DNA from: Rapana venosa
Taxonomy: Eukaryota; Mollusca; Gastropoda; Neogastropoda; Muricidae
Assembly: GCA_028751875.1 (NCBI GenBank)
Contig: CM054158.1
Span: 9,356,802 to 9,420,801, forward strand
Length of the DNA: 64,000 bases
Reading direction: 5' to 3'
The translations under genes were made by a program, and so were the position numbers. The notes below the pieces were generated by a model. That model saw only the letters and a program-made list of their open reading frames with translations. It was not told the origin of the DNA and ran no database searches. Of this stretch, positions 1-64,000 are shown one piece after another; position 1 is the first letter of the stretch, and the number at the start of each line of letters is the position of its first letter.

Positions 1-232
1 TGGATGATTTGGATCCTAAACCCTACTGACTTGTCTGTCTTGCAGAATTATAAGGTATTTGAATAAAGTTAAAATTTGTCTTGGACTTGATGTAAGATTC
101 TATGTTACTTTTCATGTCAGAGTAATAGTGTAATAGTTTAAAAGCTAAGGAATGTTGCATGCAGTTCTTGGGCTTAAGGTCAGCAGGCCTTACTTCACAT
201 AGAATGTAAATGCATGTGAGTGGTTGTGTATG

Positions 233-375
233 CTCTCACACACACACATACACACACAACTTACACACACTACACATTACACACACACATTACACACACA
301 CACACCTACACAAACACTACGCACAGTACACATACACACACACAGTACACATACACACACACACATACACACATA
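233..375. repeat. (CA)n microsatellite in GTF2H1 intron
   Basis: Interrupted CA/TACACA dinucleotide run in the intron before exon 484-633. The rest of 1-483 shows nothing recognisable. Confidence 0.9.
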
Positions 376-483
376 TGGCATATGGACTCCTGTTTTTGTG
401 AAAGTAGTGGAGTATTGTCTCAAAAGGTGGGAAGATAACATACAGAAATCAGTTTTGAAGGGTATACACACCTTTGCTTGCAG

Positions 484-633
484 TGAAGAAAAAGCATGCA
501 GAGTGTGTGCCTCACAGTCTCTCTGAAAGTGAGTTTTGGACTCGCTTCTTCCAGTCGCACTATTTCCACAGAGACCGCATCGCCATCAACAGCAAGGACA
601 TCTTCTCCGAGTGTGCCAAGAAGGATGAAGAAG
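484..633 (+). CDS. GTF2H1: GTF2H1 exon encoding BSD2 region
   Basis: The exon follows acceptor TTGCTTGCAG and ends at donor GTGAGG with one base of a split codon. It reads [18 protein letters not shown] and then [13 protein letters not shown], ending [10 protein letters not shown]. This matches the BSD2 core of p62, including the [15 protein letters not shown] signature. The first two bases (TG) require an upstream exon ending with one base, plausibly completing a methionine codon. That exon is outside the window. Confidence 0.93.
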
Positions 634-1594
634 GTGAGGCTGTGCTCTGCGTGTCCCTGCTTCTCCAGCCTCCCTGTTTCTTTTCTTTTCTTCCTGGTCA
701 TGCCCTTTCTGTGTTTACACGGATCTCTTTCCAGTCACATTTGTTGGTCTGTTCACTGTCTGTTCATAGTGTAATGCAATAAGATCAGTGGAGTGTTGAT
801 CATTGTCTCAGGAAAATGGACAGTGTGCATCATGATAGTGTGGAGTGGTAACTGCTCTGGACTACTTGTCATTGATTCGATTAGAGTTAATCACTGTGAC
901 TATCTTGCCTGTGTGTTGCTCTGGTAAACTGAAGTCACCTTCTCCTTTCTAGCCCCTTCATGCTACCACACCCCATGTCTGACGGCCAACAAAGTAGAAC
1001 CTTTTCTCACAGTAGATGTGGGCTGTAAATGTGTGTGTGTAGTATGGAGTTGCAGTCCTTGATGCTTACCGCCCATAGTTCTGCTTGTCAGGAAGGGCAG
1101 CTGTGAACACTGTGACCTGGTATAGACCAGCCTCGGTGTGCTGTCCACAGTCTATCTTAAAGCCTTGAATTTTGGGCTGTTTGATTGTCTGTGTTCTTAG
1201 GTTTTTCTCTCATGCCTCTTTTTTAATGATGGTGTTGTCACTTAGGCAGCTTGCTTCGGCAAACTTAGATGCCAGATTTTGATGGTAACAACAGCCTGTA
1301 CAATTTTATGGCTTTGAATTGTTGGAAAGGAGTACAGAATGTCAAAATTAAAAAACAATCTAATTTTTAATGATCAGAGTAGGATGTTTTTCAAATGGAT
1401 CTAGAACTGTGAAAACATTTACATAAGTTGTATGCATCTCCTTTTCTCCTTTTTTGGTTTTGTTAGTATATTTTACTCTTTGGAGAATTGGGGAAGGATA
1501 TATGTAATAATATTTTTGGGAGGGGAGTGGGGTAGTAGGAGAGGGTAGTATTGTAAAGTGACTGCCGGTGAACAGACTTGTCGTGTTTTACCAG
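634..1594 (+). other. GTF2H1: GTF2H1 intron without recognisable features
   Basis: Single-copy-looking AT-rich intron between two confirmed exons. No mobile element or long repeat was recognised. Confidence 0.7.
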
Positions 1595-1674
1595 AAATTC
1601 GCGATGAGATCAAACAGAAAGTGAACAACCCCTTGGTTGACCTGACGGAAATCAAGGACACCGCTGCAGAAGAG
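1595..1674 (+). CDS. GTF2H1: GTF2H1 exon, post-BSD2 linker
   Basis: Acceptor TTTTACCAG and donor GTAAGG bound an 80-nt exon. It completes the split codon G|AA (Glu) and reads EIRDEIKQKVNNPLVDLTEI then KDTAAEE. The VNNPLVDLT stretch corresponds to VKNPLLDLT in vertebrate p62. Its frame agrees with both neighbouring exons. Confidence 0.92.
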
Positions 1675-2158
1675 GTAAGGAGGAGTGCAAAATCACGTCA
1701 CAGAAATACGTTTTTCTCCTCGTCAGTATTGCTTTGTTATTGTATTAACTGGACGTTTGATGATGGAAGAGAAGAAGACAGTGAGCTGTAAAGATGTTTT
1801 GTCATGAGGCTTTGCATTGTATCAGACATGGCGTTTTATCAGACTAATCACAATGCATATAGTCCCGTCAGCATATTCAGAGGTCAGAGTTAGTTAATAT
1901 GTAGAAATTTGGACAGAAAGATTTGTGTCTGCTAATGGAAAGTTGGCTGCAGAGATGTCTGGCTGGTGGATGGATTGCTCCTGCTTTTGCAGGCATGCAG
2001 CTGCCTGGATATCATCACCAGTACTAGGCAAACATTCATTGTCAAAGTGTGTGTGTGTGTATGTGTGTGCACACATGCATGTGTACGTGTGTTTTAAAGT
2101 GTGGGTATCATGTTGACTGAGCACATTGGCGCATGCTTGGCGTTGACGTGTCTGGCAG

Positions 2159-2449
2159 GCGTTTCGCGGGATGACAGAGGATACACGCAGCAGCACCAAT
2201 GCTTCCAACCAGTCGCTGATCCGACGCTTCAACCACCACTCCACCATGGTCCTAAGAGCCTGTCAGGGGGAGCCAGTGGCTTCCGCCTCCACCTCCTCCT
2301 CCTCTTCTGTGGAAAACGGAGCCAAGAGTCAGGTCAACGGGCAAGATGGGAAAGGGAAGTTGTCCGATAAACCTGAGGTGGACAACGGCCACTCCAAAAG
2401 AGCACACGGCAGCAGTGACAACAACAAAGATGAACCGCTCCACAAAAAG
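2159..2449 (+). CDS. GTF2H1: GTF2H1 exon with RRFNHHS motif and Ser-rich linker
   Basis: A 291-nt exon (97 codons, phase 0 at both ends) between acceptor TCTGGCAG and donor GTAAGG. It encodes SNQSLIRRFNHHSTMVLRA, the conserved RFNHHS segment of p62, then a serine run and a charged, disordered linker ending DEPLHKK. The next exon should begin with the conserved EYEDL-type segment, which I could not find downstream. Confidence 0.92.
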
Positions 2450-2932
2450 GTAAGGTGACAGGGGGAATGTGCTGTGGTTGTTAGCTGCTGCTGGCAGTGG
2501 ATCCCGTACAGGTGTGTGGAGGTAGTTTTGGAATATGGGGACTACCCCTTTTCTGCTTGAGTGGAGACTTCAAGAGCACTAGCATGACAGATTGATGCAT
2601 GTATCTGTAAACAGAATTAATCTGTGTGGTGCGTGTAGTGGATAGGAAACACTTTGTTTGGAGAGGTAAAGAAAAGAATTGATGTATGGTGTGCTGCAGA
2701 GTTGATGACACCGAGAGTTTAAAACCAATTGATGCACATATATAATGAAATGATGCATGTGATAGATGAGAAAAACCCCTGTATGTTTATTACTCCTCAA
2801 TTTTTTTTATTGGGGGAGGGGGGGCTGTTGTTCCTTGGTTTACCAATGGTGACATTTTGTATATGTGACTTAAAAAAAAAATCCCCAAGTAAGGTAACCA
2901 CATTCCGATTTAGGGGATATCCCTCATCGTAA

Positions 2933-3660
2933 CTGCGGAAGATGTGTTGATGTGTGTGTGACAGGCCAGACTGTGGAAGATGTGTTGATGTGTGTGACAG
3001 GCCAGACTGTGGAAGATGTGTTGATGTGTGTGACAGGCCAGACTGTGAAAGATGTGTTGATGTGTGTGTGACAGGCCAGACTGTGGAGAGATGTGTTGTG
3101 ACAGGCCAGACTGTGGAAGATGTGTTGATTGTGTGACAGGCCAGACTGTGGAAAAATGTGTTTGAGTGTGTGACAGGCCAGACTGTGGAAGATGTGTTGA
3201 TGTGTGTGTGACAGGCCAGACTGTGGAAGATGTGTGTGACAGGCCAGACTGTGGAAGATGTGTTGATGTGTGTGTGACAGGCCAGACTGTGAAAGATGTG
3301 TTGATGTGTGACAGGCCAGACTGTGGAAGATGTGTTGATGTGTGTGTGACAGGCCAGACTGTGGAAGATGTGTTGATGTGTGTGTGACAGGCCAGACTGT
3401 GGAAGATGTGTTGATGTGTGTGTGACAGGCCAGACTGTGGAAGATGTGTGACAGGCCAGACTGTGGAAGATGTGTTGATGTGTGACAGGCCAGACTGTGG
3501 AAGATGTGTTGATGTGTGTGTGACAGGCCAGACTGTGAAAGATGTGTGACAGGCCAGACTGTAGAAGGTGTGGTTGATGTGTGTGTGACAGGCCAGACTG
3601 TAGAAGTGTGTGGGAGATGTGGGATGTGTTGTGTGTGACAGGCCAGACTGAGGATGTGAT
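2933..3660. repeat. 36-bp minisatellite array
   Basis: About 20 units of roughly 36 bp with core GACAGGCCAGACTGTGGAAG separated by variable GTGT spacers. Units are shortened or lost irregularly, and the right end (3600-3700) becomes disordered. Long antisense open frames here come only from the repeat. Confidence 0.92.
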
Positions 3661-4069
3661 GAGTTGGTGACAGCCAGACGTGAAGAGGTGACGGAGACGT
3701 AGAAGGTGTGGTGGTGTGTGTGCAGCTGCACCTGCAGAAGGTGGGGGTCTGGGGGTGTGTGGGGGCTGCAGCCCAGACTGCAGGCAGTGACTCAACTGGC
3801 CCTAGCAGAGATGAGCCGGTGCACTCACCTGCAGAATGTGGAGTAGCCTACCTGCAGTGTCCCACACCTGTAGCGCGCCGCTACACCACACGGACATCTG
3901 CCCCACTCCCATCACCATGCCCAGCAGACCTCACCCTGGACCTCCCCTCCTGATGTGTGTCATCAGTCGTTTAGTATCATCATGTCAGTCAGTCAGTCAG
4001 TCAGCCCAGCCATGCACTCATCATCACTCCCACTCATTCACTCACTCACTCTCTACAGACAGTCACTCA

Positions 4070-4340
4070 CTCACTCACCACTCGGACCTTGTGTGTTTCG
4101 TTTTGGTTTAGTGGATTCTTTATTTCCAGTAAGGAATCAGCACTGTGTGCTTTTTTCATTGTCCCTGTGTGTATGCACTTTTGTCAATTTGTCACCTTTC
4201 CACTGCACACAATGGCTACTCTCTGAAAAGCGGAACAGGTTTTAACGGTGCAAAGGGTGTCTGCATGCGTTCACCACTCGGACCTGTGTTAATCTCATCC
4301 AGGGACTTTTGGGGAATAGAAGTCCCGGCACTGTGTTAAC
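4070..4340 (-). mobile_element. tRNA-derived SINE, degraded, - orientation
   Basis: Read on the - strand it contains the module GATGAGATTAACACAGGTCC, then a block ending in CATACACACAGGGAC and an AGCACACAGTGCTGATTCC tail. The same blocks in the same order occur at 37918-38254, 33653-33893 and 36590-36845. It lies in a GTF2H1 intron. Confidence 0.75.
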
Positions 4341-5083
4341 TCAGGTATAAATTCTTTTGTTGATGTTTTTTTGAGGTTGTGTTGTTGTGTGTGAGAGAGA
4401 GAGAACCATATGCTGTCAACATGACTGTGACTTGAGGACTGACTAATTCAGGAGGGAATAATGTGAAGCTGTAGGGAGACGTGGCTGTCTAAAAATGGTG
4501 CTGCAGTGTGTGTGTTCAGGTGCGTGAGTGTCCTTACAGGTAAGGTGTGCTGGAAACTGCACCGGGGCGCTTTGATGCACGGTGACAATCAGCAACGGTG
4601 CACGGTAAAGTGTGGTTTGGGGTTTTTTTTTGCTGCTTATATTTCATTTGTGTTACTTTTTTCTTACTGAAAGTTTTCTGTGTCCATGTCTAAAGTTTGG
4701 GAAGAAGTACCATCTTTAAGAACCGTATGCTGCGACAGGGAACTTGCTCACCTTGCAGGAACACCCAATTTCAGGCAAAAACATGACAGACGTAAGCTGT
4801 ACAGTGCCACAGACTGACACCTACTTTCCACACAAAATATGTCAGGTAGTGAAGGATAGACATTATGTGTATTTGATATGGAAATACAGCAACCTGGTTT
4901 TATCACAGTTCTTGATTGACCCCTGGGCAACGGTAAAATGAGGCATATGCCATTCAATTCCACTTTTAAGCACTATTGTCTTTAGTGATGATTGACATCT
5001 CTGCTAGGAGGCTTGATCGCATAGCTTATGTATGTGCGCCCTGGGCTAGCTGGCCTTTGAGAACATCTCCAAGCTGACTGTCC

Positions 5084-5762
5084 TTATCCTCTTTAAACGC
5101 CCAGTGCAAGTTGCACTGATATGCCGGGAGATAAATTCTTAGTAACATTTGCAGTTCATATCCCTGACTGTATCAAAAAGTATTGTCGAAAAATTCGGAT
5201 AGCGTAACCAATGCACATATATACCGTAATTGCTTCGAGGCTGCCAAATGTTAGCATGGGTATTTCACTGGGAAAAATGATTTAAATGTAAAAAATACAC
5301 AAAATCAATTCTTTCTCACCATGTTCGAATTCGAGTGCCCCCCATCATCATAACCGAACAAAAATCCAGGCCATTAAAGTATCATTGTTTGTTTTTAATG
5401 GGACTAACTTCTGATCATACAGTATCGTTTTTCATCACTGTAGTGTAAATCTAAAGTTTTATTTGCCACTGAATATGGTGTGTAAAGTTATTGATGCCTT
5501 CAACAAGAATGTAGCCATTTTGAACAAGAATGCAACAGTCATGCATAAAAACACAAAATTCGGGTTAAAAACGATCGTTTTTGCCACGGTTTTTTGCAGC
5601 TGGATATGCAACAACAGGTGGTGATCTCCACTAAATTTGTGAGTTCTTTCTGAACTGTATCAAGGAAGTAGGCTGTGTCGACACCCGGAAATTTTCCGGT
5701 TGTAGGCGTAAGATGTGCACATTAAGCCCAGAAATTCCGGGGTGGAGCAGTCTAGTGGTTAT
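5084..5762. mobile_element. TTAA-class MITE (family B), degraded copy
   Basis: A diverged copy of the element at 35860-36575. They share CGCCCAGTGCAAG near the left end, ATTGCTTCGAGGC in the interior, CGGAAATTTTCCGG and a right end AGTCTAGTGG. Both flanks read TTAT (5084-5087 and 5759-5762) rather than TTAA. It is non-coding and lies inside a GTF2H1 intron. Confidence 0.65.
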
Positions 5763-5874
5763 GATTGGCAGAAGAGGTGGGGATACGTGGAAGGATCTTC
5801 ACTTCAAATTATGTGCCCAATTGTCGAAAGGAGATGTCTCTGCTGTTTTGGAAGGTCATCAGGCAGAAACGAGA

Positions 5875-8735
5875 AACATCAGGGTAGTGTGGAAAGTGGC
5901 AGATGTTATATATGTACATTCGTTGTGAATGGAAATACTGCAGGTATGTGGAGAGGTAGATGTTATACATGTGTTATTGGAAATGCTGGCAGATTATATG
6001 ATGTACATGTATGTGAGTGGAAATGCTGGCAGACATGAATGCATGTATATGTTTTGGACATGGAAATGCTGGCAGACATGTATATGATATGTATCATCGT
6101 GGTGATGTGGAAATGCTGGCAGACATGTATATGATATGTATCATCGTGGTGATGTGGAAATGCTGGCAGACATGTATATGATATGTATCATCGTTGTGAT
6201 GTGGAAATGCTGGCAGACATGTATATGATATGTATCATCGTGGTGATGTGGAAATGCTGGCAGACATGTATATGATATGTATCATCGTTGTGATGTGGAA
6301 ATGCTGGCAGACATGTATATGATATGTATCATCGTGGTGATGTGGAAATGCTGGCAGACATGTATATGATATGTATCATCGTGGTGATGTGGAAATGCTG
6401 GCAGACATGTATATGATATGTATCATCGTGGTGATGTGGAAATGCTGGCAGACATGTATATGTATTTCATCGTGTTGTGATGTGGAAATGCTGGCAGACA
6501 TGTATATGATATGTATCATCGTGGTGATGTGGAAATGCTGGCAGACATGTATATGATATGTATCATCGTTGTGATGTGGAAATGCTGGCAGACATGTATA
6601 TGATATGTATCATCGTGGTGATGTGGAAATGCTGGCAGACATGTATATGCTATGTATCATCGTGGTGATGTGGAAATGCTGGCAGACATGTATATGATAT
6701 GTATCATCGTGGTGATGTGGAAATGCTGGCAGACATGTATATGATATGTATCATCGTGGTGATGTGGAAATGCTGGCAGACATGTATATGATATGTATCA
6801 TCGTGGTGATGTGGAAATGCTGGCAGACATGTATATGTAGTATCATCGTGGTGATGTGGAAATGCTGGCAGACATGTATATGATATGTATCATCGTGGTG
6901 ATGTGGAAATGCTGGCAGACATGTATATGCTATGTATCATCGTGGTGATGTGGAAATGCTGGCAGACATGTATATGATATGTATCATCGTTGTGATGTGG
7001 AAATGCTGGCAGACATGTATATGATATGTATCATCGTGGTGATGTGGAAATGCTGGCAGACATGTATATGATATGTATCATCGTGGTGATGTGGAAATGC
7101 TGGCAGACATGTATATGCTATGTATCATCGTGGTGATGTGGAAATGCTGGCAGACATGTATATGATATGTATCATCGTGGTGATGTGGAAATGCTGGCAG
7201 ACATGTATATGATATGTATCATCGTGGTGATGTGGAAATGCTGGCAGACATGTATATGATATGTATCATCGTGGTGATGTGGAAATGCTGGCAGACATGT
7301 ATATGCTATGTATCATCGTGGTGATGTGGAAATGCTGGCAGACATGTATATGCTATGTATCATCGTGGTGATGTGGAAATGCTGGCAGACATGTATATGC
7401 TATGTATCATCGTGGTGATGTGGAAATGCTGGCAGACATGTATATGATATGTATCATCGTGGTGATGTGGAAATGCTGGCAGACATGTATATGCTATGTA
7501 TCATCGTGGTGATGTGGAAATGCTGGCAGACATGTATATGATATGTATCATCGTGGTGATGTGGAAATGCTGGCAGACATGTATATGATATGTATCATCG
7601 TGGTGATGTGGAAATGCTGGCAGACATGTATATGCTATGTATCATCGTGTGATGTGGAAATGCTGGCAGACATGTATATGATATGTATCATCGTGGTGAT
7701 TGGAAATGCTGGCAGACATGTATATGATATGTATCATCGTGTGATGTGGAAATGCTGGCAGACATGTATATGATATGTATCATCGTGGTGATGTGGAAAT
7801 GCTGGCAGACATGTATATGATATGTATCATCGTGTGATGTGGAAATGCTGGCAGACATGTATATGATATGTATCATCGTTGTGATGTGGAAATGCTGGCA
7901 GACATGTATATGCTATGTATCATCGTGGTGATGTGGAAATGCTGGCAGACATGTATATGATATGTATCATCGTGGTGATGTGGAAATGCTGGCAGACATG
8001 TATATGATATGTATCATCGTGGTGATGTGGAAATGCTGGCAGACATGTATATGCTATGTATCATCGTTGTGATGTGGAAATGCTGGCAGACATGTATATG
8101 ATATGTATCATCGTGGTGATGTGGAAATGCTGGCAGACATGTATATGATATGTATCATCGTGGTGATGTGGAAATGCTGGCAGACATGTATATGATATGT
8201 ATCATCGTGGTGATGTGGAAATGCTGGCAGACATGTATATGATATGTATCATCGTTGTGATGTGGAAATGCTGGCAGACATGTATATGATATGTATCATC
8301 GTGGTGATGTGGAAATGCTGGCAGACATGTATATGATAAGTATCATCGTTGTGATGTGGAAATGCTGGCAGACATGTATATGATATGTATCATCGTGGTG
8401 ATGTGGAAATGCTGGCAGACATGTATATGATAAGTATCATCGTTGTGATGTGGAAATGCTGGCAGACATGTATATGATATGTATCATCGTTGTGATGTGG
8501 AAATGCTGGCAGACATGTATATGATATGTATCATCGTGGTGATGTGGAAATGCTGGCAGACATGTATATGATAGTATCACGTGTGATGTGGAAAGCTGCG
8601 ACATGTATATGATTGTATCATCGTTGTGTGGAAATGCTGGGAGACACTTATGGATGTATCATCGTGGTGATGGCAAATTTCTGGCAAGTCTGTATATGTT
8701 GTTCATCGTTGTGATTGGAAATCTATATATACAAC
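5875..8735. repeat. 47-bp minisatellite array, 2.8 kb
   Basis: Roughly 55-60 head-to-tail units of 47 bp with core GTGATGTGGAAATGCTGGC followed by AGACATGTATATG. The middle is almost perfectly homogeneous. A few variants (GTTGTGATG, ATGCTATG, ATAAGTATC) recur in higher-order patterns, while both ends decay sharply (5875-6060 and 8560-8735). It lies where the central GTF2H1 exons should be. Confidence 0.97.
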
Positions 8736-9562
8736 ACTTCGTTATGTGCCAACTCAGACTGAAATTGATACTCTGTTTGGATGTTCAGCATTTAATGTAC
8801 TTGATTATAGTATAGAAAAAATTTTGTAAGGGTTTTTGTTTGTCTCTCTTGTTGTTGGAGGATATTGTGTTGTGTCATTGTTATTTTCAAAAGGAGAAGT
8901 TCAAGTTGTAGTCTAGAGGAAGGTGATGCATGTTCACATGTCTGGGCTGTAGTTGTGTTGTGTGGGGTTTAGGGTTTCCTTGTGAATAATGAGGCCACTA
9001 TGGTTGACGGTTTCAGCATGCAAAGTTAAGATTGAACTGAAAGAAGCCTGATGCAGTAGTCATTACGCCGTTGTGTGAGTTAGTGTGAAGCCCCTGCCTT
9101 TCAGTGCAAATTATCAAGATCGAGCCAGTGACACGCTGTTGAGTTTGATTCAATGTTGACTCTGAGCTTATCTTTGTTTTGAATCTTTGTTTTAAAAATG
9201 AAAATGGTTTTGTTGGGGAAAAAACAAACGGTGTTGAAAGGTCTTCAGATCCTAAAGCAGATCCTTGCTGTGAAGGAAAAGGAAAGTTGACATCTCAAAA
9301 GAAGCAGTTCCTCCCCCTCCTCCCTGTGGTTCAGTGTGCTACACTTACTTCAAACCTACAAGTCACCACTGTTTACCTCCACGCTAACGTAGATTTTTTT
9401 TGGGGGGTTGGGGGTGTAATCTTTTTTCTGAATGTGGCTGGTATGGCAAATGGCTGGTAAAACAACGTGGATAGTAGTTGTTAATGTTACTGTTGTCTTT
9501 GCCCCTGTGCATGGCCTGATGGGCTCTGGCTGAAGGTAGACAGCTGTAGTGATGTGGGGGTG

Positions 9563-9735
9563 TGATCACGCCATGGAGCAGAATTCTAAGTGCTTTCTGA
9601 TCACGCCATGGAGCAGAATTCTAAGTGCTTTCTGATCATGCCATGGAGCAGAATTCTAAGTGCTTTCTGATCACGCCATGGAGCAGAATTCTAAGTGCTT
9701 TCTGATCATGCCATGGAGCAGAATTCTAAGTTTTA
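9563..9735. repeat. 35-bp tandem repeat, 5 copies
   Basis: Five near-identical units with core TGATCACGCCATGGAGCAGA then ATTCTAAGTGCTTTC. The interval 8740-9560 and the stretch 9740-10060 show no recognisable coding sequence. Confidence 0.95.
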
Positions 9736-10064
9736 GGGAGTTGACTTATCAGGGGATCATGTACTGCTATGCTGTCTTTGATATAAAAGTCTTATTTTTT
9801 TGCTTTATTCAATCATTTATTTGTTGTTATTGGGATTTAGAAAAACGTTTTTCTTTTTAGACATAAAATCCAGCTTTGACAAATTTATAAAAAGTACATG
9901 ATTGGCACATCTGCAGATAACAGAATTTGTGATAAAATACATGTCTAGATGGTTTTCGCTTTTTATGTTGGTTTTATTTAATCTTTATCATGGAAGAATG
10001 CCAGAACAGGGTTATGAAGTACTTTTTGATGTTTGATGCTTCAGATATTAATTTATGTGAGTTT

Positions 10065-11440
10065 GTCATTTCTTTCTTTAATGTTTGTCATTTCATTCTG
10101 TAATGTTGTTTGTCATTTCTTTCTGTAATGTTGTTTGTCATTTCATTCTGTAATGTTTGTCATTTCATTCTGTAATGTTGTTTGTCATTTCATTCTGTAA
10201 TGCTTGTCATTTCATTCTGTAATGCTGTCTGTCATTTCATTCTGTAATGCTGTTTGTCATTTCATACTGTAATGTTGTTTGTCATTTCATTCTGTAATGT
10301 TTGCCATTTCATTCTGTAATGTTTGCCATTTCATTCTGTAATGCTGTTTGTCATTTCATTTTGTAATGCTGTTTGTCATTTCATTCTGTAATGCTGTTTG
10401 TCATTTCATTCTGTAATGCTGTTTGTCATTTCATTCTGTAATGTTTGTCATTCCATACTGTAATGTTTTGTCATTTCGTTCTGTAATGTTTGTCATTTCA
10501 TTCTGTAATGCTGTTTGTCATTTCATTCTGTAATGTTTGTCATTTCATGCTGTAATGCTGTTTGTCATTTCATTCTGTAATAATGCTGTCTGTCATATCA
10601 TTCTGTAATGTTTGTCATTTCATTCTGTTATGTTGTTTGCCATTTCATTTTGTAATGCTGTTTGTCATTTCATTCTGTAATGCTGTTTGTCATTTCATAC
10701 TGTAATGCTGTTTGTCATATCATACTGTAGTGCTGTTTGTCATATCATTCTGTAATGTTGTTTGTCATACCATTCTGTAATGCTGTTTGTCATTTCATTC
10801 TGTGATGCTGTTAATCATTTCACACTGTAATGCTGTTTGTCATTTCATACTGTAATGCTGTTTGTCATTTCATACTGTAATGCTGTTTGTCATTTCGTTC
10901 TGTAATGTTTGTCATTTCATCGTGTAATGCTGTTTGTCATTTCATGCTGTAATGTTGTTTTTCATGTCATACTGTAATGTTGGTCATTTCATTCTGTAAT
11001 GCTGTTTTTCATGTCATACTGTAATGTTGTTTGTCATTTCATTCTGTAATGCTGTTTGTCATTTCATATTGTAATGTTGTTTGTAATTTCATACTGTAAT
11101 GTTTGTCATTTCATACTGTAATGCTGTTTGTCATTTCATTCTCTAATGTCATTTCATTTTGTAATGTTTGTCATGTGATTCTGTAATGTTTTGTCATTTC
11201 ATTCTGTAATGTTTGTCATGTCATTTAGTAATGTTGATTGTCGTGTCATTCTGTAATGTTGATTGTAATATCATTCAGTAATGTTGATTGTAATGCCATT
11301 CTGTCATGTTGATTGTCATGTCATTCTGTAATGTTGATTGTCATGTCATTCAGTAATGTTGATTGTAATGCCATTCTGTCATGTTGATTGTCATGTCATT
11401 CTGATCGTCATGTCATTCTGATTGTCATGTCATTCAGCAG
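10065..11440. repeat. ~25-bp minisatellite ending at GTF2H1 last-exon acceptor
   Basis: About 55 diverged units of TGCTGTTTGTCATTTCATTC plus TGTAA. The array runs to within about 20 bp of the acceptor at 11456-11457. The acceptor-proximal sequence TGCTGTTTTCTCCACAG resembles a unit. The array is pyrimidine-rich on the gene's sense strand. Confidence 0.93.
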
Positions 11441-11457
11441 TGCTGTTTTCTCCACAG

Positions 11458-11544
11458 CTGACGGGGCATATGGAAGAAATGCTGAGCTCTGCGTTCAACA
11501 AGTTCGACATGTGGCAGGCCCGAAGAATGGCCCGCAAGACTTGA
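11458..11544 (+). CDS. GTF2H1: GTF2H1 terminal coding exon
   Basis: Acceptor TTTTCTCCACAG is followed by LTGHMEEMLSSAFNKFDMWQ and a short basic tail, then TGA at 11542-11544. This matches the vertebrate p62 C-terminus (VSHIEEMLQTAYNKLHTWQ). A 1.4-kb array of about 25-bp units runs into its acceptor, and a 53-bp array begins about 40 bp after the stop. Confidence 0.92.
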   Translation: MTGHMEEMLSSAFNKFDMWQARRMARKT

Positions 11545-11581
11545 TGGAGTGACTGCAGCCAGCGCTCGCTCTTGCTTCATG

Positions 11582-11835
11582 GCTGATGAGCAGTGTGTTG
11601 TCATCACCAAGGGGAGGTCTGTGCTCTGCTCATGGCTGATGAGCAGTGTGTTGTCATCACCAAGGGGAGGTCTGTGCTCTGCTCATGGCTGATGAGCAGT
11701 GTGTTGTCATCACAAAGGGGAGGTCTGTGCTCTGCTCATGGCTGATGAGCAGTGTGTTGTCTGTGCTCTGCTCATGGCTGATGAGCAGTGTGTTGTCATC
11801 ACCAAGGGGAGGTCTGTGCTCTGCTCATGGCTGGC
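11582..11835. repeat. 53-bp tandem repeat in GTF2H1 3' UTR
   Basis: About five units with core CATGGCTGATGAGCAGTGTG and TCACCAAGGGGAGG, one of them shortened. It begins about 40 bp after the GTF2H1 stop codon, so it is probably part of the 3' UTR. Confidence 0.9.
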
Positions 11836-11989
11836 AGAGTGGCTGGCTTCTCCACTGTGCCTGGGGCTCATGGTTTGGGGGCTTCTCCAGCAAAAAGATA
11901 ACCCTCCGAGTCAATCCTGCATTGGTGCTATGGTGGTTTGGACAGATGTGCATAATAAGATAGTTTGAAAATGAGGGGGAGAAAGGCTG

Positions 11990-13425
11990 TACAGACGTGA
12001 CGTGTGGAATGACAGAATGGCATTGCGACACGCCAGAGAATGGCATTGCAACACACCAGAGAATGGCATAGCAACATGCCCGAAGTTGCCTGCCCCTGAA
12101 ACAGACAGTGCTGGTGCTGGGTCATGGAAAGCTGTGTCAACTGAAGGGACAGTATTGAAACCATAGTCATTGGCAGGAAAGACAAAAGTAAGGGTAGGAC
12201 AGTATTGAAAGTGCATAGACTGAGGCTGTGAGGACATGGCATGAAAGTGTCAGGGTGAGGACCAGGTATGAGAGAGCATAGATTGGTGGAATGGACACAA
12301 GTGCAGTGGAGACTGTAGTGTGAGACATGATGACATGGCAGTGAAGAGAACTGTGTGTGGGTGAGTGACAGGCATTGAGAGAGCTTAGATGTGGTGATGG
12401 ACCAAAGGGCAAGTGAGAGAGCGTTGTGTGAAATGTGACATGGGCAGTGAAAGAAGCTAGTGAGTGTGTGAGTGACCATGCAGTGAGAGAGCTGTGAGCT
12501 TTATTAAGACATGGCAGTGAAGAAAGTGTGTGTGTAGTGACCAAGGGCAGTATTGAGAGCTGTGTGATGGTGATGTGACCATGGGCAGTGGAGAGCTGTG
12601 TGTGTGATTGACCTATAGGCAGAGAACTGGTGTGGGACCATGCAGTGAGAGAGCTGTGTGGGGATGTCATGGGCATGAGAGAGCTAGTGTTGTGAGTGAC
12701 CTGCACGACAAGCTGTGGTGTGCATCCTGCATAAGAGCGATGTGGTGATGTGACAGGAGTGAGAGACTGTGGTATGGCAGTGGCCATGCTGAGAGAGCTG
12801 AGTGGTGTGGTGATGTGACCATGGGCAGTGAGAGAGCTGTGAGTGTGGATGTGGACCATGGGCAGTGAGAGAGCTGAGGGTGTGGTGATGTGACCATGGG
12901 CAGTGAGAGAGCTGTGAGTGTGGTGATGTGACCATGGGCAGTGAGAGAGCTGTAGTGTGTGGTGATGTGACCATGGGCAGTGAGAGAGCTGTGAGTGTGG
13001 TGATGTGACCATGGGCAGTGAGAGAGCTGTGAGTGTGGTGATGTGACCATGGGCAGTGAGAGAGCTGTGAGTGTGGTGATGTGACCATGGGCAGTGAGAG
13101 AGCTGGTGTGTGGTGATGTGACCATGGCAGTGAGAGAGCTGTGATGTGTGGTGATGTGACCATGGGCAGTGAGAGAGCTGTGTGTGGTGATGTGACCATG
13201 GCAGTGAGAGAGCTGTGTGTGTGGCAGTGTGACCATGAAGAGCTGTGAGTGTGGCAGTGTGACCATGAAGAGCTGTGAGTGTGGCAGTGTGACCATGAAG
13301 AGCTGTGAGTGTGGCAGTGTGACCATGAAGAGCTGTGTGTGTGGCAGTGTGACCATGAAGAGCTGTGTGTGTGGCAGTGTGACCATGAAGAGCTGTGTGT
13401 GTGGCAGTGTGACCATGAAGATGGG
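11990..13425. repeat. Composite minisatellite with graded decay
   Basis: Right part (13210-13420): about seven perfect 30-bp units, core GCAGTGTGACCATGAAGAGC. Middle (12790-13210): about 38-bp units, core GTGACCATGGGCAGTGAGAG. Left part (11990-12790): the same unit progressively shortened and scrambled, beginning with GAATGGCATTGC repeats. Long antisense open frames here are produced by the repeat. Confidence 0.93.
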
Positions 13426-13849
13426 GCCTGCATGTGGGGTGAAGAAGACAACCTGGGATGGGTGTGGGCCCTTGTGTAGTGACAGACACACTTCGTGTTC
13501 TGTTCCCCATCAGGATGGGATGTTCTTGGTTAGCGTTATGTGTAGCTCTTTCCCAGGGAACTGCTGCTTCTGATGTGCCAGTTTCCTCACGCTTGTATGT
13601 TAAGTAAAAGTGTACATGTGGATCATTTTCCTAGAGATTGAGGTCCATGAATCTCAAAGGGAAGCAGTGTGGTGTTGCTAGAGAAGGACCGACCATTGAC
13701 CGCTTTTCCTTGGTTGCATTACCATGTTGCTGTCGTCGCTAGTCGGGTCAGTAATTCTGCAAAAAAAGGGGGGGGGGAGGGCGCTATCATATTGAATTTT
13801 TTTTTTACTCTGTTCATGTTGTTGATTTTGCCACCATCAGTGTTGCATC

Positions 13850-14135
13850 CAAGATACACTATCCTAGCAAGAATTCATACCAAAGACATGCTAAAGACGC
13901 ACACAGTGAAACACTATTCCAGTAAGAATTCATATCAAAGACATGCTAAAGACGCACACAGTGATACACTATTCCAGTAAGAATTCATATCAAAGACATG
14001 CTAAAGACGCACACAGTGATACACTATTCCAGTAAGAATTCATATCAAAGACATGCTAAAGACGCACACAGTGATACACTATTCCAGTAAGAATTCATAT
14101 CAAAGACATACTAAAGACGCACACAGTACACTCCA
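13850..14135. repeat. 55-bp tandem repeat, ~5 copies
   Basis: Units contain CAGTAAGAATTCATATCAAA and GACATGCTAAAGACGCACAC. The central copies are essentially identical. Function unknown. Confidence 0.95.
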
Positions 14136-14794
14136 GACACAAACTGAATACCAGTCTGACACTGTAAGTATACCAGCAAAGCATTGAAGAAAAAAGTCCT
14201 TTTAGCATTGTATACCTTGCTGTGTCTGATAAAACATTCCTGACCACACGGGCTTTTTTCCCTGTAAGCTGAAACAGCAAGTATACTGCTCTAGCCAAAC
14301 ACAACACTAGTGGAAAGTGTTGATACTTTGCTACCAGTGGCATGGGCAGAGTATCCTGGCGGATGTGCTGTGTGGACGACAGTGCCAGAGTGAACAACAG
14401 GGAGTCAGTCGCAGATCAGCTGGAAGGGTGTGTGTGGCGGATAGGGGGTGTTGTGTTTTGCTTCAGGAGAGGCTCCCTCATCCAGCAGGCTTCCTTCTCC
14501 TGCACAATGCACCATTCAGGGACCAGGCTTCTGATCCCATTTGTTTTGAGGCTGTGGGGTGGAATCGGCTGCTACTTGTGACCTAAGGGTAGATGAGCGG
14601 GTTATGATTTATGGGGTCAGCTTATCTGCAGACCTGTCAGTGCCTTACTCCACTCTGTGAACACATGCATGCAGAAGAAGAAACATGTGTTATGTCAACG
14701 ATCTAGTGATTCATGTTGGTGTTCCTTGGGTTGTGGACACCTGAACATAGCTGCATGTGACAGGTGACCGGCCTTACCAGCACATTGGTTAATT

Positions 14795-15560
14795 AATAAT
14801 AATAATAATATGTGGAATTTATATAGCACTATATCTTGCAAAACCCCCAAATCAGAGCGCTTTCATTCATCCTACTCATTCTTATGCAGCCAGTTACAAT
14901 TAATAGGTTGTTTTTTTTTACAAAATCAAATGTATACACATGCACTCGCACGCACACACACAAAGGATGTACACTCCGGCAGGGTGATGGGGTTTTGGCT
15001 GTTGAGGGCAGGGACAAAAATTAAATGGAACAAGAGGGGAGAATCTTAGGTTTGAAATAAGTGTCTTGAGGCCAGGTTTAAAAGCATCATAAGAAGGCTT
15101 TTGGCAAAGGGAGAGAGGGAGGTCATTCCAGATCGATGGACCAGAAACAGAGAAAGAGCAATGGCCAACGGTGGACTGGTTGAATCTAGGACTTCTTAAG
15201 CACAAGGTATCTGCAGCAGAGAGGAGGGAACAAGGAGGAGTGTACAGGTGAAGACATTCACAGAGGTAGGAAGGTGCTGTTTTATGGAGGCATTTGTAAC
15301 AGAGTACTGATCTATAAAATAGTTCACTCTCTGTGGCACAGGAAACCAGTGGAGAGATTGCAAGAGAGGGGTAATGTGCTCAGATTTTTCCTTTCTGAAG
15401 ACTACGCGAGCTGCAGAGTTTTGTATATGTTGAAGGGAGTGGATAGATGAAGCTGGCAGACTAGCCAGAAGAGACTTGCAATAGTCCAGACGTGACAGAA
15501 TGAGAGACGTGACTAGTTTGGATGTTGCATCAGTGGACAGGTACTTTCACATTGCACTAA
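14795..15560 (-). mobile_element. 3' end of a non-LTR retrotransposon (CR1/Jockey-like)
   Basis: On the - strand, 15205-15050 encodes NQSTVGHCSFSVSGPSIWND and then LPLSLCQKPSYDAFKPGLKT. This resembles the conserved reverse-transcriptase C-terminus (…GPSLWNSLP…F…LKTHL) of CR1/Jockey-superfamily elements. Downstream comes a 3' UTR, then GTGCTATATAAATTCCAC and an (ATT)n tail at 14795-14812. The element is truncated at its 5' side and the rest of the interval is degraded. The same tail is seen on the SINE at 52339-52812. Confidence 0.7.
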
Positions 15561-15599
15561 TGCGCCGCAGTTGATAGTACTGGCACCGGGTCAGCAGGT

Positions 15600-16262
15600 G
15601 AAGTGCCTGACAGGTATCGTGTATTAGTGCGGTTGAATGTCCACTTGACAGGTATCGTGTAGTGTATGTGCGGGTCTGAAATGTTCCACACTTTTACCTG
15701 ACAGGTATCGTGTAGTGTATGTGCGGGTCTGAAATGTTCCACACTTTTACCCGACAGGTATCGTGTAGTGTATGTGCAGGTCTGAAATGTTCCACACTTT
15801 TACCCGACAGGTATCGTGTAGTGTATGTGCAGGTCTGAAATGTTCCACACTTTTACCCGACAGGTATCGTGTAGTGTATGTGCAGGTCTGAAATGTTCCA
15901 CACTTTTACCCGACAGGTATCGTGTAGTGTATGTGCAGGTCTGAAATGTTCCACACTTCCCGACGTATTGTATGTTGCACTGAATGTTCACACTTACCGA
16001 CAGGTATCGTGTAGTGTATGTGCAGGTCTGAAATGTTCCACACTTTTACCCGACAGGTATCGTGTAGTGTATGTGCAGGTCTGAAATGTTCCACACTTTT
16101 ACCCGACAGGTATCGTGTAGTGTATGTGCAGGTCTGAAATGTTCCACACTTTTACCCGACAGGTATCGTGTAGTGTATGTGCAGGTCTGAAATGTTCCAC
16201 ACTTTTACCCGACAGGTATCGTGTAGTGTATGTGCAGGTCTGAAATGTTTCACACTTTTATT
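15600..16262. repeat. 52-bp minisatellite, ~12 copies
   Basis: Head-to-tail units with core GACAGGTATCGTGTAGTGTA, then TGTGCAGGTCTGAAATG and TTCCACACTTTTACC. One unit near 15960-16000 is disrupted. It lies in the convergent region between GTF2H1 and PAXIP1. Confidence 0.95.
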
Positions 16263-18125
16263 GTAGCATGTTGGGAAAAGTGAAGATGGAAAGCTGAAGT
16301 GTTAGGACAAGTAGCCCCACCCTCCTCCTCCTTCACCAGTTTCCAGTACACGTTTCAGATGGACTGCACAACACACTTCTTGCAATGGCAAAGGATCAGT
16401 GAAATAGCATTTTTTTTAAAAAAAGTTTCTACACCTGTGTGAGTTTCTGGTGGTTTGAGAGAAAATGCAGTGAGACTTGTGTACTTAAGATTTCATTTTT
16501 TCCCTTTAAATTCAATAGAAATCATGTAAGAAAATGACGGTCACTGATGTACTGGCATTGTAATTGGCTAGTGGAAATGATTTGTGTTGAGTTTAAGTTT
16601 GCTCTGTTTTGAAAGGGTTTTTTGGGGGTTGATCTAAATGGAAGAGGAATATTCTGGGTTATTCTCAGTGTTTGAAAGTGGGGGAATGCGCAACTTTTTT
16701 TTATAACCACTTTGTCAAACCTCAAAGGGCCTCCACTGTTGGGTATATAAACCTGTGCGTGCTAGTTGGCAAGAGTGGCTTCATTTATCAAGGTGACCTC
16801 AGTTCACATGAAAACACACAGGCTCCCCGGAGTTGCAGCACTTGGCCCAATAATCATCATTTTGTGAGCTCCCAAAATGCACAGGTGAAGATAAATGTTG
16901 CCTGTTCACTAATACTTTCTGCATGACAATCACCTAAAGGCAGAGAAAGAAGTCTTTTATGTGTATAGTAGTAATGCACGTAGTTGGTTTCACTGAAGTT
17001 AGGAGCACACAAACATATTGATACTTTCTGGCTGTTTGGGTATTATGTGATGGTGTGGGCAAGGGACTGGAGTAAAAGATTTATTTACAAAATGCACTTG
17101 CCCTTAAGGCATGTAACTAGATACACAACTGTTTTGGTGATCAGATCATGAACTGTATTTGATATATAGATCTATATACTACAGTTTATTTGGTATCCAA
17201 TATCTCTTCCGCAGTATGAGTGAAAAGATGAGAAAATAACAGATATGATGTATGCAAAATAAAGATTGTGTGAGTGAAGAGAGAGATGAAATAAATCAAC
17301 TGAAACATGAGAGTGGAGGTTTGTGTCATTTTTGAATGAGAAAGTTATGCAAATTTTCTTATCAAATAAAAAAAGAAAAAAATACTTCGCACACAAAATT
17401 TGTCCATAATTCATAGATTATTAATCTTATTCATGCAGAGTTTATTGTGTTAATCTTCAACGCATAAAACCATAAAATCAACATGAATACAACATATCAA
17501 TCTGTAATGTTTCTATTTACAACTCATTATGTATCAGCAGACATGGTGGTTTGTTTTTCCGACAGGCAATAGTAATGTAACTATACAAAAGTGATGAAAT
17601 GTACAAAACAAAACTTTACCACAAAAAACTCCACCTATGAATGTATTTTTAAAAAAATAAAGCTTGGTTTTAAAATTATCTGAAGAAACCAGTTATGAAC
17701 ATGTGATATGAGATGTGCACTCTATTAAACACATTTTGAAAAGCTGAACATTCATTCAATGAGAATATCAACAGACAAAGACTGTACAGACAAAGACCAC
17801 ATTACAAAAGGATTCAACCAAAACTGTACGCCGCTTTTCATTGTTTTAGGCAAATGAAAGATTACATTTATGTTAAGGCATTTCTGATGAAGTAACTTGA
17901 TTTGACTTTTCTTTATCTGAGCAGCTCATTCCGCCGATTGTTTAGAAGAAGGGGTACAAGTACACAAAATGCTTCAGTAGATTCCAAAACAAGTACACAA
18001 AATGCTTCAGTAGATTCCAAAACAATGTCACAAGAATGGGCAATACCAAATGACATGAGTCTGTCCCCTACTAAGCTGCTTCACCTAAAAATAAATGCAG
18101 TTTCAAGGCAGGCTGCTGGACAATA
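16263..18125. other. AT-rich convergent intergenic/3' UTR DNA
   Basis: No protein-coding signal was recognised. Several AATAAA hexamers occur on the + strand (around 17258-17370 and 17656) and TTTATT, the reverse complement, near 17064 and 17184. Polyadenylation of either gene could lie here, but the positions cannot be fixed from sequence alone. Confidence 0.5.
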
Positions 18126-18129
18126 AAAG

Positions 18130-19025
18130 AAACTACCCTCATTTTCCCTTAATCATTCCCAAAACTCTACCCTCATTTCCCCTTAATCATTCCTGAAACT
18201 CTACCCTCATTTTCCCTTAATCATTCCCAAAACTCTACCCTCATTTCTCCTTAATCATTCCCGAAACTACCCTCATTTTCCCTTAATCATTCCGAAGCTC
18301 TACCCTCATTTCTGAAACTCTACCTTCATTTTCCCTTTATTACTCCTGAAGCGCTACCCTCATTTCCCCTTAATTAAACTCTACCCTCATTTCCCCTTAA
18401 TTAAACTCTACCCTCATTTTCCCTTGATTAAACTCTACCCTCATTTCCCCTTAATTAAACTCTACCCTCATTTTCCCTTGATTAAACTCTACCCTCTTTT
18501 TCCCTTGATTAAACTCTACCCTCATTTCCCCTTAATTAAACTCTACCCTCATTTCCCCTTAATTAAACTCTACCCTCATTTTCCCTTGATTAAACTCTAC
18601 CCTCATTTTCCCTTAATTATCTCTGAAATCTACTCTCATTTCCCCTTAATGATCTCCGAAACTCCATTTCCCCGAATTGATCTCTGAAACTACCTATCTC
18701 CCTCAATTATCTCTGAAACTCTCCCCTCATTTATCTCTGAAACTCTCCTCTCATTATCTCTGAAAGTCTCCCCTCATTTATCTCTGAAAGTCTCCCCTCA
18801 TTTATCTCTGAAAGTCTCCCCTCATTTCCCCTTAACTATCTCTGAAAGTCTCCCCTCATTCCCCCTTAATTATCCCTGAAACTCTCCCCTCATTCCCCCT
18901 TAATTATCCCTGAAACTCTCCCCTCATTTCCCCTTAATTATCTCTGAAACTCTCCCCTCATTCCCCCTTAATTATCTCTGAAACTCTCCCCTCCTTTGCC
19001 CTTGATTATCTCTGAAACTCTCCCC
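18130..19025. repeat. ~30-bp TCTACCCTCATTT minisatellite
   Basis: About 28 units of CTCTACCCTCATTTCCCCTT plus AATTA-type spacers, drifting to CTCTGAAACTCTCCCCTCA in the right half. On the PAXIP1 sense strand it is purine-rich and may be within that gene's 3' UTR or beyond it. Confidence 0.9.
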
Positions 19026-19889
19026 TGGCTGGAGAAGCCTGCAAACCCACCACAACACAGTACAAAATCCCCTGTTCTATCTATGCTGTAGCAAGAAAGC
19101 CCCATGGGCAGCAGCTCAGAGCACTCCTGGTGACACAACTGCCAGCACACAGTCCAGGTCTTGTAACTGACCGAACCTGTAAACATCTCCAAACCAAGAT
19201 AAATATGCTCCATGACAGTACAAATCATTTGAAATGTTGAAGAGATAAATTTACAATGCAGACATAATGGTTTGAAATGTCAGTATTTCTCAAATCGGAA
19301 CAGGAATTTTTGGCCATTTAAAATAAAATTTATTATAAAAAAAACCCACATGACAATGGTGGTCTCTGGATTAATTTCAAGTTCCCAAATTATGATTCTG
19401 ATTTGAAACTGAACAAGAACACACTATCAGAAGCACAATGAAGACGGCCTGAGTGAAACGGAAGGCAGATGGGGGGAAGATTGAAGACTGACCACAAGGT
19501 ATTGCTATGATGCCAGCAGTCAACATTATACAGAAGTGCCTGGTTTGAATCAGGGGGTTACAGGGCTTTTAAGGTGACTGGAAAACTGATGTTCACAGAT
19601 GTCTGTCTAAAGAAAATAGAGTACACTACTGCACCAGAGTGGAAATGGTGGCTGCTAAAGATTCAGATCTAAATTTGCAAAATGTAGCTAAAAATTTTCT
19701 TTTGCTGACTTTACTATGGGAAAACAAACAAAAATGTACTCTTACATATGAAAGGAGAAATCACCACAAAACTATGGAATGGAAATCAACATCATCATCA
19801 TCAACAAAGGCTCTGTAAAGTTGAAATGTTGCTCCATTTACACCACAGCACCCACAGAGGCCCATCAAAACAACTTCATGATTCAGCTG

Positions 19890-20128
19890 GTGAAAAAAAC
19901 AAATGGTAGAGCTGGCGACAAACAAACGGTAGAGCTGGGAACAAACGGTAGAGCTGGGAACAAACAAACGGTAGAGCTGGCGACAAACAAACGGTAGAGC
20001 TGGCGACAAACAAACTAGAGCTGGCGACAAACAAACGGTAGAGCTGGGAACAAACAAACGGTAGAGCTGGCGACAAACAAACTAGAGCTGGCGACAAACA
20101 AACGGTAGAGCTGGCGACAAACAGACCC
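19890..20128. repeat. ~23-bp tandem repeat
   Basis: About ten units of ACAAACAAACGGTAGAGCTG plus GCG/GGA, with occasional internal deletions (ACAAACTAGAG). Confidence 0.92.
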
Positions 20129-20188
20129 AGTTTCCTGATGATGACCACAATGATGACCACAGTAATGATAGCAGACAGGTCATTTTGG

Positions 20189-21175
20189 AAACCCCCCCCC
20201 CCCCCCCCCCCTCCCCTTTTCTCCACTAAATCTGTTCTGAAGTCTCACCTCACTATCGCTAGTGTTTTCTGGGTAAAACACCGGACCTATCTCAGACAAG
20301 CTGCTCCTGACAACAGCCAGACCACCAGCACTGAAGAGGCTCCAGTCTGCAAGCTGAGACAGGAGAGAGATGTGTGGCAAGCCCTGGTGGCACCGCAAGG
20401 AGCTCCTATCCATGGCAGAGGCCATCTGTATATATTTTTCCATATGCACAAGTCAAAATCAGGCATGAGTCTGTGGGGTTGTCCTCAGGCCAGGAGCCTC
20501 TTCTGAAGTCCACTTTACACTCACAGGCACAAGTTCCCCCTTCATTCCAAACGGTACACCCCCCCCCACACACACACACACATACACAGAGACCTCTTGC
20601 CCACAGCCACACTGGAAGATCAGCTTGAGGACCCCTTCAACAATGGTCACTGCTGGAAGAACTTGGAAAGAAGAAACCGAGGTTGTTATCCGAGGGTCAG
20701 AGCACAAACAAGTGTGGCTGACAAGCTTGCTGCCCTCATCAGGTCTGCCTCTGCACACGTTGACGGACACACAAGCACAGGGGACTGCTGCTGTGTGCAC
20801 AACAGCACTGTGACAGCTTTCTGAAGCCATACAACCCCCCCCTCTTTTGACCACCTCTCGGTGTTTTTCAACAGCAGCAACAGGTAGCAGGTAGGTGGTA
20901 TTAAAAACACAACACAAAAAGAATGAAAACTGCTTAAAAAGAATGATTATCCCCCTCCCCCCCCACCCTTCCCTATTAAAGTGTATAAAAATATGAGGAA
21001 AAAAAGAGAACACTTTCTTTCCCCTCTATACAACACCCCCCCCCCCCCCCCCCCCAAGAGAAAACCCCAAACCCTCTTCTCGTATTATAAACAAAAACCA
21101 CCTCTCTTGACACCGCCTTTGTACACACACACACACTGAAACAAAGCACAAGAACGCCCCCCTCCCCCCCCTCCA
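20189..21175. repeat. Cluster of poly-C tracts
   Basis: Poly-C runs occur near 20189-20212, 20557-20566, 20950-20965, 21038-21055 and 21155-21172. On the PAXIP1 strand they are poly-G, which could form quadruplexes in its 3' UTR. Run lengths are likely to be unreliable. Confidence 0.8.
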
Positions 21176-21784
21176 AAAAACAACAACACCAAAACAAACC
21201 ACCACCACCAACAGTCAGCCACTCAAAAGCTGACGATGTTGGATCAATTCATGATCTACACAAGTAGTTTAAACTTCTGCCCTTAAAACTTTGAACCCTA
21301 TGATTCATACTCAACAGATTCTTTTTTTTAAAAAGGTCACTGACACCAGCATAAGATCGTTCCTATGTACAGCACTGTCAACCTTAATCTTTCAGGACCT
21401 CCACACTTTAAAAAATCATTATCAGTCAAGATATACAAAGCTAGCCATTTCTGTAAACTCATCATCAGTGAAGCATTCAGTATGAACACACGTGGTTAAT
21501 ACTCCATTGTGAGGATCAATCTGACAACATACATATATGTGCCTCAGAATCAATCTGTACACAGTGAACATAACTACACTGAACATAGGCAGGCAGACAT
21601 CTGTACACACATTGCATATATCTAGAGAGTGATGTCTTTGTGTCCCACACTTCTCTCATGGCCGCCCTTGTGTCGTCGTCATCATCATCACCACCACAAC
21701 CACATTTCTGTACACAGGCACTCACATCATCTGCAGCAGCAGGACTGACATTCCATGTTAGCATGACATCATAGTAACGACAAG

Positions 21785-21985
21785 GCAGGTCCCTGTATGT
21801 GCACTTCACCTCTCAAGCATGCACCAGAAGGATAACCATCATTCACAAGGCAGGTCCCTGTACGTGCACTCCACCTCTCAAGCATGCACCAGAAGGATAA
21901 CCATCATTCACAAGGCAGGTCCCTGTATGTGCACTCCACCTCCCAAGCATGCACCAGAAGGATAACCATCATTCACAAGGCAGGG
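21785..21985. repeat. 65-bp tandem repeat, 3 copies
   Basis: Three copies containing AAGGCAGGTCCCTGT, CTCAAGCATGCACCAGAAGG and ATAACCATCATTCAC. It lies about 530 bp downstream of the PAXIP1 stop codon on the - strand, probably in the 3' UTR. Confidence 0.93.
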
Positions 21986-22514
21986 AAGAAGGCAACACTC
22001 ATCTGCCCAAACATTCACCTTTCTGTCTATCCATACCAGCGCTATAACCTACACCAACAAAATGCTAGTATTGCAACTTTTTTTTAAAATTGTAAAGACA
22101 GGACACAATCTTTAGAATCTTCCAGATTAAAACAATTTCTTGTCAACATTAAAAATCTACAATTATAAGGTTTATTTTGCTCCTTTTAAAGTATAGAGGT
22201 TAAATTTTGCTCTGTTTAAAGTATGCAGGTTAAATTCAAGTCAGGCAGAGCACAGCCTCACCACAATTTGATAAGAAATAAAGTTTAAATACAAAACTTT
22301 GTGGTAAACTATCCCGTTAACACCAAGTACAAAATGGGTACTTTGGTAACGGGAATAGTTAAGATGTAAAAAGTAGTTCCTAAAAGGTACAGATCCGCAC
22401 GCTCGACCTCACAAGCAGAAAAAACTCACTTGCATTCCCTTCTATCTACACCCCCTCCCCCCCCTTCCAGTCCATGTATGTACAATGGAGATAACGGCAT
22501 ATCCAGGAGCGGGG

Positions 22515-22609
22515 CTACATAGCATACAGCTGGTAGTCCAGACGGTACATCTTCCAGTCCAGCTCCTGGCGCAGCACTCCTGTCAAGGCCATTTCTGCAC
22601 TGTACACAT
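22515..22609 (-). CDS. PAXIP1: PAXIP1 exon 20 (C-terminus and stop)
   Basis: Acceptor GACTTTTGCAG. It completes Asp (G|AT) and reads VYSAEMALTGVLRQELDWKM then YRLDYQLYAM before TAG at 22515-22517. It matches [20 protein letters not shown] at the end of vertebrate PTIP. Confidence 0.96.
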
Positions 22610-23161
22610 CTGCAAAAGTCAGAAAACCACACCAGGACAAAGCAATGTTAACACCCACAAGATACTTCTTGCAAAATATCATGTTTGTTTTTCCCCAGCT
22701 ATAAGCTGCAATGAGGTAATGTGGGGAGGAAAAAAGTGGTTTCAACTGAAATTCACTTAAAGATGAGAACTTTGCTACATTTATCTCCAGGCCCTACTGA
22801 AAGGCGGTGCCGTGTGTGAAAGTACAAAAAGCTAATGAGGGCTGTTCTGTTCCCACTCTTAGGCTTACTACACAAATCTTGAAGAATCGATCACAAAGCC
22901 ACCAGCCACGACTAGATATAGACAGATCACGGAAAAAGCTATTTCATTTTCTTCAGCAACTGGAGGTCCATCTAAAACACAACAACTGTGGCTCAGAGAT
23001 GTAACACACACACACACACACACAGAGTGAAAGATGACTGATACAGGCTACTACTGCATGCATGCCATCCATGGCGCTGCTCTTACACAGCCAGCCAGCA
23101 GAAGGCATGAACGACACCAGCATCACCACCCCCATGACAACTGCTGCAGTGCAGGACTTAC

Positions 23162-23237
23162 CAATCTTTTGAGCTTTGAGGTCTCTGCAGAGGTGCAGGT
23201 CATTGGGGCAGCTGATGACGATGAAGGTGGACCGTCC
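23162..23237 (-). CDS. PAXIP1: PAXIP1 exon 19 (BRCT6)
   Basis: 76 nt, phase 0 in and phase 1 out, acceptor TCTGTTGCAG and donor GTAAGT. It reads GRSTFIVISCPNDLHLCRDL then KAQKI, matching EIILISCENDLHLCREY. Confidence 0.96.
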
Positions 23238-23263
23238 CTGCAACAGACACGGGACATGTTCAC

Positions 23264-23565
23264 TTCACTCCTGTCCATGATAGCACCTTCAGGAGCACTA
23301 GCTGTGGACCCCTCGTTAATGACCTGCACGAGGACAGGAGACTCTGCCGCACAGGTGACCTGACCTCACTTGCCCCTTGACCTCACTTCTCCCTCAACAC
23401 CTTAGAGTCACTTCACTCCTGTCCATGATAGCACCTTCAGGAGCACTAGCTGTGGACCCCTCGTTAATGACCTGCACGAGGACAGGAGACTCTGCCGCAC
23501 AGGTGACCTGACCTCACTTGCCCCTTGACCTCACTTCTCCCTCAACACCTTAGGGTCACTTCTTC
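23264..23565. repeat. ~148-bp tandem duplication in PAXIP1 intron 19-18 side
   Basis: Two nearly identical copies containing TCACTCCTGTCCATGATAGC, GACCTGCACGAGGACAGGAG and CCCTCAACACCTTAG. It begins about 30 bp upstream of the exon 19 acceptor. Confidence 0.9.
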
Positions 23566-23805
23566 CTTCACTCTCCAAGGTCACTGCACTGAACATTACA
23601 GGGTGCATACATGTCGTGGGCAGGTGAAGCCAGGCACAGCCCTTCTATGGAGGAATCACAGAGGTACAAAGCACAAACTGAACAAGTCGTGGGTGACAAA
23701 CCACAGGACTCTCCTCCCGGTCTTCTGATCACTACTGGAGGGGAATTTCAAGCAGTCTGTCACCTTCACCTTGCAAGCAGCCACACTCAAAGTCTAGAGA
23801 TTATC

Positions 23806-25188
23806 ACTCACTCACTCAGTCCCATGTCCCAAAGGACGTAGGGGGGACATGAGAGAAGATGCAACAGAGATCTTTTTCCATGCTTCACGATCCTGTGTGG
23901 CTAGTAGAAGGTGTTGCAGGGGTTGGGCGGTCCAGTCTTTGATGTTGTCAACCCATGATTTCTTTTGGCGGCCTCTTCTTCTCTTGCCTTCGACTGTTCC
24001 TTGCAAGATGGTTTTTGCTAAGGTGTTGTGTCTTGTGGTGTGACCAAACCACATCAGTTTTCTCCTCTTTATGGTGGAGAGCAGAGAGGTTCTTGGGGGC
24101 CCACACGCTTTTTGATTTCTTCTTTCACATAGTTGTTGGTCTTGTGTTCTTTGTATGATATTTTGAGGAGTCTTCTGTGGCACTTGTTTCCAAATGCTTG
24201 GATTCTCCTCTCTAGCTCTGCTGACAGAGTCCATGAATCACAGCCATATAGGAGGATAGATATCACGAGGATTTGTAGAGGTGATATTTGGTGCAGAAGC
24301 TGATGTTGCTTCTGATGATCCTCTCTCGAGTCTGGCTAGAGCAGATGTTGCTGTTGCAATGCGAGCTTTCACTTCATTGTTTGATGTGCCATCTTTTGTT
24401 AGGATGGAGCCTAAGTATTTGAATTGGCTCACCTCTTCCAGTATTTCTCCAATTATCTTTATTTCCGTGCTGTCATTACTTGCACTGTTGACCATGATCT
24501 TTGATTTCTCTGTACTGACCTCATGCCGTATGCGCTCGCTCTATCTGATAGACTATCTGAGAGTTTTGCAGTTCTTGTTTGCTGCCGCCCATGAGGTCAA
24601 TGTCATCTGCAAATCTGAGGTTGCAAAGGGGTCTTCCACCAATGGAGATGGAAGTGTGGTGGTTTTGCAACGTCTCTGTCATGATGTTTTCGAGGAAGAG
24701 GTTGAAGAGTACAGGTGAGAGAAGGCAGCCCCGACAGACCCCAACCGTGGTCTTGAAGAACTCGCCCATATGATTGTTCATAAAAACTGCACTTCTTGCA
24801 TTCTCGTACAGTGCCTTGATGACTTCAATGAGGCAGTTGTCAATGTTGAAGTGCCTGAGGCCGTCATGCCATACCCTGTCAAAGGCCTTTTTGAAGTCTA
24901 TGTAATTGTGATACAAGTCTTTTTGGTGTTGGAGATGTTTCTCTATCAGAATTCTCAGATTGAAAATTTGTTCCATTGTGCTGCGTTTTGGTCTAAAGCC
25001 AGCTTGTTCTTCTGCCAGGAGTTTTTCCGCTTGGTTTTTCAGTCTGTTGAGGACTACCTGCAGCATGATCTTGCTAGGATGGCTTATGAGACTGATGGTT
25101 CTGTAGTTCTGGCATTGCTTGAGGTTTCCTTTCTTTGGTAGGGGTATTACAAGAGACTGTGTCCATTCTTCTGGCCATTCTGCGTCCT
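23806..25188 (-). mobile_element. 5'-truncated RTE-like LINE, dead copy
   Basis: On the - strand it encodes, in order, EWTQSLVIPLPKKGNL, AEEQAGFRPKRST, DFKKAFDRVWHDGL, VGVCRGCLLSPVLFN, NLRFADDIDLMGGS (catalytic ADD), FKYLGSILTKDGTS, SILLYGCDSWTLS and RRRGRQKKSWVDNIKDW. This is a reverse-transcriptase palm/thumb and C-terminus as in RTE-type endonuclease-reverse-transcriptase elements. Several frame changes split it, and the usual GVRQG motif is altered to GVCRG. The 3' end carries TGAGTGAGTGAGTGA, consistent with the short tandem tails of RTE elements. The 5' end stops abruptly at the 25189-25915 array. It sits in a PAXIP1 intron, same orientation. Confidence 0.88.
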
Positions 25189-25915
25189 ATCTGCACACAC
25201 AGGACAGGGCAACCCAACCCAACCCAACCCTGCATCCTATCTGCACACACAGGACAGGGCAACCCAACCCAACCCAACCCTGCGTCCTATCTGCACACAC
25301 AGGACGGGTCAACCCAACCCTGCGTCCTATCTGCACACACAGGACAAGGCAACCCAACCCAACCCAACCTCCTATCTGCACACACAGGACAGGGCAACCC
25401 AACCCAACCCTGCGTCCTATCTGCACACACAGGACAGGGCAACCCAACCCAACCCTGCGTCCTATCTGCACACACAGGATGGGGCAACCCAACCCTGCGT
25501 CCTATCTGCACACACAGGACGGGGCAACCCAACCCAACCCTGCATCCTATCTGCACACACAGGACAGGGCAACCCAACCCAACCCTGCGTCCTATCTGCA
25601 CACACAGGACGGGGCAACCCAACCCAACCCTGCATCCTATCTGCACACACAGGACAGGGCAACCCAACCCAACCCTGCGGCCTATCTGCACACACAGGAC
25701 AGGGCAACCCAACCCAACCCTGCGGCCTATCTGCACACAGACAACAACAACCCAACCTGCTCCTATCTGCCACACAGGAGCGGGCAGCACCCAACCCAAC
25801 CCTGCATCTATCTGCACACACAGGACAGGGCAACCAACCAACCCTGGGGCCTATCTGCACACACAGGACAGGACAAAACCAACACCAAACCCTGCGGCTA
25901 TCTGCACACGACAAC
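25189..25915. repeat. 45-bp minisatellite flanking PAXIP1 exon 18 donor
   Basis: About 15 units with core CCTATCTGCACACACAGGAC and (AACCC)n spacers of variable number. The array reaches to about 20 bp from the exon 18 donor. The long open frames on both strands are repeat artefacts. The AACCCAACCC stretches resemble telomere-like C-rich repeats but are not TTAGGG. Confidence 0.95.
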
Positions 25916-25937
25916 AACAATCTCTCTCTGTCCTCAC

Positions 25938-26072
25938 CTTCTCGTCCCTCATCTTGGTGGTGGTCTTGGCTGACGGCCGTCGCTTCAGCACAGCGCCCCC
26001 TGCACTTTCTATCACCTTCTTCAGCTCTTCCACAGGGGGAATAACTCCAGGAGTGATGTAGAACACAAGGCC
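25938..26072 (-). CDS. PAXIP1: PAXIP1 exon 18 (BRCT6 start)
   Basis: 45 codons, phase 0, acceptor GTGTTTTCCAG and donor GTGAGG. It reads GLVFYITPGVIPPVEELKKV then IESAGGAVLKRRPS, matching YFYITPGICPS…VECAGGKVLSKQPS. Tandem arrays flank it on both sides. Confidence 0.96.
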
Positions 26073-26085
26073 CTGGAAAACACCG

Positions 26086-26865
26086 GTGTCTGGGTGAATT
26101 GTGGAGAGGAAAAAAAATCAACAACAGAAATCACGTCTGGGTGAATTGTGGAGAGGAAAAAAATCAACAACAGAAATCACGTCTGGGTGAATTGTGGAGA
26201 GGAAAAAAATCAACAACAGAGATTATGTCTGGGTGAATTGTGGAGAGGAAAAAAATCAACAACAGAAATCACGTCTGGGTGAATTGTGGAGAGGAAAAAA
26301 ATCAACAACAGAAATCACGTCTGGGTGAATTGTGGAGAGGAAAAAAATCAACAACAGAGATTATGTCTGGGTGAATTGTGGAGAGGAAAAAAATCAACAA
26401 CAGAAATCACGTCTGGGTGAATTGTGGAGAGGGAAAAAAATCAACAACAGAAATCACGTCTGGGTGAATTGTGGAGAGGAAAAAACATCAACAACAGAGA
26501 TTATGTCTGGGTGAATTGTGGAGAGGAAAAAAAAACATCAACAACAGAAATCACGCTGGGTGAATTGTGGAGAGGCAAAAAAAATCAACAACAGAAATTA
26601 TGTCTGGGTGAATTGTGGAGAGGCAAAAAACATCAACAACAGAAATCACGTCTGGGTGAATTGTGGGGAGGAAAAAAATCAACAACAGAAATCACGTCTG
26701 GGTGAATCGTGGAGAGGAAAAAAAAATCAACAACAGAAATCACGTCTGGGTGAATTGTGGAGAGGAAAAAAAAAATCAACAACAGAAATCACGTCTGGGT
26801 GAATTGTGAGGAGAAAAAAACACATCAACAACAGAAATCACGTCTGGGTGAATTGTGGGGAGAAA
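26086..26865. repeat. 46-bp minisatellite upstream of PAXIP1 exon 18 acceptor
   Basis: 17 units with core TCTGGGTGAATTGTGGAGAG, an A6-A9 run and TCAACAACAGAAATCACG. On the PAXIP1 strand each unit reads pyrimidine tract, CTCTCCACAATTCACCCAG, i.e. a 3' splice-site-like motif. The first unit ends about 17 nt from the true acceptor. Confidence 0.95.
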
Positions 26866-27222
26866 GCATGACTGACAACAGAAATCAAACAAATCATCCC
26901 AAACAATCAATCCATGACAAAATCATTCTCTCTGATAGTTATACAGTAGCTGAAAGATCTAAGTGAAAATTTGATTTACGATGGAGAGACATACCTTGCT
27001 AAAGGCAAACATTTCATTCCCTCAAGCAAAACAAAATAATATCAGAAAAAACTGCACCATTCATTATCTGTAAAGTTACGCAGTAGCCACACAGTTGCTG
27101 AGAATTTCTTTGTTCTGTTAGGTGCAAACTTTGGCCCAAGTCTGACATTCTTGCACAGCAAAATTCAGACCATTTTTGGCGGGGTGAAAGGAGGAGGGGG
27201 GTTGTAATGAATAGACTGTTAC

Positions 27223-27314
27223 CTGAAAATGTGCAGTCTTGCTTTGCGTAAACTCCTGGAGATTGCAGCCCACCCCCTCTCCGCTGCTCGTCCCTCAACG
27301 TACTTCTCCTCCAT
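27223..27314 (-). CDS. PAXIP1: PAXIP1 exon 17 (BRCT5-BRCT6), frame-disrupted
   Basis: 92 nt between acceptor GTGCAATGCAG and donor GTAACA. The length fits the phases of exons 16 and 18. The expected frame is interrupted by TGA after six codons. Homology starts in another frame (EEKYVEGRAAERG, cf. DEQNYILRDAEAE) and returns to the expected one at NLQEFTQSKTAHFQ. This needs one extra base near the start and one missing base in the later G5 run. Assembly indels are the simplest explanation. Confidence 0.7.
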
Positions 27315-27369
27315 CTGCATTGCACACAACACAACCAATGGTAAAGTAAAACCGGTTCCGCTTTTCCGG

Positions 27370-27712
27370 AAGAGGGTTGCTCACTTTTCACATCCTGATT
27401 TTCCTTCAACTACAACTTGGATGTTATCTCACCAGGAGTGCATCATACTTGTACTGTTGCTCACTTTTCACATCCTGATTTTCTTCACACTACGAAGCTT
27501 GGGAGTTATCTCTACTCAGGAGTGCATCATACTCTGTACTGTTGCTCACTTTTCACATCCTGATTTTCTTCACACTACGAAGCTTGGGAGTTATCTCTAC
27601 TCAGGAGTGCATCATACTCTGTACTGTTGCTCACTTTTCACATCCTGATTTTCTTCACACTACGAAGCTTGGGAGTTATCTCTACTCAGGAGTGCATCAT
27701 ACTCTGTACTGG
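27370..27712. repeat. 85-bp tandem repeat, ~4 copies
   Basis: Units contain TTGCTCACTTTTCACATCCT, ACTACGAAGCTTGGGAG and CAGGAGTGCATCATACT. The array begins about 55 bp upstream of the exon 17 acceptor. Confidence 0.94.
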
Positions 27713-28110
27713 CACAGGCCACAAGCTTTTCCAGTCACGGATGTAGGCTAAATGCCAAGGCCTACATTACAAAGCTATTATGCTTTGTATAGTTACTTTG
27801 ACATTGTCTTCAACCATGACAAACCCTCTTAGCGCGACACCCTGCACCCTCCTTTAAAGGAAAAACCCTCTGAAGTCGGAATGTGGGAGCCTGCGTGGTG
27901 AGGTACTTGAAAACAAAAATGCATGGCAACATCTGAAAACAAAAATGCATGCCAACATCTGAAAACAAAAATGCATGCCAACATCTCATCCCCCGAGTGC
28001 TTGCAGTCTTACAGTCACATTCCTAGGTGGGCTGACTGAGAGTGCATGGTTTGAGTGGCCCTCACGTCACGCTGAGGAAAACACACAGCGGCTGCACAGC
28101 GGGCATCTCC
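27713..28110. mobile_element. Dispersed repeat of unknown class, uninterrupted copy
   Basis: Shares ordered blocks with sequence on both sides of the piggyBac-like copy at 38723-39829: TGCCAAGGCCTA, TTGCCTTCAGCCA-like sequence, CCTGCACCCTCCTTTAA, CCTCTGAAG, GAGGTACTTGAAAA and TTCCTAGGTGGG. A 26-bp triplication (GAAAACAAAAATGCATG) lies inside at 27905-27985. The element type is unknown. Confidence 0.65.
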
Positions 28111-28447
28111 CTCAGACGGGGTCTGCACTTAGCACCGTCATCAACAGGGGCCTGTGTGTGTGTGGGTGTGTGTGTGGGCGTGCTGGATCACAGCAGCGCT
28201 CTGACCACACAGTCATGCAGGGCCTTTTCCAGTCAGTGGCCTTGCAACAGATCAACAGCAGTAACTCCCTGTGGGCAGCACACTGCAGGTGCAACAGAAG
28301 AGATGAGAGCAAGTAAGAAAAAAAAAGCAGAAAAAAAAGCAGAAAAAAAAGGGAAAAAAAAAGAGAGCAAGTAAGAGAAGGGCTGGAGTGCACAGAAAAT
28401 CAGGTTGTCCAAGATAAACAAATATAAACAAGTACAACCCATATTTT

Positions 28448-29076
28448 TTAACTCATTCATTTTTTAACTCTCTCCTTCACTGTGACGTAGCTTCGGAAGA
28501 ATTGTGAATTTTTTAAAATACACTAAGTGATGTTCAACTCAAGGGAAAGTACTCTGGCAGTAGAGCAATCATTCAGTTACTTTCTTTGACCATAAGCTTG
28601 CCTAGTTTGTGTCTGTTGGCTAATTTTGTTTGATTTGTCAACAAGTGATATCTTTGGGATTTCAGCCTCTCCAGTGTTATGATTCTTTAAAAAAAAAATC
28701 TGTTGTACAAAAAGTGACATCAGATGGATTCATCCAGCTGCAGGGAACTTTACTTTGGTGAAAAATCATCCCATTGCTTCAAGGGGGCTAGTTGATGAAC
28801 AGATCAAGCCATGTAAGATACGCAGCCCTAATTTTCAAAACTTTTTATTTTTCAGCATTCAGTGACATATTTTGAAAATTTGTAAAAAATAAATACAGTC
28901 ATCTATTGAAAAACTGTAAAACAATCTCAAAAGTAGACATAATAAACTTTTCAATGATGTATAATGTGTATGTCATTATTATGCTGGGTAAGTCTGCTGA
29001 ATTTTTCAAATATAGCCAAAATCACACGTCACCATAAAATGGCGGGATCCATTTCACTGCGACTCCAATGAGTTAA
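28448..29076. mobile_element. TTAA-flanked MITE (family D)
   Basis: A 629-bp AT-rich element bounded by TTAA with terminal inverted repeat TTAACTCATT / AATGAGTTAA. There is no coding sequence. Termini and target site fit piggyBac-type or other TTAA-targeting nonautonomous elements. Confidence 0.6.
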
Positions 29077-29089
29077 TCACAGTCTGTCA

Positions 29090-29310
29090 CATAACACACA
29101 CAAGCTTAAATTTTTCATAAACTACAAAAAGAAGAAAAAACCCCAACCACCCCCAAATAAGACAACAAAATCAAACACACAGAACCCAACCCAAGTCAAT
29201 AACCTGGGACTAATTTTCTCTGTCAGAAGCTGCAGAGATTTGAACCTGCGACTTCATAGAGCTATGGGAATAAGTCAGCAGTCTTAACCACTGAGCCCTA
29301 CATAGATATC
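29090..29310 (-). mobile_element. tRNA-derived SINE head, - orientation
   Basis: The - strand reads GGGCTCAGTGGTTAAGACTG (A-box-like) and GCAGGTTCAAATCTCTGC (B-box-like), as in tRNA-derived SINE promoters. An AT-rich tail follows. It lies just downstream of exon 16. Confidence 0.6.
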
Positions 29311-29352
29311 AAAACACAAAACAGGGAAAAAGAGGATGGTGGTGGGCCTGAC

Positions 29353-29521
29353 CGAGGAACCTGCTCTGCAGGGAGGACTCCTCCAGCCACTCCTTGGTGA
29401 CGATGTGCTGGGCCACGTTGATGGCGTGGAAAAACTTGATGGTGCGCGTCAGCTTCTGCGACACCAGGTGACTGCAATGCTGGGGGTTCTCCGTCACGTG
29501 GCCTCCCAGCTTCTCCGCTAT
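29353..29521 (-). CDS. PAXIP1: PAXIP1 exon 16 (BRCT5 core)
   Basis: 169 nt, phase 0 in and phase 1 out, acceptor GTGATACCAG and donor GTCAGG. It reads IAEKLGGHVTENPQHCSHLV, SQKLTRTIKFFHAINVAQHI and VTKEWLEESSLQSRFL, a close match to GGEVAESAQKCTHLIASKV…HIVTPEWLEE. This half of the BRCT5-6 pair belongs to the phospho-H2AX-binding module in vertebrates. Confidence 0.96.
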
Positions 29522-29525
29522 CTGG

Positions 29526-30135
29526 TATCACACACACACACACCACCAATACCATCGTCAGAACAATCCGATAACACACACACCACCAATACCATTGTCA
29601 GAACAATCCGATAACACACCCACCACCAATACCATTGTCAGAACAATCCGATAACACACCCACCAGTGACATCATCAGAACAATCCGATAACACACCCAC
29701 CAGTGACATCATCAGAACAATCCGATAACACACCCACCAGTGACATCATCAGAACAATCCGATAACACACCCACCAGTGACATCATCAGAACAATCCGAT
29801 AACACACCCACCAGTAACATCATCAGAGCAATTCAACAACACACCCACCAGTAACATCATCAGAGCAATATGCTAACACACCCACCACTAACATCGTCAG
29901 AACAATATGCTAACACACCCACCAGCAACATCACCAGAACAATATGCTAACACACCCACCAGTGACATCATCAGAACAATATGCTAACACACCCACCAGT
30001 AACATCATCAGAACAATATGCTAACACACCCACCAGTAACATCATCAGAACAATATGCTTACACACCCATTAACAACATTGTCTAAATGATCTGATAAAA
30101 CACCTAGCAATAACATCATCACAACAATCCAATAA
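29526..30135. repeat. 37-bp minisatellite upstream of PAXIP1 exon 16 acceptor
   Basis: About 16 units of ACACCCACCAGTGACATCAT plus CAGAACAATCCGATA. The array starts within 5-10 bp of the exon 16 acceptor through a CA run. Confidence 0.94.
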
Positions 30136-30313
30136 CACATCCAACATCGTCAGAACAATGATCAAGAGCAGAGAAAGAGAAGGGGGGGTGATGGTAGGGG
30201 AGTGAAAGAAGAAACAACAACCATTCTTTTCCCTCCCCAGTTCGTCCTGACTTTTTTTGGGCGCATATTTTTCTTCCAGATAGACTGTCGGCTTCCTTTC
30301 TGACGACGGCATC

Positions 30314-30520
30314 TCAGAGGAGCAGCAAGCTGGGGCCAGTGTTGTCAGACCTGTCTGCAGGAATGTTTACAGCCAAGAGAGGCAGGGCTGGCCCACAACC
30401 AACCACATAATGCAAAGTCTCATCTAAAATGGGACTGGAGTTGGCATGACTCGAACCCCTGACCCTAAGTTCAAACAACACCATCCACTCCTGGCCCCAA
30501 CGACCAGCCTTCACTTGTCA
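30314..30520 (-). mobile_element. tRNA-derived SINE fragment, - orientation
   Basis: The - strand reads GGCCAGGAGTGGATGGTGTT and GGGTCAGGGGTTCGAGTCAT, A-box/B-box-like motifs of a tRNA-related SINE head. The body is degraded. Confidence 0.5.
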
Positions 30521-31411
30521 CTGTCAGCCACACTCTATGGTAGAGACAATCACCTTGTTGCCACTGTCAGCCACTCTCATATGGATTCTTATGCTGGTTT
30601 GGTTGTCTGAATGTAAAAAACAAGAACGTATTGAGGAAAGTTGTGAATATATGTGGAAAGATTGTTGGAGAAAAGCAAAAGACGCTAAATTCCATGAAAA
30701 TCAGATGACTAAAAAAAGCTAAAGGCATTTCCACTGACGAAACCCACGTGCTTTCACAACACTATGCATTGCTTCCATCTGTCAGCAAGATTCTGACTGC
30801 CAAAATCAAAACAAACAGAACCAAAAAATTTTATTCAACAATCAATTCACTTAAACCGACTGTTAAACTTAACCCCCCAAAAAAACACAACAACCAAACA
30901 AACCCAAACAACAACAACAGGGTTCATACAAATCATCAGATAACAGCAGTGCGATGAATAGCCTCTGGAGAGAGGGGGGAGAGAGAGAGAGTAGGGGTGG
31001 GGGGGGAGGGAAGAGAGTGTGCATGTATAGTTTTATATAAAGTACCAGGCAAAAGAATAAATCTGAGCTGTGATAGGGTGAAGGGAAATATGTTAAACTT
31101 TTTTTAATCAAAGTGTATTTGTCATGTTTTTTTTTTAATGTGAAGTTACTTATATATCTGTATTGATTGTGCTGATGATTTGTTTCTGAGATGTGTTAGG
31201 AATTATGTATGTGTTGTGGTTTTGCTTTGTACGCTTACCGTTTACTGGTGTGATGGCGCGCGGGGGTGTGTGTGTGTGTGTGTTGTGTGTATGTATGGAT
31301 GGGTGGTGTGGTCTGTATTGTATGTGTGCGGTTGTGTGTGTGTGCGGTGTTGTGTGACGTCAGATTGTTGTCCTTTTAAAATCTGTATTTCTTATCTGTA
31401 TGTTTAACAAT

Positions 31412-32966
31412 CAGGGTTCAACAGACTTGGTGGAAAATTCAGGGCCTTTGAGGCTTGTAGGGGCCATTTTCAAATTAGGGACAACCGCGGGCCCCTCAAG
31501 TACACCCTTTTACCATTTATTGTGATAACCATTTACTCATGTAAGCAAAGTCTCCTTGCTAAACTGCATGTGGATACGATTATTGACATAAATGTCAACT
31601 TCAGTTCTAGAAAAATGTTTTTCAACATAAACCACAAGAATTAAACCTCAAGTACAACTTCAAGATGTTAATGGAAGTCTCCATGTCTTACACCAACAAA
31701 AGTAAAACAGAAAATAATGTTCCTTGATTTATTAAATCGTTGTTTTTTCAAAACAATCTAGCAAAGTGAACTTAAAGGATCTCAGATTTCAACCTACAAA
31801 ATAATTCTGAGTGAACTAAGTTCCTTGTTATTATAATCAAAGATACAGATGTTTACCGGTAACTAGAACTGGAATAATAACAATACCCTCCACACAGTCA
31901 ATGCCTCTTCCCAAATTCTGCTCCTTTATATCAATCTCAACAATGCATAACGTGCACAGCTATCACACCACCACCATGCACACACCACAACAACACACGA
32001 CACAAGCAAGTGCACAAAGATGAGGAAGACAGAGAAAGAGGTTGCTGAACGCAAGTTCTCTTGAATATAATACATACAAGTCCCGTATCGTCAATGCAGA
32101 CTGAGTGGTAGGCCTAACACTGCTTGAAAAGGTGCCACACCCTCTCCCCATATTGTTGTTTTTTTTTAAATCAAGTCTGCCAATCAACTGAATAAGTTGC
32201 GAATGTTAAAGTAAAGTCAAATGAACCGACCACGTTGAGCAGTGGAAAATATGTCAAATGGCTGCATTCTGACTTGCTTATGAACTGGATTGTTTCTGTA
32301 TGACTTCTGCAGGAAATCGTGGAAATCCCCCTCAAATAAAGAACAGATTTGCTACAGGTTTTATTGTTTTCCCATTCTGACACCCGAATGTATCACTGAC
32401 TGCCATTTTGTAAACTGCGCATGCGCACACGAGAAAAAATAGGCCTTGCTATTTACAGCACAGCTGTGCTAAAATTGAAAAATCTTGTAGAGAAGGACTT
32501 AAGCGCAGTAAACAGAAAACTGGTATTTTTCGACTCATAATCACAGTTCCATAGTTTAGCATCATTTTCCGAAGAAATTACGGACATACCATAGGGGTAG
32601 GTAGTCCTTCGCTTAAAAAAATAACTGGTAAAAGCAAGCGTATATATATATATATGCGCTTTCAATGGGGGCAATTTGCCTCCTTTGGCAAAATAGGTGA
32701 CGCAATGTGAATACCAGATGACAGGCATTCTATCGGCGATAATACGATCTTTGGACACCCTTATTGCTTTCATTTCTCACAAGTTTTATTTTGTATATTT
32801 GTTTCATCTATATTTCAACAGAAACTCTCACTCATGGTTCCCAGTTTTAGGGCTTTTTAGGGCCTCCAAGGCCATAGGTCTCATTTTTAGGGCTTTTTAG
32901 GGGCCTTATTTTGGATCTTCAAAAATCAGGGCCTTTTAGGGCTTTTAAAGATTTGTACGAACCCTG
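31412..32966. mobile_element. Nonautonomous hAT-like DNA transposon, 1555 bp
   Basis: Left end CAGGGTTCAACAGACTTGG; right end, reverse complement, CAGGGTTCGTACAAATCTTT. Subterminal GGGCCTTT/AGGGCCT blocks are repeated several times inside each end. Flanks carry a perfect 5-bp direct repeat ACAAT (31407-31411 and 32967-32971). No transposase frame was recognised. The CAGGG terminus and 5-bp duplication fit a hAT clade with 5-bp target duplications; other superfamilies are not excluded. Confidence 0.7.
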
Positions 32967-33461
32967 ACAATGCATGCTGTGTAATTATAATTTTAAAATG
33001 TCTCTCCTAATTTCTCTAGTTGAGACATTAAAGTATTCTTAAGTCTCGAGTCTCTATGGTAGAGACAATTACCAGATCCAGCCTTCAGCAAACTACAGGT
33101 TCTGAAGTGCCTGGCTGCTTGTGACCCTGTTTCAAGAGGGAGAAATAGTTAAAACAACAACAACAACCCCATCCATCTAAGACACTGCCTATGCTACCAA
33201 TGATAGAAGTGAGGGACTCCCCAGGCTGGATGTCAGTGAGTATGGCTGTCATCTTGTCACAATGAGTAAGGACGGTGTGTACTTGGCATGACCCTGAGGT
33301 CAGCAGCCTACCATTCATGGCACAGAAATATGAGGTAAAGATTCTAAAGACTGCGCCCAACAATTAACACAACGTTGAATCAACTTAAAGATGTTGACTT
33401 TCAACAAAAATAAATATATTTTCTTTCCCCATCACAACAAAACTTATCATATTTTCTGAGT

Positions 33462-34803
33462 TTAACCCTAGTGGCGAGGTTCCCGGTATAATCTGGTAAT
33501 GGCGGGTCTAAGCTGTGTGGCGGATCCTGGAATATTCCGGGATGACGTACGTGATCGTAACTGAAAGCTCACTTTGGCTTTCAAAGGTCAGCCAATGAAT
33601 GTTAAGACCATTGTAGGGCCGCAGAAAGGGGTGAAAGTCGTTTGACAAACACAAGCAACTTCGGATGAGACTATAAACCGAGGTCCTGTGTGCGAACGCA
33701 CGCAGAACATCTTGCGCACACGTAAAATCCTGTTCCGCTTTTCGTAAGAGTAGGCCATTGTGTGCTGGTGGGAACAGATGACAATTGACAAAACCGCATA
33801 CACACGGGGACTTGATGTAAAAAAGCACATAAGTGCTTATTCCATTATCCTCTATATAAAAGAATAAAATAAAATAAAATAAAAATAAAATAAAAGAATC
33901 TGATTGGTTAAGAGTGGTTTTTGGGGGTTTTTTCTCGGACTAGCCGAGATCGTCTTCAACAAAAATGGCAGCCAGCGTTTGTACCAGAATTTCTTCAAGC
34001 ATTTTTAAAGTTTTTTTGCAATATTGACAGTAAGGAGTTTAAGAGGCTGGATGTGGTTGAATTAAACAATTAGAGAGACAATGAGGTAAGGATTGTGGAA
34101 TATTTTTGATTAACATGGTAAAAATTGATCGTGATCGGACTGAATTGAGCGGTGCTAGTTTTGCTGGATGGACTTTTTCGCTACTCGGCGATTTCGACGT
34201 CACAGATTGTTTTACTTTATTTTGACTCAACGAGGCTTCGAAATAACTGTTGTTGAGTCAAATTGCTATGCTGCCGAGTACTTTGCATCACATGAAATCA
34301 AGCGATCTTTGTATTTTCGTGATAGAAAGCCAACCCTTCGCACATTCCGCCATGACGGTCGCGATGGCATTGATCCTTTCGCTGAACTTTTCCGAGTATT
34401 TGATGACCGATAAAGCAATACAAACTCCTTATTTTTTCAAAACTAATGTCAAGAAATGGTATTAACCCTAAACATGACATTTATGCACCGCAAGAACTTT
34501 GCTTATCGTGTTAAAATCGATCCGGGGCCCTGACGGTGCAACAGTGATCTGTAGTGCGCACACGATTAAAAAATTGTTTTTAAAAACATAATCATAAACA
34601 CTACACACTATTATAAAATTACACTTATTTAAAAGCATATTATTTGTTCTTTCCAGTGATTTATAGCTTTACACATTTAATTCAGTTTTATATATCAATA
34701 TCAAGGGTTGTTTGAGCCCACCCTGCTCCAAAACAATGCTAGCCAATGTTAATTCAGCCAAAAGAGAGTGAGCTTGTTGCTGTCTATTCAGCGCTACCAG
34801 GGT
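33462..34803 (+). mobile_element. piggyBac-like element family A, copy 1
   Basis: Left end TTAACCCTAGTGGCG; right end GCGCTACCAGGG next to a TTAA-related site. Reverse-complemented, the right end reads TTAACCCTGGTAGCGC, about 14 of 16 matching the left end. It is about 235 bp longer than copies 2-4 because a 5'-truncated SINE sits inside (33653-33893). A short frame at 34168-34413 reads FEITVVESNCYAAEYFASHE. The right end has been amplified into the 54-bp array that follows. Confidence 0.85.
33653..33893 (+). mobile_element. 5'-truncated SINE nested in piggyBac-like copy 1
   Basis: Starts at the core CGGATGAGACTATAAACCGA, continues to CATACACACGGGGAC and AGCACATAAGTGCTTATTCC, and ends in an (AAATA)n tail. 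Copies 2-4 of the host element lack it and read CAAGCAACGAAGAATCTGAT across the site. Confidence 0.85.
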
Positions 34804-35240
34804 TGTTAATTCAGCCAAAAGAGAGTGAGCTTGTTGCTGTCTATTCAGCGCTACCAGGGTTAATTCAGCCAAAAGAGAGTGAGCTTGTTGCTGTCTATTC
34901 AGCGCTACCAGGGTTAATTCAGCCAAAAGAGAGTGAGCTTGTTGCTGTCTATTCAGCGCTACCAGGGTTAATTCAGCCAAAAGAGAGTGAGCTTGTTGCT
35001 GTCTATCCAGCGCTACCAGGGTTAATTCAGCCAAAAGAGAGTGAGCTTGTTGCTGTCTATTCAGCGCTACCAGGGTTAATTCAGCCAAAAGAGAGTGAGC
35101 TTGTTGCTGTCTATCCAGCGCTACCAGGGTTAATTCAGCCAACAGAGAGTGAGCTTGTTGCTGTCTATTCAGCGCTACCAGGGTTAATTCAGCCAAAAGA
35201 GAGTGAGCTTGTTGCTGTCTATCCAGCGCTACCAGGGTAA
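34748..35240. repeat. 9 x 54-bp minisatellite derived from piggyBac-like 3' end
   Basis: Nine units of 54 bp containing TTAATTCAGCCAAAAGAGAG, TGAGCTTGTTGCTGTCTATT and CAGCGCTACCAGGG, which is the terminal 54 bp of family A. A unit of 18 codons without stops keeps both strands open. It ends about 36 bp from the PAXIP1 exon 15 donor. Confidence 0.95.
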
Positions 35241-35275
35241 AGAAGAAAAGCGAGACACAGGGTGCTGTGACTGAC

Positions 35276-35354
35276 CGCTGTGAGGCGTTTGACGACAGAG
35301 CGACAGTAGCCGGTGAAGATGATGCGGGGCACACAACTGTCCTTTGGAGGAGGG
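35276..35354 (-). CDS. PAXIP1: PAXIP1 exon 15 (BRCT5 start)
   Basis: Donor GTCAGT, phase 0 out. It reads PPPKDSCVPRIIFTGYCRSV then VKRLTA, matching [20 protein letters not shown] of BRCT5. Two acceptors fit the frame: GAGGACAG at 35355 (used here; 79 nt) and AAAGGACAG at 35337 (61 nt). Confidence 0.85.
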
Positions 35355-35859
35355 CTGTCCTCGTCACACCTTCAACAGCAAGCAGGCAAGCATTGGTCCT
35401 CATGGCTGAACCATATATTAACAAGGGGAAGACAAAATCATAACAACCACACACAAAAACCAATAACAACAAAACCCTCACGAGGAATCTACACAGTAAT
35501 AAATCAGGCTTATAGAGAATAAACAGGAGCAGCAACAAACCAGCTATTGCAACCCCCCCCCCCCCCCTAAAAAAAACAAACAACAAAAACAACAACAAAA
35601 CTAAGGGAAAATAGTGAGCTTGAGCAAGGAAGGACAATTTTGGGCAACGAACAACGAGGTCAAGAAAACAAAGAAGACCTCTCACTCAACTTTGATCATT
35701 TTTCCCCCTGTCCTTTGTCGTTATCAACATTATGGCAGAGATGGCTGAAAAACAGCCAGATCTTAGAACATCATCTTTTCATCTTGTTGCTGTGGTTGTG
35801 ATTATGTTTATGCCCCAGTGAAGATTTCTGATTCAAGGCCTGGTCTTTTCATCTGCTCT

Positions 35860-36575
35860 TTAACCTCTTAACTGCCCAGTGCAAGTGCACCCTATATGCC
35901 GGGGAATAAAATTCTTATGTACCACTGCTATGTTCATATCCCTCTTACTCAGAAACTACTACATGAATATTCCTGATAGTCTACCCAATGACAGTATATA
36001 TATCGTAGATTACTTCGAGGCAAGCTCAATTTAGTTAGCATGATATTTCACTGCGAAAATATATTTAAAATGTAAAATATCGACCATAAATATGATTTCT
36101 TCATCACCACTGTCATTCGAGTACCCCCCATCTCAATAATGTCAAACATATGTCTAGGCCAAATCTCATTCATTGTTTTTTAAATACACAATCTCCTGAA
36201 TCATACGCGATCGTTTTCATCAATGTTAGGTAAATCTAGAGTTTTATTTACCACTTTTACAGCTGTGTAAAGTTATTTATGCCTTCAACAAGAAGTGTCA
36301 GCAATTTTGAACAAGAACTTCCCAAGCAGTCATGCATAAAAACACAAAATACGAGCGAAAAAACGATCGTTTTTGCCACGGTTTTTGCAGCTCGATGTTG
36401 CCAAGCAACAGGAGAGTGACCTCCATTAATTTTGGAGTTGTTTCCCTTTAACTGTAGTCAAGGAAGCAGGCTTGTTTACTTCGGTTTGACACCCCGGAAA
36501 TTTTCCGGGTTGTTGGCGTATAGGGTGCACGTTTAGCCCCGGAGAATTTCCGGGGTAAGGCAGTCTAGTGGTTAA
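35860..36575. mobile_element. TTAA-class MITE (family B)
   Basis: TTAA on both sides (35860-35863, 36572-36575) with inverted ends TTAACCTCTTAACTGCC and TTAACCACTAGACTGCC (reverse complement of the right end). The right subterminal region has two palindrome-like blocks, CCGGAAATTTTCCGG and CCCCGGAGAATTTCCGGGG. It is non-coding. A diverged relative is at 5084-5762. Confidence 0.8.
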
Positions 36576-36589
36576 AAAGAGCTCAAGAT

Positions 36590-36845
36590 CTGACTGACCA
36601 CCCGGGATCCAGCTATCACCGAGACACCTGTTCAAGGGGATTCCCCCAGGAGTTTACATCAGCGCCAACTCCACTGCCCTGCAGGTCCTTCAGATGAGAC
36701 TATAAACTGAGGTCCCAGGTGCGAATGCATGCACATCATCTTGTGCACATGTTGAAACCCGTTCTATCTTTTGGAAGAGTAGGCCACTGTATGCCGGTAG
36801 GAATGGATGACAAAATGTACAAAATGCATGCACATCGGTGTTGTG
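36590..36845 (+). mobile_element. tRNA-derived SINE, degraded
   Basis: Contains CAGATGAGACTATAAACTGA, GGAAGAGTAGGCCACTG and GGAATGGATGACAAAATG, the same modules as 37918-38254. It sits directly beside the right end of the family B element. The 5' part (head) is weak. Confidence 0.7.
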
Positions 36846-37013
36846 TTTATACATCATCCATGAAGTCAGAATGCAGCTACCTTCATGGTGTGCTAAAACT
36901 GTAGCATACGCAAAATCTCACCATCCGTAAACCTAGGAGCTCTAGCTGAGAAATGACCAAAAAAAATCACATTTACATTTTTTACAAAAAAGGTTTTTTT
37001 ACATATACACACA

Positions 37014-37039
37014 TGGGTTCATATAGATGCATGGTAATG

Positions 37040-37070
<31 letters not shown>

Positions 37071-37075
37071 ACACA
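37014..37075. repeat. (CA)n microsatellite after PAXIP1 exon 14 donor
   Basis: CA/GA dinucleotide run that begins within 10 bp of the exon 14 donor. Confidence 0.85.
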
Positions 37076-37083
37076 CAACATAC

Positions 37084-37210
37084 TTGGCCTTTTTGGCCGG
37101 GGGTTCTGAGGTGGTGGTGGTGTCAGCTTCAGTCTTGATGGCTTTCCTGGGCATCAGGCTGGCCTTCTGCACACTCTCCTTGCTCAGTCTGATCGGCCGC
37201 TTCCACCCCT
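37084..37210 (-). CDS. PAXIP1: PAXIP1 exon 14 (BRCT4-BRCT5 linker)
   Basis: 127 nt, phase 1 in and phase 2 out, donor GTATGT. It reads GWKRPIRLSKESVQKASLMP then RKAIKTEADTTTT and ends EPPAKKA. It aligns with [20 protein letters not shown] and the basic linker SSKRARIED. Its acceptor (GTGTGTGTGCAG) is the edge of the 37211-37790 array. Confidence 0.92.
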
Positions 37211-37790
37211 CTGCACACACACACACACCACTGCTCTTTAGAATAACAGCACACACACACACACCACTGCTCTTTAGAATAACAGCACACACACACACAC
37301 CACTGCTCTTTAGAATAACAGCACACACACCACTGCTCTTTAGAATAACAGCACACACACACACACCACTGCTCTTTAGAATAACAGCACACACCACACA
37401 CTCCACTGCTCTTTAGAATAACAGCACACACACACACAAACCACTGCTCTTTAGAATAACAGCAACACACACACACTCCACTGCTCTTTAGAATAAACAC
37501 ACACACACACACCACTGCCCTCTCCATTCAATAACGGCACACACACACAACATCACTGCTCTTCAGAATAACAGCATACACACACACACACCACTGCTCT
37601 TTAGAATAACAGCATACACACACACACACCACTGCTCTTTAGAATAACAGCACACACACACCACTGCTCTTTAGAATAACAGCACACACACACACACACC
37701 ACTGCTCTTTAGAATAACAGCACACACACACACCACTGCTCTTTAGAATAACAGCACACACACACACACGCCACTGCCCTCTCCATTCAA
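37211..37790. repeat. ~36-bp minisatellite abutting PAXIP1 exon 14 acceptor
   Basis: About 16 units of CCACTGCTCTTTAGAATAAC plus AGC and a variable (CA)n. The (CA)n segment of the first unit supplies the acceptor context GTGTGTGTGCAG of exon 14. Confidence 0.95.
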
Positions 37791-37917
37791 TAACCTATTT
37801 TAAATTTCCATGAAAGATATCAAACCTTCATTGTGGCTAGTAAACAAATAAAGTGGAAAAACCAACGAATGCAACACTTTTGCAGCACATCCCCCCCCCC
37901 CCCTCAAATTTTCGATT

Positions 37918-38254
37918 AGTTTTTCTTTTTATTTTATTTTGATAACGGAATAAGCACTCATGTGCTTTTTTTCATCCAGTCCCCGTGTGTATGCAGTTTT
38001 GTACATTTTGTCATCCATTCCCATCTGCACACAATGGCCTACTCTTCTGAAAAGCAGAACAGGTTTTAACATGTGTGCAAGATGGTCTGCGTGTGTTCGC
38101 ACACGGGACCTCGGTTTATAGTCTCATCGGAAGGACTTTTTGGGGGAGTGGAGTCAGCACTGATGTTAACTCCGAGAAAAAATCCTCATGAACGAGATTT
38201 GAACCCAGGTCAGCAGATCATGAATACATCACTCTAACCACCACCAGGCTGTCC
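37918..38254 (-). mobile_element. Near full-length tRNA-derived SINE, - orientation
   Basis: The - strand starts GGGACAGCCTGGTGGTGGTT (A-box region) and GGGTTCAAATCTCG (B box), then GATGAGACTATAAACCGAGG, GTGTGCAAGATGG-type sequence, GAAGAGTAGGCCATTGTGTG and AGCACATGAGTGCTTATTCC, ending in an A-rich tail. It is the best copy of this SINE family in the window. Confidence 0.85.
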
Positions 38255-38314
38255 CGTCCCCCATGTTCTCCCACGACCTCCTACACGACTACAGACAGAC
38301 AAGGGAGTACTCAC

Positions 38315-38499
38315 TCATCCACTGCCAGACTCGGGTGAGGTCGGCGTTGAAGTCGCGGGCGTGGCCGACCTGCAGGTACCTCATCTGCACGGGCAGGCGC
38401 AGCGCCTCCATCTCCCCCAGCACCAGGTCCGACAGCCACTGCACGTTCACCACCGGAACACGCCACTCCTTCGCCTTTTCAAACTTCATGCCACCGGGC
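38315..38499 (-). CDS. PAXIP1: PAXIP1 exon 13 (BRCT4 end)
   Basis: 185 nt, phase 2 in and phase 1 out, acceptor GTGGGCAG and donor GTGAGT. It reads PGGMKFEKAKEWRVPVVNVQ then WLSDLVLGEMEALRL, matching [20 protein letters not shown] of BRCT4, and ends RVWQWM. Confidence 0.96.
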
Positions 38500-38722
38500 C
38501 TGCCCACCCACACAACACACTCTCCACGTTGCGATTAGGTCACAACACCTGTCAACGTCTTTGTCACAGGCGTTTCGGTTTATTGGCTCATTCATTGATA
38601 ACCGTTATGTGTTTGGCCCAGGCCAAAAGCTGTGTCAGTTATTGATGTTAGCTATTTGCCAAGGCCTATGCTAACATGTTGTAAAATGATGTGTTGAGAT
38701 TGCCTTCAGCCACGAAAAGCTC

Positions 38723-39829
38723 TTAACCCTAGTTGCACGGTTTCCAGAATAATCCAATGATGGAGGGTCTAAGCTATGTGTCGGATCCCGGAATATTCCA
38801 GGATGACGTAGGTGATCATAATTGAAAGCTCACTTTGGCTTTCAAAGGTCAGCCAATGAATGTTAAGGCGTTGTAGGGCCACAGAAAGGAGTGAAGGTCG
38901 TTCAACACACACAAGCAACGAAGAATCTGATTGGTTAGGAGTGGGTGTGTTTTTTTCCAGACCAGCCGAGATAGTCTTCAACAAAAATGGCAGCCAGCGT
39001 TTGCACCAGAATTTCTTCAAGCGCTTTTCGAGCTTTTTTACAATATTGACAGCGAGAAGGAGTTTTAGAGGCTGGATTTGGTTGAATTAAACAATGAGAG
39101 AGACAATGAGGTAAGCATTGTGGAATATTTTTGAAAAACTTGGTAAAAATTGATCGCGATCCGACCGAATTGAGCGGTGCTAGTTTTGCTGGATGGACAT
39201 GTTTGCTACTCAGCGATTTCGACGTCACAGATTGTTCTACTTTATTTAGATGCATCGAGGCTTTGAAATAATTGTTGTTGAGTCAAATCACTATGCCGCC
39301 GAGTACTTTGCATCACATGAAATCAAGCAATCGTTGTATTTTCGTCATAGAAAGCCACCACTTCGCACATTTCGCCATGATGGTCACAATGGTGTTGATC
39401 CTTTCGCTGAACTTTTCCGAGTATTTGATGACAAATAAAGCGATACAAACTCCTTATTTTTTCAAAACTAATGTCAAGAAATAGTGTTTACCTAATCATG
39501 ACATTTATGCACAGCAAGAACTTTGCTTATCGTGTTAAAATCAATCCGGGGCCCTGACGGCGCAACAGTGATTGGTAGTGTGCACACGATTAAAAAAAAT
39601 TTTTTTTTTACATAATCATAAACACTATTATAAAATTACTCATTTAAAGCTTGTTATCTGTTCTTTCCAGTGATTTATAGCTTTACACATTTAATTCAGT
39701 TTCACATATCAATATAAAGGGTTGTTTGAGCCCACCCTGCTTCAAAACAACGTTAGCCAATGTTAATTAATTAATTCAGCCAGTAAGCACTGAGCCTTGC
39801 TGCCATCTATTCAGTGCTACCAGGGTTAA
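38723..39829 (+). mobile_element. piggyBac-like element family A, copy 2
   Basis: 1107 bp between TTAA sites (38723-38726 and 39826-39829), left end TTAACCCTAGTTGCACGG, right end GTGCTACCAGGGTTAA. It is inserted into a dispersed repeat whose uninterrupted relative is at 27713-28110. The internal short frame reads FEIIVVESNHYAAEYFASHE. Confidence 0.88.
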
Positions 39830-40039
39830 CATAACAACCTGCACTCCCCTTTAAGGGAGAAAAATCCTCTGAAGTTGGAGTAAGGCTGCCTATATGGCGA
39901 GGTACTTGAAAAGAGCCAAACACGCAAACCTCTCCTTCAGTGTGCAATTTCAATCTCACAGTGATTCCTAGGTGGGGTGAATAAGTCAAGAGTGCACATT
40001 CTGGGTGACCCCCAGAGTGTTAAGCTGGGGAACACCCAA

Positions 40040-40280
40040 CAACAACATACTGTTATGTATTTTGTCAACACTTTTGTGGATCTGGGTTTGTTTCAGTGCT
40101 CTGGTCTGTGAGGTTGTTCTCGTTCACAACTTGCATGTCCTCATGGCAGCTTGCGGCTAGTGCTGTGATGATGGGAGAGCACTCAACGCTTTTGTGGATC
40201 TGGGTTTGTTTCAGTGCTCTAGTCTGTGAGGTTGTTCTCGTTCACAACTTGCGGCTAGTGCTGTGATGATGGGAGTGGAG
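40040..40280. repeat. Imperfect tandem duplication
   Basis: Two copies of about 120 bp containing CTTTTGTGGATCTGGGTTTG and TGTGAGGTTGTTCTCGTTCA, the second internally shortened. Confidence 0.85.
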
Positions 40281-40580
40281 TGCCCCACAGATGGGGCCTG
40301 CACTTCTGTAGCTAACTCTATGCTTCCTACCTGCTATGTCTCAATACTGGGTTGGCATAATGACAGAACCTATGCTACCAAATGCTGGGTTTTGGCCTGT
40401 GCTACATTTTGTCAATTCATTGGTGTTGTTTAAGGAAGACATTGATAATTTTCGATTTGTGAATTTTACCTGATAAACTGGTAAATCTTATTGCTAGTTT
40501 GTTCAAACAGATATATATATATATATATCTGTCAACCCCTTTCTTTGGTTTATAACAGCATTTATTTATCAACTTCTTCC

Positions 40581-41690
40581 TTAACCCTAGTGGCGCGGTT
40601 CCCGGAATATTCCGGGAAAGGCAGGTCTAGGCTGTGTGGCGGATCCCGGAATATTCCGGGATGACGTGGGTGGTCATAGTTGAAAGCTTACTTTCGCTTT
40701 CAAAGGTCAGCCAATGAATGTTAAGGCCGTTGTAGGCCCGCAGAAAGGGGTGAAGGTCGTTTGACACACACAAGCAACGAAGAATCTGATTGGTTAAGAG
40801 TGTATTTTAATTTTTTTTCGGACCAGCCGAGATCGTCTTCAACAAAAATGCGCGCCAGCGTTTGCACTAGAATTTCTTCAAGCGTTTTTTCGAGCTTTTT
40901 TACAAAATTGACAGCGAGGAGAGTTTTAGAGGCTGGATTTGGTTGAAATAAACAATGAGAGAGACGATGAGGTAAGGATTGTGGAATATTTTTGAAAAAC
41001 TTGGTAAAAATCGATCGCGATCGACTGAATCGAGCGTGCTAGTTTTGCTGGATGGACTTTTTCGCTACTCGGCGATTTCGACGTCACAGATTGTTTTACT
41101 TTATTTGACGCAACGAGGCTTCAAAATAACTGTTGTTGAGTCAAATCGCTATGCTGCTGAGTACTTTGCATCACATGAAATCAAGCGATCTTTGTATTTT
41201 TGTCATAGAAAGCCACCACTTCGCACATTCCGCCATGACGGTCGCGATGGCGTCGATCGTGTCGCTGAACTTTTCCGAGTATTTGGTGACCGATAAAACG
41301 ATACAAACTCCTTATTGTTTGAAAACTAATGTCAAGAAATAGTGTTTACCTAATCATGACATTTATGCACCGCAAGAACTTTGCTTATCGTGTTAAAATC
41401 GATCCGGGGCCCTGACAGTGGAACAGTGATCGGTAGTGCGAACATGATTTTTTTTTTTGGATTTTTTTTTACATAATCATAAACACTACACACTATTATA
41501 AAATTATACTCATTTAAAAGCATATTATCTCTTCTTTCCAGTGATCTATAGCTTAACACATTTAATTCAGTTTTATATATCAATATCAAGGTTGTTTGAG
41601 CCCACCATGCTCCAAAACAATGCTAGCCAATGTTAATTCAGCCAATAGAAGTGAGGCTTGTTGCTGTTTATTTAGCGCTACTAGGGTTAA
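40581..41690 (+). mobile_element. piggyBac-like element family A, copy 3
   Basis: 1110 bp, TTAA at 40581-40584 and 41687-41690. It carries the best subterminal palindromes, CCCGGAATATTCCGGG at 40601-40616 and 40645-40660. The internal frame (to 41296) reads FKITVVESNRYAAEYFASHE and resembles the ETNRYA-type motif of piggyBac transposases. No full transposase is present. Confidence 0.88.
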
Positions 41691-41884
41691 TAACACATAC
41701 ATACAGAATGTTTATCAGCTCCAGCAGTTCTAAAGAAAAACCTAATACATTAGCAAGGTATTCAAAGTTCAGCTCTTACTTATCAATTTCTTCCTTAAAC
41801 AACACAAATGAATTTATATCAGTTCCAATAGTTCTACAGAAAAATATAATACATTATCAAACTATTCACAGTTCAGCTCTGTCA

Positions 41885-42390
41885 CACATGTACTGCACTT
41901 GCTACATACAATCCATTCTTTACACATGTACTGCACTTGCTACATACAATCCATTCTTTACACATGTACTGCACTTGCTACATACAATCCATTCTTTACA
42001 CATGTACTGCACATGCTACATACAATCCCTTTTTTACACATGAACTGCACATGCTACATACAATCCATTCTTTACACATGTACTGCACATGCTACATACA
42101 ATAATCCATTCTTTACACATGATCTGAACACACTGCATACAATCCCTTCTTCACACATGATCTGAACACACTGCATACAATCCCTTCTTTACACATGATC
42201 TGAACACACTGCATACAATCCCTTCTTCACACATGATCTGAACACACTGCATACAATCCCTTCTTTACACATGATCTGAACACACTGCATACAATCCCTT
42301 CTTTACACATGATCTGAACACACTGCATACAACAATCCCTTCTTTACACATGATCTGAACACACTGCATACAATAATCCATTCTTTCCAC
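41885..42390. repeat. ~38-bp minisatellite near PAXIP1 exon 12 donor
   Basis: About 13 units containing TTTACACATGTACTGCACTT or TTTACACATGATCTGAACAC plus CATACAATCC. The array starts about 50 bp from the exon 12 donor. Confidence 0.93.
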
Positions 42391-42441
42391 AGAAGCTGCA
42401 CACACCCGTCAGTCTGTTGTGCAGACACTGGCACCACTCAC

Positions 42442-42563
42442 CTTTTGCAGATGAGGACAGAGTTGGTGCGAGTCATGTAGCCTGTGTACTTGGCGCCGAT
42501 GGCACAGATCATCTGCTTCACCCTCTTCCTCTCCTCCCCCATGAAGTTGGTGATGCTGATGAT
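42442..42563 (-). CDS. PAXIP1: PAXIP1 exon 12 (BRCT4)
   Basis: 122 nt, phase 0 in and phase 2 out, acceptor TTGTGACCAG and donor GTGAGT. It reads IISITNFMGEERKRVKQMIC then AIGAKYTGYMTRTNSVLICK, matching IISVTGF…GAKYTGYLCRSNTVLICK. Confidence 0.96.
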
Positions 42564-42701
42564 CTGGTCACAACAGTCCACAACTCACAGTCACTATACT
42601 ATGTCTGTCTAAACTCCAACAACACTGCTACATTTAACAACTGCTCTTTTCTGAAGCCTTAAACCCAACATATCTGGGTTTAGTTACTGGGTTGATGACA
42701 A

Positions 42702-42708
<7 letters not shown>

Positions 42709-42767
<59 letters not shown>
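42709..42767. repeat. (TA)n microsatellite
   Basis: A perfect TA run of over 25 dinucleotides preceded by (CA)n. Confidence 0.95.
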
Positions 42768-42770
<3 letters not shown>

Positions 42771-42839
42771 ATTAACATGAAGACTGCACTGACTTTACTG
42801 AACAACTCTGCTACAACAAAGGCCATCTTGCATTTTTCA

Positions 42840-43147
42840 TTAACCCCTTTACTGCCACCTACTCTGCTTTGTAAAAACTGCCAGGTCACTCCATTATCTT
42901 TTTCTCCCTTCAAAAATGCAAATTCTATATCTGTGTTTGTAAAAGAAAAAAGAAAAAAAAAAAAAGATGATAATCTAACAGAACACAGTGCTCATGCATG
43001 ACAAACGGCAGGCAGAGATGTTGGCAAAGGCTGTATTGTCTGGTAAAAACACCAGAGTATCATGATGTCTAGTGCACCACATGACTGCCAATTCAGTGGG
43101 GAGCCATCCACGCCACAGAAATGTGATATCACTGTCGTAAGAGTTAA
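42840..43147. mobile_element. Possible small TTAA MITE
   Basis: TTAA at 42840 and 43144, left end TTAACCCCTTTACTGCC, right end (reverse complement) TTAACTCTTACGACAG. The terminal similarity is weak and no second copy was found, so this is tentative. Confidence 0.35.
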
Positions 43148-43189
43148 GAGTGACCGTGGATTTCTGCACAGCAATAAATAAACTCACAG

Positions 43190-43374
43190 TGGGTCAGTGG
43201 TCTAGAGATAAACTACCCAACCATCTAGAAAGTGAAAAGCTCTCCACTTCAAATCCAGTCTAAAAGCCCCCCTAAAAAAATCACTAAACTTTAAGTGCCG
43301 GTCTAGGTGCTAGTCTTTCAGATGAGACAATCAAGTACTAAGAACCTGGACAGGACATCCAAAATAACCCAAGG

Positions 43375-43410
<36 letters not shown>
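43190..43410 (+). mobile_element. tRNA-derived SINE, old copy
   Basis: Head GGTCAGTGGTCTAGAGATAA, B-box-like CTTCAAATCC, then CTAGTCTTTCAGATGAGACA and a (TA)n tail at 43383-43408. It matches the head and core of the SINE at 52339-52812. Confidence 0.75.
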
Positions 43411-43414
<4 letters not shown>

Positions 43415-43681
43415 TCCAAAACAAAACATGTTCACAGAGAAACAAACAAACGGGGAGGTGGGGGGTGGGGGGAGTCCAAATGTATTATGGCAGTGCCCCC
43501 TGCTTAAGGAAAACACACAGTGACATTTACTGCCACCATAAATGCCATACAAATTACACTACACTTTGCAAGAAAAATATATTTCATAAAAGGCTTTGTT
43601 GTGCAACAGAACACAACCTACCCCCCCCCCTCCAACAACAACAAAGAGAAAAAAACCACCCCCCCTTACAAAGATGAGTCA

Positions 43682-44516
43682 CGAGAGACTGATCCCCCCC
43701 CCCCCCCCCCCTTACAAAGATGAGGTCAGGTAACGACAGACTGATCACCCCCCCCCCCCCCCCCCCCTACAAAGATGAGGTCAGGTAACGACAGACTGAT
43801 CATCCCCCCCCCCTACAAAGATGAGGTCAGGTAACGACAGACTGATCCCCCCCCCCCCCTACAAAGATGAGGTCAGGTAACGACAGACTGATCATCCCCC
43901 CCCCTACAAAGATGAGGTCAGGTAACGACAGACTGATCCCCCCCCCCCCCCTACAAAGATGAGGTCAGGTAACGACAGACCGATCATCCCCCCCCCCCCC
44001 CTACAAAGATGAGGTCAGGTAATGACAGACCGATCATCCCCCCCCCCCCCCCCCTACAAAGATGAGGTCAGGTAACGACAGACTGACCCCCCCCCCCCCC
44101 CCCCTACAAAGATAGGTCAGGTAACGACAGACTGATCCCCCCCCCCCCCCCTACAAAGATGAGGTCAGTAACGACAGACTGATCCCCCCCCCCCCTACAA
44201 AGATGAGGTCAGGTAACGACAGACTGATCCCCCCCCCCCCCCCCCCCCTACAAAGATGAGGTCAGTAACGACAGACTGATCCCCCCCCCCCTACAAAGAT
44301 GAGGTCAGGTAACGACAGACTGATCCCCCCCCCCCTACAAAGATGAGGTCAGGTAACGACAGACTGATCCCCCCCCCCCTACAAAGATGAGTCAGGTAAC
44401 GACAGACTGATCCCCCCCCCCCTACAAAGATGAGGTCAGGTAACGACAGACTGATCATCCCCCCCCCCCCCCCTACAAAGATGAGGTCAGGTAACGACAG
44501 ACCGATCATCCCCCCC
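43682..44516. repeat. Poly-C/poly-G minisatellite at PAXIP1 exon 11 donor
   Basis: About 18 units of TACAAAGATGAGGTCAGGTA plus ACGACAGACTGATC, each separated by a run of 9-20 C. It starts about 12 bp from the exon 11 donor. On the transcribed strand the runs are poly-G. Confidence 0.95.
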
Positions 44517-44527
44517 TGTGCACGGAC

Positions 44528-44665
44528 CTGGTTTTTGCAGGGCTTCTCCCCGGTGAAGATGAGGGGGATGTGCAGGGCCTGCCAGGGCGGCTGCATCTTC
44601 TTCTGCATCAGACAGTCGTTCAGCCAGAAGGCCGTCACCATGCGCTTCTCCTCCTCCAGCGCTTT
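44528..44665 (-). CDS. PAXIP1: PAXIP1 exon 11 (BRCT3 end)
   Basis: 46 codons, phase 0, acceptor GGGATGACAG and donor GTCCGT. It reads KALEEEKRMVTAFWLNDCLM and ends FTGEKPCKNQ, matching ERKRCVTAHWLNTVLKKKK…GGKPCSQH. The donor is followed directly by a poly-G/poly-C array. Confidence 0.95.
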
Positions 44666-44919
44666 CTGTCATCCCGGCAGCGTGCACACAGTCAGGACTT
44701 CAACATCAGCTGAGTGAACTGCTGCCTGCATGTTCTCAATACTTCACTACCACTGCTCTTGAGGTGCAATTCAGCATTGGGCACGGACAGAAATACAGTA
44801 GGAATGATGATGAAAATGATAAAGACGAGTTTTTTATATTAAAAAAAAATCACTGCTGTGCAATGCTATACCTCAGTGACATAGGTTTACAGTACACCAA
44901 ATTATAGTCACAGCACACA

Positions 44920-45360
44920 TCAAAGAATCAGAAACATGAACATGGTTAAAACACCATCTGTCTTTAATCAGAAACATGGACATGGTTAAAATACCATCTG
45001 TCTTTAATCAGAAACATGGACATGGTTAAAATACCATCTGTCTTTAATCAGAAATGTGGACATGGTTAAAACACCATCTGTCTTTAATCAGAAACATGGA
45101 CATGGTTAAAATACCATCTGTCTTTAATCAGAAACATGGACATGGTTAAAATACCATCTGTCTTTAATCAGAAACATGGACATGGTTAAAACACCATCTG
45201 TCTTTAATCAGAAACATGGACATGGTTAAAACACCATCTGTCTTTAATCAGAAATGTGGACATGGTTAAAACACCATCTGTCTTTAATCAGAAATGTGGA
45301 CATGGTTAAAACACCATCTGTCTTTAATCAGAAATGTGGACATGGTTAAAACACAACCTG
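44920..45360. repeat. 40-bp minisatellite near PAXIP1 exon 10 donor
   Basis: 11 units of AATCAGAAACATGGACATGG plus TTAAAACACCATCTGTCTTT with few substitutions. It starts about 45 bp from the exon 10 donor. Confidence 0.96.
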
Positions 45361-45408
45361 TCTTCAGTTTAGCCACAGCAACACAGGTTGCTACTGTTGA
45401 ACACTGAC

Positions 45409-45504
45409 CGTTTTGACGGCGTCCATTGTCTGGTCACTGCACAGGACGTGGGTCACAGCCTCACAGTACACAGGACTGACCCTGCCTCCGTACTGGTCAA
45501 TTAT
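45409..45504 (-). CDS. PAXIP1: PAXIP1 exon 10 (BRCT3)
   Basis: 32 codons, phase 0, acceptor TTGTCCTCAG and donor GTCAGT. It reads IIDQYGGRVSPVYCEAVTHV then LCSDQTMDAVKT, aligned with IIQAHGGTVD…CTHLLCESQ. Confidence 0.95.
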
Positions 45505-45677
45505 CTGAGGACAATAGGACAAACACTTTTTGGTAGCATCAATGTCTTGTTGTTATTCTTGTATTTTTTCACAATAACTCTTTACATAATATATCTTAAA
45601 AACCAAGTTTTTCAATCTAAAATTTTGTGTTAAAAGCTCAGTATCAAATCCTGAAGATTTTATCTTTACTTTCTCTC

Positions 45678-46792
45678 TTAACCCTAGTGGCACAGTTCCC
45701 GGAATAATCCAATGATGGCGGGTCTAAGCTATGTGGCGGATCCCAGAATATTCCAGGATGATGTACGTGATCGTAATTGAAAGCTCACTTTCACTTTCAA
45801 AGGTCAGCCAATGAATGTTAAGGCCGTTGTAGGGCGGCAGAAAGGGGTGAATGTCATTCGACACACACAAGCAATGAAGAATCTGATTGGTTAAGAGTGG
45901 GGCATTTTTTCCCCTCAGACCAGCCAAGATCGCTTTCAACAAAAATGGCGGCCAGTGTTTGCACCAGAATTTCTTCAAGCGCTTTTTGAGCTTTTTTTTT
46001 ACAATATTGACAGAGAGGACAAGTTTTTGAGGCTGGATTTGGTTGAAATAAACAATGAGAGAGACAATGAGGTAAGGATTGTGGAATATTTTTGAAAAAC
46101 TTGGTAAAATTAATCCGTTCCAACCGAATTGAGCGGTGCTACTTTTGCTGGATGGCCTTCTTCGCTACTCAGCGATTTCGACGTCACAGATTGGTTTACT
46201 TTATTTTGACGCAACAAGGCTTTGAAATAACTGTTGTTGAGTCAAATCGCTATGCTGCTGAGTACTTTGCATCACATGAAATCAAGCAATCGTTGTATTT
46301 TCATCATAGAAAGCCACCACTTCGCACATTTCGCCATGATGGTCGCAATAGTGTTGATCCTTTCCCTGAACTTTTCAGAGTATTTGATGACCGATAAAGC
46401 GATATACACTCCTTATTTTTTCAAAACTAATGTCAAGAAATAGTGTTTACCTAATCAGGATATTTGTGCACCGCAAGAACGTTGTTTATCGTGTTAAAAT
46501 CGATCCGGGGTCCTGACGGCACAACAGTGATTGGTAGTGTGCACACGATTTTTTTTTTTTTTTAACATAATCATAAACACTACACACTATTACAAAAATT
46601 ACACTCATTTAAAAGCTTGTTATCTGTTCTTTTCAGTGATTTATAGCTTTACACATTTAATTCAGTTTTACATATCAATATCAAGGTTGTTTGAGCCCAT
46701 CCTGCTTCAAAACAACGCTAGCCAATGTTAATTAATTCAGCCAGTAAGCACTGAGCCCTGCTGCCGTCTATTCAGCGCTACCCCAAGGTTAA
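45678..46792 (+). mobile_element. piggyBac-like element family A, copy 4
   Basis: 1115 bp, TTAA at 45678-45681 and 46789-46792, left end TTAACCCTAGTGGCACAG, right end with a small change (CTACCCCAAGGTTAA). The internal frame 46092-46397 ends at the same stop as in copies 1-3. It lies in the intron between PAXIP1 exons 9 and 10. Confidence 0.88.
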
Positions 46793-47175
46793 TCTTTGTA
46801 CTTTCTGCATGACTGGATTATTGCATTCTCAAACAAATTTTCTTCAGATTACAAGTTATGTTTTACAAATCAGGTTATTTCATAATTATAAGCAGTTAAA
46901 CCACTTCTTCTTAAGCTTTATTAACCTGTGAATGAATGATTCATAACACACAACTGGAAACATAATTACATGGAACAGATCTGCACATACGACAGTCTGT
47001 GTGATCACTATTTTCACCCTTGTTTAATTGAACATTTCTTCAAACACACAAATCCAAGGCCACAGTGACATTGGTGACATGGTGAAAGGTTGTAGCCTTT
47101 CGGTATAATATTCCTGATTTAACATGTTTATTTATAATTGTTTGGGGGGTTTTCTTGGTGGGAAAGGCAATGTAC

Positions 47176-47267
47176 CTTGCACCAGGTGTTGACCTCCTCT
47201 GAGCCCATGGACTTCTGGTAGTCACAGATGAAGAACACACAGCCCAGCAGACACTGATCCGGGGGAA
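47176..47267 (-). CDS. PAXIP1: PAXIP1 exon 9 (BRCT3 start)
   Basis: 92 nt, acceptor TTGTTGTTGCAG and donor GTACAT. After the split Ile codon it reads PPDQCLLGCVFFICDYQKSM then GSEEVNTWCK, matching EGFLLGCVFAIADY of vertebrate BRCT3. Confidence 0.95.
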
Positions 47268-47296
47268 CTGCAACAACAACAACAACAACAACAAGG
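47268..47296. repeat. (CAA)n at PAXIP1 exon 9 acceptor
   Basis: A short trinucleotide run giving GTTGTTGTTGCAG on the sense strand at the exon 9 acceptor. Confidence 0.85.
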
Positions 47297-47789
47297 TTTA
47301 CTCCCAACGCCAGCTCCAACAAAAATGTCATGCATTACGACATGGTCCTTAGGAGTCTTTCCCTTCCCTTATTACTCTGGGCCATATCATACTGATGCAC
47401 TATGGACAGGGGAAGCACTCCAGACAACATGCTATAGCCAACTACTTCTTTACACTCCTGTTCACTCCCCACCCCTGTAAAGGTGACCACCAAATCTACA
47501 TTTAAAACCGCAGTCACCACAGGAAGTAAACAAATATCTCATGATATAAGCTGCTGTCCTAGAAAAGAAAAGCGCAGGAAAATTAGGTCCTCCAATAGAA
47601 AGGTTCCCTATAGAAAAAATGCCAGAAAAAGGTGGACAATAAAATCCAGAGGCAATAATAAAGATAATAGAAAAGAGGAAATTTTAACTGAAGTGACCTT
47701 TCAGTACATTAGGTCTGAGGTGGGTTTTTTGTGTTAGTTTGTAGTTGCTTGTTGAAACAGTTTCCAACTAACTACTGCTCTGACATGCC

Positions 47790-50700
47790 CATGAGAAGAA
47801 CAGACACCACTCACCCACTATTCATTAGGAAGAACAAACTCCACTCACTCACTGTTCATTAGGAAGAACAAACACCACTCACTCACTGTTCATTAGGAAG
47901 AACAAACACCACTCACTCACTGTTCATTAGGAAGAACAAACACCACTCACTCACTGTTCATTAGGAAGAACAGACACCACTCATTCACTGTTCATTAGGA
48001 AGAACAGACACCACTCATTCACTGTTCACTAGGAAGAACAGACACCACTCACTCACTGTTCATTAGGAAGAACAAACACCACTCACTGTTCATTAGGAAG
48101 AACAGACAGCACTCACCCACTATTCATTAGGAAGAACAGACAGCACTCACCCACTATTCATTAGGAAGAACAGACACCACTCACAGTCCATTAGGAAGAA
48201 CAGACAGCACTCACAGTTCATTAGGAAGAACAGACACCACTCACTGTTCATTAGGAAGAACAGACACCACTCACTGTTCATTAGGAAGAACAGACACCAC
48301 TCACCCACTATTCATTAGGAAGAACAAACACCACTCACTATTCATTAGGAAGAACATACACCATTCAATCACTGTTCGTTAGGAAGAACAAACACCACTC
48401 ACTGTTCATTAGGAAGAACAAACACCACTCACAGTTCATTAGGAAGAACATACACCACTCACTCACTGTTCATTAGGAAGAACAGACACCACTCACCCAT
48501 TATTCATTAGGAAGAACAGACACCACTCACTGTTCACTAGCAAGAACAGACACCACTCACTGTTCACTAGGAAGAACAAACACCTCTCACTGCTCATTAG
48601 GAAGAACAAACACCACTCACCCACTATTCATTAGGAAGAACAGACACCACTCACTCATTGTTCATTAGGAAGAACAGACACCCCTCTCACTGTTCACTAG
48701 GAAGAACAGACACCACTCGCTGTTCACTGGGAAGAATATACACCACTCACCCACTATTCATTAGGAAGAACAGACACCACCCACTGTTCATTAGGAAGAA
48801 CAGACACCATTCACTCACTGTTCATTAGGAAGAACAAACACCACTCACTGTTCATTAGGAAGAACAAACACCACTCGCTGTTCACTGGGAAGAACAGACA
48901 CCACTCGCTGTTCATTAGGAAGAACAGACACCACTCGCTGTTCATTAGGAAGAACAGACACCACTCGCTGTTCATTAGGAAGAACAAACACCACTCGCTG
49001 TTCACTGGGAAGAACATACACCACTCGCTGTTCATTAGGAAGAACAGACACCACTCGCTGTTCATTAGGAAGAACAGACACCACTCGCTGTTCATTAGGA
49101 AGAACAAACACCACTCGCTGTTCACTGGGAAGAACATACACCACTCGCTGTTCATTAGGAAGAACAGACACCACTCGCTGTTCATTAGGAAGAACAGACA
49201 CCACTCGCTGTTCATTAGGAAGAACAGACACCACTCGCTGTTCATTAGGAAGAACAGACACCATTCACTCACTGTTCATTAGGAAGAACAGACACCATTC
49301 ACTCACTGTTCATTAGGAAGAACAGACACCACTCACTAGGAAGAACAGACACCATTCACTCACTGTTCATTAGGAAGAACAGACACCACTGACTCACTAG
49401 GAAGAACAGACACCACTGACTCACTAGGAAGAACAGACACCACTGACTCACTGTTCACTAGGAAGAACAGACACCACTGACTCACTGTTCACTAGGAAGA
49501 ACAGACACCACTCACTCACTAGGAAGAACAGACGCCACTCACTCACTGCTCACTAGGAAGAACAGACGCCACTTACTGCTCACTAGGAAGAACAGACACC
49601 ACTTACTGCTCACTAGGAAGAACAGACACCAATCACAAGGAAGAACAGACACCACTTACTGCCCACTAGGAAGAACAGACACCACTTACTGCCCACTGGG
49701 AAGAACAGACACCACTTACTGCCCACTGGGAAGAACAGACACCACTCACTGGGAAGAACAGACACCACTCACTGGGAAGAACAGACACCACTCACTGGGA
49801 AGAACAGACATCCCTTACTGCTCACTAGGGAGAACAGACACCACTCACTAGGGAGAACAGACATCCCTTACTGCTCACTAGGGAGAACAGACACCACTCA
49901 CTAGGAAGAACAGACAACCCTTACTGCTCACTAGGGAGAACAGACACCACTCACTAGGGAGAACAGACACCACCCACTGGGAAGAACAGACACCACTCAC
50001 TGGGAAGAACAGACACCACTCACTGGGAAGAACAGACATCCCTTACTGCTCACTAGGGAGAACAGACATCCCTTACTGCTCACTAGGGAGAACAGACACC
50101 ACTCACCAGGAAGAACAGACATCCCTTACTGCTCACTGGGAAGAACAGACCACTCACTAGGAAGAACAGACACCACTCACCAGGAAGAACAGACAACCCT
50201 TACTGCTCACTAGGGAGAACAGACACCACTCACTAGGGAGAACAGACACCACCCACTGGGAAGAACAGACACCACTCACTGGGAAGAACAGACACCACTC
50301 GCCAGGAAGAACAGACACCACTCACCAGGAAGAACAGACACCACTCACTGCTCACTAGGGAGAACAGACACCACTCACTGGGGAGAACAGACACCACTCA
50401 CTAGGGAGAAGACACGACTCACTAGGAAGAACAGACACCACTCACCAGGAAGAACAGACAACCCTTACTGCTCACTAGGGAGAACAGACACCACTCACTA
50501 GGGAGAACAGACACCACTCACTAGGGAGAACAGACACCACTCACTAGGGAGAACAGACACCACTCACTAGGGAGAACAGACACCACTCACTGGGGAGAAC
50601 AGACACCACTCACTGGGAAGAACAGACACCACTCACTGCTCACTAGGAAGAACAGACACCACTCACTGGGAAGAACAGACACCACTCACTGGGAAGAACA

Positions 50701-50976
50701 GACACCACTCACCGGGAAGAACAGACACCACTCGCCAGGAAGAACAGACACCACTCACCAGGAAGAACAGACACCACTCACCGCTCACTAGGGAGAACAG
50801 ACACCACTCACTGGGAAGAACATGCACCACTCACCCACCAGGAAGAACAGACACCACTCACTCACCAGGAAGAACAGACACCACTCACTCACCAGGAAGA
50901 ACAGACACCACCCATTCACTGTTCACTAGGAAGAACAGACACCACTCACTCACCAGGAAGAACAGACACCACTTAC
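47790..50976. repeat. ~30-bp minisatellite carrying PAXIP1 exon 8 donor
   Basis: About 100 units, 3.2 kb, with core AGGAAGAACAGACACCACTC and a variable TCACTGTTCATT segment. On the PAXIP1 strand units read GTGAGTGGTGTCTGTTCTTC or GTAAGTGGTGTCTGTTCTTC. The real exon 8 donor GTAAGTGGTGTCTG is the first unit. Units identical to the donor plus upstream GCA recur at about 49570-49740. Unit type drifts along the array (TTCATTAGG left, CTCACTAGG/CTGGG right). Confidence 0.96.
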
Positions 50977-51139
50977 TGCTTTCTGATGCTTCGTGCCCAA
51001 AGTAGTCACACGGGGGAGGAGGGGGAGGCTGGTGAGGTGGGGGCAGGGCAGGTTGCTGTGTACCCGGGGACTGTGCCGGGTATGGGTATGCAGGGGGTGG
51101 GGGTCGCGCCTGGCCACCCAGACCCAGCATCTGGTTGAT
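50977..51139 (-). CDS. PAXIP1: PAXIP1 exon 8 (Pro-rich, YFGHE motif)
   Basis: 163 nt, phase 0 in and phase 1 out, acceptor GATATTTTCAG and donor GTAAGT. It reads INQMLGLGGQARPPPP and ends CDYFGHEASES, matching the LFGHDPAVE segment just before BRCT3 in vertebrates. The donor is embedded in the first unit of the 3.2-kb array at 47790-50976. Confidence 0.92.
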
Positions 51140-51255
51140 CTGAAAATATCAGGGTACCAGTGTCCACAGGTGAACAACATTCTACAATACGAATCAGTGA
51201 TTTCAGGCAGTCCGTATAAAAAGACATTCTTACACTGTGAGTTACTATTTCTCAT

Positions 51256-51372
51256 TTAAAAGAGAGAGAGAGACAGGGAGAGGGGGAGAGAGAGAGAGAG
51301 AGAGAGATAGAGTGAGAGAGTGAGAGAGAGAGAGGGGGAGGGGGGGGAGGGAGGGAGGGAGGAAGAGAGGGA
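51256..51372. repeat. (GA)n-rich tract
   Basis: Purine tract on the + strand, hence polypyrimidine on the PAXIP1 strand, about 120 bp upstream of the exon 8 acceptor. Confidence 0.9.
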
Positions 51373-51676
51373 ATCAGAAGTTAATTCATTAAAGCCTAAG
51401 CCCCCTGTGAAGGGATGTGAATATTTGATTGAGAACAAGAAAATATTTTCATCCAAAGCATAAACAATATAAATTTGAACATCAGGCAGAGCTACCCCAA
51501 AAAAAATTACAAACACAAATTCACAGAAAATGCTCTTCTAGTTGCACAAGGATCAATCCATATAACAAAAATCAATTCTCATAATACAGCTACGCCTTTT
51601 CTCTTGAATGCGTTGCAAAAAAACAACTGGTAACACTTGTTGACAGTTTACAGCTGTTGAGCCACTGATGACTGAC

Positions 51677-52317
51677 CTTGACGGGAGGTGAGGGTCGCGG
51701 GGCAGGAGGGCTGGTGCCGTTGTTGGTGATGTTCCTCAGCGTGCGCAGACCACCGCTCTCCTCCCCCCCCCTGCCCCCCACCCCCCCCTCCAGCCCGCCG
51801 CCCAAGCAAGGAGGGACCTGAGGTGGGAGGTGAGGGGGAGGGGCGGCTGGGGAGGGACGAGGGTGGCCTTTGGCCTGTCGCTTCTTGGCCTGTGGGGGCG
51901 GCGGCTGTGGTTGCTGTTGTGGGGGTGGGGGTGGAGGTTGCTGTTGTTGTTGCTGTTGTTGTTGTTGTTGTTGTTGTTGCTGCAGGTGTTGCAGGTGCTG
52001 TTGCATCTGTTGCTGATGGTGAAGTTGCTGCAGCTGCTGTTGTTTTAACTGCTGTTGGTGGTGTAGCTGTTGTTGCTGCTGCTGATGCTGCAGCTGCTGC
52101 TGTTGCTGTTGTTGTTGCAATTGTGGTGGTTGATGCTGCAACTGCTGTTGCAACTGTGGCTGTTGCTGTAACTGTTGCTGTTGTTGCAACTGCAACTGCT
52201 GCTGCTGCTGCAACTGCAGTTGCATTTGCTGGTGCATATGCTGTTGCATCTGCTGCAGGTGTTGTTGTTGTTGTTGTTGCATTTGGTGGGGGTGTTGGTG
52301 GGGTGGATGAGGAAACC
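51677..52317 (-). CDS. PAXIP1: PAXIP1 exon 7 (Gln-rich tract plus LRNITNN motif)
   Basis: 641 nt, phase 1 in and phase 0 out, acceptor CTGTTTCAG and donor GTCAGT. It opens GFPHPPHQHPHQMQQ and runs through about 110 residues of interrupted polyglutamine (mixed CAA/CAG codons with His, Leu, Met), then Pro-rich sequence and LRTLRNITNN. The latter is a conserved PTIP motif that in human PTIP lies before the Gln-rich region. The frame is fully open. Confidence 0.92.
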
Positions 52318-52338
52318 CTGAAACAGACATTCAGGATG

Positions 52339-52479
52339 TTGGTGGATCGGTGGTCTAGAGGTAACGCGCCTGTCTAGAAAGCGAAAAGTCCGGGTCTGAA
52401 GTGTGCGGCGGTTTGTATCCCGTTTGGACCGGAAATTTTCCCCCCATCCATTAGACCATGAGTGGTGGTCTGGGCGCTA

Positions 52480-52510
<31 letters not shown>

Positions 52511-52812
52511 CGTGTGTTACACGTAATTATTTAGCGCACGTAAAAAAAACCACGGCAACAAGAGAGTTGTCCCTGGCAAAATTCTTAGAAAAAAGCCACT
52601 CTGATAGGGAAACAAAAAAAAAAAGGTGAAAGGGTGGCGCAGCGCTAAGTGGCGACGCGTTCTCCCGCTCTCCCCGGGCAGAGCAGCCCGAATTTCACGG
52701 AGAGAAATCTGCCGTGACTTAAAGTGGTATGAAATAAAATCTGAGCGCTTTGATTTGTTGCTTTACAAGATTCAGCGCTATATAAATTCCATACATTATT
52801 ATTATTATTATA
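52339..52812 (+). mobile_element. Composite SINE with LINE-like 3' tail
   Basis: tRNA-like head GGTGGTCTAGAGGTAACGC, core CTAGTCTTTCGGATGAGACA and ATAAACCGAGGTCCCGTGTG, module CCACGGCAACAAGAGAGTTG, a second module GGGCAGAGCAGCCCGAATTT, then AGCGCTATATAAATTCCATA and (ATT)n. The final 60 bp match the 3' end of the LINE at 14795-15560 and the tail at 56805-56880. Confidence 0.85.
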
Positions 52813-53639
52813 TGCCCTTACACGTTCTATTTCTGACAGACCAGTGACAAAACTTCATCTCTGTACAACAGGGCAACAACTGAAATTAATACAGATCAAC
52901 CAACATAAGTCACACTATGGTTTCTTTCTTTCTGTCCACACTTTGTGTCAGATGCAACAGCGGTGAACAGATCAGATTACCTCTTTCACTACCAAATATT
53001 ACTATGACCATACACAGTTTCTTTCTTCTTTCTTTTAAAAAAAATTCAGACTTACATTATTTCATTCATGTTCATCATGATACCACTCTAGATGATTTAC
53101 ATCTATCCCCCCAAATCATGATTCCTTAGCATCCACACAATATGTCAATATGAATATAAAAGAAAATCACTTTCCTGCACCTTATCCGCCTACATACAAG
53201 CCTTTGCTTTTCAACTACACAAACACTAAAGTTATGTCTAAATCAGTTGCTACACAATGAACTAAAGGCTGATAAAATTCTGGAAACAGATAATGAAAGC
53301 AATGCTAATCTTCACTAAAGATATGTCAACACACCCCTACAAAATATCCCCCATCACGTCACATACTACTGCATGCAGGTGACTGAAGTCAGGGAAGGCT
53401 GGCTGTGTTCAACTGTCATCAGCGACCAGCGTTTTTCAGGCCCTGGCCTGCTTCTACCAAGGACTGACTGTGCCATGCCTTCACTGGGACTTTACCATAC
53501 CATTAACTCACACTATACATACAGTCTTCACAATGACGCTAAAAATGTTTCAGCAATACTGCAGCCATCTTTCTCTCATCTAGATGCAGCTTTGATTTCT
53601 TACATAAAGGAAGCACAGCAAGAAGCCCTGACACACACT

Positions 53640-54565
53640 ATCAAACTCAGCTGGATCAATATCTTGAAAAAGTAATTCTCAAACAGCTCAACAACCACCT
53701 TCTCTCCAATAGTCTTCTTCCTAAGTTTCAGTCTGCCTATCACGTCAACCACAGCACTGAAACCACCCTAGTCCACACCTTAAACACGCTTCTGACTCAG
53801 GGAAAATCTCCCTTCTCACTCTACTTGACTTAATGGCAGCCTTCAACACTACAGACCACTCAATTCTTCTCTCCTGTCTTCAAAACACTTTTGGTGTTAC
53901 TGGCACAGCTCTCACTTGGTTTAATTCATACCTTACCGACCAATTGCAGTAAACAAGATTCAATCAATACCTGCCAAACTGGAATGCAGAGCAGTTCTAG
54001 GCCCTGTTCTTTTCACTCTCTACACTGCTCCACTGTCACATATAATAAACCGTCACCATATCAACCATCATTTTTACGCAGATGACTCAGATTCAAAGCA
54101 GTGTTACTCCTGAAAATCTTCCTTCTCTACTGACAAATATGGCCCACTGCATTGAAGAACTAAAAAATAAAAGAATTAAAAACTGGATGATACTGAACAA
54201 ATTACAGCTAAATGCAGATAAAACCGAAGCCATGCTCATAGGGACCAAACACAAACTCTCTTCCATTACAACAGTTTCAATAGAACTAGGCAATACATCA
54301 GTCCCTCTATCCACTGCTGTGAAGTATCTAGGTGTTATCGACAACACACTCTCTATGCAAAAATTAATCACCCAGACCTGTCAGTATGCTACTATCAATT
54401 ACAGCGTATTAGTGCAATTCGAAATACCTGTCACGATGCAACATCCAAACTTGTCACGTCTCTCATATCTGAACTATTGCAATTCTCTTCTGGCTGGTCT
54501 GCCAGCATCATCTATCCACTCCCTTCAACATATACAAAACTCTGCAGCTCGCCTAGTCCTCGGAA
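53640..54565 (+). mobile_element. Degraded CR1/Jockey-like LINE fragment
   Basis: Frames on the + strand read [80 protein letters not shown] and [20 protein letters not shown]. These are thumb and C-terminal motifs of the CR1/Jockey superfamily reverse transcriptase. The catalytic palm region (between 53800 and 54080) is broken by frameshifts and deletions. It lies in a PAXIP1 intron, antisense to the gene, ending about 90 bp from exon 6. Confidence 0.85.
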
Positions 54566-54656
54566 CAACAGTGGCATTTCACAGAAAAAGGCAGAAAAGA
54601 CAGACCCCCCCCCATGGCTGCCCCCCCTGCCCCAGACCCCACTAAGCTAGGCATAC

Positions 54657-55536
54657 CTGGCGGGAAAGGAGGTTGAGGATGCGGGGGAGGGTGGTGAGGA
54701 CCCATTCCTGCCCCAGGCATGGGCATGTGCATGGAACTGGGCACTGGAGGCACACCCATCCCTCCTCCTGCTCCTCACCGCTGCTGGGCATCCCTCCTGC
54801 TGCACTGGCTGGGCATCCCTCCTGCTGCACTGGTGGGCATCCCTCCTCCTGCACTAGCGGTGGTCATGGTGGTCCTCACCGGGGCAGGGTGGGGTGCAGA
54901 GGCAGGAAGCGTCCCCATTCCTGGGTGGGGTACACCCGCACTGCTCAGCGCCTGCTGGGGGGCCGCTGCTCCGGGATGAACCACACCCATACTGGTATGA
55001 GGCATACCAGGCTGACCTGGGGGCATACCAGGCTGACCTGGGGCCATACCAGGCTGACCTGGGGGCATACCAGGCTGGCCTGGGGGCATACCAGGCTGAC
55101 CTGGGGGCATACCAGGCTGGCCTGGGGGCATACCAGGCTGGCCTGGGGCCATACCAGGCTGACCTGGGGGCATACCAGGCTGGCCTGGGGGCATACCAGG
55201 CTGACCTGGCGGCCATACCAGGCTGACCTGGCGGCATACCAGGCTGACCTGGGGGCATACCAGGCTGGCCTGGGGCCATACCACCAGGACCCAAACTGGC
55301 ATGACCTGGACCTGAGGCCGGCATACCCATGTTGGCTGACATTGCAGGCAGACCAGCAGACATGGGCCCGCTCTGAGACCCTGGGGACACCGCGCGTGGG
55401 CCCTGGGTCATGATGGGGGACAACCCCGAGCGTGGAACAGGCATTTCTGGAATGTCCGACTTGCCGCTGGCATGCAGCCTGTGACTGACCATGCGTGCCA
55501 GAGCCTCTTTGGCGCTGGGTGTCCCTGGTCGACTCC
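54657..55536 (-). CDS. PAXIP1: PAXIP1 exon 6 (Gly/Pro/Met repeat linker), with indels
   Basis: 880 nt from acceptor TTCTTGCAG to donor GTATGC. It starts SRPGTPSAKEALARMVSHRL, then a 21-bp coding minisatellite (about 13 units of GQPGMPP/GQPGMAP), then a Gly/Met/Pro-rich part ending PPPHPQPPFPP. Expected length is a multiple of 3; the observed length is one base over. An extra G in a unit near 55205-55215 moves the frame. A further +1/-1 pair near 54805 and 54778 creates a local stop. N- and C-terminal parts are each open and join neighbours in phase. Assembly error or a damaged allele are both possible. Confidence 0.8.
54980..55285 (-). repeat. 21-bp coding minisatellite in PAXIP1 exon 6
   Basis: About 13-14 units of 21 bp, + strand GGCTGACCTGGGGGCATACC plus A, encoding the heptapeptide GQPGMPP or GQPGMAP. 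Units alternate GGGGGCAT/GGGGCCAT and GACC/GGCC. One unit near 55205 has 22 bp and breaks the frame. Confidence 0.95.
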
Positions 55537-55579
55537 CTGCAAGAAGCAGCAGCAGCAGTGGTGTGTTGAGATACTGTAC

Positions 55580-55590
55580 TGAGAGAGAGG

Positions 55591-55622
<32 letters not shown>

Positions 55623-55741
55623 CGAGAGGAGAGAGAGAGGGAGAGAGAGAGAGAAGGGGGGAGAGAGAGAGAGAGAGGGGAGAGGGAGAGAGAGAGGGAG
55701 AGAGAGAGAGAGAGGAGAAGAGAGAGAGAGAGAGAGAGAGG

Positions 55742-55790
<49 letters not shown>

Positions 55791-55805
55791 AGAGAGAGAG
55801 AGGGA

Positions 55806-55894
<89 letters not shown>

Positions 55895-55974
55895 AGAAGA
55901 GAGAGAGGAGAGAGACGAGAGAGCGAGAGAGAGAGACAGAGACGAGGAGAGAGAGACCAGAGAAGAGAGAAAGA

Positions 55975-56012
<38 letters not shown>
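55580..56012. repeat. ~430-bp (GA)n tract upstream of PAXIP1 exon 6
   Basis: Interrupted GA/GGA repeat on the + strand, a 430-nt pyrimidine tract on the PAXIP1 strand ending about 44 nt before the exon 6 acceptor. Confidence 0.95.
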
Positions 56013-56015
<3 letters not shown>

Positions 56016-56410
56016 CGAACTCGAACGATTTATTCACAAAAAGGCCATTGGCCCATACATGAAGGGGGTTGCCAAACTGCTTAGTATTTTGGTGGGGGTA
56101 AAAGCAATAGTAACGACAACATGTTACTGTATAACAAAAAGTCAGCTACAAAAATATGACTTAGGATAACCATATCTCTGTTATTCTGAAAGCTTTACAC
56201 AAATATAAAGTGAGGCTGCGCACAACCTCAGGATGACTTGATGCCAGGAGTAAACAGAGTCTAAATAAATTAGGCTGTCTACTATATTTAACAGGGATGT
56301 AGTTCTGCCTAACATCCTCTAATACTGGACAGCACAACACAAAATGTACTTCATCCTCCTCTGCTTGCTTACATAAGGGGCATAGCAGCCTGTGGTTGTC
56401 AATATCAAGT

Positions 56411-56459
<49 letters not shown>

Positions 56460-56500
56460 CGCATGTGAGCGTATGTGCTGATGCAAACCTTACCCACAAC
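56016..56500 (-). mobile_element. Possible LINE 3' fragment plus (GA)n
   Basis: On the - strand, 56400-56170 reads DNHRLLCPLCKQAEEDEVHF and VLCCPVLEDVRQNYI. The CPLC…E…H.L..C pattern is the zinc-knuckle-like C-terminal motif common in non-LTR retrotransposon ORF2 proteins. A (GA)n run occupies 56408-56458. No RT motifs remain. Confidence 0.55.
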
Positions 56501-56532
56501 AAACTTTTCTAATAATAATATATAGTAAGTAG

Positions 56533-56880
56533 TAGTATGTTCTTTCGAGCCAGAAGGCCCATAGAGCCGGAGCTTATCCCGGTTTCTGTAGCGTTAAGCG
56601 AACTGATGGTTTTTCACCACCCCTGTGACAGGACGCTAGTCTGTCGCCAGATACTTCCCCAGCAATGCTGGTACCCACTTGTTACATGGGTGGAGTGGGA
56701 AAATAGGAGTAAAAGTGTTTCAAGGACACAACACGAGCGAGAGGGGATGAAACGCGACCTCTGGACACGGCTGATCGCTAAACCACTCGACCACGGTGCC
56801 TCCTTAATAATAATATATGGGATTTATATATTTATATAGTACTGAATCTTGTAAAACAAACAAATCGAAGCGCTTGATCT
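56533..56880 (-). mobile_element. tRNA-derived SINE and LINE-type tail
   Basis: The - strand shows a tRNA-like head near 56795 (CACCGTGGTCGAGTGGTTTA). Its body contains, on the + strand, AGCTTATCCCGGTTTCTGTA, GACGCTAGTCTGTCGCCAG and AAGGACACAACACGAGCG. Immediately beside it, 56805-56880 carries TATATAGTACTGAATCTTGT and (ATA)n, the reverse complement of the tail shared by 52339-52812 and 14795-15560; it may belong to a second insertion. Confidence 0.65.
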
Positions 56881-56960
56881 ACACATGGTCAACTCCTCCT
56901 CCTCCTCTTTGCTATCTACCCCTGTGACCTGTGTGATTCAGAGCCGGTGTCTGGCCATAC

Positions 56961-57099
56961 CGTTGGTCCGGTAGACCTCGTCAGAAGAGGAGGACTTGCG
57001 CCGCGTGGGCCCCGGGCTGTGTCCTGGCAGGAAGGGGACTGCTGCAGGGATGGGGCTGACGTCCATGGGCTCCGCCTCCCGCACACCCAGCTCTGGTGC
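56961..57099 (-). CDS. PAXIP1: PAXIP1 exon 5 (linker)
   Basis: 139 nt, phase 0 in and phase 1 out, acceptor CCCCTGTGGCAG and donor GTATGG. It reads APELGVREAEPMDVSPIPAA and ends RRKSSSSDEVYRTN. This is a low-complexity linker assigned by frame continuity with exons 4 and 6. A tandem array abuts its acceptor. Confidence 0.8.
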
Positions 57100-57736
57100 C
57101 TGCCACAGGGGAGACCCAGCATGACACAAGGGGAACCCAGCATGACACAAGGAGAGACCACAGCATGACACAGGGAAGAGACCACAGCATGACACAAGGA
57201 GAGACCACAGCATGACACAAGGGGAGACCACAGCATGACACAAGGGAGAGACCACAGCATGACACAAGGGGAGACCACAGCATGACACAAGGGAGAGACC
57301 ACAGCATGACACAAGGAGAGAGACCACAGCATGACACAAGGGAGAGAGACCACAGCATGACACAAGGGAGAGACCACAGCATGACACAAGGAGAGAGACC
57401 ACAGCATGACACAAGGGGAAGACCAGCATGACCAAGGGAGAGACCACAGCATGACACAAGGGGAGAGAGACCACAGCATGACACAAGGGGAGAGAGACCA
57501 CAGCATGACACAAGGGAGAGAGACCACAGCATGACACAAGGGGAGAGAGACCACAGCATGACACAAGGGAGAGACCACAGCATGACACAAGGGGAGAGAC
57601 CACAGCATGACACAAGGGGAGAGAGACCATAGCATGACACAAGGGGAGACCCACAGATGACACAAGGAGAGACCCAGCATGACACAAGGGAGAGACCACA
57701 GCATGACACAAGGGGAGACCACAGCATGACACAAGG
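57100..57736. repeat. ~24-bp minisatellite abutting PAXIP1 exon 5 acceptor
   Basis: About 25 units of GACCACAGCATGACACAAGG plus GAGA. On the sense strand they read CTCCCTTGTGTCATGCTGTGG. The acceptor CTCCCCTGTGGCAG resembles a unit with the middle removed. Confidence 0.95.
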
Positions 57737-57769
57737 TATTATGCTGCTTTCCGCTTCACAATCTTCTCC

Positions 57770-58800
57770 AGACATATGCTCTGAATTGTTAGCTTTCTTT
57801 CTTCTCCAAACATATTATCAGCTATCTTCTCCAAACATATATTCTGAATTATCAGCTATCTTCTCCAAACATATATTCTGAATTATCAGCTATCTTCTCA
57901 AACATATCAGCTATCTTCTCCAAACATATTATCAGCTATCTTCTCCAAACATATATTCTGAATTATCAGCTTTCTTCTCAAACATATCAGCTATCTTCTC
58001 CAAACATATATTCTGAATTATCAGCTATCTTCTCCAAACATATATTCTGAATTATCAGCTTTCTTCTCAAACATATCAGCTATCTTCTCCAAACATATAT
58101 TCTGAATTATTAGCTATCTTCTCCAAACACATATTCTGAATTATCAGCTATCTTCTCCAAACATATATTCTGAATTATCAGCTATCTTCTCCAAACATAT
58201 TCTCTGAATTATCAGCTATCTTCTCAAACATATTCTCTGAATTATCAGTTATCTTCTCAAACATATACTTTGAATTATTAGCTATCTTCTCCAAACATGT
58301 ACTCTGAATTATCAGCTCTCTTCTCCAAACATATATTCTGAATTATCAGCTATCTTCTCAAACATATATTCTGAATTATTAGCTATCTTCTCCAAACACA
58401 TATTCTGAATTATCAGCTATCTTCTCCTAACATATATTCTGAATTATCAGCTGTCTTCTCCAAACATATATTCTGAATTATCAGTTTTCTTCTCCAAACA
58501 TATACTCTGAATTATCAGCTATCTTCTCAAACATATATTCTGAATTATTAGCTATCTTCTCCAAACACATATTCTGAATTATCAGCTATCTTCTCCAAGC
58601 ATATATTCTGAATTATCAGCTATCTTCTCAAACATATTCTCAGAATTATCAGCTATCTTCTCCAAACATATATTCTGAACATATTCTCTGAATTATCAGC
58701 TATCTTCTCAAAAAATATACTTTGAATTATCAGCTATCTTCTCAAACATATTCTCTGAATTATTAGCTGTCTTCTCAAACATGTTCTCTGAATTATTAGC
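57770..58800. repeat. ~33-bp minisatellite
   Basis: About 32 units of TCAGCTATCTTCTCCAAACA plus TATATTCTGAATTA with frequent shortened units. It directly follows the previous array, and the two together form 1.7 kb of continuous tandem repeat. Confidence 0.95.
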
Positions 58801-59224
58801 TATTACTTTCCAAGCTGAAGCTTCAGACCTGTCAACCTGTACACTGAATCCAGTCTCAAGATTTTTTCTACATAAAATTTGTACAGTAATTTTTAGCAAC
58901 AATGTCAATATTTGTCATGACTGGTGAACACCCGTGACTGACACAACATCTACAACTTAGTGGGTTACTAACTGAAATATATTCATATTTATTTCATGAG
59001 GAATTGCCCTCCACCTCACACTAAAAAACTACCACAAAAAACCCACCCCAAAAGAAAAGAAACACACGCACATTCATGGGTTGCCATCTTTGACCAAATA
59101 TTTATAATCATTGTCTCTGCATAAATACTCATACATTCCAGTTTGCACTATAGAAGAAAACAATAACAAAAAAACTATAAACAAAAACCCTTAAAACAAT
59201 TTTTTAAAAGCCACAAACATGAAC

Positions 59225-59790
59225 TAAATGATGAAGGGGGAGTGTACATATGAGACTGATAAACAGGGGGGAGTGTACACATGAGACTGATAAACAGGGG
59301 GAAGGGTACACATGAGACTGATAAACAGGGGGGAGTGTACACATGAGACTGATAAAACAGGGGGGAGTGTACACATGAGACTGATAAACAGGGGGGGAGT
59401 GTACACATGAGACTGATAAACAGGGGGAAGGGTACATATGAGACTGATAAACAAGGGGGAGGGTAAATATGAGACTGATAAACAGGGGGAAGGGTACATA
59501 TGAGACTGATAAACAAGGGGGAGGGTAAATATGAGACTGATAAACAGGGGGGGAGTGTACATATGAGACTCTGATAAACAAGGGGGAGTGTACACATGAG
59601 ACTCCGATAAACAAGGGGGAGTGTACACATGAGACGCCGATAAACAAGGGGGAGTGTACACGAGAGACCCCGGTAAACAAGGGGGGAGTGTACACAAGGC
59701 TGATAAACCTGGGGGGGGGGGGTTTATAGTACACATGAGACTGATAAACAGAGAGAGGGGAGGGAGTGTACACATGAGACTGATAAAAGA
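59225..59790. repeat. ~30-bp minisatellite
   Basis: About 19 units of ACATGAGACTGATAAACAGG plus GGGGAGTGTAC with variable G-run length. It lies in the intron between PAXIP1 exons 4 and 5. Confidence 0.95.
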
Positions 59791-59929
59791 TAAACAATCA
59801 CTTTCCTACAAAGCCTTGGTTTATACTAAATAATGTCAGTCGTAAGATTACATTATCAAATTCTTTTTTTCATTTTCCAGTCAGCGCTCTGAGGTTCACC
59901 GATGCTGAGTTTTTGCATATTATGTGACA

Positions 59930-60178
59930 GCACCCCCCCCCCCCCCACCCCCTCAATTAAGGTATCCACATTCTGAGATCAGGATACATTTCTTTTCATG
60001 TGCGCAAATCTGCAATCACACAGGTCTGACTGGTTTGATGTCTCCTCTGAAAGATTTGACATTCAGTTCAATTTTCCCATCAAACTGGGAAGAAAGGGGC
60101 ATGGCCAGGAATTGAACCCAGTACCTCACAGTTTAACATATCGAATGACAAGTCAAACCACCTGACCTTCAAAGCCAC
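59930..60178 (-). mobile_element. tRNA-derived SINE, - orientation
   Basis: The - strand starts GGTCAGGTGGTTTGACTTGT and has ACTGGGTTCAATTCCTGGCC (B box). The body is unlike the other SINEs here, and a poly-G run and CTTAATTGAGG sit at its far end. It stops about 50 bp short of exon 4. Confidence 0.6.
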
Positions 60179-60228
60179 TACCAAACAACCCCCTGTAAAA
60201 AATCTGTTACGTTTCTAGCAGCCCTCAC

Positions 60229-60417
60229 CATCAAAGAAGTTTCAGGGACTGGGGGCAGTTCCAGTTTGGGAGGAGTGTCAGGTTTGGGTTCCATCAGCAG
60301 TCTGGGGTGGTAGACGGCCTCGTCCACCAGGTCCTTGTTTCTGATGCTGTCTGTGAACCAGTCAGGGGTGACGACTTTCACAAAGTCGCTGTGTCGCATG
60401 GCCGTGTCGTATTTCTC
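60229..60417 (-). CDS. PAXIP1: PAXIP1 exon 4 (BRCT2 end and linker start)
   Basis: 63 codons, phase 0, acceptor TTTTGAAACAG and donor GTGAGG. It starts EKYDTAMRHSDFVKVVTPDW (vertebrate [20 protein letters not shown]), continues through DEAVYHPRLL and enters a Pro-rich linker. The BRCT tryptophan (PDWF) is present. Confidence 0.95.
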
Positions 60418-60906
60418 CTGTTTCAAAACACTATTTAGTTTTATCATATTATTCATTAAATCCGTTGTATTTATTCTTGCAAGGTATCATACTCATGTGT
60501 TTACAAGTGTAAATGTTTATGATGCTCACAAAAGTTTATACTGTTCCAACGAGAAGTACACATGTATACAGATACTGATGGATGGGTCCAGTGCTAATCA
60601 TATCAGAAACGGAAATTTTTACATGTCAAGTTAGAAAATACTGGGTTTTAAAAAAAAAGTTTATTCTAAAAACTACTTTTGGATTATAAAAAAGAGGTGA
60701 TTTGTATCACCAGAAACCCTGAGTAACCCCAAATAGTTACATCAGTATTTTTCAGTTTATTCTCCCTTTGACTCTTGGTTTTACTAGTACAAAAGCAGTC
60801 TGTGCGTGCACACACTCACACATGTACACACACACACAATCTCTTTGCGTAAAGTTGTATTTTGTTGTTACTAAAAACAAACAAAACTAAACAAGAGAAA
60901 TCTCAC

Positions 60907-61020
60907 CCCTGATGTAGTTGAGGTGACCAGATGGGTGACAAAATTGTCCAGCACCAACTGGCACTGACCTCCGTGATAGGTCACCATACCCCATAATGCT
61001 TTGGCATCCTCTGGGTCAAG
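60907..61020 (-). CDS. PAXIP1: PAXIP1 exon 3 (BRCT2)
   Basis: 38 codons, phase 0 at both ends, acceptor TTTATTTCAG and donor GTGAGA. It reads LDPEDAKALWGMVTYHGGQC then QLVLDNFVTHLVTSTTSG. The GG turn and the THL strand are typical of BRCT and match ALWALVTFYGGDCQL…CTHLIV. Confidence 0.95.
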
Positions 61021-62010
61021 CTGAAATAAAAAAAATTAAAAAATCCATGGTCTGACTTTGGTGTTCCAGCATCTTGCTCCCCTTGCACCTAGGCCTTGCC
61101 TATGTCCATGCCCTGCAGGCTGCAGCTAGCCAGCCCTCCATGGACTCCTGCCTTGTGCCTCTCTCTGCCATGCCTCCTGATGGACTTCTGATGCTAACCA
61201 GCCACGTGGCTGCCAGTCTGCCAGATGTGCCAAGCTGTATCTTGGCCGTCACTCTGTGCATCTTTTAGTCTATCTCCTTTAAGGCGGGAGAGGAGGGACA
61301 TGGGGGTCGAAACTGAGAAATGTTGTTTACAAGCTCATGTTAGAAGTTGTACCATATATTGAAAGGGCATAACTTGTAAATACTAAAAATAAAAAAATTA
61401 CTCATTTTCATGCAGTTGCCATGGAAACAATCCAAAATGGCTGCCAAAACTGAATGTTTCAAATTCCTAAGTGTTTTTATCTATAATAGGTACAAGAAAC
61501 ATGTTTCTTCAGACATATTTTACACCCTAAATTCTTTAAATTCACACAGGGAAATCACCATATTTGCATCTAGCGATTTTTTTCTTCTTAAAAAAAAAGA
61601 AAGAAAAGATTTTGGCCCCTTTTAGACCCATGTCTACCCTTAAAGATGACATTAAAAGTTGAGTTCTAGTGAACATTTTGTTTAAAATCATGAACGTTCA
61701 GAAACACTGCTGTACACTGAATGTTCCCTAATTGTAGCTGCCTGAAAAGACTGTGATGAGTTGACAGCTGGCAAGAGTGACCACAAGATTGCAGGAGTGT
61801 ACATTTCTGAACTCTGCATTTACACAGCAAGGTGTCATAGACATTCACTTGATGTTTTATCTTGGCTTACAATCACACTATTATTTGTTATGTTATAACT
61901 TAGTCTGAGAATATTTGAATATTGTGTGCTGAAGGACTTGAATGCACGTGTGGGTGTGTGTGCTGCAGCATGCCTGTACCAAGAATCCCTGGAACTGAAA
62001 AATAACTTAC
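61021..62010 (-). other. PAXIP1: PAXIP1 intron, unique-looking
   Basis: Intron between exons 2 and 3. The segment 61070-61265 on the + strand is GC-richer than its surroundings but no protein match was recognised. No repeat was found. Confidence 0.6.
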
Positions 62011-62071
62011 CTGATGGGGGCAAACTCGAAGTCCAGAAAATAACCTGCCTTCCAGGGCAAAGACTTCTATT
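62011..62071 (-). CDS. PAXIP1: PAXIP1 exon 2 (BRCT1/BRCT2 junction)
   Basis: A 61-nt exon from acceptor TATTATCCAG to donor GTAAGT. The first base completes a Pro codon with the previous exon (CC|A), followed by IEVFALEGRLFSGLRVCPHQ. It aligns with [20 protein letters not shown] of vertebrate PTIP. Confidence 0.85.
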
Positions 62072-63157
62072 CTGGATAATAGTTAAGGTTTAGGTACTGA
62101 TTGATATATATATAAAAATGATAACTGAGAAGTGCTTTAAGTTACCAACATTACACAAAATAGTGAAATACCAACATGTTATATTAATTCTACACATTGA
62201 AGTTTTATTAGTCAATCGTCATCCAAAAATTCCTTTTGAAATTCGTAAAAAAACAAAACAAATCTCACAACCCATATCTTCTAGTAACCCGTTTCCAAAT
62301 GTTACAACCAGACAACCTTAATGCTGTTTAAAAAAACACCTGGAAGCAATGTTTCCTTTGAGAAAGTGTTCTTTTTAAACCATGACAACTCCGTGGGGAA
62401 ACCCCAAACCAAACAATAATCTGATTATTTTCAGTGTTTGCATTTTTTAGAGATTAAAAAATATCCAACATAGAAGAAAACATTTTAATATCATACTCCC
62501 CATAACACATTCTGAAAAATCCAACAATGGCCAACAACTCCTCAAGGAGTTAAGGGAGGAGAGGGGGGAGGGGGTTCACCGCACAAAACTAATTCAGAAT
62601 AAATACTTTTATTATCATATTACTCTTGTGTAATGTTTTTCTTTCTTTCTTTTTTGTTTCAACTACCGGTCACAGGCAAATGTGTATATTTCACAACAAC
62701 CTAGAGTGCCACCTTGAAATCATAGTTTCCCTTCCAGTTTATCACTTCCCTTTCAGCTTTTCTTGTTTAATTATTAAGTATATGAACTGGCTAAAATGGT
62801 TCTCAGATAAGTTATGCTACAAAATGTTCTTCGTTCGTGTTTGATTAATACATTACCTTTGACAATACTGAACATAGAAACATAATATTTATGCTTGTAT
62901 ACATGTACAAAACCATACAGACACACTCAATCATTCATGTATGGGGCAGAAAAACTTACAGGTCTACAATCTATTCCCCTCCTCATCCATACACCTACTT
63001 TGGAAAAAGCAACGGTGATGATGGATTAAAACAGAAATAATCACAAAGATCAATTGCAAACACAAGAAACAAGAACACATATATATACAAGTGTGGCCTA
63101 TACATGTAAATTATATACAGTCACTTCTTTATTCATTTTGAAACAAGAAAGGGATAC

Positions 63158-63201
63158 GGAAGTTGTTTTCCACATTTGACAGATAAAATCACCCACTGGC
63201 T
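63158..63201 (-). CDS. PAXIP1: PAXIP1 exon 1 of those seen (BRCT1 end)
   Basis: A 44-nt exon after acceptor CTGTCTGTTTCAG, ending at donor GTATCC in phase 2. It reads SQWVILSVKCGKQL plus CC. This matches SWVILSVQCGTLLP at the end of BRCT1 in vertebrate PTIP, including the invariant BRCT tryptophan. The preceding exon must end in phase 0 and was not found in 63202-64000. Confidence 0.85.
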
Positions 63202-64000
63202 CTGAAACAGACAGCAGGTCACACATGTCAGTATACCACACAATGAGAGCAATATCAACACTGTAATAAATACGCTACATTATAGTCAAACCAGGTTATC
63301 TCCTTCACTGACTGCACTGGACATAACCTGATTTAGCGAATAATGAGAAGTATATTTAAAAAAAGCACACACATCAAGCACCAAAAAACAACAACAAGAA
63401 AAAGCCCAAACCAGTTTTGGATTAAGTCACCTGACTTCAGTACAGGGTTCCTCGCCATCAATATTAGTATGCACCAAAAAACCCCTCATGAATCCAGCAT
63501 TACAATTTACATTATTAATTTTCACCCCATATACCTGTCTTCTGCACAAGGTTCTCAACCTTTTCAACAAAAACAGATTTATATGTAATTTTGCTAAAGC
63601 TCTAAATTTAAAGTAATCACAGTTTAAGTAGCTATGTGTCTTCAACTTGTTCAAAAAGTCAGTTTTCAACTGGTCAGATGTGCTAGTACCTTATTAGTGC
63701 CCTTTCGATTACTTAAAACAAACCACGGTTAAGTGGAATTTCCATTTGATAACTAGTTTTTAAAGTAAAAAAACACCCAACAACCCCCCCCCCCACCCCA
63801 AACAAACAACCAGGGGCAAGAAAGGCGGGTAAATCAAAATATGTCAACATTTCTTGAGGGAAAAAAAAGAAGAAAAATAGTAACTTGATTTTTTAAGGTG
63901 AAAATACTGTTGTTGTTTTCTTTCCCAAAAGCAAAGCTGCCTTCTTCACTAGTTGGTGCTTGAGTGATGATTTAGATTTTTTTTTAAAGTGTAAAAAGCA
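63202..64000 (-). other. PAXIP1: PAXIP1 upstream intron, no exon recognised
   Basis: AT-rich. The next upstream PAXIP1 exon must end in phase 0 before SQWV; no such exon was seen, so the rest of BRCT1 and the promoter lie beyond the window. Confidence 0.6.

Follow-up and report, generated by a model that had tools for sequence, protein, structure and literature searches.

The 5' splice site of one exon of PAXIP1 lies in the first unit of a tandem array of 111 short units, which occupies the donor side of the intron that follows. We consider it probable, at roughly 70%, that this array is a minisatellite built up by tandem copying of the gene's own exon-intron junction, and that it is an extreme instance of what has been called a 'mirage'. 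Five observations support this reading: the edge of the array lies at the donor, a 17-mer across the junction is private to the locus, neighboring units are the most alike, GTRAGT words are in excess, and junction duplication occurs elsewhere in the same genome. Four observations count against it: the unit matches its exon exactly in just four bases, the copies carrying GCAGTAAGTGG lie about 1.2 kb from the donor, the positional bias of arrays in other genes is uneven between sets, and some of the arrays concerned are of low complexity.

An array of this kind would begin when a short segment was duplicated that held the donor, a few bases from the end of the exon, and about 20 bases of intron. 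Slippage or unequal exchange would then multiply this segment. The gene would tolerate the copies, since the exon still ends in frame at the outermost donor and the remaining array is removed as intron. Most of the extra donors would act as decoys, and splicing at them would cause a frameshift or a premature stop; selective constraint would fall on unit 1 only.

The PAXIP1 gene and the array at its donor

A peptide from the window (the whole stretch of 64,000 nucleotides analyzed here) matches PAX-interacting protein 1 in PDB (3sqd, E 3.8e-14). Seventeen PAXIP1 exons can be placed in the window, all on the minus strand, and the best homolog of the assembled protein is the Nucella lapillus protein P0001 (74% identity over the part searched), which makes a caenogastropod snail the most likely source of the genome. 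When the Nucella protein is compared with the genome by tblastn, it returns the PAXIP1 exons in identical order, together with a start exon outside the window. Exon E_f and the eight further exons through E_n splice into an open frame of 395 codons with no stop, and this frame agrees with the Nucella protein.

Exon E_f (50977-51139, minus strand) is entered in phase 0 and left in phase 1, its acceptor and donor are phase-consistent, and it matches P0001. The next exon, E_g (47176-47267, minus strand), is placed by the spliced frame and by its own match to the Nucella protein. The intron between them is 3709 bp long, and the array fills its donor side. The original prediction had labeled the array-side exon 'exon 8'; since E_f is at least the ninth exon located, the label is not borne out.

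At two spots the gene is out of step with this model. Coding exon E_d (54657-55536) has a frame change: it contains 21-bp and 24-25-bp tandem repeats, and the shift of frame inside the exon reflects either an assembly indel or a real change. Between E_n and E_p a small exon is expected that is broken or misplaced; it seemingly lies at 27200-27320, where the frame departs from the Nucella protein, and the assembled protein does not include it. Exon E_e (51677-52317) includes a glutamine-rich stretch of more than 100 residues that is absent from the Nucella protein, and a minus-strand open frame within a PAXIP1 intron (24524-25186) looks reverse transcriptase-like by eye.

According to TRF, unit segmentation, and the intron map, the array extends over 47795-50978 on the minus strand. 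Cut at the common core, it yields 111 units of 21-34 bp, mainly of 23, 27, 30, or 34 bp, in good agreement with the hundred or so units first described. Exon E_f has its last base at 50977 and ends AAAGCA|GTAAGTGG; therefore the authentic 5' splice site, GCA|GTAAGTGG (50969-50979, minus strand, with GCA|GT at 50979-50975), falls inside unit 1. The exon phase verifies this placement, and the donor is indeed the first unit of the array, as had been proposed. The array spans the exon-intron boundary and repeats the donor across the exon edge, as do the mirages and the human repeat discussed below.

The 17-mer that crosses the junction, GCAGTAAGTGGTGTCTG, has five exact matches in the whole 2.28-Gb genome, all of them in the PAXIP1 array: one at the junction itself (50963-50979) and four within 49593-49722. 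These four belong to an inner block of the array, units 51-56 (49556-49728, minus strand), in which five of the six units carry the junction's GCAGTAAGTGG. Donor-identical units had first been noted at about 49570-49740. The 17-mer also bears on whether a dispersed repeat or a transposed satellite was inserted beside the donor. The window is repeat-rich, as such an origin would have it, but the exact 17-mer is absent elsewhere in the genome (by exact matching, which diverged copies would escape). We have set aside a dispersed satellite or transposon on this count, and regard an insertion as extremely improbable.

Adjacent units are identical in 20% of cases, and identity declines with the distance between units, a pattern that local copying of units would produce. 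The closest likeness to the donor is not in the nearest units: the GCAGTAAGTGG copies, in units 51-53, 55, and 56, are the distant ones mentioned above. As for exon sequence, the unit includes AGCA exactly, or about four bases, and 13 units with GTAAG match 5-7 of the last nine exon bases. Given so short an exact share, the array may also have been born just inside the intron. We therefore infer the direction of copying at PAXIP1, from exon to array, from the position of the array, its privacy to the locus, and the junction duplications at other genes. The original claim of repeated junction duplication thus stands as regards the start of the array at the donor and the occurrence of such duplication in other genes, while the direction at PAXIP1 keeps this indirect footing.

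Splice signals within the array

On its sense strand the array contains 89 GTRAGT words, whereas the antisense strand has none. In 200 dinucleotide shuffles of the array the same word occurs 18.9 times on average and 32 times at most, so that the units of the array, like those of mirages, repeat a splice signal. A comparison of this type, between units and shuffled sequence, had been named in advance as a means of disproving the idea, and it leaves the idea intact.

The units are less uniform than was first supposed. The word CAGTGAGTGGTGTCTG, said to be present in most units, occurs only 18 times in the 111-unit array and therefore is not; GTGAGTGGTGTCTG occurs 45 times. The acceptor-like word TTCTTCCTAG, with which every unit was said to end, likewise has 18 occurrences, and the looser pattern TTCTYCCYAG has 56, which leaves a weaker form of that claim. 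The donor of exon E_j (42424-42444), AAG|GTGAGTGGTGCCAGTGTCTG, resembles the array unit GTGAGTGGTGTCTG; it lies more than 5 kb from the 47795-50978 array, and the array nearest to it begins 67 bp off.

We scored the GT sites of the array with a position weight matrix (PWM) built on 62 donors of the same genome, mostly script-assigned; the scores are model values rather than measures of usage. The authentic donor scores 6.18, the 23rd percentile of the 62 donors, although percentiles are rough because the matrix uses script-assigned exon edges that favor consensus-like sites. Scoring of this kind had been suggested as a check, and it points to potential competitors: of the 566 other GT sites, 78 match or exceed the score of the authentic donor, and 18 come up to the median for the 62 donors. 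The predicted U1 duplex energy of the authentic donor is -6.7 kcal/mol, and 73 array sites are predicted to be equal or stronger. Many units are therefore good donor matches by PWM and by U1 energy, as claimed; the claim does not extend to the 26 of the 111 units that have neither GTRAGT nor GTAAGG.

The nearest stronger decoy donor, CTG|GTGAGT at 50948-50956 (minus strand), lies at +23 nt with a PWM score of 10.2, and is out of frame with a stop. The same word at 50887-50895 (minus strand, +84 nt) is in frame and stop-free, and its use would add 28 residues. Among the 88 alternative GTRAGT sites only two, at +27 and +84, would keep the frame open through the following exons, and the remaining 86 lead to a frameshift or a stop.

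It is conceivable that the array is functional: it might act as a bank of U1 sites that aids donor recognition, it might suppress premature intronic polyadenylation, or it might supply the in-frame donors at +27 and +84. A donor at the 23rd percentile, surrounded by 78 sites of equal or higher score, would suit such a role, and so would the two alternatives that keep the frame open. But 86 of the 88 alternatives are disruptive, the copies diverge along the array, and most other donor-side arrays measured are poor in donor words; we find a function of this sort highly doubtful. PAXIP1 also presents a natural test of splice-site choice, with a donor modeled as below average set against 78 sites modeled as at least its equal, the nearest stronger one 23 nt away.

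Two further roles for the units were considered and rejected. Recursive (ratchet) splice sites are not indicated, as AGGTRAGT occurs 0 times in the array. Nor are the units tandem mini-introns: they are only 21-34 bp long, and the AG and GT of AGTGAG overlap by one G rather than abut.

Arrays crowd splice sites in this genome

Tandem arrays make up 31% of the window (34 merged arrays), and PAXIP1 has 15 arrays in its 16 introns. Several arrays in the window consist of dozens of near-identical units, for example that at 5978-8722 (47 bp, 59 copies, 95% matches). With so much of the sequence in arrays, some arrays must touch exons. The array at E_f could therefore be an ordinary minisatellite that was born within the intron, grew to the exon, and was halted there by selection on the exon, its likeness to the donor meaning simply that unit 1 resembles its neighbors.

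If placement in introns were random, however, contacts with splice sites should be far fewer than we observe. Six of the 32 PAXIP1 intron ends have an array within 20 bp of the splice site, against 0.56 expected in 20,000 random placements, and ten have one within 50 bp, against 1.39 expected. Besides the array at E_f, the minus-strand arrays at 57107-57736, 37213-37777, 29536-30143, and 26088-26862 stop 7, 2, 14, and 15 bp short of the acceptors of exons E_c, E_l, E_n, and E_p, respectively, and the minus-strand array at 43659-44516 begins 11 bp past the donor of E_i.

Since PAXIP1 was picked because of the finding itself, we tested kinesin and myosin genes of the same genome. A first kinesin set comprised the 30 best-scoring exon hits, with 60 flanks of 1.5 kb, and arrays spanned or came within 50 bp of the splice site at 12 of the 60 flanks, against 2.60 expected. 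Three later sets were drawn by rank from the hit lists, passing over any hit that had internal stops or a long open frame. At 50 bp, the two kinesin sets among them gave 2/40 (0.96 expected) and 4/40 (2.14 expected), and the myosin set, with 20 flanks of 800 bp, gave 1/20 (0.29 expected). Each of the three is non-significant alone at this distance; pooled, they give 5/100 against 1.44 expected within 20 bp (p = 0.008) and 7/100 against 3.39 within 50 bp (p = 0.028).

For all kinesin and myosin flanks together, an array spans or lies within 20 bp of the splice site in 14 of 160 cases (2.84 expected) and within 50 bp in 19 of 160 (5.98 expected), with p = 5e-5 at either distance. Donors and acceptors are both affected at 50 bp, with 12/80 against 3.19 expected and 7/80 against 2.79 expected, respectively. 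Varying the TRF thresholds did not alter the result in PAXIP1 combined with the first two kinesin sets, where 19-24 of 132 were seen against 2.6-4.3 expected. These counts use script-assigned exon edges that favor consensus-like sites (one locus, L014, was corrected by hand), and some of the loci overlap or come from one gene. Thus arrays crowd splice sites in this genome, by an amount that is uncertain because it differs between sets.

Not all of these arrays are copies of a junction. Those at L024, L026, L031, and L080 are low-complexity G-rich or C-rich sequence in which no junction copy is visible. Across PAXIP1 and the first kinesin set only, GTRAG stays below 20 per kb in 20 of the 22 junction-hugging arrays; most of them, then, do not copy a donor, which is what one would expect of minisatellites born within introns. 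A tendency of arrays to be purine-rich at donors and pyrimidine-rich at acceptors fell short of significance (p = 0.095 for pyrimidines; 13 and 9 arrays). The preference for junctions might stem from more frequent small duplications there, from the seeding of repeats by low-complexity splice signals, or from longer survival of arrays beside exons.

At other loci the repeat unit itself includes the junction. For example, at L016, a kinesin family match, the exon ends GAGAGGCAGGCCAAAACAG|GTGAGC and encodes SERQAKTG, which we take to be a kinesin motif. Its intron has about 33 copies of GAGAGACAGGCCAAAACTGGT, which copies the exon tail GAGAGGCAGGCCAAAACAG|GT, with 27 GTGAG in 675 bp; because the coding part is older, the exon edge served as template. 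The acceptor at L014 is repeated together with 11 exon bases, with a period of 73 bp and in 5.8 copies, and at L036 and L013 the donor is repeated together with 47 and 28 exon bases, respectively, in about two copies each. Exon sequence is clearly within the repeat unit at all four of these loci. One further copy of the acceptor junction is found at L041, and one of the donor junction at L040.

Seven of the 160 kinesin and myosin exon ends have a near-copy of the exon edge (15/18) in the adjoining intron, where 12,640 mismatched pairs predict 0.54. The edge copy at L014 scores 14/18 and is outside this count; L082 and L076 each match in a single copy only, at 15/18, and these two matches could be something else. 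In an earlier run that included the PAXIP1 exon ends, none of these reached 15/18.

From the copies at L016, L014, L036, L013, L041, and L040, it follows that junction duplication occurs at several loci of this genome, and the whole suggests that its splice junctions have been repeatedly duplicated. An array born within the intron would account for the small exon share of the PAXIP1 unit; it would not account for the exon-derived units at L016 and L014, nor for the excess over random placement in PAXIP1 (6 against 0.56) and the other genes (14 against 2.84) within 20 bp. We consider it unlikely as the origin of the PAXIP1 array, and retain duplication of the junction as the preferred origin.

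Known junction repeats and the supply of new introns

Repeats that span exon-intron boundaries were described in amphioxus and named mirages (PMC3087553; PMC3902484). In the available text of these papers they are minisatellite-like, occur in Adh3 and globin genes with similar repeats in PGBD5, and affect donor and acceptor sides, with splicing reported as undisturbed. The resemblance to our case is close. In PAXIP1, too, the tandem units include the splice site and splice signals are repeated, and in this genome donor and acceptor sides are both affected. The unit length of 21-34 bp compares with 10-72 bp given for amphioxus Adh3. The differences are that amphioxus is a cephalochordate and the present host a mollusc; that the two haplotypes of BflGb6 have 3 and 6 units, each 150-160 bp long, against 111 here; and that, unlike the mirages, the PAXIP1 unit has only some four exon bases.

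In humans, a 31-bp VNTR of CBS is designated c.1444_1467+7(16_21) (PMC2630376). By our own reading of this name, the unit runs from 24 exon bases to intron position +7, and the 5' splice site would be repeated 16-21 times, so that a donor would be repeated as it is in PAXIP1. The CBS unit differs in being mostly exonic, and it represents one human locus with a known polymorphism.

The amphioxus mirages and the CBS VNTR are the nearest precedents. The PAXIP1 array is a mirage under the main definition, and what is new is the phylum, the copy number, and the positional bias. The open-access literature on minisatellites near splice sites or in molluscs gave no junction repeat in a mollusc among the matches listed, and likewise no hundred-copy junction repeat and no measured bias of arrays toward splice sites. 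Minisatellites in earthworm metallothionein introns (PMC12783039) and near alternative splicing in C. elegans (PMC4039745) were set aside as precedents, as the available text of these papers describes no junction copies.

The origin of new introns is a long-standing question, and one of the few concrete proposals is that they come from duplicated splice junctions. In particular, new introns have been proposed to arise by tandem duplication of segments bearing AG/GT (PMC3087553; PMC4974935). The raw event, a duplicated junction, is common to that proposal and to PAXIP1; the PAXIP1 copies differ in that they sit inside an existing intron, with no new intron position shown. Copied junctions may nonetheless supply raw material for new introns. 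Mirages have been reported, in the available text, from a handful of lancelet genes; here junction copies recur in unrelated genes of one genome, in 2 to 111 copies, so that their birth and fate can be counted.

A broader and more tentative proposal is that a caenogastropod process preferentially duplicates and amplifies junctions, donors and acceptors alike, and that minisatellites therefore arise at splice sites much more often than in other parts of introns. The resulting stock of junctions could feed the ongoing intron gain that has been reported for caenogastropod hemocyanin genes. We hold this to be possible, with the odds somewhat against it. The connection with hemocyanin could be made but is our own, the available text of the hemocyanin paper containing neither 'tandem' nor 'repeats'.

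The Nucella lapillus protein P0001 provides a lead from a second species. Exactly between E_g and E_h it has 57 extra residues, with a repeated CWGTRVYV(F)GVPGSMLLGYQGLC, and this stretch is absent from the other six mollusc proteins aligned. Its best match in the window has an E value of only 0.42, and the intron map shows no array in the window's E_g-E_h intron. Judged from the protein, the insertion is probably a junction minisatellite that gene prediction has taken as exon, which suggests that a habit of junction repeats may be common to Nucella and this genome, at sites that differ between the species.
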